From Planctomycetota bacterium (GTDB lineage Bacteria > Planctomycetota > Phycisphaerae > UBA1845 > UTPLA1): DNA of 64,000 nt. The stretch spans positions 124,001 through 188,000 of the forward strand of contig JAATGM010000042.1 of assembly GCA_015654675.1 (NCBI GenBank), read 5' to 3'. Positions 1 through 64,000 of the stretch are shown here, one piece after another. How positions within the stretch are numbered: position 1 is the stretch's first letter; every line of letters starts with the position of its first letter. A program made the translations under genes and the position numbers. The notes beneath the pieces were generated by a model. The model was not told where the DNA came from and searched no databases. It saw only the letters and a program-made list of their open reading frames with translations.

Positions 1-1
1 C

Positions 2-256
2 GAGGACGCCGACGAGGCCGACTTCTACTTTGACGAGTTGCCCGGGCTTTATGTCATCGAGCCGCGGCTGAATCGGTGGGACGAGTTCCGCCACTTTGTG
101 CGAAGTGTTCCGTCGTTACTCGTCGCGCATGTGCTGGCCGACGAGCCCGGCCGGCCGACTTATCTGAAATTTGAGGTTCCGTCGGTTCACGACGCCTTCG
201 CCGAAGTGCCGCTGTCTGAACTGCGCGAGACCTGGCAGTCCCCGCTTCGCTACTAG
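2..256 (+). CDS. C-terminal part of an unknown protein (5' truncated by window edge)
   Basis: The frame is open from base 2 to a TAG at 254-256, giving the last 84 residues of a protein whose start lies outside the window. The visible part begins with an acidic stretch (EDADEAD) and shows no motif I recognise. A TTG at 38 could in principle start a 72-residue protein, but the acidic codons upstream read smoothly in the same frame, so a truncated longer gene is more likely. The stop overlaps the stop of the convergent CAP-domain gene by two bases. Confidence 0.55.
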   Translation, partial: EDADEADFYFDELPGLYVIEPRLNRWDEFRHFVRSVPSLLVAHVLADEPGRPTYLKFEVPSVHDAFAEVPLSELRETWQSPLRY

Positions 257-798
257 CGCCGCGCGACTTTTCGGCTCGCCGCCGGCTTGCCCAGCATTTG
301 CACGACGATGTACTTGTTGGTCGCGGCGTCGCTGGCCATGCCGATTCCAATGGCGGATACGCGCCCGTCGAGAAGATTGTTGCGATGGCCGGGCGACTTC
401 ATCCAGCCCTCGACGGCCGCGGCAGCCAGATCGTCCGACGTCATTCCACCCGGCACTTCGCACGCGTAAAGGTTTTCACACACCACACGAGCGTCGAAGC
501 CGGCCGCGATGGCGCGCTGCCCGCAGTTTCGGCCATCCGCGTCATGATCAAACTTGCCGGTCCGGGCGAGATAGTCGGCGTATTTCTGTGCGGCCTTCTC
601 GAGCCGGCGATCGGATTTAACGGTCTTGGAGCGCTGCACATTGGTCAGCGCGACGACAGACTGGCGGACGGCCGCCCGCTCCGGCTGGGCGCCGGGCGTG
701 GATTTGAGGGCCGCAGATTGCTTCGGCTCGGCGCAGCCAACCACCGCCCACATTCCGAACAGCATCGCGACCATGCATTTGTGGATTTTTCCGCCCAT
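253..798 (-). CDS. CAP (SCP/PR1-like) domain lipoprotein
   Basis: A 181-residue exported protein. The N-terminus is a lipoprotein signal: a hydrophobic run ending in the lipobox AVVGC at about residues 18-22. The rest matches the CAP/SCP domain: an N-terminal helix with LTNVQRSK, a later CENLY motif, and the EGWMKSPGHRNNLL signature near residues 130-143 containing the conserved Glu and His. Bacterial CAP proteins are secreted and their biochemical role is mostly unclear. It is divergent from purH with 83 bp between the starts, so both promoters must lie there. Confidence 0.85.
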   Translation of the reverse strand: MGGKIHKCMVAMLFGMWAVVGCAEPKQSAALKSTPGAQPERAAVRQSVVALTNVQRSKTVKSDRRLEKAAQKYADYLARTGKFDHDADGRNCGQRAIAAGFDARVVCENLYACEVPGGMTSDDLAAAAVEGWMKSPGHRNNLLDGRVSAIGIGMASDAATNKYIVVQMLGKPAASRKVARR

Positions 799-881
799 AC
801 GTTCCTGCTCATCGGACGGATGAACTCGCGACTATTGCTCCGAAACTTGCTGACCGATATTCGCGGCGATACTGTCGCGCC

Positions 882-2537
882 ATGCCTAATTGCCCCGTGA
901 AACGAGCATTGATCGCGGTTTACGACAAGACTGGCGTGGCCGAGTTTGCCCGCACGCTGGTCGAGGAATTCGGCGTCGAGATCATCTCGACCGGCGGAAC
1001 GGCCAAGCATCTCAAAGACGCCGGCATAACGGTCACGATGGTGGAACAGGTCACCGGCTTCCCGGAAATGCTCGACGGACGCGTGAAGACGCTGCACCCA
1101 AAGATTCACGCGGCCATCCTCGCCGATCGCGACAACCCCGAGCACATGCGCCAGCTCGCCGAGCAGAAGATCAACCCGATCGACATGGTCGTGGTGAACC
1201 TCTACCCGTTTGAGAAAACGGTGGCTGATCCGAATTGCAAGCTCGAAGACGCAATCGAAATGATCGACATCGGCGGGCCATGTCTGCTGCGGGCGGCGGC
1301 GAAGAATCACCGGCATGTGCTGGTGGTCTCAGGGTCGATGAGCCTTACGACGATTGTGGAATGGATGCGCTCCGGCGGTTCACGGCCGGATCTGGAAGAC
1401 CGCCGTGATTCCGCCTGGGGAGCGTTTTGGGACACGTCGCGTTACGATTCTTCAATCGCGACTTGGCTCAGCACCAATAAGAAAGATGGCCTATCCGACG
1501 TTCGCACAATAGATCTGCATACCTATGGTCGCTTGAGATATGGAGAGAACCCTCATCAGACGGCAGAGCTCTTTTTCAAACCGACGTTCGACGCCGGGCT
1601 AGACCTGACGGCTGCCGACGCAGCAATGGATCAGGACAACCAGCAAGACAAGATCAGTTTCAACAATTACGTTGACGCCGACGCCTCGGTCGGGCTATGT
1701 GCGGAACTAGCACGAGCGATCACAGACTCCGTTTGCTGCTTCATCAAACACACAAATCCATGCGGCGTTGGAGTCGCGAGCGACGCGAACGAAGCCTATC
1801 GCCGCGCCTATCTCGGCGATCCCAACGCGGCGATGGGCGGAATTCTCGCGGTCAATTTCGATGTTACGCCGGCCTTCGCATCTGGTGTTCTGGATACCTA
1901 TGACACGATCGGAAGAGCGGCTGGAGCTGGTGGATTCTTTGTCGAGGTGTGGATCGCACCGACGTTTGACTCTGCAGCAATCGAGATAATCCGCACGCGA
2001 AAAAAGTGGGGCGCCAACGTACGATTGCTCGGCGTCGGGGATATGGGCCTACCACTAGTTCCGAATGCCCCGCTCTATCGGTCAATTGCCGGCGGAATGC
2101 TCGCCCAAACCCCCGACCTCATCGGCCTCAACGAAGATCAATGGAAAGTCGTCACCAAGCGACCACCCACCGACTCCGAACTCGCCGACCTCCGCCTTGC
2201 ATGGCTCGTCGCCAAGCACACCAAATCCAATGCCATCTCCATCTGCAAAGACGGCATGCTCATCGGCAACGGCGCCGGCCAGATGTCGCGCGTCATGAGC
2301 TGCCGCATCGCAACCTGGCTCGCCAAGGAAAACGGCCACGCCGAAAAGCTCCCCGGCTCGGCCGCCGCCTCCGACGCATTCTTCCCCTTCCGCGATGGCC
2401 CCGAAATCCTCATCGATGCCGGCGTCACAGCCCTCATCCAGCCCGGCGGTTCAAAGCGAGACGCCGACACCACCGCCGCCTGCGACGAGCGCGGCATCGC
2501 CATGATCCACACGGGAACAAGGCACTTCAAACATTGA
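882..2537 (+). CDS. purH: Bifunctional AICAR transformylase / IMP cyclohydrolase
   Basis: 551 residues, slightly longer than the usual 510-530. It performs the last two steps of de novo purine synthesis: formylation of AICAR and ring closure to IMP, in the cytoplasm. The N-terminal MGS-like cyclohydrolase domain shows STGGTAKHL, GRVKTLHPKIH and the IGGPCLLRAAAKN motif; the transformylase domain shows RYGENPHQ, the catalytic-loop motif KHTNPCG and SDAFFPF. The segment up to about residue 404 uses balanced third positions, while from about base 2095 onward the coding strand becomes sharply C-rich. The stop codon sits two bases before the left arm of an inverted repeat. Confidence 0.97.
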   Translation: MPNCPVKRALIAVYDKTGVAEFARTLVEEFGVEIISTGGTAKHLKDAGITVTMVEQVTGFPEMLDGRVKTLHPKIHAAILADRDNPEHMRQLAEQKINPIDMVVVNLYPFEKTVADPNCKLEDAIEMIDIGGPCLLRAAAKNHRHVLVVSGSMSLTTIVEWMRSGGSRPDLEDRRDSAWGAFWDTSRYDSSIATWLSTNKKDGLSDVRTIDLHTYGRLRYGENPHQTAELFFKPTFDAGLDLTAADAAMDQDNQQDKISFNNYVDADASVGLCAELARAITDSVCCFIKHTNPCGVGVASDANEAYRRAYLGDPNAAMGGILAVNFDVTPAFASGVLDTYDTIGRAAGAGGFFVEVWIAPTFDSAAIEIIRTRKKWGANVRLLGVGDMGLPLVPNAPLYRSIAGGMLAQTPDLIGLNEDQWKVVTKRPPTDSELADLRLAWLVAKHTKSNAISICKDGMLIGNGAGQMSRVMSCRIATWLAKENGHAEKLPGSAAASDAFFPFRDGPEILIDAGVTALIQPGGSKRDADTTAACDERGIAMIHTGTRHFKH

Positions 2538-2538
2538 G

Positions 2539-2569
2539 GGAGTCTTGAGTCTCGGGTCTTGAGTCTTGA
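2539..2569. repeat. Left 31-bp arm of the inverted repeat
   Basis: Starts two bases after the first base following the purH stop (TGA 2535-2537). It contains GAGTCTTGA at 2540-2548 and 2561-2569. It is the exact reverse complement of 2961-2991. A related solo copy, 26 of 30 bases identical, lies at 23772-23801. Confidence 0.95.
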
Positions 2570-2595
2570 AGGCGCTGCGATGAGAGTAACGAGTC

Positions 2596-2955
2596 GTGCG
2601 TGACCATCGTAAACTGAAGGCATTTCATCTGGCCGACGACCTCGTTTTGGCGGTCTACGAAGCGACCGCCGCTTTTCCTCGTTCCGAGCTATTCGGCCTC
2701 ACATCGCAAATGCGCCGCGCCGCGGTCTCGGTTCCGGCCAACATCGTGGAAGGCGCAGCCCTGAGCTCAGAGCGAGAATTCACACGAGCTCTGCGGATTG
2801 CGCACGGCTCTATTCGAGAACTGGGCTACTACATCAGTCTGGCTCAACGACTGAATTATTTCGCTTCAAACGTGGCGACAAAACTCACCGAATCGTGCGA
2901 TGAGACCAGCCGTGTACTCGCCGGCCTGATAAAGTCATTCCACCGAAGTTCTTGA
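2596..2955 (+). CDS. Four-helix bundle protein (23S rRNA intervening-sequence / bAvd-like family)
   Basis: 119 residues, starting at GTG. The pattern is that of the S23/IVP four-helix-bundle family: an N-terminal [11 protein letters not shown] helix, [17 protein letters not shown], then [12 protein letters not shown] and a long helix with [16 protein letters not shown]. Homologues occur inside 23S rRNA intervening sequences and as the accessory Avd protein of diversity-generating retroelements, where they bind nucleic acid as pentamers. No reverse transcriptase is present in this window, so a retroelement role is not supported. It is the only gene within a 31-bp perfect inverted repeat. Function here unknown. 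Confidence 0.9.
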
Positions 2956-2960
2956 TTTGC

Positions 2961-2991
2961 TCAAGACTCAAGACCCGAGACTCAAGACTCC
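2961..2991. repeat. Right 31-bp arm of the inverted repeat
   Basis: Exact reverse complement of 2539-2569. It overlaps the 3' end of the minus-strand CBM9-like gene: codons for GVLSLGS and the TGA stop (2991 down to 2968) lie wholly inside the arm, so that gene's natural C-terminus was probably replaced when the arm arrived. Confidence 0.95.
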
Positions 2992-3634
2992 GGTGGCCCA
3001 TGTCGATGGGTCACACCACCAGTTGAGCTCATCCCCCACCGTGAGCGGTTGCTTGCCGAGTTCGCGATCTTCGAGCGTGTAGAAAAAACCGATTCGCGCA
3101 TTCTCGCTCGCGTCGTAGCCCGCCAGCGTCGCCGCCGGAATCATGGCTTCCAGCGAATAACCCTTCGAGCCGATCTCCGCCGCAATCATGATCTCGCCCG
3201 GCTTCGCCAGCGGCGCGTCGTCCTTGGCCCGCGCGATATGCGCCCCACCCGCGATTGGCTGTTTGTTACCCGGGCCGCCGCCGGCCTGCATCAGCCAGAA
3301 CTGCTGGCAAAACTTCGTCGCCCGGCGAATGTCGCGCGCGTCGCGCATGTCGGTCATCAATCGCAAGTGATCGCTTTGTCTAAAGGCCAGCGAATCGCAT
3401 TTCAACGGCTGCCGCTTGCCCGTAACCCGCGCCGCCACGAGCAGGCCGTCCGCATGCCACGCGGCGAACACCTCACCAATGGCCGGCTGATCATCCAGCC
3501 GATGCAGGGCAGGCAGGCGATAGCGGTTGTCCCATTTGCCGAGCTTGCCGTCGATCTTGACGGCCCCGGTCCAGCGATGAATCGGAAGTTCAAACCGAAA
3601 TAGAAACCGATTCGGTACCAGCGCCCCCGCCGAA

Positions 3635-3642
<8 letters not shown>
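2968..3642 (-). CDS. CBM9-like / DOMON-like sugar-binding-fold protein
   Basis: 224 residues from the ATG at 3642, which follows GAGG by nine bases and overlaps the upstream permease stop by eight bases; a TTG at 3657 is an alternative. The N-terminal KIDGKLGKWDNRY, followed by FAAWHADGLLVAARV, is typical of the carbohydrate-binding family 9-like domain found in many exported or cytosolic proteins of this group. No signal peptide is visible. It closes the MacAB-like operon, so a link to the exporter's substrate is possible but unproven. Its last seven residues and stop are encoded by the inverted-repeat arm. Confidence 0.75.
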
Positions 3643-4858
<1,216 letters not shown>

Positions 4859-4875
4859 GGATCCAATCGCCGATC

Positions 4876-5607
<732 letters not shown>

Positions 5608-5619
5608 GACTGCCGCCGA

Positions 5620-6906
5620 CTACAAGCTGCGATTGCCCGGGTTCGCATTCTTCAATGCTTCCTTGAAGCTGAACCCCCGCTCCGGCGCCTGGTAAGAAGT
5701 CACGCACACTGCCCCCTCTTCCAGCCCGCTCAGCACCTCGGTTTCGCGATTGTCTGTGATCCCCAGCACCACCGGTACGGGCTTCCAATCCGTTCCGACC
5801 TGCACCCACAACACCTGCTGCATCCTCGGCAACACGGCCGATGACCCCGCCGAGTCAGCCGCGCCCGGCGCCTCCGAAGGCGCCGGCGGACTGCTTGCAT
5901 CGGCTTGGGGCCACTTCAGATCGTTCGTGACAGCCAGGAGTTGCTCGGCCGAGATCGGCGGGCGGAACCGTAGCGCGGAATTGGCGACCTTCAACACCTT
6001 GTCGCGGCTCGCCACTTCAATCGTCACGTTCGCAGTCATGCCCGGCTTGAGCAGCCGCGCGCGATTGTCGACTTCGATTACAACCGTGTAGGTCACGACG
6101 CCCTGAATCGTTGTCGGATTGTTCCGGACCTGAACGACTTCGCCTTTGAATTCTCGCTCCGGATAGGCGTCTACCGTAAACGTGCTTGTTTGTCCCACGC
6201 GGACGCGCCCGATGTCCGACTCGCTCACGTTCGCGTGCACCTGCATCTTGTCGAGGTTCGGCGCCATGATGAACAACACCGGCGAAGTTAGTGCCGCCGC
6301 CACGGTCTGCCCGACATCAATCAGTCGCGATAACACAATGCCGTCCATCGGTGCGTAGATCACCGACCGCTCGAGCTTCGTCTTGGCCAGGTCGCGCGTC
6401 GCCTCGGCCCCCTGAATCGACGCCTTCGCCGACTTCAATCGTGCCTCGGCCGCACCCAGGACTTCACGGCCAACCGACAGCTCTTCAGAAGTAGCCGCCT
6501 TCCGCTCGACCAGGCGCTCGACTTTCTCGAGTTGCCGTTTGCTCTTCGCGACCTCCACCTGCGCTGCCTCGGCCTGCGCCTTCGCTGATGCCACATTGGC
6601 CTCTGCTTGCGCCAAGTCCGCTTCGAACAGCTCCGGCCGTAGTTTCGCGAGCACGTCGCCCTTTTTGACCTGAGCGTTGAAATCCGCGAGAAGCTCTCCA
6701 ACCGTGCCCGATACCTCGCACCCCACATTCACGCTGATCAACGGTGTCAGTGTTCCGGTCGTCTCGACCGTCATTTTCAACGGCCCGCGAACGACCGTCA
6801 CGGTCTTGATTTGCGAACCACCATTGCCGCCCAGGTACCGCTTTGCGGCGTAGCCGCCGCCAGCAATGACACCGATCACGATCAAGGAAATTAAGAACCG
6901 ACGCAT
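5620..6906 (-). CDS. MacA-like periplasmic adaptor (HlyD / membrane-fusion family)
   Basis: 428 residues. An N-terminal anchor helix (ISLIVIGVIAGGGYAA) is followed by the lipoyl half-motif around VGCEVSGTVGEL, a long alanine-rich coiled-coil hairpin at about residues 115-185, the second lipoyl half (IYAPMDGIVLSRLIDVGQTV) and beta-barrel domains. This is the adaptor that bridges the inner-membrane transporter to an outer-membrane exit duct. A 40-residue Pro/Ala/Ser-rich insert sits near residues 340-370. It is the first gene of the operon; an outer-membrane TolC partner is not seen nearby. Confidence 0.93.
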   Translation of the reverse strand: MRRFLISLIVIGVIAGGGYAAKRYLGGNGGSQIKTVTVVRGPLKMTVETTGTLTPLISVNVGCEVSGTVGELLADFNAQVKKGDVLAKLRPELFEADLAQAEANVASAKAQAEAAQVEVAKSKRQLEKVERLVERKAATSEELSVGREVLGAAEARLKSAKASIQGAEATRDLAKTKLERSVIYAPMDGIVLSRLIDVGQTVAAALTSPVLFIMAPNLDKMQVHANVSESDIGRVRVGQTSTFTVDAYPEREFKGEVVQVRNNPTTIQGVVTYTVVIEVDNRARLLKPGMTANVTIEVASRDKVLKVANSALRFRPPISAEQLLAVTNDLKWPQADASSPPAPSEAPGAADSAGSSAVLPRMQQVLWVQVGTDWKPVPVVLGITDNRETEVLSGLEEGAVCVTSYQAPERGFSFKEALKNANPGNRSL

Positions 6907-7030
6907 CGTTTTCCTTATACCGGGCGAACGGCCCGAGGTTGTATCGAGGACGAGCGAGAAAAGGACTGGTTTGCGGCTCCAAAGGGCATTCTATGCCCCG
7001 CTCCGAGACCAATGCCACCGTGGATAGCGA

Positions 7031-7834
7031 CTAAACAGGCCGTTTCGGGCTGCCATCGGCTCCATGGGCCACGTTGCCGGTCTTTGCCGGTGGTGTACCC
7101 GGATTTCGCAAATCGCGCCCAAATATCTTCGGGGCGATCACATACTGCATCATCGCCTCGCTGGTTGCATCCGTATGTCCGCCCACCCAACCATAGCGCT
7201 CATACTTCGGGTTCCACGGAATATTGATCACACGGCCCGACGACGCCCCGCGGCCGCGAAGCCCGATCAACCCCGCCGAATCATCGAACGTCCCGTCGAT
7301 CGTCCCGATCGCCTTCACCGGCCCGCCCAACACAGGATCGCTCGATGAATAGAAAACGTAGATGTTCCCCTTCATGTTGTTCAGCGCCCGCGAAACGTCA
7401 TATCTGGACGATATGCTCGACCCCAGCATCACGTAGTTGTTTACCTTGTAAGGCGGCTTCACGTTCTCAATTGCCCAGATCCCCACGCCCGTACCGGCCG
7501 ACAACGCAATGACGTTCGCATCCTCCCCCGGATTGTTCCTCAGATAGTCCGTCATGATGTCGCCCAGCCGATCGCCAGCGCCCTTCGCGATGAACCGCAG
7601 GGTCTGATCCAGCGCCGGATTCATTGTGAGCGACCAGTGATAGCTGTCGACCTTCCCCTGATAACCGGCCTTCTCCAGCCCAACGGCGCTTTCAACGACG
7701 CCGAAACCCCAGTTCCCCGCGCCGTCGATGTACCATGTCTTTCCGAACTTCTCCTTCGGATCGTTGCATCCAATCACAAACATGACCGCCGCGACAAGAA
7801 ACCCGAATAACGCCGTTCCGCGCATATCATCCAC
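7031..7834 (-). CDS. Lipoprotein with alpha/beta-hydrolase-like features
   Basis: 267 residues with a lipoprotein signal ending in FVIGC at about residues 19-23. The core suggests a lipase/esterase fold: a strand and nucleophile elbow at VIALSAGTGVG (Ser flanked by small residues), an Asp in VFYSSSDPVLG and a His in GWVGGHTDATSEA, in the right order for a Ser-Asp-His triad. The elbow is AxSxG rather than GxSxG. The opening motif WYIDGAGNWGFG is shared with other planctomycete proteins as far as I recall. It stands alone; the next gene upstream ends 76 bp away. Confidence 0.7.
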   Translation of the reverse strand: MDDMRGTALFGFLVAAVMFVIGCNDPKEKFGKTWYIDGAGNWGFGVVESAVGLEKAGYQGKVDSYHWSLTMNPALDQTLRFIAKGAGDRLGDIMTDYLRNNPGEDANVIALSAGTGVGIWAIENVKPPYKVNNYVMLGSSISSRYDVSRALNNMKGNIYVFYSSSDPVLGGPVKAIGTIDGTFDDSAGLIGLRGRGASSGRVINIPWNPKYERYGWVGGHTDATSEAMMQYVIAPKIFGRDLRNPGTPPAKTGNVAHGADGSPKRPV

Positions 7835-7910
7835 CTTTGGCTGACACGTCTCTTTGACAGGGTCCGAAGTGTAGCCGGTCGACCCGGATTGCGGCAGGGG
7901 TGCCGTTCGG

Positions 7911-8825
7911 CTAGGTCTTTCGCGTCGCGGCTGCGTCTATCTTGGCCAAACCGTCGTAATCCAGCAGTTCGTAAAGCTCGGCCCGGGTCTGCATCCGCTC
8001 CACCCACTCCCGCTGATGCCCGCCCCGTTTCAAATCCGCCAACATCGCCCCAATTGCCCCAAACGCCACCCGCAACGCCGTCTGCGGGAAGATCACCATC
8101 CGATATCCCATATCCCCCAATTCCCCAACACTCAGCAGCGGTGATTTCCCGAACTCCGTCATGTTCGCCAGCAGCGGAGGCGGCGTCCCGGGGCCGCTCC
8201 CCGGCCCATGCCCGCGCAGCGCCGCGGCAAACCGCAAAAACTCCTCCGCCGTCTGCATCGCCTCCGGGAAAATCGCGTCCGCCCCCGCGTCCAGATACCG
8301 CTTCGCTCGCTCAATCGCTTGCTCAATCCCCTCGATCGCCTTCGCGTCCGTACGCGCCACGATCACGAAGCTTGCATCGCGCCGCGCCGCCACTGCAGCC
8401 CGCAACTTCTGGCCCATCGCCTCCGCAGAAACGACATCCTTACCATCCAGATGTCCGCACTTCTTGGGCAACACCTGGTCTTCGAGGTGCACGCCCGCGA
8501 GCCCCGCCTGCTCCATCTCCACCACGGTCCGCGCCGCGTTCACGGCTTCGCCAAACCCAGTATCCGCATCCGACAGCACTGGCACCTTCACCGCGGTGCA
8601 AATTGCCCGCGCGTGCGCCGTCGCTTCGCTGAGCGTCGTCATCCCCACATCCGGCAGGCCGTAAACCGCGTTCGCCAGCCCCGCCCCCGAAATGTAAATC
8701 GCCTCAAACCCCGCCCGCTCAATTGCCCGCGCGCACAGCGCGTTGAACGCCCCCGGCATCGCCACGGTCTTCGCGGCGATTAGTTCGCGCAGCTTAGCTC
8801 CCGGCCGATCGATCATCGGCGTCAT
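7911..8825 (-). CDS. prpB: Methylisocitrate lyase / isocitrate-lyase superfamily (PrpB-like)
   Basis: 304 residues from the ATG at 8825. It would cleave 2-methylisocitrate to pyruvate and succinate in the propionate pathway. Motifs: VMPGAFNALCAR-like start region, YISGAGLA, DADTGFGEA (Mg-binding Asp), LEDQ, and the active-site loop KKCGH with its catalytic Cys. A Gly/Pro-rich insert (HGPGSGPGTPPP) precedes LLANMTEFG and is unusual. No prpC or prpD is in the window, so the exact lyase activity (methylisocitrate, or another PEP-mutase-family substrate) is not certain. Confidence 0.88.
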   Translation of the reverse strand: MTPMIDRPGAKLRELIAAKTVAMPGAFNALCARAIERAGFEAIYISGAGLANAVYGLPDVGMTTLSEATAHARAICTAVKVPVLSDADTGFGEAVNAARTVVEMEQAGLAGVHLEDQVLPKKCGHLDGKDVVSAEAMGQKLRAAVAARRDASFVIVARTDAKAIEGIEQAIERAKRYLDAGADAIFPEAMQTAEEFLRFAAALRGHGPGSGPGTPPPLLANMTEFGKSPLLSVGELGDMGYRMVIFPQTALRVAFGAIGAMLADLKRGGHQREWVERMQTRAELYELLDYDGLAKIDAAATRKT

Positions 8826-8865
8826 TCTACGACACGCGGGAGTCCCGATCGACCCTGTGGGCGGC

Positions 8866-9054
8866 CTAAATCGGTGAGAGAGCCGCGATGCCGGACAGGA
8901 AGTCGAATACCTGCAGGCAAATGTCGTTGGTAGTTGGGATGAAAAACCCGAGTGGGTTGAGGATGGCGTTGAAGATATCGAACAGCGGCTGGATGCTGTT
9001 TCCGATGCTCTTGCACAGTGAGAGCACATCTTCGGGGGTTTGAAAGAAGATCAT
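8866..9054 (-). CDS. Small hydrophobic/amphipathic protein of unknown function
   Basis: 62 residues with a good ribosome binding site (GGAG seven bases before the ATG at 9054). It ends 40 bp before prpB and may share its transcript. The sequence is rich in Phe, Leu and Ile with two helix-like stretches (VLSLCKSIGNSIQPLF and ICLQVFDFLSGIAAL). No family recognised. Confidence 0.5.
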   Translation of the reverse strand: MIFFQTPEDVLSLCKSIGNSIQPLFDIFNAILNPLGFFIPTTNDICLQVFDFLSGIAALSPI

Positions 9055-9177
9055 CGCACGTCTCCGGGATCGGACTCGATCGTCAGCGTCCCCGAATTCA
9101 TCGTCGGGCGGGCGCGGAGTTGGCCGAGCAAAATCGGCCGAGCGGCCGGTTCGACAGGCGAGGTTTGCTTGAGATAC

Positions 9178-9249
9178 TGACCCCAGCGGGAATCGAACCC
9201 GCGTTGTCGGATCGAAAATCCGATGTCCTGACCACTAGACGATGGGGCC
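9178..9249 (-). tRNA. tRNA-Glu (TTC)
   Basis: A complete 72-nt cloverleaf on the minus strand. Acceptor GGCCCCA pairs with TGGGGTC; the anticodon arm is TCGGA-TTTTCGA-TCCGA with anticodon TTC; the T arm contains GGTTCGATTCC. Discriminator A. CCA is not encoded. Confidence 0.97.
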
Positions 9250-9290
9250 AACCAACGTTGCCGGAATTGTAATCCCGGAGAGCGGGCGTC

Positions 9291-10157
9291 TCAAGCCAAT
9301 TGATCGCGTTCCGCCGGACCACCGGTTCGCTCGGTTCGCCCCGCCTTCCAGCCGACAAAGACGAATTCGTCACGATTGAGCCCGAACCGATTACGACTGC
9401 CACCAAACCGGTCGGGGCGAGTCGTCCATTGAAAGATGCGGACCGCGAAACCGGCCCGCGCGAGACGGGCGGGGTAGTCCTTCCCGTAGATGCGAACGTG
9501 GTCACCCTGGCCAAACGCCGCTTCACGCGCTGCAGTGTCCGCAATCGAGAAGTCCTCATAAGTCCGATCAAGCAGCCGCGAAATCGGCACCTGCAGGATC
9601 GCCCAGCCGCCCGGTTTCAGCACCCGATGCAATTCCGACATGGCTCGTGCATCGTCGATGATGTGTTCAAGAACATGGTTGCAAATAATCGCGTCAAACG
9701 AGTCGTCGGCGAATTGAATGCGCGTGATGTCCATCGTCGTCATGACGTTCGCACCCGAGATGTCCGCGGTGACGTATTCAATGTGGGATAGTTTGTGCAG
9801 GACTTCCGCGACACGCGCTTCCGGGGCAACGTGCAGCAATCGCACGGGCTGCTCGAACAGCTTGGTCTCGTTGCGAAGATAGAGATACAGCAACCGCTCG
9901 CGGTCGATGCAACCGCACGATGGGCAGCGAGCATTTTCGCGGTATCCGCCGCCCACAATCTGCTTCTCGCGCAGCACCGCAAATTTCAATCCAAACGGCA
10001 GAAAACGCTTGAGATGCACACCGCAGAACGGACATTCGTAACGGTAGCGGAATTGCCTGAGGCGGTTCAGGATCGCGCGAAACCCTGATCGCCGATCGGC
10101 CAAAGGAGATTTGCTCGTCGGATGGATATCGACTTCGCGGATTGCCACGTCCGACAT
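9291..10157 (-). CDS. Class I SAM-dependent methyltransferase with N-terminal zinc-ribbon cysteines
   Basis: 288 residues if it starts at the ATG at 10157. Two Cys pairs near the N-terminus (CPFCG and CPSCG, about 40 residues apart) probably bind zinc. A Rossmann methyltransferase domain follows: LLHVAPEARVAEVL, the motif-II acidic strand VTADISG, FDAIICNHVLEHI and the typical LKPGGWAILQVP. This is the methyltransferase type 11 pattern; substrates in this group include lipids, sugars and small molecules, and nothing here decides which. It is divergent from the RidA-family gene. Confidence 0.85.
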   Translation of the reverse strand: MSDVAIREVDIHPTSKSPLADRRSGFRAILNRLRQFRYRYECPFCGVHLKRFLPFGLKFAVLREKQIVGGGYRENARCPSCGCIDRERLLYLYLRNETKLFEQPVRLLHVAPEARVAEVLHKLSHIEYVTADISGANVMTTMDITRIQFADDSFDAIICNHVLEHIIDDARAMSELHRVLKPGGWAILQVPISRLLDRTYEDFSIADTAAREAAFGQGDHVRIYGKDYPARLARAGFAVRIFQWTTRPDRFGGSRNRFGLNRDEFVFVGWKAGRTERTGGPAERDQLA

Positions 10158-10276
10158 TCGACTCGATGTATGCTTCGCCAACCAGTGGCGCGCCGATGCG
10201 ACAGTCTGGCATCGCCACGCCAAGTAACCTTAGTATCTGTCAGGCGATCTCTGGCCCGATTTGCCAAGGAGTCGAA

Positions 10277-10702
10277 ATGTCACCCAATGCATTGCCCAAT
10301 CTCTCGGTTTCCGAATTTCACGGTCGCCAGCGCGTCAGCTCTGGCGCACCGTGGGAGGCAAAAGTCGGTTACAGCCGGGCCGTCCGCGCCGGACAGAACA
10401 TCTTTGTCACCGGAACCGTTGGCAGAACTCCCGATGGGGCATATCCAAACGCCGCCGCCGATCAGGCACGCCAGTCGTTGCGAATTATCGAGGCCGCGCT
10501 GAAAGCGCTGGGCAGCGGGCTTGAGGATGTCGTTCGGACACGAATATTCGTCACCGACATTGCCGAGTGGCAGGCCATCGGCGCCGTCCATGCGGAGTTC
10601 TTTGCGACGACGCGTCCTGCAACAACGATGGTTCAGGTGGCCAAGCTCATCGACGACGAGGCAAAAATTGAAATTGAGGCCGATGCGATTGCGAAGGCCT
10701 GA
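10277..10702 (+). CDS. RidA/YjgF/YER057c/UK114 family protein lacking the usual arginine
   Basis: 141 residues from the ATG at 10277, chosen because AAGGAG sits five bases before it. The fold is clear: FVTGTVGRTPDG, QARQSLRIIEAALKALGSGLEDVVRTRIFVTDI and KIEIEADAIA. True RidA enzymes hydrolyse reactive enamines or imines from PLP enzymes using an Arg in the PARSCVEV segment; here the aligned segment reads PATTMVQV, so that Arg is Thr. The protein probably belongs to a Rid subgroup without deaminase activity, or with a different reaction. Confidence 0.9.
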   Translation: MSPNALPNLSVSEFHGRQRVSSGAPWEAKVGYSRAVRAGQNIFVTGTVGRTPDGAYPNAAADQARQSLRIIEAALKALGSGLEDVVRTRIFVTDIAEWQAIGAVHAEFFATTRPATTMVQVAKLIDDEAKIEIEADAIAKA

Positions 10703-10728
10703 GCCAGTCGCCGCGCCGAAACAAGCTC

Positions 10729-10884
10729 TCAGTCTTCTTCCGATTGCAGAACGCGCTGGTGTTCGTTGACCTGCTGCTGATCGCGCGGGCAACCCGCGGA
10801 AAAGACGAGTCCGCCGAGTGTAAGCAACGCGAAGACAGCGGCTTTGCGCCTCCATCTGCGATCGCATCGGACTCGTTGCTTCAT
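10729..10884 (-). CDS. Small lipoprotein, unknown function
   Basis: 51 residues from the ATG at 10884, preceded by an AAGGA-type ribosome binding site. An Arg-rich start (RRWRRK) is followed by a hydrophobic run and the lipobox VFSAGC; only about 20 residues remain after the modified Cys (PRDQQQVNEHQ...EED). It would be a very short outer- or inner-membrane lipoprotein. It is divergent from the ion-channel gene. No family recognised. Confidence 0.55.
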   Translation of the reverse strand: MKQRVRCDRRWRRKAAVFALLTLGGLVFSAGCPRDQQQVNEHQRVLQSEED

Positions 10885-10999
10885 CTTCGATCCTTCCGCC
10901 CAGGTCCGCCGCATTCTATAGCCCATCATGAGCCGCGGCGAAGCTCGCTTGTTTCCACCCGGGACTGACCGCAGAATCCCGCCTTCACCACCGGCTGCA

Positions 11000-11737
11000 A
11001 TGTCGCTCCCGGCTGATCCGAGTATCGCTTTGACCAAGCCCGATCTGACAGTTCGACCGAGTCGACCGCCGGCCAAGTTCACACTTTTGTTCCTTTCGCT
11101 CATTTTGCTTTTCGTGCTCTATCCCGTGGCGTCCGAGCTCGGACAAGGCGCCGCACTACTGGACATCAGCGGGAGCGTGATTCTGCTCGCGGCTGTTTAC
11201 GCCATCGCGCGACAGAGACGTGCCAAGTGGGCGGCGGTGATCATGGCCTCGATCACGCTCTTCGCAAATTGGGGCGGAAACATCGCGCACAGCCGAATCC
11301 TCGACCTGGTCACGTGCGTCGCATACGCGGCATTCTTCGGATTCGCGGCCATCGTTATCACCCGCAACATCCTGTCCGAGCAACAGGTAACGTTTGACGT
11401 TATCCTGGGCGGTGCATGCGTATACATGATTCTGGGCCTGATTTGGGCCAACCTCTTCACGCTCATGGCGTTCCTGCAAACGAATGCGTTTAGCGGTGCG
11501 GGTGTACAGGCCGAGATTCTGCGCGAGCAGGCGAGTTGGTTCTCAGCCGACAACGCCGATCTGATCTATTTCAGCTTTACAACGCTATCGACGCTGGGTT
11601 ACGGCGACATCGTCCCCGCCAGCCATGCAACGCGAAGTCTGGCCGCTCTCGAGGCGATCCTCGGTCAACTTTATCTGACGGTGCTCGTGGCGAGATTAGT
11701 CGGGCTGCACATCGCCCGGGCGACCAAGAAGGATTGA
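11000..11737 (+). CDS. Potassium-channel-like membrane protein (Ion_trans_2)
   Basis: About 245 residues. Four hydrophobic helices (starting FTLLFLSLILLFVLYP), a fifth helix (VILGGACVYMILGLIWANLF), then the pore loop TTLSTLGYGDIVP with the potassium selectivity signature, and a final helix LAALEAILGQLYLTVLVARL. The selectivity filter TLGYGD predicts a K+ pathway; no RCK/TrkA-N regulatory domain follows. The start is uncertain: ATG at 10928 is also possible and neither has a clear ribosome binding site. Confidence 0.85.
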   Translation: MSLPADPSIALTKPDLTVRPSRPPAKFTLLFLSLILLFVLYPVASELGQGAALLDISGSVILLAAVYAIARQRRAKWAAVIMASITLFANWGGNIAHSRILDLVTCVAYAAFFGFAAIVITRNILSEQQVTFDVILGGACVYMILGLIWANLFTLMAFLQTNAFSGAGVQAEILREQASWFSADNADLIYFSFTTLSTLGYGDIVPASHATRSLAALEAILGQLYLTVLVARLVGLHIARATKKD

Positions 11738-11758
11738 TCCGATTCCGGGAGGCCGATC

Positions 11759-12523
11759 TTAAGCAGCGCTGACGGCAACCGGCGTGAGCTGCTCGATCCG
11801 ATTCATCACGGCGCGAACGGCCTGGTCCCACCCCGAGAGCGTCTCGTCCATTTCGTATCGAAGGATGTCAGCCGTCAGCACAAGATCGCCGTTCTCAAGC
11901 GCGTCGCGCAGTAGGCGGAGCTGGCCCACCACCGACTCGAGCCAGTTCGGCAGAGGGCCGCGGTCCACGCAGATCTCAGTAAGATCAATCGCGAACAAGT
12001 TGGCGGATTTCGTCATGGCATCGGCCGTGCTCGACCATGCCGCGAGACACTCGCCAAGGTGTTCCATGGCGTCCTGCGTGCGACCCTCGTTCAGCAGATC
12101 GGCGATGATCGGCCGGGCCTGATCGCACTCGACACACGCCGCAGCGGCTTGTCGCAACGTCTCGATCACGGTCGATCGCGCATCGACCGACGACAAGTCC
12201 AGTCGCCGGTACGTCTCGGCCCCTGCCCGCAGCACCTCGTCCAATTCGTTCTGCGGCACATCCCGGCCATCCGCCCGTATGCCAATCACGAGCCGGCCGC
12301 TCCGCGACATACGGTCGCGCAAGCCGCCGATGACGTCGCCAATGGTTGTGCGTGGTTGCAGCTTCAGTTCGGTCAGCAACGAATTGTCGAGGTAAATTTC
12401 GATGGGGGTATCCTCCAGAGGCGCGGCGCCATCGCTTCGCCCCTTCCGAATCTTTGAGTTTGCTCTAGGAAAGAATGGTCCGCAGCAGCCAGATGCCGGC
12501 CAGTCCGCAAGCCGCGGTGCCAC
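11759..12523 (-). CDS. Protein of unknown function; start codon unclear
   Basis: The frame is open from 12523 (254 residues), but this overlaps the end of the upstream gene by 59 bases, and the convincing protein begins near 12415 with a beta-rich stretch, IEIYLDNSLLTELKLQ. No ATG, GTG or TTG lies in frame there; a strong GGAGG is followed eight bases later by ATC (12403-12405). The remainder is helical, with CVECDQARPIIADLL and LPNWLESVVGQLRLLRDALENGDLVLTADILRYEMDE-like pattern. It follows an acidic tail-anchored protein gene and probably shares its transcript. No family recognised. Confidence 0.65.
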   Translation of the reverse strand: MAPRLADWPASGCCGPFFPRANSKIRKGRSDGAAPLEDTPIEIYLDNSLLTELKLQPRTTIGDVIGGLRDRMSRSGRLVIGIRADGRDVPQNELDEVLRAGAETYRRLDLSSVDARSTVIETLRQAAAACVECDQARPIIADLLNEGRTQDAMEHLGECLAAWSSTADAMTKSANLFAIDLTEICVDRGPLPNWLESVVGQLRLLRDALENGDLVLTADILRYEMDETLSGWDQAVRAVMNRIEQLTPVAVSAA

Positions 12524-13307
12524 ATGCAGTTGTGAGCATGAGCTCCCAGCGGAAACGCGTCAAAGCGGCCGCCGAGTCGCCGAACGGCTCGCCCGGCTTC
12601 CAGTTCACGCGGGTTGGCTGAAGTTGACCGCTCCCCACACGCACGGGCGGGGGTGCCTTCTTTTCAGACGCCTGCTCAGGTGCTGCGGCGACGCTCGGTG
12701 TACTCACAGGTGCCGGGCGCTGAGGCGCACTCACAGCGGCCGCGATCACCGGCGTGACGGGCTTCGGCAGCTCAATTCGGGCGGCCGCGGCTGGAACAGC
12801 CGGCGCCTCGTCCGGGAGAATAAACCGCGAAGGCCGGCTGATCGGCCGCAGATCGGCGGTTGAGAAGATGCTAGAACTGGCGGTGACCGGAACAGGAGCA
12901 ATCACCGGGGCGGAATCGATCACCGGCACGACTGGATCGACCGTAGCGCTGGGCTTCGATGAAGCGGCTTCGACCGCCTCGTCCTGATCGATTTCCAGCG
13001 TTGTATCATCCGTCGCCGGCTCGACCAGATCGACGGAAACGTCGGCTTCCGCGTCCTCTACGAGCGACAAGGTCGCATCATCATCAGCGTCTTCCACATC
13101 CATGCTGGTCGATGCCACGCTTTCTTCGGGCAGAACCAGGGTTAACGCCGGCTTGTCCGAGCAGTTGCTGAACGACAGGTCGCCGGCTTCCGCCGAATCT
13201 TCATGCAGTGAAAAGAGCGATGCCGTGGATTCCCGCGGCGTCGCCTTCACGACGGATTCAGTTGACGCGTTTGCATCAGGTTCGATTGACTTGGCATGCT
13301 CCATCAT
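12465..13307 (-). CDS. Acidic Pro/Ala-rich protein with one C-terminal membrane helix
   Basis: 280 residues from the ATG at 13307, which follows GGAGG by eight bases. The first 120 residues are strongly acidic (Asp/Glu/Val/Ser-rich), the middle is Pro/Ala-rich and probably disordered, and the end is a hydrophobic helix (LTTACGTAACGLAGIWLL), suggesting a tail-anchored topology with a long cytoplasmic, disordered arm. The gene at 32300-33064 has the same architecture. No family recognised. Confidence 0.7.
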   Translation of the reverse strand: MMEHAKSIEPDANASTESVVKATPRESTASLFSLHEDSAEAGDLSFSNCSDKPALTLVLPEESVASTSMDVEDADDDATLSLVEDAEADVSVDLVEPATDDTTLEIDQDEAVEAASSKPSATVDPVVPVIDSAPVIAPVPVTASSSIFSTADLRPISRPSRFILPDEAPAVPAAAARIELPKPVTPVIAAAVSAPQRPAPVSTPSVAAAPEQASEKKAPPPVRVGSGQLQPTRVNWKPGEPFGDSAAALTRFRWELMLTTACGTAACGLAGIWLLRTILS

Positions 13308-13613
13308 GGCGATTACCTCCGCGGCTCCGCCGCTGAACGCCGGAAATGAAGATCGGCGCTTCCATTCGTATCGACTCCGGCCAGATCGGTGCTTTATCGG
13401 AAGTACAGTTCGGAGGTAAGTTTGAACATGGCAATAGTGGCTAGAAGGCGGATGCTCATGCCAGTCCTTAGATTCGCATCGAGCGGGCTTTGCGCGCCCC
13501 CAACGGCCGCTGCGACGAGCGCAGGGCGCGAGTCGGCAGAATCTGCGTGGTAGCGATCTGGCTCGCGGCGGCCGTCTTTCGGGCGGCGCCAATCGAAACT
13601 AGAATGCGATCGT
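13308..13613. other. Gene-free stretch upstream of tRNA-Arg
   Basis: About 306 bases between the start of the acidic tail-anchored protein gene and tRNA-Arg. It must hold the promoter of the minus-strand gene and probably that of the tRNA. I see no convincing gene, repeat or hairpin in it. Confidence 0.5.
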
Positions 13614-13687
13614 GCGCCCGTAGCTCAGCTGGATAGAGCAGCGGTTTCCTAAACCGCAGGTCGTAGGTTCGAATCCTATCGGGCGCG
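13614..13687 (+). tRNA. tRNA-Arg (CCT)
   Basis: A complete 74-nt cloverleaf. Acceptor GCGCCCG pairs with CGGGCGC; D arm GCTCAGCTGGATAGAGC; anticodon arm GCGGT-TTCCTAA-ACCGC with anticodon CCT; T arm with GGTTCGAATCC; discriminator G. CCA is not encoded. Confidence 0.97.
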
Positions 13688-13774
13688 ATCGCAACTCCCG
13701 CCCACGCCAATAGGAATTCCACGTCAAATTGGGTATTCTGGGACCTGCGGTCAGTGGAGCGGAGGGCGTCGCAC

Positions 13775-14437
13775 ATGCCTGGCGACTTGCGACCCAGTAA
13801 TCCGGGGCGTGTCAGCGATCACACGATCCAATTACTCCTCACCAAGCACGAAAAACACCTCACCGACTATCTCCAGCAGCGCATCCCCGCCCACCTGCGC
13901 GGCACGCTGGAACCCGAGGACATCCTTCAGGAAATCCGCGCCGCCGCCTGGAATCGGCGCGACACCTTTCGAAGCGTTCATCCCTCGTCCTTCGACCGCT
14001 GGATCCGCGCCATCACGGATCGCAAACTGCTCGATCTGAAAAAATGGGCCGGCCGGGCCCGCCGCGGCGGCGCGGGACCGAACCGCACCATCAACCTGGC
14101 GACGGTCGATTCGGCCGCGCCTCCACTCGCGACGGCCACGAAGACGCCCAGCCGCGTGGCGGCCACCCGCGAGGCCCTGAGTGAGCTGAACGCTGCCTTG
14201 AGTAAGTTGCCGGACGACCTCCGGCAGGCGTTTCTGCTCTGCGAGATTGAGGGCCACTCCCTCGAACAGGCCGCAGCCGCAATGGGTCGGACGCCGTCGG
14301 CCGTCCGAAGCATGCTCTACCGCGGGCGGGCCAGGCTGCGCGCATTGCTCGGCGACCCGGGGCGATTGTTCAGCGATTCCGGCATCGCGGTCGCCAAAAA
14401 CGAAGTGAAATCCGCTGATTCGCAGAGCCGTCACTGA
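13775..14437 (+). CDS. ECF-type RNA polymerase sigma factor
   Basis: 220 residues from the ATG at 13775 (GGAGG nine bases upstream). Region 2 is visible at LEPEDILQEIRAAAWNRRDTF and FDRWIRAITDRKLLDLKKW, and region 4 at LPDDLRQAFLLCEIEGHSLEQAAAAMGRTPSAVRSMLYRGRARLR. This is the extracytoplasmic-function class, of the planctomycete type without a membrane anti-sigma gene next door. The next gene is the giant RHS protein on the same strand 312 bp away, so it could control it, but that is only a guess from position. Confidence 0.9.
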   Translation: MPGDLRPSNPGRVSDHTIQLLLTKHEKHLTDYLQQRIPAHLRGTLEPEDILQEIRAAAWNRRDTFRSVHPSSFDRWIRAITDRKLLDLKKWAGRARRGGAGPNRTINLATVDSAAPPLATATKTPSRVAATREALSELNAALSKLPDDLRQAFLLCEIEGHSLEQAAAAMGRTPSAVRSMLYRGRARLRALLGDPGRLFSDSGIAVAKNEVKSADSQSRH

Positions 14438-14749
14438 CCGGTTCATAGCCCCCGGCCGTCCCAAACCTCTCCGATGACCCGGTTTCCCCGCGCGCATCGT
14501 CGCTAAACGTCGTCTCATGTCTCATGGTTGGAACCGCCGCGCGCCGGGGACCTACCTCTCCGCGCGCGGCATTCACGACTTCCCGACGAGCCCGTGGCAT
14601 GGCTCAACCAGAGTGGAGCGATCGGTCGCGGCACTAGTGCGCGTGCCGCGACCGCTCCGCTCTGCGGGAGCAACGAACACCCCCCGGATCGGGCTATCGC
14701 ACAACTCGGGAAACTATTGACCAGGTTTTGTTAACGAGGGAGCAGCAAG
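14438..14749. promoter_or_regulatory. Leader region of the RHS gene, no gene seen
   Basis: 312 bases between the sigma-factor stop and the RHS start. It ends with a GAGGGAG ribosome binding site seven bases before the ATG. A TTGACC lies at 14716-14721 but no matching -10 box is at the proper distance. No ORF with plausible coding character and no repeat were seen. Confidence 0.4.
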
Positions 14750-17700
14750 ATGAATTGCGGATCAGAGAAGCCTCCGATTCAGCCGCAGCGACCATCATCC
14801 ATGCGTTCAGCCCGGTCGGCTGTCGTTCTCGCCGCGCTCGCACTTGGGATCAGCGCCACACCGGCTGTATCGCAGTTACAGCCTCTCTGCCCCATTCATC
14901 TCAATCCTATCATTGACAACGTCGACCTCGAATCCGCGACGAGCGGCGACACGACTTGGATCAGCATCCCGATTAGTGGATCAAATGAAGGCGCCAACGC
15001 GGAATCGAGTAGCGGAGACAGCTACGTCCGCTCCCATGCTCAACTCATTTCTCAACCGGCCAGGTTCATCATTCAGCTAGATCAGCGCGTCGTTGCCGGC
15101 ACGTCGGGTGAAACGAATACAAGCAATGGACTCGTCAGCGTGGTCCTGAACGTCAGTGGCATCGACGCACAATCGTCGCCGGTAGAGCTCACGATCGACA
15201 CGTTCCGCACCATCACGCCGAACGCAAAATCCATCGGATGGGTCGCCTTTAACGATTCGTACAGATTTGTCGGCGATCGACCGTGGCAAGAACACAAGCA
15301 GGAAACCATCAAACTTGACTCGAACCAGACCTTGCCGCCGCTGGTCATAGAGGCATTCCTCGAGACAGTCGGCAAGTGCGGCGTAGATGTGACCACGACG
15401 ATGGTCGTCACTCCGCGCAGTTGCGGAGGCGGTGGCGCCGGCGAGCTTCCCATTAACTACTTACCGGATTGTCTCTTTGATGATCCGGGACCCTGGCCGT
15501 CGACCGGCAATTGGAAGGACTTCGACAATTCCGATGACTGCGGGGGCGCCGGAACCGGTGGAAGCGCTTTCGCCGGCGGAAGCGGGGGCGGCCCGAGCAA
15601 CGGCCCAGATGTATGGAACAGTACCGGCCCGGGCCTCCATGCGGACGTGGCAACTGGTGATGTATTCACGACTGTCCCCATTTTCGCCGTACAGGGCGAA
15701 GACCCGTCCAACCTCAGGTTCGAACTACGGTACAACTCGATCTGCAAGGACCGCGCTTCACCACTCGGCCCGGGTTGGACACACAACTTCAATCGCTACC
15801 TGGCCTATGAGCGTACGGCCAATAGCATCCAGACTGGCCGAATGGTTCTCTATGACGGAGTCGGACGGCGTCACGGCTTTCGATTCATAGAATTCGAAGA
15901 GTGCTGCGCCGATAGTTGCAACGGCGAAGTCTGCGGCTACGACGAATTTGGCAATTCCAAGTGTTGCTGCATTGCTATGTGCTTGTTTCGCGTGTACGAA
16001 CGTCCGTTCGGAAGAGACTTTGATCTTGGCCCCGCCAACACCAGCAACGGCGCACTCTTCGCTTCATTTCCAAACGGAGAGAAATGGGAATTTGCCGGCC
16101 CAGCAAGTCGGATTTCGAGAGTCATCGACCCGCGCGGCGGGTCCGCGATTTTCGCATACGCGAACGGCAAACTTGAAACCATCACCGACAAGTTCGAGCG
16201 AACTGCAACCTTCGAGTACTACGCCGATTCGGGACTACTCCACAAGATCCACCATCCCGATTCGCTCGTCACGACACTGAGTTATGAAAACGGCCGCCTA
16301 GCTACCGTCACAGATCCCGAAAACAAGACGACTTCATTTCAATACAACGATTCGCTAAATCGCCTGACGCGCGAGACCCTGAAGAACGGAACCATTTGGA
16401 ACTGCGCCTATCAGGACACAAACCCGGCTCAACGCACAATCACCGACTCGGCCGGCAACCAGATCGTCAGGATCAAATCCACAGGCTTCCCGCTTGTACC
16501 AACCGCAAATCGTCCAGTCGATTCCGTCACGCTCGAGGATGGCAAGGGTCGTACCTGGCAATATCAGCGAGATCTCTGGGGCCGAATCACCGGCTGGACA
16601 ACGCCTGAATCGCAACACACGCGATCGTTCGACTACCACACGACCTACAACGGCGGCGGCCAGGCGGTCTATTATCCCTATTATCTCGCTGACACGGGCA
16701 CCGAAATTGGCACACGCAACTACGCTCGAAACGACCGCGGCAAGGCGACGTCCATTAAGGATGCCTACAACCACGAAACGGAGCAGCGATTCAGCCACCT
16801 CAGTCGCGAATCGCTCATAACCGCCCGGCGCTCGCCCCGTGGTCTCTGGCGGACGTTCGATTATGACGAGATCGGCAATGTTCACATCATCTCCGATTGG
16901 CTGAACGAAGAAGATCACATCGATCGCACTTTCGACTACACCTGGCACGGCGGAACGGGCTGCCTGAAATCGCGCGTCTACACCGACGCTGACGGCCGCC
17001 AAACCAAGAACGAGTACGATTCCTCGGGCCGCCTGGTGCGGCGCACGCTCGGCTTCGGAACAGCAGACGCGGCGGTTACCGAATTTGAGAATGACACGAT
17101 GGGCCGGCGGACGATGGAGAAAGTCCATCGAGACGCGACGACCACTATCCAGACGAAGTTTGTTTATGACGGAATGGGACGGTTGACCGATCGTTACGAT
17201 GACTGGACCGGGGCCAATCCCTCCGCAAACCATACCCAATACGAGTACGACGGTCACGGACTGTTGCTCCGCATCACGAATCCGCGCGGCGTCAAGACCA
17301 GTTTTCATTATGACCTGCGCAATCGAGTCGATCTTATCACCGAGGACGAGGGGGGAAAGAATTACGAAACACATGTCCAGTACGACGGGAATGACAATGT
17401 TTGGAAATTCACGGACGCGCTGAATCGGGTCTCGATTTTTGAATACGACGGCGAAGACAACCTCGTTCGATCGATCGACGCCGGCGGATATGAAACACTC
17501 CTCGGCCGTAACGCCGCCGGTCAGGTCACATCCATCAATCGACAACGCAGTCTTACCAGCAGCGAGCGCGACTTTCGCACCATCGTTTATGACCTGCTCC
17601 AGCGCCCGCTCTATATGCGCGTCGCTCCCTCTACGAACGTGGAGGCACTCACCACAATCGATTACGACGGTGTGCCGAATTGCGGCTGCTCGCCAGCCAC

Positions 17701-20700
17701 GCCCGGCAGACCGCTCATTCACAAGATCATAGACCCGACGCAAAAAGTGTCGTACCGCTACTACGACGAACTTGACCGGTTGGTGAAAGTCGTACGTAAA
17801 GTAGCCGACACGGCCGACAACGGCGGCGACGCCGACGATGCGATCACACACATCGACTATGACCTGGAAGGCAACATCACCGGAATCACCGGGCCAGAGG
17901 GCGAGCACGTCGAGTATGTTCGCGACGCGGCAGCAAACGTCCGTGCAATTCGTGCCATTGGCGATACTTCAACGGGCGATCTCTCCAAGACGCTGACCTA
18001 CGACGGCAGCGGAAACATCAAGTCGATCTCGCTTCCGAACGGCAACGTCATTCAGCTGACCTACGACGGTTTGGACCGCCTCGAGACCGCAACCGATTCG
18101 ATCGGCTCCGTCGGCGAAATTGGATACGACGACAATGGCAACGTCACTACGTGGACCGACGGCCGCGGCGTCTCGCGTCATTTCGCATACGACACGCTCG
18201 ATCGACTCGAAAAGGTTTTTGACGCCGATGCGCCAGCGCCACCAAGCGGACCGCATACCGAGATAGGATACGACGCGGTCGGCAATCGCAAATGGATCGT
18301 CGACAAGCTCAACAAGCGTACCGAATTCACCTATGACTCGCTGGACCGACTGACGCAGACCACTGAGGACGCAACTGCGTCGCCGCCGCCTGCGAGCGAC
18401 ACCGCCAACACTCACACGACGATCGCGTATGACGGCGCCAGCCGGACGACCTCGTTGATCGATCACGACGGCAACGAGACCAAGTACACCTACGACGCTG
18501 CGGGCGGACTTCTTTCAACTTCGTACCCCAACGGCGGAACCGATGTCGTTCAGACACGTTTCAACAAGGCCGGGGACTTGGAATGGCGGAAGGACCAGCG
18601 CGGTATCGAAACGACCTATGGTTACAACGACCTGCATCAGCTCCGCGCTCGCACGTACCGGACTACGGCCGGTGCCGTCATTCGTGGCGAAGAATTCGGC
18701 CACGACCGTTCCGGACGGTTGAAACAGGCCGACCAGCTTGGCGGCATGCTGGTTGCCACGACGTATGACGTCCTTGGCCGGCGCGAGACAGAGACGCTCA
18801 CTTTTCCCGGCAATCCAACTGACGACTACACAACGACATTCAACTACATCGTCGGCCCGGCCGGCAGCACGCGGACGGTGCATTATCCGCACGGGCGGGC
18901 GGTCGTCGAAACACGCGACAAGCGCGGACGGCTCGGCGGCCTGACCAGCTCGGCCAACAGTGTCGCCGCCGCGTGGGACCATGATCTGGCGGATCGGCGA
19001 TTCGGGGCGCACCTCGGCGGCGTCATCAATTCGACGTTTGCGTTTGACGATCTCAACCGCCTGACGCGACTCACGCACGCCAAGGGTGGGGCCGTCGTTG
19101 AGGCGCTGATCGATCTCGAATATGGCTACGACCTGGTCGGCAATCGCACGTTCACCCGCGATCACCTTCGCACCAATCAGAGCGAGACGTACGTCAACGA
19201 TCCGCGCGACCGGCTGCGCAAGATGGAACGCGGGGCGCTCAACACCGCCGGAACCAACATCGATACGCCGCTGGTCGACGCCGTCCGGCCGGCGCGACAG
19301 GACTGGACACTCGACCGCCGCGGCAACTGGGGCCAGACGCAGGAGATTCGCAACGGCTGGACCGCGCCGGCCCAGACGCGGCAGGCCGACGTCAAGAACG
19401 AGTACACCCTGCTCAGCCAGATCATCGCCCCGCCGGATGGCGTCTGGAACCAGGTGCCGGAGTATGACCTAGCCGGCAATCTGCTCTTTGAGCCGCGCAG
19501 CCCGCTGAGTGGCAATTCGACCGGAGACGTCGATTCCCTTCGCTACGCATACGACGAAGAGAACCGGCTGATCGAGGTCCGCCGCGACCAGGACAACGCG
19601 CTGCTGGCCCAATATGCGTATGACGCCCTCGGCCGGCGCGTGCAGACGCTGGATTACACCGCTTCGGCGACCTCGCCGTGCATCAATACTTCGTCGCCTT
19701 TGATGACGCGGCACCTGATGGCCGGGCTGCAGACGCTCGAAGAGACCATCCGCTGCACGACTAATCCGGGCGGGTCGGGCGACTTGCTCGTTCGCGAGTT
19801 CGTCTGGGGTGATCGCTTCCCTGAGCCGGTGGCGATGGTCACACATGGCTCGGTGGCGGGGCCAAGCGCGCCGGCGGCCACCAGCGTCTATTACTACCTG
19901 CCCGACATCCTCGGCAGCGTGCTGGCTTTGGCCGACGCGGCCGGCAACGTGGTCGAGCGCTACAGCTACGACCCCTACGGCCGAACGGCCATCGAGCGGC
20001 ACGAGACCAGCGGCGCCTGGACCCCCACGCCCGCGTCATCCTTCGGCAACCCCTTCGCCTGGACCGGCCAGCGCTACGACGCCCCCGTCCGCCTCTATCA
20101 CTTCCTCTTCCGCTCCTACAGCCCGACCCTCGGAAGATGGCTCCAACGCGATCCGGCAGGGTATGTGGATGGAGTAAATCTGTATGAAGGGGTGCGGTCG
20201 AGCCCGATTCGATTGGCCGACCCTCTCGGATTGGACTCGCTCGATCCACGTCAGCTTGGTGATGCGGGGGGCACACAGGGGGCAAACCGACGCGATCCTA
20301 TGGACGACGAAATCGCGGATTTAATGAACCGGTCGATGAAGACCAGGAAATGCAGCAATCGGGGGTACGTTCCCGACAAGGCTCAGCAGGCCGGACTCGA
20401 CTTGACGATGGGAGATCTGCGAGAAGCCCTCGCGGCTTTCGGCGATGGGGCACTTAAGACCGCTATCATCGCAGATCACATCAGTGACGTCTTCTTTGTA
20501 AAGGCGCTGGTGAAGGAACTTGCCACCCTTGGGGTTAAGATCGTCATCAAAGGTGGAAAGAAGCTTTTTCTAAAAGACGGAAAGGAACTGGCCGAAAAGG
20601 AGGCGATCAAGCTCTTAAAGCAGGCGGCCGGCGAGATTGAAGAGCACCATCTGCTGCCACAGGCAAAGGAGTTCACAGAATTCTTTCGAAGAGCAGACTT

Positions 20701-20890
20701 GAACATCGAAGACTATACAATCTACCTGCAAAAAGCTGAGCATCGTCTGAAACCGGACGGCATTCACACCGGGACCGAGAACTGGAACAAGGTGTGGAAG
20801 CAGTTCAAGAATGACAATCCGTACGCTACAAAAGAGCAAATCCTCGAGCAGCTCAAGAAGATGATCGACGACTTCAAACTCTTGGAATAA
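14750..20890 (+). CDS. Secreted RHS/YD-repeat polymorphic toxin with HNH-like (DUF2380-type) C-terminal tip
   Basis: 2046 residues. A Sec signal peptide (hydrophobic VVLAALALGISATPAVS, about residues 25-41) precedes a unique N-domain and a DUF6531-like section (GDVFTTVPI, LGPGWTHNFNRYL). YD repeats run from about 440 to 1680, such as TRTFDYDEIGN-type units. The RHS core (LPDILGSVLALAD, YDPYGRT, GRWLQRDPAGY, LADPLGL) lies at about 1712-1826. The last 220 residues are the variable tip: EEHHLLPQ at about 1963, then H and N residues in IHTGTENWNKVW, matching as I recall the DUF2380/TIGR02269 group of putative HNH nucleases. Base composition changes at the core/tip boundary (about 20150). The next gene is its likely immunity partner. 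Confidence 0.93.
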   Translation: MNCGSEKPPIQPQRPSSMRSARSAVVLAALALGISATPAVSQLQPLCPIHLNPIIDNVDLESATSGDTTWISIPISGSNEGANAESSSGDSYVRSHAQLISQPARFIIQLDQRVVAGTSGETNTSNGLVSVVLNVSGIDAQSSPVELTIDTFRTITPNAKSIGWVAFNDSYRFVGDRPWQEHKQETIKLDSNQTLPPLVIEAFLETVGKCGVDVTTTMVVTPRSCGGGGAGELPINYLPDCLFDDPGPWPSTGNWKDFDNSDDCGGAGTGGSAFAGGSGGGPSNGPDVWNSTGPGLHADVATGDVFTTVPIFAVQGEDPSNLRFELRYNSICKDRASPLGPGWTHNFNRYLAYERTANSIQTGRMVLYDGVGRRHGFRFIEFEECCADSCNGEVCGYDEFGNSKCCCIAMCLFRVYERPFGRDFDLGPANTSNGALFASFPNGEKWEFAGPASRISRVIDPRGGSAIFAYANGKLETITDKFERTATFEYYADSGLLHKIHHPDSLVTTLSYENGRLATVTDPENKTTSFQYNDSLNRLTRETLKNGTIWNCAYQDTNPAQRTITDSAGNQIVRIKSTGFPLVPTANRPVDSVTLEDGKGRTWQYQRDLWGRITGWTTPESQHTRSFDYHTTYNGGGQAVYYPYYLADTGTEIGTRNYARNDRGKATSIKDAYNHETEQRFSHLSRESLITARRSPRGLWRTFDYDEIGNVHIISDWLNEEDHIDRTFDYTWHGGTGCLKSRVYTDADGRQTKNEYDSSGRLVRRTLGFGTADAAVTEFENDTMGRRTMEKVHRDATTTIQTKFVYDGMGRLTDRYDDWTGANPSANHTQYEYDGHGLLLRITNPRGVKTSFHYDLRNRVDLITEDEGGKNYETHVQYDGNDNVWKFTDALNRVSIFEYDGEDNLVRSIDAGGYETLLGRNAAGQVTSINRQRSLTSSERDFRTIVYDLLQRPLYMRVAPSTNVEALTTIDYDGVPNCGCSPATPGRPLIHKIIDPTQKVSYRYYDELDRLVKVVRKVADTADNGGDADDAITHIDYDLEGNITGITGPEGEHVEYVRDAAANVRAIRAIGDTSTGDLSKTLTYDGSGNIKSISLPNGNVIQLTYDGLDRLETATDSIGSVGEIGYDDNGNVTTWTDGRGVSRHFAYDTLDRLEKVFDADAPAPPSGPHTEIGYDAVGNRKWIVDKLNKRTEFTYDSLDRLTQTTEDATASPPPASDTANTHTTIAYDGASRTTSLIDHDGNETKYTYDAAGGLLSTSYPNGGTDVVQTRFNKAGDLEWRKDQRGIETTYGYNDLHQLRARTYRTTAGAVIRGEEFGHDRSGRLKQADQLGGMLVATTYDVLGRRETETLTFPGNPTDDYTTTFNYIVGPAGSTRTVHYPHGRAVVETRDKRGRLGGLTSSANSVAAAWDHDLADRRFGAHLGGVINSTFAFDDLNRLTRLTHAKGGAVVEALIDLEYGYDLVGNRTFTRDHLRTNQSETYVNDPRDRLRKMERGALNTAGTNIDTPLVDAVRPARQDWTLDRRGNWGQTQEIRNGWTAPAQTRQADVKNEYTLLSQIIAPPDGVWNQVPEYDLAGNLLFEPRSPLSGNSTGDVDSLRYAYDEENRLIEVRRDQDNALLAQYAYDALGRRVQTLDYTASATSPCINTSSPLMTRHLMAGLQTLEETIRCTTNPGGSGDLLVREFVWGDRFPEPVAMVTHGSVAGPSAPAATSVYYYLPDILGSVLALADAAGNVVERYSYDPYGRTAIERHETSGAWTPTPASSFGNPFAWTGQRYDAPVRLYHFLFRSYSPTLGRWLQRDPAGYVDGVNLYEGVRSSPIRLADPLGLDSLDPRQLGDAGGTQGANRRDPMDDEIADLMNRSMKTRKCSNRGYVPDKAQQAGLDLTMGDLREALAAFGDGALKTAIIADHISDVFFVKALVKELATLGVKIVIKGGKKLFLKDGKELAEKEAIKLLKQAAGEIEEHHLLPQAKEFTEFFRRADLNIEDYTIYLQKAEHRLKPDGIHTGTENWNKVWKQFKNDNPYATKEQILEQLKKMIDDFKLLE

Positions 20891-20911
20891 TTGAGGCACA
20901 GGTTTACAGCC

Positions 20912-21577
20912 ATGGAATACTGGGAACTGGCGTCTCTTGAAGATAGCAAGACCTTGGCTGACTGGGATGAGGGTGTGGAGCTTGATCAAGTCACATGTCC
21001 TATTCATCCGGGCCACGTGCGAGCGGGGAAGCGCGTCGGAGATTTGCGCGTCGTATTGCCGGCGCGATCGAAGACCCACGATGTCGTGTGGACATGGGGC
21101 TCAAGTTGCTTGATTAACGACCGGGTTATCAGTCTGTTTGAGAATGCAAAAGTTTCTGGATATGAACTGAGACCAGTTGCGGCCCGCTGGGGGCCGCGCG
21201 GGCAAGGGGAGGTCCCCAGGTTCTGGGAGCTAGTTGTCACGGGCTGGGCGGGAATGGCAACCTCAGATTCAGGGGTGAACGTGATAGAGAAGTGTAGCGG
21301 TTGTGGTCACACCGTATATTCTGGAGTATCTAATGCGGCATCGCTATTCGATACCCGCAACTGGGATGGCAGCGATCTTTTCATCGTATGGCCATTGCCG
21401 CTCCGGAGGTTTGCAACATCTCGCGTGAGAGATTTATTTGTACAGCATCGAGTGACAGGCACGCATTTGGTTCCAGGAGAAGCACTCAACACAGGAACGC
21501 TGACACCAGGTCGCCTGTCGTACTTCATGCCCGAAGCGCGAGCTAGGGAATTAGGAACCCCATTGGGGATCTTTTGA
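20912..21577 (+). CDS. Probable immunity protein, double-CXXCG-like family
   Basis: 221 residues from the ATG at 20912, 21 bp after the RHS stop (TTG at 20891 is an alternative). It has a Cys/His cluster CPIHPGH near residue 29 and CSGCGH near residue 128, resembling the double-CXXCG paralogous family (TIGR02264, from memory) first named in Myxococcus, whose genes pair with DUF2380/TIGR02269-type toxins. That pairing, plus the position straight after the toxin tip, supports an immunity role in the cytoplasm. The first motif has His where the family name would have Cys. Coding composition is more AT-rich than the flanks. Confidence 0.75.
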   Translation: MEYWELASLEDSKTLADWDEGVELDQVTCPIHPGHVRAGKRVGDLRVVLPARSKTHDVVWTWGSSCLINDRVISLFENAKVSGYELRPVAARWGPRGQGEVPRFWELVVTGWAGMATSDSGVNVIEKCSGCGHTVYSGVSNAASLFDTRNWDGSDLFIVWPLPLRRFATSRVRDLFVQHRVTGTHLVPGEALNTGTLTPGRLSYFMPEARARELGTPLGIF

Positions 21578-21580
21578 CTT

Positions 21581-21595
21581 CGCCGCTAGTCGGCG
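21581..21595 (+). terminator. Short hairpin after the immunity gene
   Basis: CGCCG-CTAGT-CGGCG, four bases after the immunity stop. There is no T-run after it, so it may be a weak terminator or mRNA-end hairpin only. Confidence 0.3.
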
Positions 21596-21788
21596 ATCAA
21601 ATTCCTAAGTCCAAATCTCATAGTCCCGCGACTTTCCATCGGCAGCACGTTTGAACTGTGGGAACGTCTGATTATCGCGCGCGGGGGCGTCTCCGAAATC
21701 GCGGGCGGGTAGGTCCAACAACCAAATCCGCGCGGACTACGAACGGATGGGATGCACCGGCCGAAAGTCGCCGGCCCATTGGTCGGGT

Positions 21789-22307
21789 ATGCTGGTGCTG
21801 CGCAGTGGCGCGGAGATCCATATCTCGCCTGAGTCCACCGAACATTGGCTGCTAGTGGGTTTCGGCAAACGCCTGACGCTTGGGATGTTTTGCGGCGACC
21901 GGCCGGCGACGCTGCGGTTTAGTGGGTGGCGGTGCGTCGATGCTGGTCTTGGCGTCATGCTTGGTCTTCATGACTGGCTGCGCACGGAAGGCGGGGAGGT
22001 GATCGGCGCGCGGTTGACGGCTGGCGCAGAGCTCGACTTCATCGCGGACGACTCAGGCAAGCATCCGTATTGCGAAGTGAATGAGCCGCTCGGCCGGATG
22101 CTCGTGTTCTTCGGGTCGCGGCGGGAGTTCGACGAGCTGCGGTCGGACGATCAGGATCTCGGAAGCTCGCTCTACATTGCGGATGACGGGACACATGTGC
22201 TCTGTCTCTCGGCCGGTAACGATGTAACGGAGGAGTCGCTACGGCGGGTGGCCGGGCCGCGTGTGATGTTCGCGAATGTTGAGAATGCGGGCCCGGCAGG
22301 GCCGTAG
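21789..22307 (+). CDS. Protein of unknown function in the post-RHS island
   Basis: 172 residues from the ATG at 21789; an ATG at 21747 is in frame but its extra codons look non-coding. The sequence looks real, with alternating hydrophobic strands (MLVLRSGAEIHI, WLLVGFGKRLTLGMF) and an acidic C-terminal half. I recognise no family. Position behind a toxin/immunity pair suggests an orphan immunity or other accessory gene; this is inference only. Confidence 0.6.
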   Translation: MLVLRSGAEIHISPESTEHWLLVGFGKRLTLGMFCGDRPATLRFSGWRCVDAGLGVMLGLHDWLRTEGGEVIGARLTAGAELDFIADDSGKHPYCEVNEPLGRMLVFFGSRREFDELRSDDQDLGSSLYIADDGTHVLCLSAGNDVTEESLRRVAGPRVMFANVENAGPAGP

Positions 22308-22625
22308 CGCACTCTGTTCCTCCGTTGCAGCCCGGGAAATCGCCTCTCCTGCCTTTTCGGGGCACCGTATTTGGATTTCAAAGAACCGTGAGCTGGGGTT
22401 CGCATCCTTTGTTGCGCACCGCGGCCCTTCGGGCCTCGCTCGACCCGAATGTTAGGTTTCCGATTGGGCGAATCAAGCAGGGATTCTGTTTGGCGGTAGC
22501 CAGCCCTAGGCGACCCAGGTGGTAGCCGGGGCGGGGGGTACGGGGGCGGCGGGTGGTGAGATTTGTGAGATTCGGGGCGGTCCGGTTTGTTCTTGTTTTG
22601 TTTGGTCGCGGGCGTCCTGTGGCGC

Positions 22626-22703
22626 GGTGATAAAAGTGATAATTGGTGATAATGCCCAGTTGGCGGGCGTCTGGGCGGGGGTGAGGGTGATAACGCGGTG
22701 ATA
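22626..22703 (-). repeat. Cluster of five TTATCAC motifs
   Basis: GTGATAA occurs at 22626-22632, 22635-22641, 22645-22651, 22686-22692 and 22697-22703; read on the minus strand each is TTATCAC, four of them continuing with C. Spacing is 9, 10, 41 and 11 bases. They could be degenerate DnaA boxes or an operator array for another regulator. Confidence 0.7.
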
Positions 22704-22752
22704 ATCGCAGGGTGAACGGGTTGAACGACGCGCTGACTGGCATTCGAAGGCC

Positions 22753-22761
22753 TTATCCGCA
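22753..22761 (+). promoter_or_regulatory. Near-consensus DnaA box
   Basis: TTATCCGCA matches the standard DnaA box TTATCCACA in eight of nine positions. One such site is expected by chance every few tens of kilobases; its value comes from its closeness to the TTATCAC cluster and the skew change. Confidence 0.35.
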
Positions 22762-22914
22762 TGAACAGAATCTGGGCGCTCGCCGCCGGGGCGGCTTGGC
22801 GCGCACTGCGATTGGTTGCCGCCAGCTCTTTTCTTTGGCGGCCAGTTGTTCGTATTATGTTAGTATTGGCGACAATCGAAAGTCAACCTAGGCGCGTGCA
22901 AATTCTATGGAGGT

Positions 22915-23370
22915 ATGATCATTGCGGTCCAAACGGCCCCTGGAGTGACTGCGATGGACGCGGATGGCACAGAGTCTGATTTCGAATCGGCCCCGCCCGA
23001 TTTCTACCTGGCATCTATGGAGGGGTACGACCTTCAGGTACCGAGGGCGTGCTGGCGGATTCGGCAACTCGGGTCCGCGCGTCGCAATGATTTTCTACTG
23101 ATTCGGGTCGAACCACCGGCAATCGTTGACAACCTGCCGCGCGACCGGGTTGTTGTGGCTTCCCGCCACGTCGGCGATTCGGTGCTTTCCATCTCGGATT
23201 GGCCGATCCATGTGCATGTTGCGTTGGCACCCGATGGATGCGAAATCACCGGCTTCATGAAACAGGAAGACTTGCACGCCTTTGCGTGGGCAGAGTTGTA
23301 TCGAACCGCGGAGGATGCGCAGAGGCAGATGGACGAGTCTTTCGTGGGGCGAAGAAAGCCGACGGGATAA
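22915..23370 (+). CDS. Protein of unknown function in the post-RHS island
   Basis: 151 residues. GGAGG lies only one base before the ATG at 22915, too near for good use, so a later start (ATG at 22954) is possible. The protein has a strand-rich middle (DFLLIRVEPPAIVDNLPRD, VVVASRHVG) and a helical end (LHAFAWAELYRTAEDAQRQM). No family recognised. Composition resembles the other island genes. Confidence 0.6.
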   Translation: MIIAVQTAPGVTAMDADGTESDFESAPPDFYLASMEGYDLQVPRACWRIRQLGSARRNDFLLIRVEPPAIVDNLPRDRVVVASRHVGDSVLSISDWPIHVHVALAPDGCEITGFMKQEDLHAFAWAELYRTAEDAQRQMDESFVGRRKPTG

Positions 23371-23428
23371 CTCAGGTGAAAGCGGCAGTTGGAATCAGAG
23401 GCGGGCATCGCCCGGGCGGAGACTGGTT

Positions 23429-23773
23429 ATGACGGCGGCGGGGTTTCGGAAGTTGTGTTTGGGGTTGCGGGGGGCGGAGGAGGGGGCGCATATGGGGCAT
23501 CCGGATTTTCGGGTGGGCGGGAAGATTTTTGCGACGCTGTGGCAGGACCAGAAGTGGGGGATGGTGCGGCTGACGCTGGAGCAGCGCGAGGTTTACATGC
23601 GGGCGGAGCCGGCGGTGTTCCGGCCGGTGAAGGGGGGCTGGGGGGCGCGGGGTGCGACGGAGGTTCGGCTGGGGGAGGCGAAGACGAAGGGTCAGCAGGG
23701 GGCGGTGTTGGCGGCGCTGGAGGCGGCGTGGGGGAATATTGCGCCGAAGAAGCTGCGAGAGGGGAAGTCCTGA
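23429..23773 (+). CDS. MmcQ/YjbR family protein
   Basis: 114 residues from the ATG at 23429. The pattern fits the YjbR/CyaY-like fold of MmcQ/YjbR proteins: FRKLCLGLRGAEEGAHMGHPDFRVGGKIFATL, then WGMVRLTLEQREVYM and a C-terminal helix ending NIAPKKL. The family is small, cytoplasmic, proposed to bind DNA, with no firm function. The third codon base is almost always G or C and strongly G. Its stop codon TGA (23771-23773) shares two bases with a solo copy of the inverted-repeat arm found near purH. Confidence 0.85.
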   Translation: MTAAGFRKLCLGLRGAEEGAHMGHPDFRVGGKIFATLWQDQKWGMVRLTLEQREVYMRAEPAVFRPVKGGWGARGATEVRLGEAKTKGQQGAVLAALEAAWGNIAPKKLREGKS

Positions 23774-23801
23774 GTCGCGAGTCCTGGGTCTTGAGTCTTG
23801 A
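23772..23801 (+). repeat. Solo relative of the purH-adjacent repeat arm
   Basis: 30 bases of which 26 match the arm at 2540-2569, in the same orientation, including GAGTCTTGA at the end and GGGTCTT in the middle. No second arm and no four-helix-bundle gene are found beside it. It begins inside the stop codon of the MmcQ/YjbR gene. Confidence 0.9.
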
Positions 23802-24014
23802 GCGGACATAAATAGGGTGCCTTTGGCAGATCAATAGATATTACGGGGGCAGTGGACCCGAAATGTCCAGCATGGACATAGGCGAGTTAGTTAGTGCGAC
23901 GTCCTGAGTGGGCGGGGTACTTCGGGAAGGGTTGTCGGGCTTGGGGGCGGGTTTGGTGGAGGGTACGGGGCGGACGGGTGGGCGACGGCGATGCTTGCGG
24001 GCTGCCGGTAGTCG

Positions 24015-24428
24015 GTGGAGACTTGGGACGTGTCGGCCAGGGTACTGGGTTTGCACAAATTGGTGTTCGACGCGGAGGTGTTCGAGCGGGACGCGGCCGG
24101 GGGCGGGGGCGGGGAAGAGTATCGCGCGCAGTACCGCGTGAACTGGGGCAACGCGTGGCTGGTGGTCGTCGAGCTGGACGAGGCGTGGGATGGTTCGCTT
24201 CTGAGAACGATCGGCCCTGGGGATCGACCGGGTCTGGCGAGCAATCAATCTCCGTGGAATGAGCAGGTACTCGAGGGCGGGCCCGGCCGGACGGTTGTGG
24301 CGTTCTATCTGCACCAGGTCGATGGGAAGAAGTCGCTGTGGTTTCGCGGGGAACGTGTACCGTTGCCGGCGGTGACGGAGGGCGCGGCAGAGCTGTTTGA
24401 GAGAGTGCCGTATCGGTCGCCGGATTGA
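24015..24428 (+). CDS. Protein of unknown function, possibly N-terminally truncated
   Basis: 137 residues from a GTG. The middle (YRAQYRVNWGNAWLVVVELDEAW) and the end (TVVAFYLHQVDGKKSLWFRGERVPLP) look like genuine beta-rich protein, with a Gly run (GGGGGEE) between. No ribosome binding site is obvious and the 240 bp upstream hold no gene, so the 5' end may have been lost. No family recognised. A remnant of another gene follows directly. Confidence 0.5.
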   Translation: METWDVSARVLGLHKLVFDAEVFERDAAGGGGGEEYRAQYRVNWGNAWLVVVELDEAWDGSLLRTIGPGDRPGLASNQSPWNEQVLEGGPGRTVVAFYLHQVDGKKSLWFRGERVPLPAVTEGAAELFERVPYRSPD

Positions 24429-24442
24429 ATGTTGGGGTAGAG

Positions 24443-24544
24443 ATTTTTGTAGATACACGAGCAGTGCTGGGGACGTACTGCGGGGGGACGCGGCTGGCGC
24501 GGAGCATTGTGGTGAAACGGCCTTGGTGGAAGTTCTGGGGGTGA
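24443..24544 (+). pseudogene. Remnant: C-terminal fragment of a paralogue of the 24677-25207 gene
   Basis: In the frame ending with TGA at 24542-24544 the fragment reads AVLGTYCGG...ARS...KRPWWKFWG. The intact gene downstream ends AVLASYCRG...SAR...MRPWWKFWG. The two share the YC-G pattern, the final RPWWKFWG, and about 25 nearly identical bases. There is no start codon or N-terminal region, so this is the broken 3' end of a duplicated gene. Confidence 0.7.
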
Positions 24545-24676
24545 TGCGCTGTTCCTTTCCCACGGGTTGCACTCGTGGCTACATTCCGGCGCCCCCGCTG
24601 GGGGCTTGGTCGTCCACTGCGCCGAGGGTGGACGTTACGCGTTAGTTGAATTCGTCCCAACGAAGCGGAGCGGTGC

Positions 24677-25207
24677 GTGAGTTACAATTTGTTTCTTTCG
24701 ATACCGAAGGCTGACAAGGGAGTTGCTGGGTTCGACGAGGCGGCGGCGGTTGCGAGTCCTGTCAGCGCCGAGCGGAACGATCGCGTGGCAACGGCGCTGC
24801 TGGCGGTGAATCCGGAGTTTGAAGTCTTCCGGCCTGATCCGGAGACTATCGCGGAACGGCTCCTGATCAGCGTTGAAGCGGCGCGGTCGCTTGGCCGACA
24901 GATAGAACTCGCGTGTCTGGACGGGTCGTGCCCGATTTACATCACGCTCTGTGGCGACAGATGCACTATTAACATTTCCTATGGAGTAGGCCCGGCGCAA
25001 GCGCGTGCGATGATGCAAATCGCGTGGGGATATGTGCACGTCGTGCATCGCGAGACTGGCTGGGCTGTGGTCGATGGGCAACTTGACCGGGAGATCGACC
25101 TTGAGCGGGACTTCGAGGCGGTTCTGGCGTCTTACTGCCGTGGGGCGGCGTGGTCTGCGCGTGTCATGCGGAAGCTGATGCGGCCTTGGTGGAAGTTCTG
25201 GGGGTGA
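24677..25207 (+). CDS. Protein of unknown function ending in RPWWKFWG
   Basis: 176 residues from a GTG that follows GGAG by six bases. The start MSYNLFLSIPKAD resembles small planctomycete proteins beginning MSYDLYF; the centre has ISVEAARSLGRQIELACLDGSCPIYITLCGDRCTINISYG and the end is Trp-rich. A decayed paralogue of its 3' end lies 130 bp upstream. The pattern fits a duplicated immunity-type gene family behind an RHS toxin, but I recognise no domain. Confidence 0.65.
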   Translation: MSYNLFLSIPKADKGVAGFDEAAAVASPVSAERNDRVATALLAVNPEFEVFRPDPETIAERLLISVEAARSLGRQIELACLDGSCPIYITLCGDRCTINISYGVGPAQARAMMQIAWGYVHVVHRETGWAVVDGQLDREIDLERDFEAVLASYCRGAAWSARVMRKLMRPWWKFWG

Positions 25208-25290
25208 GTCTTTCGTGGCCCGGCCGGGGACGGCCGGGTTAGCCGCTGCATGCGTGGTCGTCTGGCGTAACTGATCTGGTCGAGGCGCTC

Positions 25291-25311
25291 GGTGCGTGCA
25301 TAGCACGCACC
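25291..25311. repeat. Palindrome GGTGCGTGC-ATA-GCACGCACC
   Basis: Nine-base perfect inverted repeat with a three-base loop, followed by CTAC. This is a common dispersed palindrome of planctomycete genomes as I recall; probable REP-like element. Confidence 0.8.
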
Positions 25312-25352
25312 CTACTCTGCTCGTCGGAGTTCTTCCGCGCTTCGTTGGGTGG

Positions 25353-25522
25353 CCCCTCACCCTAACCCTCTCCCCGCGGGGAGAGGGGATTGGCCCTCAC
25401 CCCGGCCCTCTCCCGTGGGGGAGGAGGGAGAATATTCGGCCCTCACCCTAACCCTCTCCCACCGGGAGAGGGGAATGCGCTGCCCTCACCCCGGCCCTCT
25501 CCCATGGGGAGAGGGAGATGTG
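25353..25522. repeat. Array of four REP-like units (CCCTCACC...CTCTCCC...GGGAGAGG)
   Basis: Four tandem units begin near 25353, 25393, 25440 and 25484. Each has CCCTCACCCTAACC or CCCTCACCCCGGCC followed by CTCTCCC, a short loop and GGGAGAGG, forming a hairpin. Units alternate between the TAACC and CGGCC forms. Such units are widespread in GC-rich bacteria and may stop transcription or protect mRNA ends. Confidence 0.85.
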
Positions 25523-25636
25523 TGGCGCTCACTCCTCTTCTTTCATTGCTCGTTACCATTGTGGTTGTGGAGATCGGCCGCATCGGAGACGGCTCCGTCG
25601 GGTTCGGAGTGGATCGCAGCAACTGAGAGGATGATC

Positions 25637-26869
25637 ATGACGCCGATTGTTCGAGGGATTCGGAGTGGTTGTCGATTTCGCTGGCCTCGCGCGCTGATGT
25701 GCGGGGTCGTGCTCTGGGCCGTGCTGGGCGTGAGTGCCTTGTCGCAGGCGGGGCTGGTGATTGTTCGCGTTCCGGCCGGTGGGACGGGTGGGACTCCGCC
25801 GCCGAATGTGGCTGGGGACGGGGAGATCATTGCGATCTTTGACCGGGCGGCGGCTTACTGGGAGCAGACGTTTCCCGATCCGCTGCAGAACTGGACGGTG
25901 GAGATGCAGTTTGGGTGGGGGGCGGTCGGGTCGGGCTACAACGGGCTGAGCGCGCAGTTCACGCTGGGCAGCGCGGGCGGGACGCCGAGACGCATTCTGT
26001 CGGGTGCGATCGTGTTCGATAACTCGGGGGCGACGCACTGGTTTGCCGACCGGAATCCCGACAGCAACGCGGCGTATGCGGATGTTCAGCCGATGGGCGG
26101 GGAGTTCGTGGTGCCGTCGGCGCCGGGCGGCATCGCGCACGCCAACACGGGGATCTGGTTTGTGAACCCGACGAACGGCGATGCGGTGGACCACCTGGAC
26201 CTGCTGACCATCGCCATGCACGAGATCGGGCATGGGCTGGGGATGTTGCAAAGCCCGCCGGAGTATTCGACGCCGTTTCAATTCGAGATCGGCGAGGCGG
26301 TATCGTCGAAGTATGCCGGGTTGGAAGTGTTCCTGGACAGTCTCGGCATTTTTGAGCATTTGCCGCCGCCGTCACTGATGATGCCGCGGAACCAGTCGAG
26401 CATCCGGCAGTTTCCGGCGGTGCTGGACATCATCTCGTTGGCCCAGATCAGTGAGTACAACAATCCGACGTGGTATCCGACGCTTGAGCTGATTGTCGGC
26501 GGACTGAACCTACCGGTCGCGGACAAGAACAGTTTGCTGAAGAAGGTGCAGTTGAGCCGGACGCGGCTGCGATTCGGGAATCGGAGGGCGGCGCGGAACC
26601 TTTTGACGGCGTTTATCGCGGAGGTTCGGGCGAACGCGAGCGGTAGCTTGAGCGAGGAGGCGATCGAGTCGCTGGTTTCGATCGGGGAGACGGCGATTGC
26701 GGGGATTCTGCATGTGGAGACGCCGTGCACGGATGATGGATCGGACGCGGAGGACCCGCCGAGCGGTGTCTGCGGGGCGCTGTGTGGGGCGTTTTCGGCG
26801 GGGGTTATTCCGATGACGGTGATTGGGTTTGCGATTTTGAGGGGCGGGGTGCGGAGGCGGCGACGCTGA
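25637..26869 (+). CDS. Secreted metzincin-like metalloprotease with Cys/TM/Arg C-terminal tail
   Basis: 410 residues. Signal peptide (LMCGVVLWAVLGVSALSQAG) at about 20-39. The catalytic helix IAMHEIGHGLGML gives the zinc ligands HExxH near residue 195; the third metzincin ligand position holds Gln rather than His, which I recall is common in the matrixin-like NF038122-type group. A Met (SLMMP) lies downstream where a Met-turn could be. The C-terminus has two Cys (VCGALCG), a hydrophobic helix and a terminal run of Arg, a layout like MYXO-CTERM or other sorting tails. Probably anchored or sorted to the cell surface. Confidence 0.8.
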   Translation: MTPIVRGIRSGCRFRWPRALMCGVVLWAVLGVSALSQAGLVIVRVPAGGTGGTPPPNVAGDGEIIAIFDRAAAYWEQTFPDPLQNWTVEMQFGWGAVGSGYNGLSAQFTLGSAGGTPRRILSGAIVFDNSGATHWFADRNPDSNAAYADVQPMGGEFVVPSAPGGIAHANTGIWFVNPTNGDAVDHLDLLTIAMHEIGHGLGMLQSPPEYSTPFQFEIGEAVSSKYAGLEVFLDSLGIFEHLPPPSLMMPRNQSSIRQFPAVLDIISLAQISEYNNPTWYPTLELIVGGLNLPVADKNSLLKKVQLSRTRLRFGNRRAARNLLTAFIAEVRANASGSLSEEAIESLVSIGETAIAGILHVETPCTDDGSDAEDPPSGVCGALCGAFSAGVIPMTVIGFAILRGGVRRRRR

Positions 26870-26925
26870 GGAATGGATCGGGCGCGGGTAGAATTGGATT
26901 CTTTATCTGTGACAGGAGACTGAAG

Positions 26926-28044
26926 ATGCGACACTCTTTTCCGGGGATTGCGGGGCTGGTGATTGTCTGCGTTGCGTGCGGGGGTGCGCGGGCGGATGAG
27001 GAGCTGGATCGGATCACGGCCGACTACGACAAGGCGATGAAGGCGTGGGTTGAGAAGTTCAAAGCCCTGCGCGAGAAGGAGGGAGACGGCCCCATCGATG
27101 AGGCCAAGCTGCCGCCAATGCCGACCGCGGCGTTTCTGCCGAAGTTCAAGGCGTATGCCGAGGCGCACGCGGGCAAGCCGGAGGCGGTGGAGGCGCTGGT
27201 GCAGGTGATCCAGCTGGCCGGCCGGTCGGGCGGGCCGATGGACAAACCGAACGCCGACGCAGAGTGGGCCGTGGGGCGGCTGGCGCGGGACCACGCGAGC
27301 GATGAGTCGATGGCGGAGCACATTCCTCAATTGAATCAGGCGTCGTGGTATGTCGACCCGAAGACGCTGGGGCAGCTCTACCTGGCGGTTTCGGAGAGCA
27401 ACAAGAGCCGCGACGCGAAGGCGTCGGCGCGATTCGGGCTGGCGTTGCTGCGCGGCACAGCAAACCCGATGAAGCCGCGCGAGATCTCGCCGGAGGATCG
27501 GACGCTGGCGCTCGAGATGTTTCGCGCGATCGCGGCGGACTTTGCGGATACGAAGGCCGGCAAGGCAGCGAAGTCGTACATTTTCGAGATGGAACACCTG
27601 CAGGTGGGAATGAAGGCGCCGGAGATTGAGGGGAAGGCGGTCGATGGGACGTTGATCCGGCTGTCGCAGTTTCGCGGGCAAGTGGTGGTGCTGGACTTCT
27701 GGGGATTCTGGTGAGGGGGTTGCAGAGAAATGCTGCCTGAGGAGCGGGAGATGGTTGGCAAGATGGCCGGCCGACCGTTCACGCTCCTGGGGATTAACAG
27801 CGATCAGGACCGGTCGGTTCTGAAAAAGAAGTTTGAGAAAGAGAAGATCACGTGGCCGAACATTCTTGAGGGGAAAGAGCATGCGGTTTCGCGGGAGTGG
27901 AACGTGCATGTGTATCCGACGATTTATTTGATCGATGCGGATGGAGTGATCCGGCAGCGGGATATTAACGGGCCGGGGTTTGAGGGGGACGTGGAAAAGA
28001 TGGTGGCGGAGGCGGAGAAGCGGAAGGGTAAGGGTGGGGGGTGA
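26926..28044 (+). CDS. TlpA-like thioredoxin-fold protein with in-frame UGA at the redox motif (probable selenoprotein)
   Basis: 372 residues if the TGA at 27712-27714 is read as selenocysteine. ATG 26926 follows GGAG by seven bases; the signal peptide is IAGLVIVCVACGGARA. Residues 20-235 are a helical domain; then comes the AhpC/TSA-thioredoxin domain: APEIEGKAVDGTLIRLSQFRGQVVVLDFWGFW, the UGA (residue 263), then GGCREMLPEEREM, INSD, and the cis-Pro motif VYPTIYLID. The expected redox motif CxxC becomes UGGC. A SECIS-like hairpin starts eight bases after the UGA. It should act as a periplasmic disulfide reductase. A nonsense mutation of a Cys codon or a sequencing error are the alternatives. 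Confidence 0.8.
27715..27738 (+). promoter_or_regulatory. Candidate bacterial SECIS hairpin
   Basis: After the UGA, GCAG (27722-27725) pairs with CTGC (27733-27736) around the seven-base loop AGAAATG; a second short pairing GG/CT can form below a TT bulge. The second loop base is G, and the loop begins 11 bases after the UGA, both within the described range for bacterial SECIS elements. The stem is short, so this is supportive rather than proof. Confidence 0.5.
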
Positions 28045-28117
28045 TCTGCTTCCGCCGACTCCAGCCGCGGGCCGGCCGGCATGTCAAGGGCAGGTTTGCG
28101 CGGTATGCGATAGGGAA

Positions 28118-29575
28118 CTAGCGGGTGGCGACGGGTTGCTTGGGCGGTGGTTTTGCGGCCGGCTCGGGGGCTCCGTGGATGGTGTGGCCGAAGGCACCTT
28201 CGGCCGCTTCCATGATTGTTTCGCTGGTGGCGGGGTGGGGGTGAATAGTCAGGGCGATGTCGTCTGCTACGGCGGCCATTTCGATGCCGAGGACGGCTTC
28301 GGAGATGAGGTCGCCGGCGTGGGCGCCGACGATTCCTACGCCCAGCAGCCGCTGGGTTTTTGCGTCGAAGATCATCTTCGTCAGACCGTCGGTGCGGGCC
28401 ATGGCTACGGCGCGGCCGGAGCCTACCCAGGGGAAGCGGGAAATTTTCACGTCGAGCTTTTGCTCTTTGGCCTGCTTTTCGGTGAGGCCGCACCAGGCGA
28501 CTTCGGGGTCGGTGTAGATGACGGCGGGTATCGCGGCGGGTTCGAAGACGGTGGGCTTGCCGGCGAGCGCTTCGGCGGCGACTTTGCCTTCGGCGGAGGC
28601 CTTGTGGGCGAGCATGGGTTCACCGGCGACGTCGCCGATGGCGAAGATGCGGATGTCGTCGGTACGGCGCTGATTGTCTACCTTGATGAAGCCCTTGTCG
28701 TCGAGGCGGGCCTTGGTTTTTTCGAGGCCGAGGTTTTCGGTGTTGGGACGGCGGCCGATGGAGACGAGGACGCGGTCGAAGCGCTCGGTGTGGTCCTGGC
28801 CGGCCACGGTGTAGACGACTTCGACGCCACCATCGACTTTGCGGCCGGACTTGAGGGTGGCGGAGGTGTGGATGTTCGCGAACTGCTTGGTGAGCTTGGC
28901 GGCGAGGGGCTTGATGAGTTCGGGGTCGGCGCCGGGGACGAGCGCGTCCAACGCTTCGATACAGGTGACGGCTGAGCCGAGGGAGGCGTAGACCTGGCCG
29001 AGCTCGAGGCCGATGTAGCCACCGCCGACGACGAGCAGGCGGGTGGGGATGGTTTCGAGCTTGAGGGCGTCGGCGGCGTCCCAATAGCAGTCGCGCGGGA
29101 GGACTTTTTCGGGAAGGGTCTTCGCGCGCGAGCCGGTGGCGATGATGCAATTCTTGAAGCGGATGAGGGAGACGTTGCCGCCCTCGACGCGGACAGAGCG
29201 CGGGCCGTCGAAGGAGGCGCGGCCGGTGTAGTAGGTGATCTGGCGGCCTTTGAGCAGGCCGGCGACGCCCGTGGAGAGTCGGCGGATGACGCCGGCCTTC
29301 CAGGTGCGGAGTTTTTCGATGTCGAAGGTCGGGGCGGGGAAGGCGACTCCGAAGGCGGCGGCGTGCTGGGCATTTTCGACAATGTGGCCGACGTGGAGGA
29401 GGGCCTTGGAGGGGATGCAGCCCTCGCGGAGGCAGACGCCGCCGGGGACTTCGGCGGATTCGATGATGGCAGTGTCGAGTCCGAGGTCGGCGGCGTGTGC
29501 GGCGGCGACGTATCCGCCGGGGCCAGCGCCGATGACGAGGAGATCAACTTCTTCCGTGAGTTCGCCGACGACCAT
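28118..29575 (-). CDS. lpdA: Dihydrolipoamide dehydrogenase (E3)
   Basis: 485 residues from the ATG at 29575, chosen because AAGGA lies eight bases before it; an ATG three codons upstream is less well placed. FAD-binding VIGAGPGGYVAA, the redox disulfide GGVCLREGCIPSK, NAD-binding VVGGGYIGLELG, the second FAD motif IFAIGDVAGEPML and the C-terminal HPHPATSE with the catalytic His-Glu pair. It reoxidises the lipoyl groups of 2-oxoacid dehydrogenases or the glycine cleavage system. No E1 or E2 gene is nearby. The C-terminus carries an extra Pro/Ala tail. Confidence 0.96.
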   Translation of the reverse strand: MVVGELTEEVDLLVIGAGPGGYVAAAHAADLGLDTAIIESAEVPGGVCLREGCIPSKALLHVGHIVENAQHAAAFGVAFPAPTFDIEKLRTWKAGVIRRLSTGVAGLLKGRQITYYTGRASFDGPRSVRVEGGNVSLIRFKNCIIATGSRAKTLPEKVLPRDCYWDAADALKLETIPTRLLVVGGGYIGLELGQVYASLGSAVTCIEALDALVPGADPELIKPLAAKLTKQFANIHTSATLKSGRKVDGGVEVVYTVAGQDHTERFDRVLVSIGRRPNTENLGLEKTKARLDDKGFIKVDNQRRTDDIRIFAIGDVAGEPMLAHKASAEGKVAAEALAGKPTVFEPAAIPAVIYTDPEVAWCGLTEKQAKEQKLDVKISRFPWVGSGRAVAMARTDGLTKMIFDAKTQRLLGVGIVGAHAGDLISEAVLGIEMAAVADDIALTIHPHPATSETIMEAAEGAFGHTIHGAPEPAAKPPPKQPVATR

Positions 29576-29679
29576 GGATCGCATCCTTTCCGCGATGGAC
29601 GAAGGAGTGATTGTAAGGACGGCGCGCGGCGGCTGCCAGCATCGCTTTACAGAGCGCGGTCGGCGATTAAGCTACGGCG

Positions 29680-30408
29680 ATGAAGATTCGACGAGGGATT
29701 TGGTGCGCGTCAGTGATGTTGTTGGGTGGGGCCGGTGCGTGGTCGGGCTGCGATAATGACGCGGCAGAGATCAAGCTTTCGATGCCGGCGGACCAGCGTC
29801 CGGACATCACCGCGGCGATCGCGGCGAAGGGGCCGGTCCGGCTTCCGTCGCCGACGGCGTTCAATTTGACGCCGTTTACGTCGAACGAGAGCGGGATGTG
29901 CACGGCGAAGGCGAAGTCGTCGACGGAGGGCGCGGCGCTGGCGACAGTGGACGCGACGGACAGCGGAAGCGGCTGGGCTGAGTTTCAGCTGGGATACACG
30001 TTCGACAATTCGGGCAGCGGGCCGCTGCATGGGCTGGTGGAGCTGAGCGCTGATTTTTCGCAGAGCACGTCGAGCAGCACGGATGATCCGATGAATTCGG
30101 CAACGGTGAGCGTGCGGTTCCTGATCAAGGATTCGAACGGGACGACACTGCACGACGAGGCGCTGGTGCAAAGCGGGAGCGAGGCCGGGCCGCGAAAGCT
30201 ATCGGCGCAGCAGACGACACTCGTGGACGCGGAGTTTCAGCCGGGGATCGGGTATTACGTGCTGTTGTCGGCGCGGTCGGCTGCGACGAGCACCAAGGGG
30301 AATTCGGCGAAGGCCGGGGTTGAGATCAAGAATTGCAAGATGTCGATTTCGTGGCTGCCGGTGGAGTCGCGAAAGGCGACGACGCAGGCGGCTACGGCGA
30401 CGCGATGA
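29680..30408 (+). CDS. Lipoprotein of unknown function
   Basis: 242 residues with a lipoprotein signal ending GAWSGC near residue 24. The mature part is rich in Ser, Thr and Ala with beta-strand periodicity (WAEFQLGYTFDNSG, VSVRFLIKDSNGTT), fitting a surface beta-sandwich. No family recognised. The stop overlaps the nadD start by four bases (ATGA), so the two genes are probably translated from one message. Confidence 0.75.
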   Translation: MKIRRGIWCASVMLLGGAGAWSGCDNDAAEIKLSMPADQRPDITAAIAAKGPVRLPSPTAFNLTPFTSNESGMCTAKAKSSTEGAALATVDATDSGSGWAEFQLGYTFDNSGSGPLHGLVELSADFSQSTSSSTDDPMNSATVSVRFLIKDSNGTTLHDEALVQSGSEAGPRKLSAQQTTLVDAEFQPGIGYYVLLSARSAATSTKGNSAKAGVEIKNCKMSISWLPVESRKATTQAATATR

Positions 30409-31025
30409 CGGGCAAGGTCGGGCTGTACGGGGGGTCGTTCAATCCGATTCATTTCGGGCATTTGATTTCGGCGCGGAGCGTGGCGGAGGCGCTGGGGCTG
30501 GAGCGGGTGGTGCTGATCCCATCCGCATCGCCGCCGCACAAGCAGCGGGCGGAGCTGGCGCCGGCAGCGGACCGGCTGGAGATGACTCGAATCGCGGTGG
30601 CGGGCGATCCGCTGTTTGAGGTGAGCGATATTGAGCTGCTGAGGACGGGGCCGAGCTACACGTTTGACACTGTGATGGAGATGCGCGGGCGGCTCGGGTT
30701 GGGGGCGGAGATCGTCTGGATCATCGGGGCGGACTCGTTGCCAGAGTTGGCGACGTGGAGCCGGATCGGGAAGCTGGTGGAGGCGGCGACGATCGTCACG
30801 GCGACGCGGCCGGGGTGGGAGCGGGGGCGCGTGGATCTGACGGCGTTGCGGTCGGCGGTGGGAGATGCGGCGGTTGAGCGGTTGTTGGCGGGCTGCCTGG
30901 AGACGCCGGCGGTGGGAATCAGCGCTTCTGGGATTCGAGGGCGGGTCCGCGCGGGGCGGTCGGTGCGGTACCTCGTGCCGGAGGATGTCGCGTCTTATAT
31001 CCACAGGGTGGGGCTTTATCGTTAA
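30405..31025 (+). CDS. nadD: Nicotinate-nucleotide adenylyltransferase
   Basis: 206 residues from the ATG at 30405, overlapping the upstream stop as ATGA. The nucleotidyltransferase motif GGSFNPIHFGHL is followed by LIPSASPPHK, SYTFDTVMEM, IIGADSLPELATW and the C-terminal ISASGIRGRVRAG with VPEDVASYI. It adenylates nicotinate mononucleotide in NAD synthesis. In many genomes it neighbours rsfS; that gene is not seen here. Confidence 0.95.
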   Translation: MTGKVGLYGGSFNPIHFGHLISARSVAEALGLERVVLIPSASPPHKQRAELAPAADRLEMTRIAVAGDPLFEVSDIELLRTGPSYTFDTVMEMRGRLGLGAEIVWIIGADSLPELATWSRIGKLVEAATIVTATRPGWERGRVDLTALRSAVGDAAVERLLAGCLETPAVGISASGIRGRVRAGRSVRYLVPEDVASYIHRVGLYR

Positions 31026-31348
31026 TCGTGCCTGATGAGGCGGTTATAGGGCTTTCGTCGGGGGCGTTAGCGGCAATATCTGCGGGTTTTGTTTGACCCT
31101 CCGCCGGCGAAGTGCTACTTTTTACCCGTCTGGCGTATACCCCTATTGACTGTAAGGGTGTGCCCGATGCTTGGGCTGGGAGGCCGGGGGCAGCGGCAGC
31201 GCCGTTGCGAGCATTGGGGAGAGCGGCTGGACATCAAGCGCCGGCTCGTCCGGCACCGATGAAGACTGTGGTATGCATGGTTGGCATCGGTCCGCCTTCA
31301 GCCCGACGATCGGGTTGAACCCAGAACTCTAAGAGGAATCACAAGCGC
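31026..31348. other. 323-bp leader with a candidate promoter, no gene
   Basis: Between nadD and the DUF1571 gene. It contains a candidate sigma-70-like promoter (31093-31121) and roughly 220 bases of leader. Several GC-rich short inverted repeats occur, but I recognise no riboswitch. Confidence 0.4.
31093..31121 (+). promoter_or_regulatory. Candidate sigma-70-type promoter for the DUF1571 gene
   Basis: TTGACC (31093-31098) and TACTTT (31116-31121) are separated by exactly 17 bases, in a region without a gene and on the strand of the DUF1571 gene. Chance matches are frequent, so support is moderate. Confidence 0.35.
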
Positions 31349-32242
31349 ATGGCTGAAATCCGACGACGTCTGTCGCCGCAGCATTTCCGATTGTTCTTCG
31401 GAGCAATCCTGGGGGCTGTTCTGCTGATCGAGTTCGCAACGCGATCGGCAACGAGCGCCTTGGTACCGGCTGAGGCGGAGGTGGTGGCGTCGGTGGGCAG
31501 TCCGGCTCCGGACGCGCGACCGGGCTTTGACGAGTTGATTCGTCGCGATCCGCTGGCGGCACTGGAGAAGGCGCAGGCCGAACATGGCGAGCAGGTTCGC
31601 GACTACACCTGCACGTTTATCAAGCAAGAGCTTCTGGCGAGCGGGCTGAGCAACGAGCAGACCATTGCCACCAGTTTTCGCAGCCAGCCGTACAGCGTGG
31701 TGATGCACTGGCTGAAGAATCCGGGCAAGGCCGAGCGAGTGATCTACGTCAAAGGGAAGTGGGTAGACGCGGACGCCGGCAAGTCTGAGGAGCGCGAGCA
31801 GGCAGTGTGTCAGCCGGGAGCGATCGCGCGGGTTTTCCTGAAGAGCTTGAAGCAGCCGATTCATGGCGACTTGGCACGCGAGGCGTCACGGCGCTATATC
31901 GACGAATTCGGCTTCTGGCAGAGTTTGAACCTGTTGACGAAGTATTCGCGGATCGCGAAGGAGCGCGGCGAGTTGACGCTGACATTCCGGGGCGAGTCGA
32001 TATTTGACGGGCGGCCGACCTACGTGCTGGAGCGACGGCTGCCGTACACGGGCGATGACGGAGTCTATCCGGACCGCCTCGCGACCATTCACATCGACAA
32101 GGAATGGCATGTCCCGGTGAGCGTGCGTTGCTACGCTGACGAGGCGAAGAAGCAGCTCCTGGGGCGATATGAGTACAGCGACGTCGCTTTCGACGTGGGA
32201 TTGACCGACAAGACATTTGAGCCGGCGACGTACGGGATGTAA
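31349..32242 (+). CDS. DUF1571 family exported protein
   Basis: 297 residues. An N-terminal hydrophobic helix (LFFGAILGAVLLIEFA) acts as signal or anchor. The rest matches DUF1571 (PF07608), a family known mostly from Planctomycetes: LEKAQAEHGEQVRDYTCTFIKQE, the WLKNPGKAERVIYVKGKW stretch, and a beta-rich C-half ending YEYSDVAFDVGLTDKTF. Family members are thought to be periplasmic, with a LolA-like curved sheet as a possible fold; the function is unknown. A strong terminator follows. Confidence 0.88.
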   Translation: MAEIRRRLSPQHFRLFFGAILGAVLLIEFATRSATSALVPAEAEVVASVGSPAPDARPGFDELIRRDPLAALEKAQAEHGEQVRDYTCTFIKQELLASGLSNEQTIATSFRSQPYSVVMHWLKNPGKAERVIYVKGKWVDADAGKSEEREQAVCQPGAIARVFLKSLKQPIHGDLAREASRRYIDEFGFWQSLNLLTKYSRIAKERGELTLTFRGESIFDGRPTYVLERRLPYTGDDGVYPDRLATIHIDKEWHVPVSVRCYADEAKKQLLGRYEYSDVAFDVGLTDKTFEPATYGM

Positions 32243-32272
32243 TCGGGCCGGTAAATCAGTGCAGAGTTAGAG

Positions 32273-32305
32273 CGCCTGCGGCCAGTGCCGCGGGCGTTTT
32301 TATTT
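32273..32305 (+). terminator. Rho-independent terminator after the DUF1571 gene
   Basis: CGCCTGCGGC-CAGT-GCCGCGGGCG, a ten-base stem with one wobble, followed by TTTTTATTT. It is the clearest intrinsic terminator in the window. Its T-run overlaps the stop of the convergent minus-strand gene. Confidence 0.9.
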
Positions 32306-33064
32306 GTGGGGATGGCCGGCGAGGTGGAGCAGCGGGGCGAGCCAGGCAAAGGCGCCCATGAGAAATGTGGCGGCGGCGATCCAGCCGACGCGACGGCGGG
32401 CCTCGTCGGACAGCCGGGCGAATGGACGGTCGGCCAGCAGCACGGCGGCGGCGATGAGGCGGAGCGGGAAGGCGTCGGGGCGACGTGGGATCGGCGGAGC
32501 GGACGGCGACGAGGCGACAACCGCAGTGGCCGTAGCGGATGGGGATGTAGTCTGCGCGGGCTCTGAGCCGGCGGGCATTGAAAAGTCTTCGAGTGCAATG
32601 TCGTTGGCGGGGGGTGGCGCGGCGTCAACGGTTTCGGGCGTCGGCGATGGAGCGGCGGAGGGTTCAATCGCGGCGACCGGTGCGACTGTTTCGCTGATGG
32701 CTTCGACTGGGGAATCGAGCGGGGCTTCAGCGGGGGGAGGTATCGCTACAAGCTCGACGGCCGGACTTTCGGCCGGGGTGTCTTCGATGTTTTCAGCGGC
32801 CGCCTCGAGGATGGCAACAATTTCGTCGGATTGCGATGCGGCCGGGGGTGGCTCCAGAGCGGCGGCTTCGGCGGTTTGAAGCATTTCGGGGGCGAGCTGA
32901 TCGTCGAGCGGCGGTTCGCGATTGAGATCTTCGGCGGCGTCGTCAACGAGGGCCTGGGCCTGGTCGAGCAGCATTTCGATATCGATATCGCCGGCGTCGA
33001 AGGTGCGCGGGGACGCCGGCTGGGGCGGCGATTCGGTCGGCGGCGAGACAAATGAATCGGACAT
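32300..33064 (-). CDS. Acidic Pro/Ala-rich protein with one C-terminal membrane helix
   Basis: 254 residues from the ATG at 33064. The N-terminus has an acidic helix (DIDIEMLLDQAQALVDDAAEDL), the middle is Glu/Ala/Pro-rich and probably disordered, and the C-terminus is hydrophobic (VGWIAAATFLMGAFAWLAPLLHLAG) with a short basic tail. Same overall design as the protein at 12465-13307 though the sequences are not clearly alignable. Longer open reading upstream is in unrelated antisense sequence of rsmE. Confidence 0.7.
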   Translation of the reverse strand: MSDSFVSPPTESPPQPASPRTFDAGDIDIEMLLDQAQALVDDAAEDLNREPPLDDQLAPEMLQTAEAAALEPPPAASQSDEIVAILEAAAENIEDTPAESPAVELVAIPPPAEAPLDSPVEAISETVAPVAAIEPSAAPSPTPETVDAAPPPANDIALEDFSMPAGSEPAQTTSPSATATAVVASSPSAPPIPRRPDAFPLRLIAAAVLLADRPFARLSDEARRRVGWIAAATFLMGAFAWLAPLLHLAGHPHK

Positions 33065-33188
33065 CGTAAGTCGCAATAACAGGGGCGACAACGCGCGGAT
33101 CGCCCAGAATCGTATCGGCCGAGCCGGCGAGGCGGCTTGAAACCAGCCGCGCCTTGAAGCAGACGGGGCTGGGGCGGACGATGGGGAA

Positions 33189-33905
33189 ATGGCGACCGCA
33201 AGATTCCTGGTTGAGTCGATCGCGAACGATCTGGTCTGGCTTGAAGGCCGGGAGGCGCGGCATGCGCGCGGGGCGCGACGGCTGGGGGTGGGTGACGAGG
33301 TGGTGGTGTTCGATGGGACCGGCGGCGAGGCGCGGGGACGCATCACAGAGCTGGGAGAATCGCGGATCGCGGTTTCGATCGTCGAACGGCGGATACCGTC
33401 GCGGAGCGGGGCGGGGTTGACGATGTTCGTGGCGATGCCAAAGGGCGATCGGGCGGACTGGCTGGTCGAGAAGGCGGCCGAGTTGGGCGCTACGCGGTTG
33501 GTTCCGTTGAAGACAGCGCGGGGTGTGGTGGTTCCGTCGGCGACGCGGATTGAGCGTTGGGGCCGGAAGTGCGTGGAGGCGGCCAAACAGAGCGGCGCGA
33601 CGATTCCGATGCGGATCGAGGCGGCGCTGGGAGCGGATGCGATCTCCGGCCGCGTTGGCGAGTTCGCACGGATGCTGGTGGGAGAGCGGGGCGGCGATGC
33701 GGTGCGGATGGCGGACTTGATGGGCGAACTCACCAAAGGCGAGACGGCCGTCATCGTTGGTCCGGAGGGTGGGCTGACGTCGGAAGAACTTGGAGTGCTG
33801 AGTCGGGCGACGGTCCGAGCGGTCCGGCTGGGTGATTCGACGCTGAGAATCGAGACGGCGGCGATCGCATTCGCAGCGGCGTGGGCGATGGCGACCGCGC
33901 GATAG
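33189..33905 (+). CDS. rsmE: 16S rRNA (uracil-1498-N3)-methyltransferase
   Basis: 238 residues. The N-terminal PUA-like part (EGREARHARGARRLGVGDEVVVFDG) is followed by the SPOUT domain with KGDRADWLVEKAAELGATRLVPL, the SAM-binding knot VGPEGGLTSEE and the end RLGDSTLRIETAAI. It methylates U1498 of 16S rRNA. It stands divergent from the acidic tail-anchored gene and convergent with the DUF2723 gene. Confidence 0.95.
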   Translation: MATARFLVESIANDLVWLEGREARHARGARRLGVGDEVVVFDGTGGEARGRITELGESRIAVSIVERRIPSRSGAGLTMFVAMPKGDRADWLVEKAAELGATRLVPLKTARGVVVPSATRIERWGRKCVEAAKQSGATIPMRIEAALGADAISGRVGEFARMLVGERGGDAVRMADLMGELTKGETAVIVGPEGGLTSEELGVLSRATVRAVRLGDSTLRIETAAIAFAAAWAMATAR

Positions 33906-33912
33906 GATTCGC

Positions 33913-35436
33913 TCAGCGAATGGCGGCAGGGTTGGCTGGCGGAGCAAGTCGCCAGAGCAGTCCTTCGGGGGTGGGGTGACAGTTTTCTCGAAGCGCGAGC
34001 GGGAAGTCTTTGGCGTCGGCGTCGTTGGCGAAGACCGGGCGATTGGGTTCGCTTTGCCACACGCGCGAGAGATCGGCGAGATCGTCGGTGATGAGGACAT
34101 CGGGACGGCGATGCTCGGATTGCTGGGCGAAGTCGAGCATGAAGCGGGTGGTGAAGGACGTATAGAGTACGGCGTCGCGGGGGAGCTGATCGAAAACTTC
34201 GGTGACGTAGCGGCGCTGGCCGCGGTCGCCGCATTTCCAGGGTTGGAGGAAAAAGTTAAAGGGGTCGCGGTAGGGGAATGCGCGATTGAAGAATTTGAGG
34301 TTTGCGCGGCGGGCGATGGTCGGCGCGGCGGCGTAGATGGCGACCGGAAGAATCGCGAGGGCCGGGAGGAGGATGCTCCAGGGACGGCGATGGCGAATGT
34401 TCAGTGCGCCGATGCCGATCAGAACCGCGGCCACTGCGTAGAAGGGCACGAAGAACGAATATTGGTCGGGGACGCTGTAGGTGAGCGGGAAGAGGAACTG
34501 GATCGTGGTCGCGGCGAGGAAGACGGCGGCGAAGACAGGGTCGGCGATCCGGCGGAGGCGGAACATGCCGGGGACGGCGAGGATGACGAGAAGCGTCGGA
34601 TAGTTGAGGAGCATGGCCGCGAGTCCGCGGATGATGGTGACTGGGCGGAGTTGTCGGGGTGTTGCGCCGAAGCGGCCGGATGTGGCGGATTGGAGGATGA
34701 ATCGCCAGTCGCCGGTCTTCGCGCCGTAGTAGGCGACAAGGGCGAAGTATGGAAGGGTTGCGACAAGCCAGATGGCGGCCCAGAGCATCAGAAATCCGAA
34801 ACTGACGCGGCGGGCTCGCCAGAGCCAGAGGAGGCCGGCGACGTAGGCGAAGGTTGTGAGGCCGAGTTGGAGGTGGGAGGCGACGCCGAGGCCGTTGACT
34901 AGCGCGACGAGCAGGAGCCAATGGGTTTTGCGCGACGTGCTCCAGCAGTGCCAGAGGAGCAGCTCGGTGGTGAGCAGGGCCGCGAGCATGGTCATGATTT
35001 CGGCGATGACGGCGAAGGCCCAGAGGGTGTGCCCGAACGCGAGGACGAGGGCTGAGAGCATGGCGATGAGACGGCATGCGGTGAGGCGGTACGAAAGAAG
35101 GGCGACGTTGGCTACGGCGATCGCTCCGAAGAAGGCGGAGACGAAGTTGATGCGCGCGGCAAGATTGGAGAGCGGGACGAGCGAGAAGGCCTTGGCGACC
35201 GCGAGATAGACGGGGTGGACGCGGACGAGGTCGGCCGGGCGGTCGCCAAGATCGAGGTGTGGGAAGCGGAGGACGGCGAGCTGATATTCGCCGCTGTCCA
35301 TCATGAGGACGTCGGGGGCGAGGGTCAGCGTGAAAAGCAGGAGCGCGGCGAGGAAGGCGACGAGCCAGACGCGCGCGGCGTACTGGCGTGCGGTTGGGAG
35401 CGACTCAAGCGTTGTGCGATTCGGGGACGGCTGCAT
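33913..35436 (-). CDS. DUF2723 multi-spanning membrane protein (TMEM260 / O-mannosyltransferase-like)
   Basis: 507 residues from the ATG at 35436. About ten membrane helices follow an N-terminal motif LAPDVLMMDSGEYQLAV, the Asp-containing first loop typical of DUF2723 and GT-C glycosyltransferases, then FGHTLWAFAVIAEIMTM. A soluble C-terminal domain (CGDRGQRRYVTEVFDQLPRD onward) lies outside the membrane. Related proteins transfer mannose from a lipid donor to proteins; here the acceptor is unknown. Plus-strand composition is G-rich, so the coding strand is unusually C-rich. Confidence 0.85.
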   Translation of the reverse strand: MQPSPNRTTLESLPTARQYAARVWLVAFLAALLLFTLTLAPDVLMMDSGEYQLAVLRFPHLDLGDRPADLVRVHPVYLAVAKAFSLVPLSNLAARINFVSAFFGAIAVANVALLSYRLTACRLIAMLSALVLAFGHTLWAFAVIAEIMTMLAALLTTELLLWHCWSTSRKTHWLLLVALVNGLGVASHLQLGLTTFAYVAGLLWLWRARRVSFGFLMLWAAIWLVATLPYFALVAYYGAKTGDWRFILQSATSGRFGATPRQLRPVTIIRGLAAMLLNYPTLLVILAVPGMFRLRRIADPVFAAVFLAATTIQFLFPLTYSVPDQYSFFVPFYAVAAVLIGIGALNIRHRRPWSILLPALAILPVAIYAAAPTIARRANLKFFNRAFPYRDPFNFFLQPWKCGDRGQRRYVTEVFDQLPRDAVLYTSFTTRFMLDFAQQSEHRRPDVLITDDLADLSRVWQSEPNRPVFANDADAKDFPLALRENCHPTPEGLLWRLAPPANPAAIR

Positions 35437-35474
35437 GGACGATGAGACGATGCTACCCGCGACTTGTGGCGGCG

Positions 35475-36170
35475 CTAACGTCGGGGGGCTTCGGTCTCGC
35501 GCGCGGCCGGCTGGGTGGTGGCGAGCCGGGAGAAGTAGTCGTCGCGGGCATCGAGGGCCATCCAATAGGCGGCTTCGGCCAGATAGGGCGGTGTGTCCTC
35601 ATGGCTCTTTCGCAGACGGGCAACGCCTTCGGGATTGGTTTGTTGATGTCGGGCGACACTCTGGCGGTAGCTCTCCTGTTGCCGGTGCCAGCTATCCAGT
35701 TCATCGAGGATCGGGACCGAGACGGCGGCGACGAGCCCGGTTCGGCCGCTGACGGCGCGTTTGAAGTGGGGATGCATTTCATCGGGGTCGTCAAACAGTA
35801 TGAGGATTGCCTGGCGGAGGTTTTCGCGCTGGCCGGATTCGATCAGACGGACGGCGAGATCGGCTCGACGATCGAGATCTTTGGGGACCGGCAGGATTTC
35901 GGCTACGCGTCGGGCGATTTCGGGGTCGGGATCGGCGAGTCGGTTGAGGAGGGCGGGTAGGGCGTCTTCGCCGAGTCGCGAGAGCTCGGCCTGGGCCGCG
36001 TCGCGGGTTCGAAAGTCGTCGGCGCCGAGCCGGTCGATCAATTCAGCGATGCGAACGGGCTGTGTCGTTGCGGGGGCGGAGGCGGGGACCGTGGTTGGCG
36101 CGGCGAGGACCGGTAACACTCGACTGGTGAACGAAAGCAGGGGAAGCACGACAAGTCGAAGACGGCGCAT
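35475..36170 (-). CDS. Exported protein with HEAT-like repeats
   Basis: 231 residues. A signal peptide (LVVLPLLSFTSRVLPVLA) is followed by a Pro/Thr/Ala linker and helical repeats: LIDRLGADDFRTRDAAQAELSRLGEDALPALLNRL and PDPEIARRVAEIL match HEAT/PBS-type repeats often found in planctomycete exported proteins with cytochromes. The C-terminal half has no recognised domain. It ends 38 bp upstream of the DUF2723 gene start and may be co-transcribed with it. Confidence 0.72.
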   Translation of the reverse strand: MRRLRLVVLPLLSFTSRVLPVLAAPTTVPASAPATTQPVRIAELIDRLGADDFRTRDAAQAELSRLGEDALPALLNRLADPDPEIARRVAEILPVPKDLDRRADLAVRLIESGQRENLRQAILILFDDPDEMHPHFKRAVSGRTGLVAAVSVPILDELDSWHRQQESYRQSVARHQQTNPEGVARLRKSHEDTPPYLAEAAYWMALDARDDYFSRLATTQPAARETEAPRR

Positions 36171-36247
36171 GTCGAATGACTGTAGTGAGGGGATGGAATT
36201 GACGCTATCGGATGACCGTCATATCCTACCTGCGGGGTGAGTTGATC

Positions 36248-37219
36248 ATGCTTGAACCGGTCCGATATCGAGTTTGGCTTGCGTGCGGAATGTCACTCGC
36301 GCTGGCGACTGGCTGCGCCAAGGCGCCCGAGGGTGAGCAGGCCGAATTCGCGCAAGGCGACAAGCCGGGGCAGTACATGCCGCCGGCCCGAGCCGCGGCG
36401 GACCTGGCGCCGCTGATGGATCAGACCTCGGTGACCGTCGGGAAGAAAATTGAAATCAAGTATGGCCCATTGAAGAAGAGCGCGGCGGACGACGACGCGA
36501 AGGGTTCCAAGAAGGCGCCCGGCAAGGGTGCCAAAGCGCCGGCCGGCAAGCTTGGGCGGAAGGCGCCGGGCTCGGGGGATGCGCCGGCCAAGCGTTCGAA
36601 ACTTGGGAAGTCGCTGTCGGGCGCGATGGCGTTGTTGTCGGGCAAGAAGCCGCTGCCTTCGATGAACGCGGGCGGTGGACCGCCGCCGGCGGAGGCAGAT
36701 GAGGCCGACGAGGATGAAAAGCCGGCCGCGGCGATGAAGGCGGAGAAGGCGAAGCTGGAGGACCCGCGCGATCCGATGCAGGAAACGCCGGCGGCTCCGA
36801 AGGAATATTCGGCGGATCAGATCAAGGCCGTGCAGGCGTCGGCGCGGGCCGAAGCAATTAACAATTTGATGCGGATCGCGTATGCGATGCCGCTGGATCC
36901 GACGCAGACGGTGGGTGAAGCGATCGGCCAGCCAGCAGAGAAATTCCCGAGTGAATCGGTCGCGTTCCGGGTGGTCGGTATGACCTGGACAGATGACACG
37001 CACATGGAGGTTGAAGTCCAGATCAACACGATGGACCTGGTGAACGCGCTGGCGAACACGTTTGAAGGAGTGGTCTTCGATCCGCTGCGGGATGGCCTTG
37101 CTCCGGAGAAGGCGATCGGCGCCAAAGGCTCGGCGGAAGTGCCGGGACTCAAGAAGCCGGCGTCGGCCCCAACCAAGCCGGGCTCGAAAAAGGGCAAAAA
37201 AGGCAGCGGCACGGGCTGA
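36248..37219 (+). CDS. Lipoprotein with Lys/Ala-rich linker, unknown function
   Basis: 323 residues from the ATG at 36248. The signal ends in the lipobox ALATGC near residue 23. A long low-complexity, basic and Pro-rich region (residues 75-175, many KAPGKGAKAP-like runs) separates the lipid anchor from a folded domain with AEAINNLMRIAYAMPLDPTQTVGEAIG and VEVQINTMDLVNALANTFEGVVFDP. The tail is again Lys/Gly-rich. The linker probably spans the periplasm or peptidoglycan. No family recognised. Confidence 0.72.
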   Translation: MLEPVRYRVWLACGMSLALATGCAKAPEGEQAEFAQGDKPGQYMPPARAAADLAPLMDQTSVTVGKKIEIKYGPLKKSAADDDAKGSKKAPGKGAKAPAGKLGRKAPGSGDAPAKRSKLGKSLSGAMALLSGKKPLPSMNAGGGPPPAEADEADEDEKPAAAMKAEKAKLEDPRDPMQETPAAPKEYSADQIKAVQASARAEAINNLMRIAYAMPLDPTQTVGEAIGQPAEKFPSESVAFRVVGMTWTDDTHMEVEVQINTMDLVNALANTFEGVVFDPLRDGLAPEKAIGAKGSAEVPGLKKPASAPTKPGSKKGKKGSGTG

Positions 37220-37290
37220 GGTCCAAACCGCGCGGCCTGATCCGCATTTGAATCCGGCGGCGCGGCGACGAGCGTCGATACGGTTGAGCG

Positions 37291-37914
37291 ATGGATCGAC
37301 TGGCACACAGCGTCGCGGAAATCCAACTCTATTTCATTCTGACACCGTGCCCGGCCTGCGGTCTGACTGCGCTACGGCCGCGCGGCCCGTTTGACGCGGC
37401 CGATGCGCCGGGCGGGCGGACAATCGTTCGCGCCGCGTGCGCGCGATGTTTGCGGGAGTATCCGGATGGATTCGTGGTTTCGCCGCAGCCGATGGGGGTA
37501 GTCGGTGAAGTGATGTTCAATGCAACGACGCAGCCGTCGGAGCTGATCGACGTGGTAGGCTGGATCGCGCTTTATCGAACCATTGTTGAACAGGCGTGGC
37601 AGGAGACGGACAAGCGGTCGGCCCGCCGGCTGGCGTGGGAGGCCGGGCTGTGCCTCGACGAGGCGTTGAAGTTCTATCCACGCGGCGAGCGGTTTCCGAT
37701 CAGCGAGGGTTTTTTTACGCCCGAATCGCGGGCGCGATTTCAATCGTTTCGGGGTCAGTTCGATCGAGAGATGGTGCTGCATCATCGGCGGCAAGCGCCG
37801 AATCTGACGGCGGAGGAGCGGCGGTCGGAGGCTGGCGAAGCGCGGGGCGGGTGGTGGAAGTTCTGGCAAAAACACATCGAGCCGCGGATGGGATGGCAAC
37901 CGGATCATGGTTGA
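37291..37914 (+). CDS. Zinc-ribbon protein of unknown function
   Basis: 207 residues. CPACG near residue 20 and CARC near residue 50 form a likely zinc ribbon. The C-half is helical (IVEQAWQETDKRSARRLAWEAGLCLDEALKFYP) and ends with GGWWKFWQKHIEP. The stop overlaps the start of the UvrC-like gene by eight bases, pointing to translational coupling and perhaps a shared nucleic-acid role, but no function is known. Confidence 0.75.
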   Translation: MDRLAHSVAEIQLYFILTPCPACGLTALRPRGPFDAADAPGGRTIVRAACARCLREYPDGFVVSPQPMGVVGEVMFNATTQPSELIDVVGWIALYRTIVEQAWQETDKRSARRLAWEAGLCLDEALKFYPRGERFPISEGFFTPESRARFQSFRGQFDREMVLHHRRQAPNLTAEERRSEAGEARGGWWKFWQKHIEPRMGWQPDHG

Positions 37915-39112
37915 GCTTGGCGAGCTGCTGCCACATCGGATGGATCTGGAGGCGGGCGGCGGCTTCGATCCGAAGTTGCTGCCGGCACATGGCGGTGTGT
38001 ACGCGATCGCAGATGGAGACGGCCGGCCGATTCTGATGGCGGCGTGCGAAGGGCTGCGGCGCGTGGTCGCGGCGCGGCTGTCCGGTCCGGGCGAGGGGCC
38101 GAGCAAACGGGCGAATCTGGCGGAGGTGGCGCGGCGAGTCTATTGGACCGCGACGTTCGGGGCGTTTGAGACTTCACTTCGGTATCACGCGATCGCGCGG
38201 CAACTCTATCCGCGGGACTATCGCGAGCGGCTGGGATTCGGTCCGGCATGGTTCATTCGCGGGGATGCGCGCGAGCCGATTCCGCGGATCACTGTGGTGA
38301 AAGAGTACGGCGATGATGGCGCGGCGTACGTGGGGCCATTTGCGACGCGCGGCGACGCGGTGGATACGGTCGGCGTGTTGGAAGATGCGTTCGACCTGTG
38401 TCGCAAGTACGACATTCTGCGGCAGGCACCGCGCGGGCAGGCGTGCGAATACCTCGAAATGGGGAAGTGTCCGGCGCCGTGCGACGGGCGATGGCCAATG
38501 GAGGCGTACCGGGCTTCGATCGGCGCGGCGATGGCGTTTGCGGCGGGTTCGCGGGCCGGGCGGATTGGAGAACTGGACGCAATGATGCGGGCCGCAGCCA
38601 CTCAACTGCAGTTTGAGCGGGCGGCCGCGATCCGTCAGACGATGGAGCGTGCTCGCAGCCATTTCGCGCGCGAAGCAGCGCGGCTGGCGGGGCGACTGGA
38701 GGACTTTCGTTGGCTGATTGTGCAGCGCGGCGGACCGCGCAGCCGGTCGGAGAAGAAGATGCTGATCAAGCCGTTCTTCGCGTCGTGGCGGGCGGTGATT
38801 GAGGGTGCGGCGACGACGATGGCTGATCTGACCGAGGCGGCCGGATCGTGGCTGGCGCGGGCTCGGACGGAGTGCGAGGCGGTCGGAGATCTTACGGAGC
38901 GGAGTGAGCGCGTCTGGTGCGTGAGTCATTTTCTCTTCAAGGGGAATGATGCGCCGGGGGTATTCGTCGCGGCGAACGGTGGGGCGACGGCGGAGGAGAT
39001 CGTCGCGCGAGCGCGCAAGCGATTCTTGAAGACAGAGCGGGCCGAGTCGGGGGCGGGCGAGGCGAGTGCTACGCCGGCGGGTTCGGGCGGGCCGCCGGAT
39101 CCACCGCAATGA
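37907..39112 (+). CDS. UvrC/Cho-like protein lacking the C-terminal endonuclease domain
   Basis: 401 residues. The N-terminus resembles a GIY-YIG domain with changed key residues (GGVYAIAD in place of the usual GVYxxx). The middle matches the UvrC Cys region: YVGPFATRGDAVDTV, CEYLEMGKCPAPCDG. A UVR domain follows (ELDAMMRAAATQLQFERAAAIRQTME). The RNase-H-like nuclease and HhH domains of full UvrC are absent, so it cannot make the 5' incision by itself. It could act like Cho, or bind UvrB without cutting. It is coupled to the zinc-ribbon gene. Confidence 0.8.
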   Translation: MVELGELLPHRMDLEAGGGFDPKLLPAHGGVYAIADGDGRPILMAACEGLRRVVAARLSGPGEGPSKRANLAEVARRVYWTATFGAFETSLRYHAIARQLYPRDYRERLGFGPAWFIRGDAREPIPRITVVKEYGDDGAAYVGPFATRGDAVDTVGVLEDAFDLCRKYDILRQAPRGQACEYLEMGKCPAPCDGRWPMEAYRASIGAAMAFAAGSRAGRIGELDAMMRAAATQLQFERAAAIRQTMERARSHFAREAARLAGRLEDFRWLIVQRGGPRSRSEKKMLIKPFFASWRAVIEGAATTMADLTEAAGSWLARARTECEAVGDLTERSERVWCVSHFLFKGNDAPGVFVAANGGATAEEIVARARKRFLKTERAESGAGEASATPAGSGGPPDPPQ

Positions 39113-39491
39113 CGAACTGAGATGCGAGCGGCGAGATGAAGTGGGCTTCTTCGCCGAACAGGTCGCGGCGGATGAGCAGTCCGAGCGGGGTCGTGTAATA
39201 GGCGTGAACCGTGGCTGCGTATTCGACGATGGCCTGATCCCAAGTCCGGCCGGCGTCTTCGGCCGCGCGGAGGGCGAAGTAGACGCCGTCGAAGTTGCCG
39301 CGGTGACGCATGACGATGTCGGCGATGAGGATTTCTTCGGCGGAGGGGCGGAGCTTGTCGGGGGCGGCGACGTGAAGGTGGAAAACCAGGCGCTGGAGCT
39401 TTTCGAGCTCGCGGACGATGCGGCGTAGGTATTCGTGCGCCTGCACGGCGCTGCGGAGGCGGTCGCGTTGCTCGTCTGAGAGGCGGGCCAT
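39069..39491 (-). CDS. Protein of unknown function, convergent with the UvrC-like gene
   Basis: 140 residues from the ATG at 39491, which follows GGAG by eight bases. It is largely helical: LSDEQRDRLRSAVQAHEYLRRIVRELEKLQRLVFHLHV, then SAEEILIADIVMRHRGNFDGVYFALRAAEDAG. Its 3' end overlaps the end of the UvrC-like gene by 44 bases. No family recognised. Confidence 0.7.
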   Translation of the reverse strand: MARLSDEQRDRLRSAVQAHEYLRRIVRELEKLQRLVFHLHVAAPDKLRPSAEEILIADIVMRHRGNFDGVYFALRAAEDAGRTWDQAIVEYAATVHAYYTTPLGLLIRRDLFGEEAHFISPLASQFVIAVDPAARPNPPA

Positions 39492-39717
39492 GACAATTGC
39501 TCCGACCAACCCTACCGGGGCCAGTCACTTGCATTATCGAGATTTGGGTGAGTTGGCGGAAGGGACGTATGCGGTTCCAGGAAAAAACGGGGGGAAGTGG
39601 GCAATAAACAGGTGACTTTGGAAAATTCGGGTGCGTAGTATTCGACAAGGTCTGGACGTCGGGGTTCTCCCGGCGGCGCGAGGCCGACGTCAAATCGTTC
39701 GGCGCGGAGGGCGGAAA

Positions 39718-40608
39718 ATGAAGGGTACCTATTCGCGATTGCTGCTTTGCGCACTGACTCTTACGGCCGTTTCCGCTGCATCGGCCGAGACTCCGCTGGG
39801 GACCCAATTCACCTACCAGGGCCTGCTTCGCCAATCGGGAAATCCACTGAATGGCACGGTGGATATGCAATTCCTGTTATTCGACGAGGAAACGGGGGGT
39901 AATCAGATTGGCTCGACGGTGGAGCTGCTGGGCGTTCCGGTCAACGACGGTCTGTTTACGGTTCAGCTTGATTTCGGGGTATTGCCGGCGTTCAACGGCA
40001 ATTCGCGCTGGCTTGAGATCGCGGTGCAGATCGGGGGCGGCGCGATGCGTGGCGTATTCACGACGTTTGCCCAGCGGCAACCGCTGACGGCGGCGCCGTA
40101 CGCCCTTGAGACGAAGGGGATCGTCGTCGACGCGACCAATCAGGTGGCGATGGGCGGAGCGACTCCGACTAACAAGCCACTGATCGTGGGAACTAATACA
40201 TCGAACGGGAACGGGGCCTATCTGTCGAAGGGCGGGGTGTGGACGAACACCTGCGACCGAAACAAGAAGACGAATTTCACGGCTGTCGATCCGAAGGCGG
40301 TGCTTGCGACGCTGCGGACCGTGCCGGTGACGCGCTGGGAGTACCGGAACGATCCGGACGGCGCGCGGCACATGGGGCCGACGGCCCAGGACTTTCATGC
40401 GGCATTCGGGCTGGGGGACAGCGACAAGGCGATCGGCACGGTCGACGTGGACGGCGTGTTGATGGCGGCGGTTCAGGGACTCAACACGGCGGTTGACGAG
40501 AAGGAAGCGGAGATCGCCCGACAGAAGCGGCAGATCGCGGAGCTGGAGTCGCGATTGGCGCGACTTGAGGCGGCGATGAAGGCGGATTCGACCAAGTCGA
40601 CGAAGTGA
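39718..40608 (+). CDS. Secreted tail-fibre-like protein with S74 (ICA) domain
   Basis: 296 residues from the ATG at 39718. Signal peptide LLLCALTLTAVSAASA. The N-part has the QFTYQGLLRQSGNPLNGTVDM motif typical of secreted planctomycete proteins. The C-part resembles the peptidase S74 intramolecular chaperone: TCDRNKKTNFTAVDPKAVLATLRTVPV, WEYR, HMGPTAQDFHAAFG, then a coiled coil (EKEAEIARQKRQIAELESRL). The usual Ser of SDxxxK is Cys here, so self-cleavage is uncertain. It should form trimeric surface fibres. First gene of a three-gene exported cluster. Confidence 0.82.
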   Translation: MKGTYSRLLLCALTLTAVSAASAETPLGTQFTYQGLLRQSGNPLNGTVDMQFLLFDEETGGNQIGSTVELLGVPVNDGLFTVQLDFGVLPAFNGNSRWLEIAVQIGGGAMRGVFTTFAQRQPLTAAPYALETKGIVVDATNQVAMGGATPTNKPLIVGTNTSNGNGAYLSKGGVWTNTCDRNKKTNFTAVDPKAVLATLRTVPVTRWEYRNDPDGARHMGPTAQDFHAAFGLGDSDKAIGTVDVDGVLMAAVQGLNTAVDEKEAEIARQKRQIAELESRLARLEAAMKADSTKSTK

Positions 40609-40616
40609 GTGCTTCG

Positions 40617-41045
40617 ATGAAGAAGTCACTGACGGCTCTGGTGGTGCTGGCGGCGGGCGCGGCGGCGTTCGCCGGGAAGGGCGAGCCGGACCTCGACCTA
40701 TCGTGGTACACGGTGGATTGCGGTGGGGCGATGTTCACGTTCACCGAGGACAAGAGCGGGCTGGAGCTGTCGGGGACGATCGGGCAGCACGACGCGAGCA
40801 TGACGGCCATGACGGCCGAGGGGCCGCTGTTGCTGCGGGGCGGATTCTGGGTTGCGGCATTGCCGCGCTGCAACATCAACGGCGATCTGGACGGCGATAC
40901 GACCCTGACGCCGGCGGACATTCCGGGATTTGTGGACTGCCTCATCGCGTCGCCCAGCGCGACGCGTTGCACGTGCGCCGACATGGATCTCAACGGCGTC
41001 GTGGATGGGCGAGACATTCAATTGTTTGTTGACGTGCTCTATTGA
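40617..41045 (+). CDS. Secreted protein with dockerin-like Ca-binding repeats
   Basis: 142 residues from the ATG at 40617, eight bases after the previous stop. Signal peptide LTALVVLAAGAAAFAG. After a beta-rich part (GGFWVAALPRCNING), two EF-hand-like loops occur: NINGDLDGDTTLTPADIPGF and DMDLNGVVDGRDIQLFVDVL, the type I dockerin pattern. In this group dockerin-like tails are common on secreted proteins and are not tied to cellulosomes. Probably co-expressed with its neighbours. Confidence 0.8.
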   Translation: MKKSLTALVVLAAGAAAFAGKGEPDLDLSWYTVDCGGAMFTFTEDKSGLELSGTIGQHDASMTAMTAEGPLLLRGGFWVAALPRCNINGDLDGDTTLTPADIPGFVDCLIASPSATRCTCADMDLNGVVDGRDIQLFVDVLY

Positions 41046-41074
41046 GCGCACGGTCCGGCGGACCGGAGGAAGCC

Positions 41075-41926
41075 ATGAAGATTGGAAGACTGAGACGGAA
41101 GCTCGTGATCGGGTTGACCGTGGCCGGCATGTTCGGGACCGGCTGCGGCGCGAGCGCGCCCGTCATCATTGGAGCGACGGGGATTATTTACGGGATGACC
41201 GTGGCGGCATTGGGAACCGGGGCGCTGGCGGCGGCGTTGCTGACGGGAGTGATTCCGCTGGTGCTGATCGCGGGGAGCAACGGGTCGAACAGCGGCGATA
41301 ACGGGACGCCGGCGCCGAACCCGATTCCGGGTCCGACGGGGCCGACCGGGCCGCAGGGGCCGGCGGGCGATCCGGCCTCGAACCTGTTCAGCATTTTCGT
41401 GGACGACTTCTATACGGCGACGGGAAGCACGGAGCAGGTTGAAGTCGTACCGATCTTTACCCCGCGGCTGGGCGGGTATGACCCGGATCCGCTTTCGACC
41501 GATCGCGTGGCGTACCGCGTGGCCATTCCCGCGACGTACCTGGGATCGAACCCGGTGGTGATGCGATTATTTCTGCGTCAGGACGATCCGGTACTGGTGC
41601 CCGGGCCGCTGAAGCTACGGAGCTGGGTGAAGCTGCTGCGGAACGGATCGGGCACGGTCGCGGATTACACCGCGGTCGGCGGACAGGTTGTGACGCTGGA
41701 TGCAGCGACGGTGCAGAATGAGGTGAAGGTTATCGATCTGCCGCTCAACGCGGCGCTACCGAATGGATTGGGCGGCGGTGCGTTGCAGTCGGGCGATTTC
41801 CTTGCAGTCGAGCTGGCGACAGAGGCGCCGGGCGGCGGGTTGTGGGGACTGCTGGGTGTCGAGTTCTACGAGACGCTGCCGGGAGAGGCGCCGACGGCGG
41901 GAGGCCTTGGTGCGAGCATTCCATAA
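41075..41926 (+). CDS. Lipoprotein with short collagen-like repeat
   Basis: 283 residues from the ATG at 41075 after a strong GGAGGAAG. Lipobox MFGTGC near residue 23, then a hydrophobic Gly/Ala-rich stretch (IIGATGIIYGMTVAALGTGALAAALL) and a collagen-like segment GPTGPTGPQGPAGDP near residue 90. The C-terminal domain is beta-rich (VVMRLFLRQDDPVLVPGPLKLRSWVK), like a lectin or jelly-roll. With the fibre-like and dockerin-like genes upstream it could anchor a surface structure. No family recognised for the C-terminal domain. Confidence 0.75.
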   Translation: MKIGRLRRKLVIGLTVAGMFGTGCGASAPVIIGATGIIYGMTVAALGTGALAAALLTGVIPLVLIAGSNGSNSGDNGTPAPNPIPGPTGPTGPQGPAGDPASNLFSIFVDDFYTATGSTEQVEVVPIFTPRLGGYDPDPLSTDRVAYRVAIPATYLGSNPVVMRLFLRQDDPVLVPGPLKLRSWVKLLRNGSGTVADYTAVGGQVVTLDAATVQNEVKVIDLPLNAALPNGLGGGALQSGDFLAVELATEAPGGGLWGLLGVEFYETLPGEAPTAGGLGASIP

Positions 41927-41934
41927 TTAATTCC

Positions 41935-41951
41935 GCGGACTACGAGTCCGC
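41935..41951. repeat. Palindrome GCGGACT-ACG-AGTCCGC
   Basis: Seven-base perfect inverted repeat nine bases after the collagen-like lipoprotein stop. First of three palindromes in a 110-bp interval before cdsA; related in sequence to the third (GGCGGAC/GTCCGCC). Confidence 0.8.
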
Positions 41952-41980
41952 CGTGGTTTCTGGAGGAGGAGAAGGAAGGC

Positions 41981-42024
41981 ACCCGCCCGCAAGGGCGGGT
42001 TGCCGTTTGCAGAGGGCGCTTTTT
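41981..42024 (+). terminator. Hairpin ACCCGCCC-GCAA-GGGCGGGT with later T-run
   Basis: Eight-base perfect stem at 41981-42000 with a GCAA tetraloop. A T-run (CTTTTTT) follows about 18 bases later rather than immediately, so termination of the exported-protein operon here is likely but the architecture is not ideal. Confidence 0.4.
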
Positions 42025-42025
42025 T

Positions 42026-42043
42026 GGCGGACACTCGTCCGCC
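42026..42043. repeat. Palindrome GGCGGAC-ACTC-GTCCGCC touching the cdsA start
   Basis: Seven-base perfect stem ending at the base before the cdsA ATG (42044). It occupies the place where a ribosome binding site would be expected, so it may limit translation or show that the true start is further in. Confidence 0.8.
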
Positions 42044-42973
42044 ATGCTCTGGCAACGCATTACTTTCGGCGCGTTCATGATCGCGGCCCTGATCGGGCTG
42101 ATCTGGGCGGATGACTACTTTGCGCAGCAACTGGCGGAAGAAAGATCGCCGACGCTTCTGATTAACGTCGCGCTCTTATTGCACGAGGGGCTGTTGCTCA
42201 CGCTTGTAGTGGCGGTCTTGGCGGTTTTCGCGGTTCGCGAGATGTCTCGACTGCTTCGCGGTGCCGGGCATCAGGCCGCTGCGGTCTGGGCGGCTATCGC
42301 CTGCCTGGGGCTGATCTTCATTCCGTGGTTTGTGCGAAACAATATCTCGAAGGAGGTCTCGGCGGACATCACGACGGATTACACGTACACACTGAACTGG
42401 CTGATCGCGATGGTGGTGGGGACGTTTCTGGTGGTCGGGGCACGGCGGCGGACGGCCGGGGCCGCCGGGGCGATCGGATCGACGCTATTGATCATTCTCT
42501 ACATCGGTGTGCTGTCGGGATATCTGGTTCGGATCCGGATGTGGGGGTCGGCGTGGCTGGTGTTGTATGTGCTGTTTGTGGTGAAGATTTGCGACATCGG
42601 AGCATACTTCACAGGAATGGCCATCGGACGGAATAAGCTGATCGAGTGGCTGAGCCCGAAGAAGACGTGGGAAGGACTGCTGGGCGGGGTAGTGGCGTCT
42701 GCGTTGCTGGCGATCGGGCTGGCGAAGCTGGCGGCGGCGTATGGACCGCTGAGTCTCCGGACGACGTGGCCGGGCACGAAACAGGCGGCGATCTTCGGGG
42801 TTCTCATGGCTGTCATTGGGCAGATGGGCGACCTGGTTGAGTCGCTGTTCAAGCGGGATGCGCAGGCAAAGGACAGCGGGGCGGTCGTACCGTCATTTGG
42901 CGGGGTGATGGATATCATCGACTCGCCCTTGTTGACGGCTCCCATCGCGTTCTGGATGTTGGTAAAGTTGTGA
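42044..42973 (+). CDS. cdsA: Phosphatidate cytidylyltransferase
   Basis: 309 residues with about eight membrane helices. The C-terminal CdsA signature is complete: SPKKTWEGLLGG, GQMGDLVESLFKRDAQAKDSG and SFGGVMDIIDSPLL. It makes CDP-diacylglycerol from CTP and phosphatidic acid, the branch point of phospholipid synthesis. No Shine-Dalgarno sequence precedes the ATG; a palindrome abuts it, so the N-terminal residues are less certain. Followed 21 bp later by a PhoH-like gene. Confidence 0.93.
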   Translation: MLWQRITFGAFMIAALIGLIWADDYFAQQLAEERSPTLLINVALLLHEGLLLTLVVAVLAVFAVREMSRLLRGAGHQAAAVWAAIACLGLIFIPWFVRNNISKEVSADITTDYTYTLNWLIAMVVGTFLVVGARRRTAGAAGAIGSTLLIILYIGVLSGYLVRIRMWGSAWLVLYVLFVVKICDIGAYFTGMAIGRNKLIEWLSPKKTWEGLLGGVVASALLAIGLAKLAAAYGPLSLRTTWPGTKQAAIFGVLMAVIGQMGDLVESLFKRDAQAKDSGAVVPSFGGVMDIIDSPLLTAPIAFWMLVKL

Positions 42974-42994
42974 CGCCCTGAGGGACCCACTGAC

Positions 42995-43936
42995 TTGGAA
43001 CTCGTGATCACGCTTCCGGCGCCGGACATCCGGCTCATTCTGTTCGGTCCGCAGGATCGGCATCTTCGGCTGATTCGCGACGCGCTGGGCGTGAAGATCG
43101 TGGCTCGCGACGCCGACCTCAAGCTCAGCGGCGAACCCGACCAGGTGACCAAGGCCGCCGTCCTGATCGAACAGCTCCAGCAACTTATTCGCGAGCACGG
43201 GCATCTCCGCGAGGAGGATGTCGAGCGGTGCATGATTCAGCTTGGACGGCCGCCGAGCGAATCGCCGTCGGGCGAGCTGGAGGTGTTCCGCCGTGACATG
43301 CGGATCATTTCGCGGACGGACGGCCAGGCGAAATATGTTGAGGCGGTGCTGTCGCACGATCTGACCTTTTGCGTCGGGCCGGCGGGAACGGGGAAGACCT
43401 ACCTCGCGGTGGCGCTGGCGTTGTCGCTGCTCAAGCGCGGCAAGCTGAAGCGGATCGTGCTGGCGCGGCCGGCGGTGGAGGCCGGGGAGAAGCTGGGATT
43501 TCTGCCGGGCGACATGCAGGCGAAGGTGAATCCGTATCTGCGTCCGCTGTTTGACGCGATGAACGACATGATGGACATCGATCAGATCAAGAGAATGATC
43601 GCGAATGACGTGGTCGAGGTGTCGCCGCTGGCATTCATGCGCGGGCGGACGCTGAACAGCGCGGCAATCATTCTGGACGAGGCGCAGAATACGACCGTCA
43701 TGCAGATGCTCATGTTTCTCACGCGAATGGGGCACCACAGCAAGATGATCGTGACGGGGGATGACAGCCAGATCGACCTCGACCGGCCGGACAAGTCGGG
43801 TTTAAACGACGCGGTTCGGCGGTTGGGAAGCAATCCGAAGGTGGCGGTGGTTCGCCTGGATCGGCGCGATATTGTTCGGCACGAGCTGGTGGCGCACATT
43901 GTCGATGCATATCGCGGAGTAGACGCTCGGACGTAA
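42995..43936 (+). CDS. PhoH-like ATPase (PhoL/YbeZ type)
   Basis: 313 residues from a TTG with GAGGG ten bases upstream. An N-terminal KH-like segment (RLIRDALGVKIVARDADLKLSG) is followed by the P-loop domain: VGPAGTGKTYLAVALAL, RPAVEAGEKLGFLPGDMQ, LDEAQNTT and VTGDDSQIDL. PhoL/YbeZ proteins are RNA-linked ATPases that usually act with the endoribonuclease YbeY in rRNA processing; ybeY is not in the next positions here. Confidence 0.92.
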   Translation: MELVITLPAPDIRLILFGPQDRHLRLIRDALGVKIVARDADLKLSGEPDQVTKAAVLIEQLQQLIREHGHLREEDVERCMIQLGRPPSESPSGELEVFRRDMRIISRTDGQAKYVEAVLSHDLTFCVGPAGTGKTYLAVALALSLLKRGKLKRIVLARPAVEAGEKLGFLPGDMQAKVNPYLRPLFDAMNDMMDIDQIKRMIANDVVEVSPLAFMRGRTLNSAAIILDEAQNTTVMQMLMFLTRMGHHSKMIVTGDDSQIDLDRPDKSGLNDAVRRLGSNPKVAVVRLDRRDIVRHELVAHIVDAYRGVDART

Positions 43937-43987
43937 AACCCGCGACGTCGAACCGAGCGCGGGCGGGCGACGTTAAGACATAGGCGT

Positions 43988-45064
43988 ATGGATGCGCTGA
44001 TTGGACGGTTGCGGGGTTGGGGCCGTCGGCTGCGGGGGCTGCCGCGCGGGTGGCTAGCAGCGGCGGGCGCGGGGGTGGTTTTCCTGATCATGCTGGTGCT
44101 GGTTTTACGGTCGGCGTTTCAGCGGCCGGAGCCGGTTCGCGTCGAGAAGCAGACGTTTGAGTTGACGGCGGTGGATCGGCCGCGGCGTGGGTCGCGGGGC
44201 GCGGCGAAACCGCAGACGGTCGGCGCGGCGCCGGCCGCGATGACCGAGCCGGCACATCTAACGGGCACGAACCAGGACGAAGTAGAGGCGTCGTGGGCGG
44301 CGGCGGTCGTGGAACGGATTCGCCAGACCGGGCGGGTTTGCGTGATCGTGCATGTGGGGCTGGCCGAGCCGCGCGCGGCCAAGTCGGGGCGGCGCACTGC
44401 CGCAACCGATCTCGGGGCCAACGCTTATTGGGGTTCGCGCTACGGCGTCGCGGGGTTCCTGCCGCGTCTGGGCGGCTGGACCGTCGTGAAGAAGCTGGAG
44501 GGGGACGGCGACCAGATCGCGGCGAGATGGCTGTTTCGGAAACGGGTTCGCGGTAGCGATGCGTGGCGTGCGCGAGGGATTGACGGCGGGTTTGACGTGT
44601 TTCTGCTGGCCAATGCATGGCCGAGCGGGGCGCTGCGACAGGGGATGAATGCGCCAGCGCGGGATGCGTTCCAGCCGTCGGCGATGCGGGTCGAGATCGG
44701 CGGCGAGACGATTGATCCGGGGGCAGAGGCGGTGATGAGCGGCTACATCGGGCCAAACGGGATGGCCAAGGGGCCGTGGGATGCGTTTGAGGGAATGGGG
44801 GCGAAGGCGGTGCGGCCGTTCGGCGTGTTCTATCTGGCGTCGCAGAGTGCGGCGTACGTGCATGAGGGCGCGGTCCAACATGGGCTGTTCTCGGTGCTGT
44901 TTGCGCGGCGGCCGATCGTGCCGGAGGCGTATCTGCTCAACGGGATGCTGGATGGGCTGGTGGATGGGTCATTCGGGGACGGATTCGTGGGCGGGGCGGC
45001 GCGGGGGTATGCGAAGTATCAACACGTTAGCGCTGCGGTGGCGCGACGACTCCTGTTCCGCTAG
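43988..45064 (+). CDS. Membrane-anchored protein of unknown function
   Basis: 358 residues. A basic N-terminus precedes one membrane helix (AGAGVVFLIMLVLVL, about residues 28-42), then a linker and a soluble domain outside the cytoplasm: VVERIRQTGRVCVIVHVG, GGFDVFLLANAWPSGALRQGMN, and MSGYIGPNGMAKGPWDAF. It lies 51 bp after the PhoH-like gene. No family recognised. Confidence 0.72.
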   Translation: MDALIGRLRGWGRRLRGLPRGWLAAAGAGVVFLIMLVLVLRSAFQRPEPVRVEKQTFELTAVDRPRRGSRGAAKPQTVGAAPAAMTEPAHLTGTNQDEVEASWAAAVVERIRQTGRVCVIVHVGLAEPRAAKSGRRTAATDLGANAYWGSRYGVAGFLPRLGGWTVVKKLEGDGDQIAARWLFRKRVRGSDAWRARGIDGGFDVFLLANAWPSGALRQGMNAPARDAFQPSAMRVEIGGETIDPGAEAVMSGYIGPNGMAKGPWDAFEGMGAKAVRPFGVFYLASQSAAYVHEGAVQHGLFSVLFARRPIVPEAYLLNGMLDGLVDGSFGDGFVGGAARGYAKYQHVSAAVARRLLFR

Positions 45065-45072
45065 GCCGAATT

Positions 45073-45984
45073 TCAGGCAAGCGGGATACACACCTCGGTG
45101 AGCAATTGCTCGGGCGGCGTCATGCGCGGATCGTTCAGATATCGCTCGATGGAGGGCGGATCGGCCGGTCGGCGGCCGCTGGCGGGGAGCCATTGACCGT
45201 AGAGCATCGCGTAGGTTTCGTTGAGGCGATCATACGATCCGCGGTGTACGGCGACAGCATATTCGCCGCCGGGCAGGTCGCGTACGCCGACTTCGCCCTC
45301 GGCGCGGGCGGCGGGACCGACATTGATACAGGCGTCGTAGCGGACCTTGTCGGGTGGTGTCACGGCCGGGTCGTCGTAGGAGAGTCCGAACGGGCGGGTT
45401 TGTGGGCCGAGCAGGCCGCGCGGGCCGGCCCAGCTCATGAGCTTGGACCAGGTCTGGCCGACCTGTTCGTAGGGGCCGACGTGCCGAACGAAGGCGATGT
45501 GCTGGGGCGAGAAAGTTTCGAGGCGAACGTCCATGGCAGAGTCTCCTGGTCGGACTGGCTGAAATTGGTTGAGGGGGTGATCGGGGGTGTAGTGGACATT
45601 GCTGGGGGCCGCGGCCGGTGCTGGGGGGCGATTCTGGCGGCGATAGTCGGATGGCGACATGCCGAACATCGCGTGGAATGCGCGGGTGAAGGCCTCGTGC
45701 GTCTCATAGCCGGCTTCGAAGGCGAGATGGACGACTTGCTCGTCGGAAGTCTTGAGGCGGAGGGCGGAGCGCTCGAGGCGAAGCCGGCGGACGTGCTCCA
45801 TGACCGACTCTCCAACCATGCCGCGAAAGACGCGATGGAAATGGAACGGCGAGAAGTGGCTCAGGGCAGCCAGGTCATCGAGGGACACGGCGTCGTCGAG
45901 ATGCGACTGGATGAAAACGAGCACGCGGAGGATGCGTTCCTGGTAGTCGCGGGCAGTGGCCGGTCGTGGGTGGGCTGAATCCAT
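45073..45984 (-). CDS. AraC-family regulator with GyrI-like effector domain
   Basis: 303 residues. The N-terminal DNA-binding domain has the two AraC helix-turn-helix motifs: VSLDDLAALSHFSPFHFHRVF and VVHLAFEAGYETHEAFTRAFHAMFGMSPSDYRR. A GyrI/SOUL-like effector-binding domain follows from about residue 150 (DVRLETFSPQHIAFVRHVGPYEQV...LPGGEYAVAVHRGSYD), as in the Rob/SbmC-type regulators that sense small hydrophobic compounds. Target genes cannot be told; it is convergent with the unknown membrane protein. Confidence 0.92.
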   Translation of the reverse strand: MDSAHPRPATARDYQERILRVLVFIQSHLDDAVSLDDLAALSHFSPFHFHRVFRGMVGESVMEHVRRLRLERSALRLKTSDEQVVHLAFEAGYETHEAFTRAFHAMFGMSPSDYRRQNRPPAPAAAPSNVHYTPDHPLNQFQPVRPGDSAMDVRLETFSPQHIAFVRHVGPYEQVGQTWSKLMSWAGPRGLLGPQTRPFGLSYDDPAVTPPDKVRYDACINVGPAARAEGEVGVRDLPGGEYAVAVHRGSYDRLNETYAMLYGQWLPASGRRPADPPSIERYLNDPRMTPPEQLLTEVCIPLA

Positions 45985-46060
45985 GTGTTTAGTATCTCAA
46001 TGCGGCTGCGGGGCTGCTTGACCGATTTTGCGGATTTGGGGGTAGGCCCCCGAAAATGAC

Positions 46061-46092
46061 GAAGGCCGCGGGACTTTCGTCTCGCGGCCTTC
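46061..46092 (-). terminator. Hairpin terminator after groEL
   Basis: GAAGGCCGCG and CGCGGCCTTC form a ten-base perfect stem with a twelve-base loop, 64 bases after the groEL stop. On the minus strand it is followed by CATTTTCGG, a short T-run. It separates the groESL operon from the AraC-type gene on the same strand. Confidence 0.65.
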
Positions 46093-46155
46093 ACCTCTAT
46101 TGGAACCGTTCGCCACCGCACCGGGGCGGGCGGGTTGGAACACGCTTATTCGTGT

Positions 46156-47781
<1,626 letters not shown>

Positions 47782-47840
47782 TTGGTTGAAACTCCGGTTG
47801 TTCAGTCGTCAGATTTCAGAATGCTTTGTCTTGAGCGGAA

Positions 47841-48143
47841 TTAGTCGAGGATGGCGAGGATGTCGGATTCGTCCATGATGATGAACTCTTCGCCGTTGAT
47901 CTTGACTTCGGTGCCGGCGTAGGCGGTGAAGAGGACTTCGTCGTTGGCCTTCACCTGCATGGTGCCGCGCTCGCCGGTGTCGAGGAGCTTGCCGTCGCCG
48001 ACGGAGATGACGCGGCCGCGCTTGGGCTTTTCCTTTGCCGTTTCGGGGAGGACGATGCCGCCCGCGGTCTTGGACTCGGCTTCGAGTCGCTTGATGAGAA
48101 CTTTGTCATTGAGGGGTCGAATCTTCGCCTTCGTGACTGCCAT
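47841..48143 (-). CDS. groES: 10-kDa co-chaperonin GroES
   Basis: 100 residues. The expected motifs are present: [26 protein letters not shown] with the mobile loop, [29 protein letters not shown] and the end [17 protein letters not shown] [13 protein letters not shown]. The heptameric lid of the GroEL chamber. AGGAGC lies just before the ATG. First gene of the groESL operon; the 450 bp upstream show no CIRCE inverted repeat (TTAGCACTC). Confidence 0.97.
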
Positions 48144-48595
48144 GGGGTGCTCCTTCAGTCGATAGGATGTCCGTTTTGCCTTCGCGAAACCGCGTTACTT
48201 AACAATGAAAGCCCGCCGCGACCAGAAGGGTCGGGGCGGAGCGCAGACTATATCCGTTGCAAAGTAATACAACCGCTGTGCCAGCGATCTCACAATGCGA
48301 AGTAGCTGATCGATTTGGCTGCAATTCTTGGTCCGGCATGGGTTTGTGGCTACAACGGAGCCGAGCCAGCGGCACGATGACGGGCGACTTCGTCGTCTGA
48401 AATGGCAGGCGAGCGGGAAGCCAACGGTCAAACTGGCACTACCCTGCGCGGCCCATCGAGAGAATGGGGGTCGCAAGGGAAAGGCGGCGTGTTCAGAGGA
48501 CGGGTTGCGCCCCGAAACGAGCATTCGTCGCAGAAACACCGCGGAGTTCGGTGCTGCCGCATCATCAATTGGATTGAAGATTTGTGATGAAAATG
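48144..48595. other. 452-bp gene-free region upstream of groES
   Basis: Lies between groES and tRNA-His, both on the minus strand, so it must hold the groES promoter and the end of the tRNA transcript. I see no CIRCE element, no convincing -35/-10 pair and no gene. Open frames through it on both strands lack coding character. Confidence 0.5.
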
Positions 48596-48669
48596 GGTGA
48601 GCGACGGGGATCGAACCCGCGACGCCCGGGACCACAACCCGGTGCTCTACCAACTGAGCTACGCCCACC
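48596..48669 (-). tRNA. tRNA-His (GTG)
   Basis: Complete cloverleaf on the minus strand. Acceptor GTGGGCG pairs with CGCTCAC (one G-U pair); an extra 5' G faces discriminator C, the histidine identity pair; anticodon arm CCGGG-TTGTGGT-CCCGG with anticodon GTG; T arm GGTTCGATCCC. Confidence 0.97.
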
Positions 48670-48754
48670 GTGAGACTGGCCAACAGGGGCCAGCCGCTTG
48701 TAGAGTATGGTCTTGGAACGTCGGATTCAAGTGCCGTCCCCGGAGACCCAAGCC

Positions 48755-49816
48755 ATGAAGATGCTCAATTCGAAAGACACCGCTGCTGCCGCCGCTTCGC
48801 TCAAGGGCGTGACGATCGCCGTCATCGGCTACGGAAATCAGGGGCAGGCGCATGCCCGAAATCTGCGAAATTCCGGCCATCACGTCGTCGTCGGGCAGCG
48901 GCCCGGCGGCCCGAACGCCATCCTCGCTCAGCGGCACGGATTTGAGATTCATTCTGCCCGCGATGCGGCTTCGAAGGCCGATCTGATCATTCTTGCTCTA
49001 CCGGACGAAACGATGGCCGACATCTATCACTCCGACATCGCACCGACGCTAAAGGCCGGCAAGACCCTGGGCTTCGTGCATGGTTTCAATATTCGATTCG
49101 GACGGATCAAGCCGCCGGCGGATGTGGATGTGATCATGGTCGCGCTGAATGGGACCGGCCGGCTGGTGCGGCTGGCGTTTGAGCAGGGGCACGGCGTGGC
49201 CGCGATGGTGGCGGTGCACCAGAACCCGAGCGGAAAGGCGCGCGAGAAGGCATTGGCGTGGGCGGCCGGGATCGGGGCTGATCGGGCGGCCATCATCGAG
49301 ACAACCTTTGCTGATGAAGCGGAGACGGACCTGTTCGGCGAACAGGCGGTGCTGTGCGGCGGAGTGGTTGAGCTGATCCGAGCCGGGTTCGAAGTGCTGG
49401 TGGGCGCAGGGTATCCGCCGGAACTGGCCTATGTCGGCTGCATGCATGAGATGAAACAGGTGATTGACCTGATGTACGAAGAGGGCGTCGCGGCGATGCG
49501 CGACAAGATTTCGAACACCGCGAAGTATGGCGGATTGACGCGCGGACAGCGGCTGGTCGGCGACACGATGAAGGCCGAGATGCGCCGGATTCTCGAAGAG
49601 ATCCGCAGCGGGCGATTTGCCGAGGAGTGGGGACGGGAGTCGCAGTCGGGCGCGCCGCGGCTGGCCGCGATGATGGAGCAGGAGCGGTTGAGTCCGATGG
49701 AGGCGGCGGGGAAGACCGTGCGGTCGTGGATGAAGAACGCACTGTTGGATGCTTCGATGCCGCACGCCGCGAGCCACGCACACCATCACATGCCGCAGCC
49801 GGCGAGCGGGCACTGA
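48755..49816 (+). CDS. ilvC: Ketol-acid reductoisomerase homologue with altered active site
   Basis: 353 residues from the ATG at 48755 (GGAG nine bases upstream). Family features: NADP-binding VIGYGNQGQAHARNLRNSG, HGFNI, ETDLFGEQAVLCGG with the Mg ligands, HEMKQVIDLMYEEG. However the segment normally reading APKGPGH is ALNGTGR, so the conserved active-site Lys is Asn, and the later SDTAEYG is SNTAKYG. It may be a divergent paralogue with a new substrate rather than the branched-chain biosynthesis enzyme; no ilvB, ilvN or leu genes are adjacent. The C-terminus is His-rich (HAASHAHHHM). Confidence 0.85.
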   Translation: MKMLNSKDTAAAAASLKGVTIAVIGYGNQGQAHARNLRNSGHHVVVGQRPGGPNAILAQRHGFEIHSARDAASKADLIILALPDETMADIYHSDIAPTLKAGKTLGFVHGFNIRFGRIKPPADVDVIMVALNGTGRLVRLAFEQGHGVAAMVAVHQNPSGKAREKALAWAAGIGADRAAIIETTFADEAETDLFGEQAVLCGGVVELIRAGFEVLVGAGYPPELAYVGCMHEMKQVIDLMYEEGVAAMRDKISNTAKYGGLTRGQRLVGDTMKAEMRRILEEIRSGRFAEEWGRESQSGAPRLAAMMEQERLSPMEAAGKTVRSWMKNALLDASMPHAASHAHHHMPQPASGH

Positions 49817-49874
49817 TCGCGCCAGGGCGGCGGGTTGCCGGTGGGTCGCGAGGCATGTATAGTCAGAATGAAAC

Positions 49875-49947
49875 GGGGACGTAGCTCAGTTGGGAGAGCG
49901 GCTCGTTCGCAATGAGCAGGTCAGGGGTTCGAACCCCCTCGTCTCCA
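49875..49947 (+). tRNA. tRNA-Ala (CGC)
   Basis: Complete 73-nt cloverleaf. Acceptor GGGGACG pairs with CGTCTCC; D arm GCTCAGTTGGGAGAGC; anticodon arm GCTCG-TTCGCAA-TGAGC with one wobble and anticodon CGC; T arm GGGTTCGAACCCC; discriminator A. CCA is not encoded. Confidence 0.95.
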
Positions 49948-49965
49948 GTCCACCCGGTTTGATGA

Positions 49966-50463
49966 TCATTCGAGGCAGGCGCTGATCTGCGTGACATGCA
50001 CGCAGCCGTCGCCCTGCATGCAGGTTGTGGCGCAGTCCGTCAGGATTTGGCCGTTGACGCGGACCCGCGCGCCGACGCCGAAGCCGCCGTATTGGTCCAG
50101 GACATAGGTTCCCAGTGAGCCGTCGGCCTGGAAGAGCGGGCATTCCGCGCCGGCGATCAGTTTTCCGCATGTATCGATTTGATCATTGTCAGCCAGGACG
50201 AGCGTGGCGGTGATACAGCCGTTGCCGGTGCTGCAAACGGTGGCGCAATTGGGGTCAAGCTGACCGATGACGGTCACCTGGTCACCGGGCACGAGGCCGT
50301 CAATCTTGTCGAGGACGTACTGCTTTCCGCCGTCGGCCTCGAACAGAAGGCACTCGACGCCCTGTACCATCGTTCCGCTGGCGACGAAGTTGTTGTCGCA
50401 GCCGGCCATAAGTGCGGCGAGGCCTGCGAGCCATGCGAAGCGGACGAGTCTATTTTGAATCAT
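49966..50463 (-). CDS. Lipoprotein made of two ~60-residue Cys-containing repeats
   Basis: 165 residues from the ATG at 50463. Lipobox ALMAGC near residue 22. The mature part is two homologous units: VECLLFEADGGKQYVLD...VIGQLDPNCATVCSTGNGCI and AECPLFQADGSLGTYVLD...VNGQILTDCATTCMQGDGCV. Each keeps ECxLFxADG, YVLD, GQ and the CATxC...GxGC cluster, suggesting an OB-like beta barrel with one or two disulfides per unit. No family name that I can give with confidence. Confidence 0.75.
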   Translation of the reverse strand: MIQNRLVRFAWLAGLAALMAGCDNNFVASGTMVQGVECLLFEADGGKQYVLDKIDGLVPGDQVTVIGQLDPNCATVCSTGNGCITATLVLADNDQIDTCGKLIAGAECPLFQADGSLGTYVLDQYGGFGVGARVRVNGQILTDCATTCMQGDGCVHVTQISACLE

Positions 50464-50644
50464 GAGGGTTTCTCCCGGATGACCGCACGGCGGCGGCACT
50501 TCCAAATCAAGTCAGTCTTACGAGGACGCGGGGGTTTGCCGAGGCGGGAGACCTGTTGGCTCGGCGTGACCGGCGAGGCGTGCCGTTCACCCATTCCATT
50601 GTTCTATCGGCCGGTGCGGGTTGTCAAGTCGAGCGGCCGGCGAC

Positions 50645-51994
50645 TCACATAACTGTGAAGTACATGCTCGCGGCAAAATCGAAGCTCTCGGGGCAGAGTT
50701 CGGGATTGCGATTCTCGTAAAGACTGCGATTGCGGATCTGGAGCAGGATGTCGCGCGGCTGGCAGCAGCGGAAAGGGCGGTCGGTCTTCTTGTAGTACTT
50801 ATCGATGAAGTAGTCGATCGCCGCTTTGTTTTCGGCGAAGCCCATCTTGGGGGCAAAGATGTCGAAGAGTTTGCGAAACTGGGCTTCGGTCGGATCGGGG
50901 ACGTTGATCTTGTAGGGGATTCGGCGGAGGAAGGCCTCGTCCACCAGGTCCTTCGGTTCGAGGTTGGTCGAGAAGACGATGAGCTGATCGAAGGGGATGC
51001 GGACTTTCTTGCCGTTGGGGAGCGTAAGAAAGTCGTAGCGCTTTTCGAGCGGGACGATCCAGCGGTTGAGCAGCTCGATGGGCCGCATGCGCTGGCGGCC
51101 GAAGTCGTCGATGACGAAGGTGCCCGGATTGCTCTTCATCTGCAGCGGGGCTTCGCAGATCTTGGTGGTCGGGTTGTAGCGGACTTCGAGCATGTCCATG
51201 GTGAGTTCGCCGCCGACGATGAGCGTGGGGCGGTTGATCTTGACCCAGCGCTCGTCGAACTGGGCGGTGCGGAAGATTCCACTGGAGGTCGTTTGCACGG
51301 CCTCATGGCTCTCGGGGTCGAAGAGCTTGATGATGAGTCCGTCGACACTGATGACCTTTGGAATGTAAACCTGGTCGCCGAAGCAGCGCGTGATGCGCTC
51401 GGCGATGCTCGACTTTCCGTTGCCGGGATAACCATAGAGAAACATGCCGCGGCCGGAATTGATGGCGGGGCCGAGCGTGGCAAACATTTCCTCGCTGATG
51501 AGCAGGTCGCTGAATGCCTCGCGCAGGTGGTCGAGGTGGGGCTGGACGGCGGTGATGGACTGCGCGGTGATACCGTCGATGTAATGCTCGATCGGGACCG
51601 GGGCGGCGCCGACGTACATGTTTTCCTGCAGGTAGCGGCGGGCGCGTTCGCGGCCGGTGTCGGTAAGCTGGTAGGTGAAGTCGCCGGCGCTGGCGGCGCC
51701 GACCAGACCGATGATCTGCTGGGCTTTGAGGGATGAGAGCAGCTCAATCACGGGACCGTTCGCGAGACAGAGTTCTTTCGCGATGGCGCCGCCGTTGGCC
51801 GAGCCGATGCTAAGCAGGTACTTGAGGACGAGCGGCTCGACGAGGGCGTCGCTCAGGCCGGCTTCGCGGAAGGAAGCGGGCGGTTTGGGGACGAACTTTT
51901 CGCGCGGTGCCGTGGCGGATGGGTCGGGCACGCCGGTGGTGACTTCAAACTTGCTGGGTGATTTCGGTGCTTCGGTGACAGTAGCAGACGACAT
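50645..51994 (-). CDS. AAA family ATPase with N-terminal winged-helix-like domain
   Basis: 449 residues from the ATG at 51994 (GGAGACGCCAT spacing). The N-part has a winged-helix-like segment (LKYLLSIGSANGGAIAKELCLANGPVIELLSSL). The ATPase domain has Walker A GYPGNGKSS, Walker B TFVIDDFGRQ, sensor-1 FSTNLEPKDLVD and an Arg-rich finger region (FLRRIPYKI). This type recurs in planctomycetes and is sometimes linked to pilus or secretion genes, none of which are adjacent. Role unknown. Confidence 0.85.
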   Translation of the reverse strand: MSSATVTEAPKSPSKFEVTTGVPDPSATAPREKFVPKPPASFREAGLSDALVEPLVLKYLLSIGSANGGAIAKELCLANGPVIELLSSLKAQQIIGLVGAASAGDFTYQLTDTGRERARRYLQENMYVGAAPVPIEHYIDGITAQSITAVQPHLDHLREAFSDLLISEEMFATLGPAINSGRGMFLYGYPGNGKSSIAERITRCFGDQVYIPKVISVDGLIIKLFDPESHEAVQTTSSGIFRTAQFDERWVKINRPTLIVGGELTMDMLEVRYNPTTKICEAPLQMKSNPGTFVIDDFGRQRMRPIELLNRWIVPLEKRYDFLTLPNGKKVRIPFDQLIVFSTNLEPKDLVDEAFLRRIPYKINVPDPTEAQFRKLFDIFAPKMGFAENKAAIDYFIDKYYKKTDRPFRCCQPRDILLQIRNRSLYENRNPELCPESFDFAASMYFTVM

Positions 51995-52172
51995 ATGGCG
52001 TCTCCTCAACTTCGGGCGGACATTCTCGGTCGTTGCGGCGCGCGGCGTCGGCGCGCAGCAAGACAAATCTTCATGAAGAATCGGGCGGTGGGCGGGGCGA
52101 CTTGATCATGAAACCGGGACGGCGTCGCTTACAATGCCGCAGAGTTGGCCGGCGTGGGAAGGATCAGAAGCG

Positions 52173-53813
52173 ATGAAAGCGGGCGCGGTCAGCGGGTCAG
52201 TTTTGATCTGGGCGGTTTTCTTCGGTTCCCCAGTGTCTGGGCAGCCATACGTCGTGGACCGGTTCGGGCGCGACCTCGGCGCGCACGGCATCACGCTGGT
52301 GGACTGGGACGGCTATCTCGCTAATCCGGCATCGGGATTTGAATTGTCGCCGCCGGCCGGGGCGGTGTTTCCCGTCAATGCGACGCTTTCGGCCAATGGG
52401 GCGCGGCTCTACTTCGACGAGCCGAGCAGCGTGGGGGCCGGCGGGCCGGGCAAATCACTCGCTTTCTCCGACGCCACGCCGCAGACGTTTCGGCTTTCGA
52501 TCTTTCCGGATCGAGACGGGTTGAATGAGACATATTCGCTGTCAGTACATTTCGTTGACGGGGCGAGCCATGTCACGAATGTGAGCGTGCCGATCGGAGT
52601 CGTCGATCAGGATGGGGCTTCCCCGCAGCCATTTGCTGTAACGGTCGATTTTTCTCAGGACGCGAGTGGCTTTTTCGCGAACGCGACGCGGCGGGCAATC
52701 GTCACGCAGGCGGCCAATGACTGGGCCTACTTTTTTGCGGGGATGAATCTCAATGCGGTGGGCGTTGGGCAGGAGTCGACGTTTATCTGGAATTATCCGC
52801 TGGCGTTCACGGGGCCGCCGCCGCAAGGGTATTTTCATAACAACACGGTGGGTTACACCGGGTTCCTCCTTTATGCCTACGGAATCGACACGCCGCAATT
52901 GCGCTCCGGCGGCGAGCCGGGGCTGTGCTGCTTTCAGCACGCGGGCGGCAATCCGCTCGATGTGCGGCGGTCCGGTGGTACGCAGATCGACATGAAAGGG
53001 AACTTCAACACGCTGGGTTGGTTTCTGACGGCGAGCGATGACGATTGGTGGACGTCGGCGAACCTGGGCGGCGAGCCGAACGACTTGTACTCAGTCGCGC
53101 ATCATGAAATGGGGCATGCGATGGCCTTCAATTCGGGCTATCCCCGGTTCGTCGATGGCGAGAACGATGGGTTCAACGATGACGCGATTGTGGACTATCA
53201 GGGGTCGGGCGTGAGCGTTGACTCGTCGGTGGATCACTTCACTGGAGTGATCGACCGGCTGAGCGGAGTCGGGGCGTTTGGGTATGAGTATTTCGGCGAC
53301 GTGCCGCGACGACGGTGGATTCCGACGAAGATCGACCTGCTGTTGATGCAGTCGGTTGGCTACGAGCTTCGGGCGACGTCGGCGTTTGTGCCGCTGAGCG
53401 TTCCGGCCGGAACGCTGCCGAATGGGCAGGCCGGCGTCGCGTATTCGGCGTCGATCGGGGCGGTTGGTGGCGTTCCCTTCTATGACTGGACGATTGATTC
53501 GGGTGCGCTGCCGCCGGGGCTTTCGCTGGATCGATTTACGGGCGCAATCAGCGGAACGCCGACGGCGACAGGGACGTTCGGCTTTGACGTACTGGTACGT
53601 GAGTACGATGACACGCCGGGGGAAATTGCGAGCCGATCGATCACGATTGTTCCGGGTTGTGTGCTGGGCGACGTTGACAATAATTCGCTGGTCAATGGAG
53701 CGGACGTCGACGACTTCGTGCGGGTGAAGTTCGCGGGAACGGGGACGCCGCACGAGTTGTGCGCCACCAATATGACGTTTGCGGCGTTTGTGCAGCGATT
53801 GCTCATGCCTTGA
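52173..53813 (+). CDS. Secreted HEXXH metalloprotease-like protein with Ig-like domain and dockerin-like end
   Basis: 546 residues from the ATG at 52173 after AAGGA. Signal peptide SGSVLIWAVFFGSPVSG. A long beta-rich N-domain precedes the zinc helix SVAHHEMGHAMAF near residue 308. A putative cadherin/Ig-like domain follows (LPNGQAGVAYSASI, LPPGLSLDRFTGAISGTPTATGTFGF), the He_PIG pattern. The end, GDVDNNSLVNGADVDDFVRV, is one dockerin-like calcium loop. It should be exported and act on surface or environmental protein. Confidence 0.82.
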   Translation: MKAGAVSGSVLIWAVFFGSPVSGQPYVVDRFGRDLGAHGITLVDWDGYLANPASGFELSPPAGAVFPVNATLSANGARLYFDEPSSVGAGGPGKSLAFSDATPQTFRLSIFPDRDGLNETYSLSVHFVDGASHVTNVSVPIGVVDQDGASPQPFAVTVDFSQDASGFFANATRRAIVTQAANDWAYFFAGMNLNAVGVGQESTFIWNYPLAFTGPPPQGYFHNNTVGYTGFLLYAYGIDTPQLRSGGEPGLCCFQHAGGNPLDVRRSGGTQIDMKGNFNTLGWFLTASDDDWWTSANLGGEPNDLYSVAHHEMGHAMAFNSGYPRFVDGENDGFNDDAIVDYQGSGVSVDSSVDHFTGVIDRLSGVGAFGYEYFGDVPRRRWIPTKIDLLLMQSVGYELRATSAFVPLSVPAGTLPNGQAGVAYSASIGAVGGVPFYDWTIDSGALPPGLSLDRFTGAISGTPTATGTFGFDVLVREYDDTPGEIASRSITIVPGCVLGDVDNNSLVNGADVDDFVRVKFAGTGTPHELCATNMTFAAFVQRLLMP

Positions 53814-53862
53814 GATGCCCGGCGTCACTGCGGGCAAGCGCATCGCGCGGTACAATTCGGCC

Positions 53863-55032
53863 ATGGCAACGCTGGAATACCGCACGGCGGGGGAATCGCA
53901 CGGGGCGGCGCTGATTGTTCTGGTTGAGGGGCTGCCGGCAGGCGTGCGCGTCGATCTGGAGCTGATCAACTCGGAGCTGAAGCGACGACAGGGAGGATTC
54001 GGCCGAGGCGGGCGGCAGCACATTGAGAAGGATGAGGTCAGCGTCCTTTCGGGCGTTCGCGGCCGCGAAACAATCGGGTCCCCCATTGCGCTTCAGATCG
54101 GCAACAAGGATGTGCGAATCGATCAAGCGCCGGCAATTCATCGGCCGCGGCCGGGACATGCCGACTATGCGGGCGCGATGAAGTGGCTCACGACGGACTG
54201 TCGCTCGACTCTGGAGCGGGCCAGTGCGCGGGAGACGGCGGCACGCGTCGCGGCGGGTGCGCTCGCGAAATGTTTGTTGCGCGACTTCACCGTTGAGGCG
54301 ATTGGATTTGTCGTTCAGATCGGGCCGGAACGAGGAACGATCGATTCCGAAGCGACCGCGGCGGAACTGCGGATGGGACGCGACTCGAACGAAGTCTACT
54401 GTCCCGACAATGCGGCCGCGCCGCGGATGATCGAGGCGATCAAGGCCGCCAAACAGAACAAGGATACGATCGGCGGCATCGTGGAGACACGCGTGTTCGG
54501 CTGTCCACCAGGGCTGGGGACATGCGTGCGCTGGCAGGACCGGCTGGATGGCCGGCTGATGGCGGCGGTGGGGGCGATTCAGGCGTTCAAGGGGGTCGAG
54601 ATCGGGCTGGGGTTTGGGTGCGCGGAGCGGCCAGGGAGCAAGGTCCACGATGAGATTGATTTCGTGGCCTCGCAGCGCGATCGGGCGAACGTGGGTTTTG
54701 TGCGGCGGACGAACAACGCCGGTGGGCTGGAAGGCGGGATGACGAACGGCATGCCGATCGTTGTTCGGGGCGTGATGAAGCCGATCAGTACGCTGTTGCG
54801 CGGGCTCGACAGCGTGAACCTCGAAACGTTGCAGCCGGAGCGGAGCGATTACGAGCGCAGCGACATCTGCGCGGTTCCGGCGGCGAGCGTGGTGATGGAG
54901 AACGTGGTCGCGTTCGAAGTGGCGCGGAGTTTCGTTGATAAGTTTGGGGGCGATACGCTGCGCGAGGTCCGGGCGGCGTACGAGCATTATCTGCAAGCGG
55001 CGCGCGAACTGCCGTTGCCGGGCCGCTCCTGA
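53863..55032 (+). CDS. aroC: Chorismate synthase
   Basis: 389 residues from the ATG at 53863. The three classical signatures are visible: GESHGAALIVLVEG, the RPGHADY with the SARETAARVAAGA region, and RSDICAVPAASVV near the end (RSDYERSDICAVPAASVV, slightly extended). It forms chorismate from EPSP with reduced FMN, the last shared step of aromatic amino-acid synthesis. No other aro gene is adjacent. The next gene starts 14 bp later, probably in the same transcript. Confidence 0.96.
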   Translation: MATLEYRTAGESHGAALIVLVEGLPAGVRVDLELINSELKRRQGGFGRGGRQHIEKDEVSVLSGVRGRETIGSPIALQIGNKDVRIDQAPAIHRPRPGHADYAGAMKWLTTDCRSTLERASARETAARVAAGALAKCLLRDFTVEAIGFVVQIGPERGTIDSEATAAELRMGRDSNEVYCPDNAAAPRMIEAIKAAKQNKDTIGGIVETRVFGCPPGLGTCVRWQDRLDGRLMAAVGAIQAFKGVEIGLGFGCAERPGSKVHDEIDFVASQRDRANVGFVRRTNNAGGLEGGMTNGMPIVVRGVMKPISTLLRGLDSVNLETLQPERSDYERSDICAVPAASVVMENVVAFEVARSFVDKFGGDTLREVRAAYEHYLQAARELPLPGRS

Positions 55033-55046
55033 CGAAATCGCCGCAT

Positions 55047-56600
55047 ATGCTTCCGCACCGACGCTGGATTTTCCTGTTCTCAATGCTATTTGTCGGCGGT
55101 TCGCTCGCCGCCACGACGGGCTACGCGGTTCACGTTCACAGCGACCGCTATCGCCGCGCCCTCGAGCGCGATCTGCACGAATTCTTCCAATTGCCAACGG
55201 ACATCGGGCGCATTCGTCCGCTGAGCTTTTCGAGCCGGCTGTTCGAAGGCGTCAAGGTGTGGCTGCACGACCGGCGCGGGCCGGTATTTCAGTGTGAGCG
55301 CGCGGTGTGGCACGAAGACACGAGCCGGGAGCAGGTGGTGCACCATCTCGACCTGCATCGCGGGACCCTTTCGATTTCGTCGGATCAATGGAAGCGCGAC
55401 GACTATTCGCGCGTGCTGAAGTCGGGGCTTGGTCATGATTTCGACGCGATTCGGCTGGGCGAGGTGCGACTGCACGACTTCGGTGTCGAGTTTCTGAGCC
55501 GCGACCTGAAGGTGTCGTGCGGGAAGGCCGACGGCGTCATCACGTTTGGGACCGAGCGCGGCAGCGACGGGATCATCCGGCTCTCGGCAACCGAACTGAA
55601 CGGACATCCGACCGGCCAGCCGGTGCAGATTTCAGCGAGGTTTTCGCCGTCGGGCGGCGTGTCGGTGCATGACGTGCTGCTGACGGTTCCGGACCTGCCG
55701 CTGTCGGCACTGGGGATTGATGCAGCGCTGCAGACGAAGACGACGACGGGGCGATTCTCGGGGAAGCTGGAATTCGCTACGGAACAGGACTCGCCCAATG
55801 TCAGTTTGTCGGGGCGACTGAGCGATATCGCGCTGGAGGAGGTCACGCGCTTCCTGGAGGCGGGGCCGATTCGCGGGAAGCTGGACATCGCGGTGGACCG
55901 GGCGCGGGTGGTGGACCGCGTGGTGACGCACCTTTCCGGGCGGGGCGAGATTCGCGATCTGCAACTTGGTGACATCTCACGGCTGGCGGGATATCCGCAG
56001 ATCACCGGGCGAGCTGATCTGAGCATCCGCGCGATCGACCTGGCGCTCGGGCATTTGAATCGACTGGTTGCCGATGGGAGGATTCAGGATGTGCCGTTGG
56101 AGGCCGTGACCGCCCTGGTCGGCAAGGGCGAGGTGACGGGCCGGCTGGCGGTGCGCATCAATTCGTTGCGGGCGAGCGACGATCGGATCGACTGGGCCGA
56201 CATTGAGATCGAGGCCGTGCCGCCGCGCGGGGCGGAGGCCGGGACGATTCATCGCGAATTGCTCGTCAACAGTCTGACGAAGTTGTTGGACTTCAAATGG
56301 CCGTCGAGCATTCCGCAGTCGCTGCTGCCGGAGCATGTGGAGTATGCGCGGTTCGGGGTGCGGCTGCGGATCGAGAACAATCAGCTGCGCGTGCTGGGGA
56401 CACATGGGCCGGGCGGCGACACGATTCTGACGCTGCGCGTGTTCGGGGCGGATATTGCGGTGATCAAGAGTTTGAAGCGCGAGATCGACCTCACGCCGCG
56501 ATTGAACGCACTGCGCGATCAACTTAACCACCATGATCCGCGCGAGATAGAACAATGGTGGCGGGCGCGGCGGGCGGCGCCGACCGCTGATTCTCCGTAG
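55047..56600 (+). CDS. AsmA/YhdP-like membrane-anchored protein
   Basis: 517 residues. One N-terminal membrane helix (WIFLFSMLFVGGSLAATTGYAV) followed by a long, regular beta-rich region with repeated patterns such as FSGKLEFA, GKLDIAVDRARV and GRADLSIRAIDLALG. This fits the AsmA-like / TamB-YhdP group that forms elongated grooves between membranes for phospholipid transport, but the similarity is by architecture. No paralogue is adjacent. Confidence 0.65.
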   Translation: MLPHRRWIFLFSMLFVGGSLAATTGYAVHVHSDRYRRALERDLHEFFQLPTDIGRIRPLSFSSRLFEGVKVWLHDRRGPVFQCERAVWHEDTSREQVVHHLDLHRGTLSISSDQWKRDDYSRVLKSGLGHDFDAIRLGEVRLHDFGVEFLSRDLKVSCGKADGVITFGTERGSDGIIRLSATELNGHPTGQPVQISARFSPSGGVSVHDVLLTVPDLPLSALGIDAALQTKTTTGRFSGKLEFATEQDSPNVSLSGRLSDIALEEVTRFLEAGPIRGKLDIAVDRARVVDRVVTHLSGRGEIRDLQLGDISRLAGYPQITGRADLSIRAIDLALGHLNRLVADGRIQDVPLEAVTALVGKGEVTGRLAVRINSLRASDDRIDWADIEIEAVPPRGAEAGTIHRELLVNSLTKLLDFKWPSSIPQSLLPEHVEYARFGVRLRIENNQLRVLGTHGPGGDTILTLRVFGADIAVIKSLKREIDLTPRLNALRDQLNHHDPREIEQWWRARRAAPTADSP

Positions 56601-56687
56601 CCGCTCGTGGCCATCGGGCACGATCTTCCCTATCCTTGCTCAATTCCGGTGGCCCATCGGGCTGCCCCGCGAGGATGATGAGGGCCC

Positions 56688-58340
56688 ATGGTCGATCATT
56701 TGTTCGATTGCATTTTTCGAGGCCAGCGGGCACTCCGGGCGATCGCGATTTTCGGAATTATCGCGTGCGGCGGTTGCGCGGCCGATCGTGCACTGCGGGT
56801 CAATCTTCCGAACGGGGTTCAGCGGCCGGATCGCGCCGCAGTTGTGTTCTTCGTGGACGGGTTCGGGCGCGACAGCTTTGAGCGGGCGGCGAGCACCGGA
56901 GACATCCCCAACATTCAGCGGCACATTCTGAATCGCGGGGCGCGCGTCGATTATGCGTATTCTGCCCTGCCGACCATTACCTATGCCAACGCCGTTACGT
57001 TTATCACCGGGCTGGTACCCGGGCATCACGGAATCATCGCGAATCGCTGGTTCGACCCGACGACCGGCCGAGCGGGCGACTATTGCACGGCGGACACCTA
57101 TCGAAATGTCGACAACGACTACACGGCGACGACGGTGTATGAGTTACTGAAGGCGGGTGATACGGTGAGTTGCCAGGCGGCGCAGCGGCGCGGGGCAACG
57201 ATTCCGATCGACAACATCATTACGGCTGGAATCAACTGGGGATTTGAAAACTGGACGGGCATTGATTGCCTCGTCGCCCAGAACTTTGAGGAAATCGCGG
57301 ACCACGCGACGACGCGCGGAAGATGGCCGGGGTTTGTTTTCGCGTACTTTCCCGGTGTCGATCATGTCGGGCACCACTACGGGACGCAGTCTGAACGGTA
57401 TCGCGCGGCGATACGCGGCATGGATCGCGAGTTGGGAAGGATCTGCGAGGCGCTGCAGCAGGCGGGCACGTACGACCGGACGTATCTATTTCTCGTCGCC
57501 GATCACGGCCTGGCCGACATCGACCCTAAGAAGCTCGTTCGCATTAATGAGATCGCGGCTCAGAACGGCGGGCGGCCCATTTCGAGCTGCATGGCGATCT
57601 CGCAGAATGCCCGTGTCGCCAACGGCTCCGATGCGGTGTGGGCTTGCTGCGGATCGCGATGGAGCACGTTGTACCTCCGCAAGGACGGCGATTGGCGGAC
57701 GCAGTATTTCACTCAGTCGCCCGACGATCCGCTGGTCCAGCGATGGCTGGTGGGAAAGGGCGGCGATTTGACGAAGCACCCCGGGATCGAACTGATCGCC
57801 GGGCGGGCTTCGGCCAACTCCGTGTGGATTCGCAGTGGGCGCGGTTTGTCGGTGGTGCGGCGCGAGGTTCGCGACGGCGTCAAATATTATCGATATGACC
57901 CGACGCCGGCAGACGCGCTTGGCTATCTCGACAATGCGAAACTGCGCGGTTTTGCCGCGGCGGGAGCGCACTCGTCGCGCGAATGGCTGGCGGTCGTGGC
58001 TGACGCCGGGCTGCCGGACGTCGTTCCGCAACTGCCGGAGCTGTTTGACTCGCCACGCGCCGGTGATATCGTATTTTTCGCGGCGGGCGACTGGGACTTT
58101 GCCGACGATGAGCCGGCCGCGGCTCATGGGTCGATTTCGACGAGAGAGATGCTTGTGCCGATGGTGGTAGCTGGTCCGGATGTGGGGGCAGGCGTGGTGG
58201 TGCCCAGCGCGCGGAATTGCGATGTGATGCCGACGGTGCTGGATTTGCTGCGCGCGAATGTCTCGATCGACTCGCTTGGCCTGGATGGCGTCAGTCTGGC
58301 GCCGGCGTTGCGGCGTCCGGCCGGGGTGGCGACCCGATGA
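56688..58340 (+). CDS. Alkaline-phosphatase-superfamily lipoprotein (phosphodiesterase/NPP-like)
   Basis: 550 residues. Lipobox IACGGC near residue 27-30. The metal-dependent core is clear: VVFFVDGFGRDSF, the nucleophile loop LPTITYANAVTFITGLVPGHHGI with Thr, FAYFPGVDHVGHHYG with metal-binding Asp and His, and VADHGLADI. Closest to type I phosphodiesterase/nucleotide pyrophosphatases. It would cleave phosphodiesters or phosphomonoesters in the periplasm. The stop overlaps the next start as ATGA, so the glycoside-hydrolase-like gene is translationally coupled to it. Confidence 0.9.
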   Translation: MVDHLFDCIFRGQRALRAIAIFGIIACGGCAADRALRVNLPNGVQRPDRAAVVFFVDGFGRDSFERAASTGDIPNIQRHILNRGARVDYAYSALPTITYANAVTFITGLVPGHHGIIANRWFDPTTGRAGDYCTADTYRNVDNDYTATTVYELLKAGDTVSCQAAQRRGATIPIDNIITAGINWGFENWTGIDCLVAQNFEEIADHATTRGRWPGFVFAYFPGVDHVGHHYGTQSERYRAAIRGMDRELGRICEALQQAGTYDRTYLFLVADHGLADIDPKKLVRINEIAAQNGGRPISSCMAISQNARVANGSDAVWACCGSRWSTLYLRKDGDWRTQYFTQSPDDPLVQRWLVGKGGDLTKHPGIELIAGRASANSVWIRSGRGLSVVRREVRDGVKYYRYDPTPADALGYLDNAKLRGFAAAGAHSSREWLAVVADAGLPDVVPQLPELFDSPRAGDIVFFAAGDWDFADDEPAAAHGSISTREMLVPMVVAGPDVGAGVVVPSARNCDVMPTVLDLLRANVSIDSLGLDGVSLAPALRRPAGVATR

Positions 58341-59449
58341 ACCATGCGGCGCGCGTACTGGTCGCCGTCGGCGCGGTGGTCGGCGGATGGCTGCTGATGC
58401 ATCCGCCCCAGCCGAGCGCATCGGCGGACAGCCGGCCGACGCTGCCGGGTTCCGACACGTTTGACCGGGCGAAACAGTTTCGCGGGCTGTCGATTCAGTT
58501 GCATGGCGGTGGCCCGGCGCAGATGGCCATTTATCACAAACTCTGCGACGAGCTGGTCGGGCTTGGGGCCGACAGCGTACTTTTCGTTAATCATGGCTGG
58601 CAGACGCACGCGGGGACGGCTGATCTGCATTTTGATCCGCAACGGAATCCTTCGCTGCCGGAGCTGGGGGAGTTGTGCAAGTATGCGGTGTCGAAGGGGC
58701 TGCGGGTGTGCGTGATGCCGGTTGTGCTGCTTTCGGCTCCGCGCGGGAGCGAGTGGCGCGGGCGGATCAATCCGACCGTCGGGTGGGACGAGTGGTTCAA
58801 GCGATATACGCAGTTCATTCTTGAACACGCGGAGATGTGCGAGGCGAGCAAGGTCGAGGTGATGTTTGTCGGCTCTGAGCTGATCAAGGCCGAGCAGTAC
58901 ACCGATCGCTGGAAGACGCTGATTCAGTCGGTTCGCAAAGTGTATCACGGGCGGCTCGGGTATTCGGCGAACTGGGACCACTATGGGACGGACAAGATCG
59001 GGTTCTGGCCGGAACTCGACCTGGTGGGAATGACGAGCTACTACACGCTGGCGAAGGGGCCCAACCCGACGATGGAAGAGCTGCTGGCGACCTGGGAGCC
59101 GATCAAGTTGCGCATATCGAACTTCTACAATGAGGTTCGCAAGCCGATTGTTTTCACCGAGGCGGGCTGGTGCAGCCAGGAAGGCGCCGCGAAAGATCCG
59201 TGGGACTACTACCGCAATATGAACGCGACGGAGAAAGGGCACATCGAACAGCTCAATTGCTATCAGGCGTTCATTCAGACCTGGGCGAGCGTGCCGTTTG
59301 TCGGGGGCATTTTCTGGTGGGAGTGGAACGACTATCCCGGCGGGGCCAGCGATTACAACTATACGCCGCGAGATAAACCGGCGGAGAAGTTGTTACGGCA
59401 ATGGTTTGGAGCGGGGGCGAAGGCAGAGGCACCCGGGTCAGCGCACTGA
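58337..59449 (+). CDS. Exported glycoside hydrolase, GH113-like TIM barrel
   Basis: 370 residues from the ATG at 58337 overlapping the previous stop. A signal-like N-terminus (VLVAVGAVVGGWLLM) precedes a TIM barrel: FRGLSIQLHGG, LCKYAVSKGLRVCVMPVV, VEVMFVGSELIKAEQY with a likely acid/base Glu, and KPIVFTEAGWCSQEGAA with a likely nucleophile Glu, then GGIFWWEWNDYPGG. This resembles GH113 beta-mannanases and related proteins. Coupled with the phosphatase lipoprotein, it may help use a phosphorylated polysaccharide; that is inference. Confidence 0.82.
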   Translation: MNHAARVLVAVGAVVGGWLLMHPPQPSASADSRPTLPGSDTFDRAKQFRGLSIQLHGGGPAQMAIYHKLCDELVGLGADSVLFVNHGWQTHAGTADLHFDPQRNPSLPELGELCKYAVSKGLRVCVMPVVLLSAPRGSEWRGRINPTVGWDEWFKRYTQFILEHAEMCEASKVEVMFVGSELIKAEQYTDRWKTLIQSVRKVYHGRLGYSANWDHYGTDKIGFWPELDLVGMTSYYTLAKGPNPTMEELLATWEPIKLRISNFYNEVRKPIVFTEAGWCSQEGAAKDPWDYYRNMNATEKGHIEQLNCYQAFIQTWASVPFVGGIFWWEWNDYPGGASDYNYTPRDKPAEKLLRQWFGAGAKAEAPGSAH

Positions 59450-60577
59450 TGGCCGCGGCGTTTCGCCGGCATTTCTGCGGGCGACGATCTCATCGAGCAC
59501 GGGCGAGAGCTTTTCAATCAGCACATCGCGACAGAGGCGCTGGCCGCGGCGAGTGAGGTGGCGGTCTTTAGCCAAATAGAGATCGAGCTTGCCGTCGGCG
59601 ATAAGCGTATCGAGGAACGGTACGAAGATGATGCCGTTGGCACCGCAGAAGTCTTTCAATTTGGCGTCGATGTGGCGGTAGTCGAAGCGATCATCGTCGA
59701 GCTGGGCGTGGGCGAATACCTGAATGAGTGAAGGGTAGCTGATGATGGCGAGTTGGCCGCCGTCCTTTCGGATTTGCTCGTTGAGTGTCGTCAGAAGGGC
59801 AAGCGTCTCGGCCCACATGGCGGGCATGGGCTCGGGTTCGGATCGAAGGAATCGCATGAGGTCGCCCGAGGGTCGGACGCCGAGTCCCAGCGCGAGCTTA
59901 GTGAGGTTTGGACTTCCGCGGACCATGGCGCGGGCCCAGTCGAGGGTGGCGAGGTGGAAGGATGATTTTGTCTGGGCCCAGGGTTTGTCGGGGGGCGGCC
60001 CGGAGCCGATGGCGTCGATTGTTCCGCGGGTGACGAGATCGTCGCCGCAGAAGAAGCCGAGGATGACCAGGTCGGGTTTCATTTTTCGGGCGTAATCGAG
60101 ATAGGCGAAGAGGTAATCGGATGTTCCCCAGCCCGGCTCAGCCACGACGGCCAAACCCACGTCGACCCCGGGATGATGCAGCGCGTATTCGTTGACGAAT
60201 CCGACGACGCACTGGTCGTTGAAGTCCTTCATTCCCCAGCCGAACGTGAATGAGTCGCCGATGGAGGCGATGCGGACGCGGTGCGTCGCGATTTCGTCGA
60301 TGTCGGGGCCGCGAAAGCCGTGATGGTTGAGGGTGACCTGCATTCCGCCGCCCTCCAATTCGGGGATGGGGACGAAAATGGTCTGGTCGGGAAAGAAACG
60401 GAAGGCGTAAGGCCAGGGCTCTGGTTGGTAGTGCTTGCGGTCGATCCGGAAGACAGACGGCTTATAGAAAAGGCGGACGCCGACTTCCAAAAGGCAGGCG
60501 CAAAGCAGGAGCGTCGCGGCGACGAGGGCCAGCTTGAATCCGATCCGCTTCAGTCGTGTTTTCGGTGGAGGAGGCAC
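59438..60577 (-). CDS. Membrane-anchored SGNH/GDSL-family hydrolase
   Basis: 379 residues. One N-terminal membrane helix (LALVAATLLLCACLLEVGVRL). The SGNH blocks are visible: IASIGDSFTFGWG with the nucleophile Ser, a Gly in the GWGTSDYLFAYLDY block, and the C-terminal DRHLTRRGQ with the catalytic Asp-His pair. Probably an esterase or O-acetyl transfer/hydrolysis enzyme acting on cell-surface glycans. Its end overlaps the end of the convergent glycoside-hydrolase gene by 12 bases. Confidence 0.87.
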   Translation of the reverse strand: MPPPPKTRLKRIGFKLALVAATLLLCACLLEVGVRLFYKPSVFRIDRKHYQPEPWPYAFRFFPDQTIFVPIPELEGGGMQVTLNHHGFRGPDIDEIATHRVRIASIGDSFTFGWGMKDFNDQCVVGFVNEYALHHPGVDVGLAVVAEPGWGTSDYLFAYLDYARKMKPDLVILGFFCGDDLVTRGTIDAIGSGPPPDKPWAQTKSSFHLATLDWARAMVRGSPNLTKLALGLGVRPSGDLMRFLRSEPEPMPAMWAETLALLTTLNEQIRKDGGQLAIISYPSLIQVFAHAQLDDDRFDYRHIDAKLKDFCGANGIIFVPFLDTLIADGKLDLYLAKDRHLTRRGQRLCRDVLIEKLSPVLDEIVARRNAGETPRPSVR

Positions 60578-60587
60578 GCCGTCGTTA

Positions 60588-61889
60588 TCAATAGGCCGAG
60601 CGAATGATCACACCGGGATAATAGTACTCGAGAATCTGACGATAGCTTCGGCCGAGCTTGGCCTGGCGGTCGGCGCCGTATTGGCACAGGCCCACGCCGT
60701 GTCCGAAACCGCGGCCGTCAACGAATCGGACCCGGGCGCCTTCGTCGACAATCTTGAAGCGGGTGCTCTTGAGCGTGTGGCCGCCGACACACAGGCGGAA
60801 GTCCTCGCCGACGAGGATTTCGACCGTGCCGCCCGAGCCGACCAGCTTGATCTTGGTGGCGCGGCCGCTCTTGCTGCGTTCCTCGACGGAGATCTGGGTG
60901 ATCTGACCGAGGCGCGAGAGCCGCGGATAGCGAGCGACCACGCGACGCGTGATTTCGGCCTTGCTCATGCGGACCGGATTCCACTGGAAGCTGGGGGCGA
61001 GATAGCAGTCGTTACAAACAACGTTGCCGGCGAGGGTGGGCACATCGGGATCGCCGGGGCGAAACTCGAGCACCGGCTGGGTCATTCCGCCGCAGGACGA
61101 TGAGTAATAGGTCGAGAAGACTTTTTCGGAGCCGTGGTCGCGAACAAGGCAGACTTCGCCGACGGTGTCGTCGACCGCGCCCACGGCGGTCGCGTCCTCG
61201 CCTTTGACGCCGATGTACATCTGACTGCGCTCGTCGGCCAGCACGTCATAGTCGCGACCGACTGGGGCGGTGAGTTTTTCGTACAGAACGTAGGTGCGGG
61301 CCGCGACGGCCAGGGCGCGCTGCGCCTGGGGATGGAAGTGAGCGGGCAGTTCGCCGCGGAGGACGCCGCGCAAGTAATCCTCAACGTCGATGAGATTGGT
61401 GGCGGTCAATCCGTCGCCCGAGCGGCGAATGCGGAGCGATCCACGATAGGTTTTGCCATCGATGACGAGGGATGCGTCGCGTGACGGCTCGATGAGCAGG
61501 TCGTCGGAATCGCACTTGGTCGAGCCGAGCATGACAGCGTGGCGGGCGGGCGCGACCCGTGAGGCCGCCATGGGCTTTGTCAGACTGAGCAACTGCTTGC
61601 CGGTCGAGGCGTCGCGGACGCGACAAGGGGAGGCGATTTCGAGGTTAAACGCCGGGACGGCCTGCGCCCCCATGAGTCGAACACGAATGGTGCGATCGAC
61701 GGTGGACTTTGTTGAGCTATTCTCGGGTGTGGACTGGCGGATGCCGGGCTGGTCACGGGTGAGACAGCCGACAAAGGCGAGCGTGACACTGGCGAGAGAG
61801 AAGAGGAGCGCGTGACCAACCAGCCGACGATGGCGGCGATGGAAGCGCCTTGCGGCGGTTCGCGCGCGTCTGACTCGTCGCGCCCGCAT
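60588..61889 (-). CDS. SpoIID/LytB-domain lipoprotein or membrane protein
   Basis: 433 residues. An Arg-rich N-terminus and hydrophobic run end in the lipobox-like AFVGC near residue 42. The SpoIID domain follows: NLIDVEDYLRGVLRGELPAHF with the catalytic Glu, LAVAARTYVLYEK, STYYSSSCGG, and the end DGRGFGHGVGLCQYGADRQAKLG and YYPGVII. SpoIID enzymes are lytic transglycosylases that cut peptidoglycan lacking stem peptides. Its presence supports a peptidoglycan-containing wall. It ends 10 bp before the SGNH gene, so they likely share a transcript. Confidence 0.92.
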   Translation of the reverse strand: MRARRVRRARTAARRFHRRHRRLVGHALLFSLASVTLAFVGCLTRDQPGIRQSTPENSSTKSTVDRTIRVRLMGAQAVPAFNLEIASPCRVRDASTGKQLLSLTKPMAASRVAPARHAVMLGSTKCDSDDLLIEPSRDASLVIDGKTYRGSLRIRRSGDGLTATNLIDVEDYLRGVLRGELPAHFHPQAQRALAVAARTYVLYEKLTAPVGRDYDVLADERSQMYIGVKGEDATAVGAVDDTVGEVCLVRDHGSEKVFSTYYSSSCGGMTQPVLEFRPGDPDVPTLAGNVVCNDCYLAPSFQWNPVRMSKAEITRRVVARYPRLSRLGQITQISVEERSKSGRATKIKLVGSGGTVEILVGEDFRLCVGGHTLKSTRFKIVDEGARVRFVDGRGFGHGVGLCQYGADRQAKLGRSYRQILEYYYPGVIIRSAY

Positions 61890-61922
61890 GGACTCCTCCG
61901 TGAGAACGGCGCGGCGCCCGGA

Positions 61923-63248
61923 CTACTCGCCCGTGCGGCGCAACCGCAGGTTCAGCTCCGTCAATCGGCGCTTGATCTCGTTCAACGAGGTCTGGCCGAA
62001 GTTGCGGGTGGCGAGCAGCTCCTGCTCGGTCCGTGAGCACAGCTCGCCAATGCTGGCAATATTCAGCCGCTGGAGGCATTTTCGTGAACGGACGGACAGC
62101 TCGAGCTCGGCGACGGGGCGGCTCAGCACTTCCGGATTGCCGGCCACGCCAAGCTGTCGCGGGTCGGGCCGAACCGCCACGCGCGGGGCCTCGGCGAGCT
62201 GGCCGAGGCGAAGGCCTTTGCTGGTCAGCATGGCCTTGATTTCATTCAGGGAGGTTTCGCCGAAGTTCTTGTAGGCCAGCAGTTCGGTCTCGCTGATTTT
62301 GAGCAGGTCGCCGAGACTGCGGATGTTCATCTTCTTGAGGCAGTTTCGAGCGCGGACCGAAAGTTCGAATTCGGTAATGGCGATGTCGAGCACGGCATTG
62401 CGGCGCTCGGACTCGCGCTCCTGGTCCTCGTCGATGATCATGGTGGTGGATGATTCGACGTCGCGCAGGAAGAGGCGGGCCCGGGCGTGATTGGGATCGA
62501 CGGCCAGCACGCGCTGGATGCAATTCAGGGCCTGATGGAACTCGCCAAGATCTTCGTAGACGACGGCGAGGTTGAGCAGGGCGTTGGCGAAAACCACCGG
62601 GAGCTCCGCGGCCTTGCGATACAGCTCGAGGGCGCGTTGATCATCGCCGTGAAGGTCGCTGACGAAGGCGAGCCGAAACACGTAGCGACCGTTCTGCGGG
62701 TCGAGCTCGACGGCTTTTTCGTAGGCGGTAATGGCCGCCTCGATGCTGCCGGCGGCCTCGGCGCGGCGACCGTTGACGAAATGCCAGACGGCCGAGCCGG
62801 AGCCGGCGCGGGCGTGCTTGTCGACCAGCGAAGCGGCGCCGGCGGCATCGCCCTTGACGAGCAGGGTTTCGGCCTGCTCGCACGAGCATTCGAGATCGTC
62901 CCACCCGCCCGATCGGGCACGATCGAACGCGGCGATGGCGTCGTCATAGCGGCCCAGCTCGCGGAGACTGCGGGCGAGATAGAAGTCTCGCTGGCCGGAC
63001 GGCTTGGCTTTGGCGAAGGCGTCGGCCGCGGCGCGGTGATGGCCGAGGAGCTGCTGGCAGATGCCGAGCTTGAGTGCGGCGGATTTGTCGTCGCCGGAAG
63101 CGGCATCGCGTTCGAGCTGATTGATCTGCGATTTGAACTGTTCACAGGAATCGGAGCCGATGAAAGCGCCGCGCTGAATGGCGTCGCAGGCCTGTCGATC
63201 CCAGGTTTCCTGATTGAGAAGCGAAGAAAGATCAGTTGTGGTCTGCAT
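61923..63248 (-). CDS. TPR protein with two RNA-polymerase alpha-CTD-like domains
   Basis: 441 residues. The first 280 residues are TPR repeats (such as AFAKAKPSGQRDFYLARSLRELGRYDDAIAAFDRA). Two alpha-CTD-like domains follow: ELSVRARNCLKKMNIRSLGD...NFGETSLNEIKAML and ELSVRSRKCLQRLNIASIGE...NFGQTSLNEIKRRL. In E. coli alpha-CTD the matching segments bind UP-element DNA and activators; the DNA-contact Arg is kept in both copies, Asn and Lys contacts are partly changed. No RNA polymerase alpha N-domain is present. It could tether TPR partners to promoters or regulators. Confidence 0.9.
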   Translation of the reverse strand: MQTTTDLSSLLNQETWDRQACDAIQRGAFIGSDSCEQFKSQINQLERDAASGDDKSAALKLGICQQLLGHHRAAADAFAKAKPSGQRDFYLARSLRELGRYDDAIAAFDRARSGGWDDLECSCEQAETLLVKGDAAGAASLVDKHARAGSGSAVWHFVNGRRAEAAGSIEAAITAYEKAVELDPQNGRYVFRLAFVSDLHGDDQRALELYRKAAELPVVFANALLNLAVVYEDLGEFHQALNCIQRVLAVDPNHARARLFLRDVESSTTMIIDEDQERESERRNAVLDIAITEFELSVRARNCLKKMNIRSLGDLLKISETELLAYKNFGETSLNEIKAMLTSKGLRLGQLAEAPRVAVRPDPRQLGVAGNPEVLSRPVAELELSVRSRKCLQRLNIASIGELCSRTEQELLATRNFGQTSLNEIKRRLTELNLRLRRTGE

Positions 63249-63617
63249 GGAGCGAAGGTACCTCCCAAATGTTTGCGCACGAGTTCAATCTGTGAAACCC
63301 GTGAGCGGGGCGAAAGAATCGGTGTCGGGCCGTTGGCGGCGAACCGAGCATTGTAGGGTTGATCAAAACGGTTGCAAGTCGGGCCGGGGCCGGTCGATAA
63401 CCTGCTGGGTGGCAAAGGCTTCCGCAGCCGGGTCGCGGAGCGGTTCCGGGCGTATCAGGCATGAGCAAACGGGCCGACGGCCAGCACTGAATAAGTTGAA
63501 GCGCCGACGCGCGGTCGCCATCGTCGCTATGGTCAGTTCGCACCCGGACGGGGTAATCTTGTCGAATGGCCCACTATCGTCGCACCACTCGACGCGCGCG
63601 GTCATGAGGTACTGAGC
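63249..63617. promoter_or_regulatory. Divergent intergenic region before cdaA
   Basis: 369 bases between the divergent TPR/alpha-CTD gene and cdaA. It should hold both promoters. GAGG lies eight bases before the cdaA TTG start. I see no gene with coding character and no clear repeat. Confidence 0.4.
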
Positions 63618-64000
63618 TTGGCTGAGGGTTTGCGATCGCTGTTCGAGCGGCTGGCTCATCCGGATTGGCGGCTGTTCTCGGCCGCGCTCGAGTTGCTGCT
63701 CATCGGCACAGTCGTGCACTTCGTGCTCGTGTTTCTGCGCGGTACGCGCGGGGAGCGGTTGTTTCGCGGCGTCGCGCTGGTCTTGCTGGTGGCGACGGCG
63801 ATCGTCAGCGTTCTGGCGGATCAGCTTGAGCTGGACCGGATCAAGGTGCTTTACCCGCCGTTTCTGGTGGGCATGCTGCTGGTGGCGCTGCTGGCGTTTC
63901 AGCCCGAGCTGCGGCGGGCGCTGATTCGACTGGGGGCGACACGGCTGCTGGGAAACCTGTCGGGAGAGACTGAGCGCGTCATCGATTGCGTGGTGGAGTG
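63618..64000 (+). CDS. cdaA: Diadenylate cyclase CdaA, N-terminal part (cut by window edge)
   Basis: The first 127 residues from a TTG with GAGG eight bases upstream. Three hydrophobic helices (LELLLIGTVVHFVLVFL, VALVLLVATAIVSVLA, FLVGMLLVALLAF) are followed by the CdaA-typical FQPELRRALIRLGATRLL linker. The catalytic DAC domain with DGA and RHR motifs lies beyond the window. CdaA makes c-di-AMP, a regulator of potassium and osmotic balance. glmM/cdaR neighbours cannot be seen. Confidence 0.88.
   Translation, partial: MAEGLRSLFERLAHPDWRLFSAALELLLIGTVVHFVLVFLRGTRGERLFRGVALVLLVATAIVSVLADQLELDRIKVLYPPFLVGMLLVALLAFQPELRRALIRLGATRLLGNLSGETERVIDCVVE

Follow-up and report, generated by a model that had tools for sequence, protein, structure and literature searches.

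A probable UGA-encoded selenoprotein of the TlpA/ResA type in a Planctomycetota genome

The locus described here raises a single question: does a TGA codon within an otherwise open frame end a gene, or does it encode selenocysteine (Sec)? The window, a stretch of 64,000 nucleotides from a Planctomycetota bacterium, contains a forward-strand frame at 26926–28044 whose sole break is the TGA at 27712–27714. With this codon read as a residue, 372 residues extend from the ATG at 26926 to a terminal TGA at 28042–28044. As delimited by the open frame and its Pfam matches, with UGA taken as Sec, the gene probably encodes an exported, two-domain TlpA/ResA-like thiol-disulfide oxidoreductase whose UGA is decoded by SelB and tRNA-Sec; judging from sequence comparison, we give this reading a probability of about 0.93. 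A sequence-only reading of the same DNA had proposed a probable selenoprotein, and the codon pattern among relatives together with the machinery genes supports that proposal and makes it by far the best reading.

The frame is open on both sides of the TGA, which, as had been claimed, occupies the site of the first redox residue in a TlpA/ResA-type domain. The translation contains both FWGFW-U-GGCREM and, downstream, VYPTIY, whose YPT may by analogy play the role of the cis-proline. The homologue codons at 27712–27714 (TGA, TGC or TGT) point to Sec263 as position 1 of a UxxC motif (U-G-G-C); the TGC codon at 27721–27723 would encode the resolving Cys266, and Cys is found there in 30/30 homologue rows. 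Under translation table 11 the gene falls into two ORFs, 26782–27714 and 27730–28044, in agreement with the expected split. Ordinary annotation is therefore likely to miss it, because the standard code cuts it in two. The ATG at 26926 was chosen as the start since the N-terminus that follows resembles a signal peptide. UGA (28042–28044) also terminates this gene, so there is no reassignment of the code as a whole.

The predicted protein comprises a probable signal peptide, MRHSFPGIAGLVIVCVACGGARA, encoded at 26926–26994 (+) and recognised by eye from the translation, followed by an N-terminal all-helical domain (26995–27600, +) and a C-terminal thioredoxin-fold domain of the TlpA/ResA type (27601–28041, +). 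The C-terminal domain was identified by the Pfam Redoxin match at residues 226–348 and by sequence and fold matches. AhpC-TSA (8.5e-21; 74.6 bits, cut-off 26) and Redoxin (1.5e-16; 60.9 bits, cut-off 26.6) both pass their cut-offs, and Thioredoxin_8 matches at 6.4e-11. Domain score, UxxC motif and YPT are together those of a TlpA/ResA-type oxidoreductase of the Redoxin/AhpC-TSA fold. The solved proteins closest in sequence belong to the thioredoxin family and the thiol-disulfide oxidoreductases: 3kcm (3.1e-17), 4nmu (ResA), 3gl3 (DsbE) and 1jfu (TlpA). No Pfam family matches the roughly 200 residues N-terminal of the thioredoxin fold; the helical domain was defined from this search and a structure model. 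The model, built from three sequences and of medium confidence (mean pLDDT 76.3, pTM 0.70), places nine helices within residues 16–224 and a thioredoxin fold thereafter, with low confidence at the redox site (residues 260–269). Its top fold matches are 3kcm, 4grf and 4nmu, with ResA lower in the list. A further match, 4yod, extends over 270 alignment columns, though at 8.0 Å; the model suggests that 4yod and the selenoprotein may have a common two-domain layout.

We compared the protein with 200 relative genomes, 192 of which gave some match, many of the listed ones to the C-terminal domain only. Among the 30 matches listed, one per genome, the codon at the site is TGA in 10 and Cys in 20, so that every non-UGA row (20/20) has Cys. 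With a threshold of E<=1e-40, the 114 genomes of the order that were searched yield a close set of 20 places in 19 genomes; one genome, G079, carries both forms, one Sec (TGA) and one Cys. The sequence-only reading had asked for Cys at this site in homologues, and 12/20 places of the close set have TGC or TGT at the Sec263 codon, the other 8 having TGA. Two places in the set are incomplete: L019 is truncated at its start by a contig end, and in L033 the frame stops 39 residues past the site. Seven further genera contribute one TGA gene each and the window gene is the eighth; these genes belong to families f4 and f8. An in-frame UGA thus stands where homologues have Cys, the pattern that marks a bacterial selenoprotein. 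A contig scan added three named relatives, two Planctomycetota MAGs and Singulisphaera acidiphila, each of which has FWGFWCGPC.

Identity between the window protein and its seven UGA relatives is 37–50% before the UGA and 51–54% after it, and the higher value after the codon indicates that this stretch is kept as protein. Against four Cys forms the corresponding values are 34–39% and 39–47%. In a tree of 32 rows, from which L033 and L044 had been dropped beforehand, the eight close UGA rows form two groups of four, and resolution is too poor to show how these join. A minimum of 4 changes between U and Cys is needed, as against a mean of 8.7 with shuffled labels. A single origin of Sec is not established by this poorly resolved tree with its minimum of 4 changes; the well-supported branches are compatible with one. 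UGA occurs at the same site in two more distantly related TlpA-like ORFs as well, each from a different further genome: L039 (WASW-U-PPC) and L041 (WATW-U-PGC). The latter has a strong hairpin with loop GAUCCC and a spacing of 17, equalled by 7/60 shuffles.

The selenocysteine machinery, named in advance as a check, was found in full in the window's own genome: tRNA-Sec, selB, selA and selD. The tRNA-Sec, on contig C11, scores 67.4 bits (cut-off 47), and ARAGORN identifies it as tRNA-SeC with anticodon tca. Nine weaker rows for this RNA family occur in the same genome, and the three inspected are ordinary tRNAs (Gly, Leu and, within the window, Glu). Such weak rows mean little, because the family matches 14/14 control genomes, above the cut-off in 5. 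The selB gene scores 340 bits (cut-off 242), with a profile that exceeds its cut-off in 2/14 controls. Next comes selA, which overlaps it by 4 bases; SelA reaches 279.5 bits against a cut-off of 267.9 over 236 residues, as far as the end of the locus. The selD gene (375.9 bits) has AIRS domains and one internal TGA.

SelB exceeds the cut-off in 27/30 homologue genomes, among them every one of the 8 that carry a close UGA gene; it does not in G004, G101 and G111 (75, 85 and 63% complete). For tRNA-Sec, 7/9 UGA-bearing relatives are above the cut-off, the match of 49 bits over 86 bases in G068 being doubtful, and it is absent in G088 and G111 (62 and 63% complete). Within the window's own family SelB occurs in 16/17 genomes; the 16 other members have no match to the selenoprotein at E<=1e-40, though 15 of them have SelB. 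The presence of SelB does not separate the Sec from the Cys form, because Cys-form genomes also have it.

Other in-frame UGAs occur at Cys/Sec sites in this genome, since selD and a Prx-like ORF carry them. The selD gene (L047, G000:C1; UGA at 1531–1533) is itself UGA-coded in the context NCAG-U-AGK, with a hairpin that fits the strict SECIS rule. Among 27 AhpC-TSA places in the genome, TGA is found in two, the window gene and the Prx-like ORF (L053, G000:C50:34174-34551, - strand). The latter, an AhpC-TSA protein with FYRGHW-U-MSC that appears by eye to be membrane-anchored, is a further candidate UxxC selenoprotein.

The earlier reading had also pointed to a hairpin as an argument for Sec insertion, and here the evidence is divided. 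The candidate SECIS hairpin lies at 27717–27738 (+) with loop GAGAAA at 27725–27730; it is weak and atypically near the UGA, favoured by comparison within one group of relatives and opposed by the strict model and by shuffling. It had been described as starting 8–11 bases past the UGA with G second in its loop. We found G to be first, and the best form to start at the third base; only the inner stem (27722) starts at the eighth. Folded as ((((.(((......))).)))), it has an energy of -7.6 kcal/mol, which 20/40 synonymous shuffles equal. The bacterial SECIS model, as given in passages of PMC13188914, calls for a loop of 3–9 nt with G in its first two bases, located 16–37 nt from the UGA, and a minimum free energy of <= -7.5. 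The window gene falls outside this strict model, its best hairpin reaching -7.4, with 47/60 shuffles as low; the off-rule hairpin (spacing 10, -7.6) is matched by 46/60. In the same genome selD (-18.1; 3/60 shuffles) and the Prx-like gene (-16.4; 1/60) fit the strict model, and under laxer spacing selD is not outstanding (11/40 shuffles). Four of the 8 close UGA genes (L018, L019, L022 and L023) pass -7.5, yet shuffles equal them in 24 to 50 of 60, and 3/8 Cys genes pass as well. For the window gene, where the hairpin is no better than shuffles, the SECIS thus does not support the selenoprotein reading.

Whether relatives keep the hairpin depends on the motif: it is common to the four UGGC-type genes (L017, L022, L023 and L025) and not found in the four UGPC-type genes (L018–L021). 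In the UGGC type 26/28 hairpin pairs form, while the same shape placed at 550 offsets elsewhere gives <=21, a result from four sequences in which the pairing is partly due to Gly-Gly codons facing Leu/Ile-Pro codons. RNAalifold on these four genes returned the same hairpin unprompted and one pair longer, with 2/8 pairs changed on both sides. The UGPC type retains 12/28 pairs and folds differently under RNAalifold, with no pair changed on both sides. A high pair count may arise by chance, because this shape also attains 24/28 at two unrelated offsets among the UGPC genes. Synonymous conservation just after the UGA (codons +1..+9) is not raised: identical comparisons number 16/32 in the UGGC and 26/42 in the UGPC group, against 494/845 and 648/1071 over the whole alignments. 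In the UGGC group it is the ten codons preceding the UGA that are the more conserved (34/42 identical). A second hairpin at +16..+33 fits the UGPC type in 22/24 pairs, but it was not counted as a SECIS because Cys forms also fit (32/48) and no pair is changed on both sides.

We regard it as rather doubtful that the family inserts Sec by a non-standard signal, namely the UGGC hairpin with its loop about 10 nt past the UGA and something different in the UGPC type, with a SelB that tolerates SECIS elements outside the model beside the rule-abiding ones of selD and the Prx-like gene. The weak SECIS, which contrasts with those of selD and of the Prx-like gene, would also fit a reading in which a near-cognate or suppressor tRNA decodes the UGA independently of SelB and places another residue there, such as Trp or Cys. 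This is very improbable, given that Cys is the sole alternative at the site among relatives (20/20 non-UGA rows), that SelB is present in each of the 8 genomes with a close UGA gene and that UGA terminates the same gene. We find it scarcely credible that the gene is decaying or wrongly sequenced, with the UGA a genuine nonsense mutation or an assembly artefact and the two ORFs dead or separate. Table 11 does give two ORFs, the ATG at 27730 could restart translation and a strong SECIS was not found after the UGA, but the same TGA recurs at this codon in seven further genera with both sides conserved, and the remaining 12 close matches have a Cys codon there, so that sequencing error is not a reasonable explanation.

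If the UGA is decoded as Sec, an RNA element just past it, possibly the short-spaced hairpin, would direct the insertion. The protein would be exported by means of its signal-peptide-like N-terminus. By analogy with thioredoxin chemistry, Sec263 would act as the attacking nucleophile on disulfides or other oxidised substrates and Cys266 would resolve the selenenylsulfide, after which some reductase would reset the enzyme.

The occurrence of UxxC in thioredoxin-fold selenoproteins, cited as known, is indeed already catalogued: passages of PMC13188914 list Prx-like thiol:disulfide oxidoreductases, Redoxin-family and thiol-disulfide isomerase-like proteins (PF00578, PF08534, cd02966). Related groups appear in passages of the Sargasso Sea paper PMC1088965 (UxxC Prx-like and thiol-disulfide isomerase-like selenoproteins), of PMC1794560 (Prx-like thiol:disulfide oxidoreductases) and of the GOS paper PMC2398784 (Trx-like and Prx-like groups). 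The window protein shares with the catalogued proteins the thioredoxin fold and the Sec-first UxxC, and is set apart from them, as they are described there, by its N-terminal helical domain of about 200 residues and by FWGFW-U-GGC/GPC. The term "planctomycet" is absent from the main text of PMC13188914. Sec use is described in passages of PMC4807772 for the Porphyra planctomycetes P1 and P2, whose set of Sec-insertion genes is complete, as it is in the genome studied here; the selenoproteins named there are FdhA and FmdB, and the candidate table S9 may hold a TlpA-like entry. No planctomycete TlpA-like selenoprotein was found in the titles and abstract openings of the papers that our literature searches listed.

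The Cys forms TlpA, ResA and StoA (for example 3kcm, 4nmu, 1st9, 1jfu) rank among the top matches to the C-terminal domain in both sequence and fold. These are Cys proteins by name and family and match that domain only, and the window protein lies far below the NCBIfam subfamily cut-offs (ResA 65.6/170, StoA 45.6/210 and TlpA 39/230 bits). NF041054 (ResA-like WAxxUGC motif-containing protein, long form) is also a U-motif family, matched weakly at residues 229–343; the 41.5 bits compare with a cut-off of 300, and the window motif WGFWUGGC is UxxC, not UGC. This is a credible further case of an already known kind of selenoprotein, perhaps from a two-domain subfamily not described before. Bacteria on whose selenoproteins we found little literature thereby gain a two-domain Sec oxidoreductase that is probably exported. 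Sec and Cys variants coexist within one gene family, and the case provides a natural test of the looseness of bacterial SECIS rules.

The convergent neighbour of the gene, at 28118–29584 (-), is a pyridine nucleotide-disulphide oxidoreductase that looks by eye like a dihydrolipoamide dehydrogenase. That it is functionally tied to the selenoprotein is only a thought; at the one locus inspected, L022, no such neighbour was seen. The window holds 245 TGA codons with 40 open codons on each side, among which TGA 27712–27714 ranks second by codon score. Three others were set aside as read-through candidates. TGA 28973 is antisense to the 28118–29584 gene. TGA 42971–42973 is most likely an ordinary stop between a CdsA-like ORF (42044–42973) and an in-frame PhoH-like ORF, both named by eye; the codon scan alone mimics read-through there. 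TGA 62451, first by codon score, is antisense to a 441-aa ORF at 61923–63248 (-), which by eye contains TPR-type repeats followed by two stretches resembling the RNA polymerase alpha C-terminal domain.
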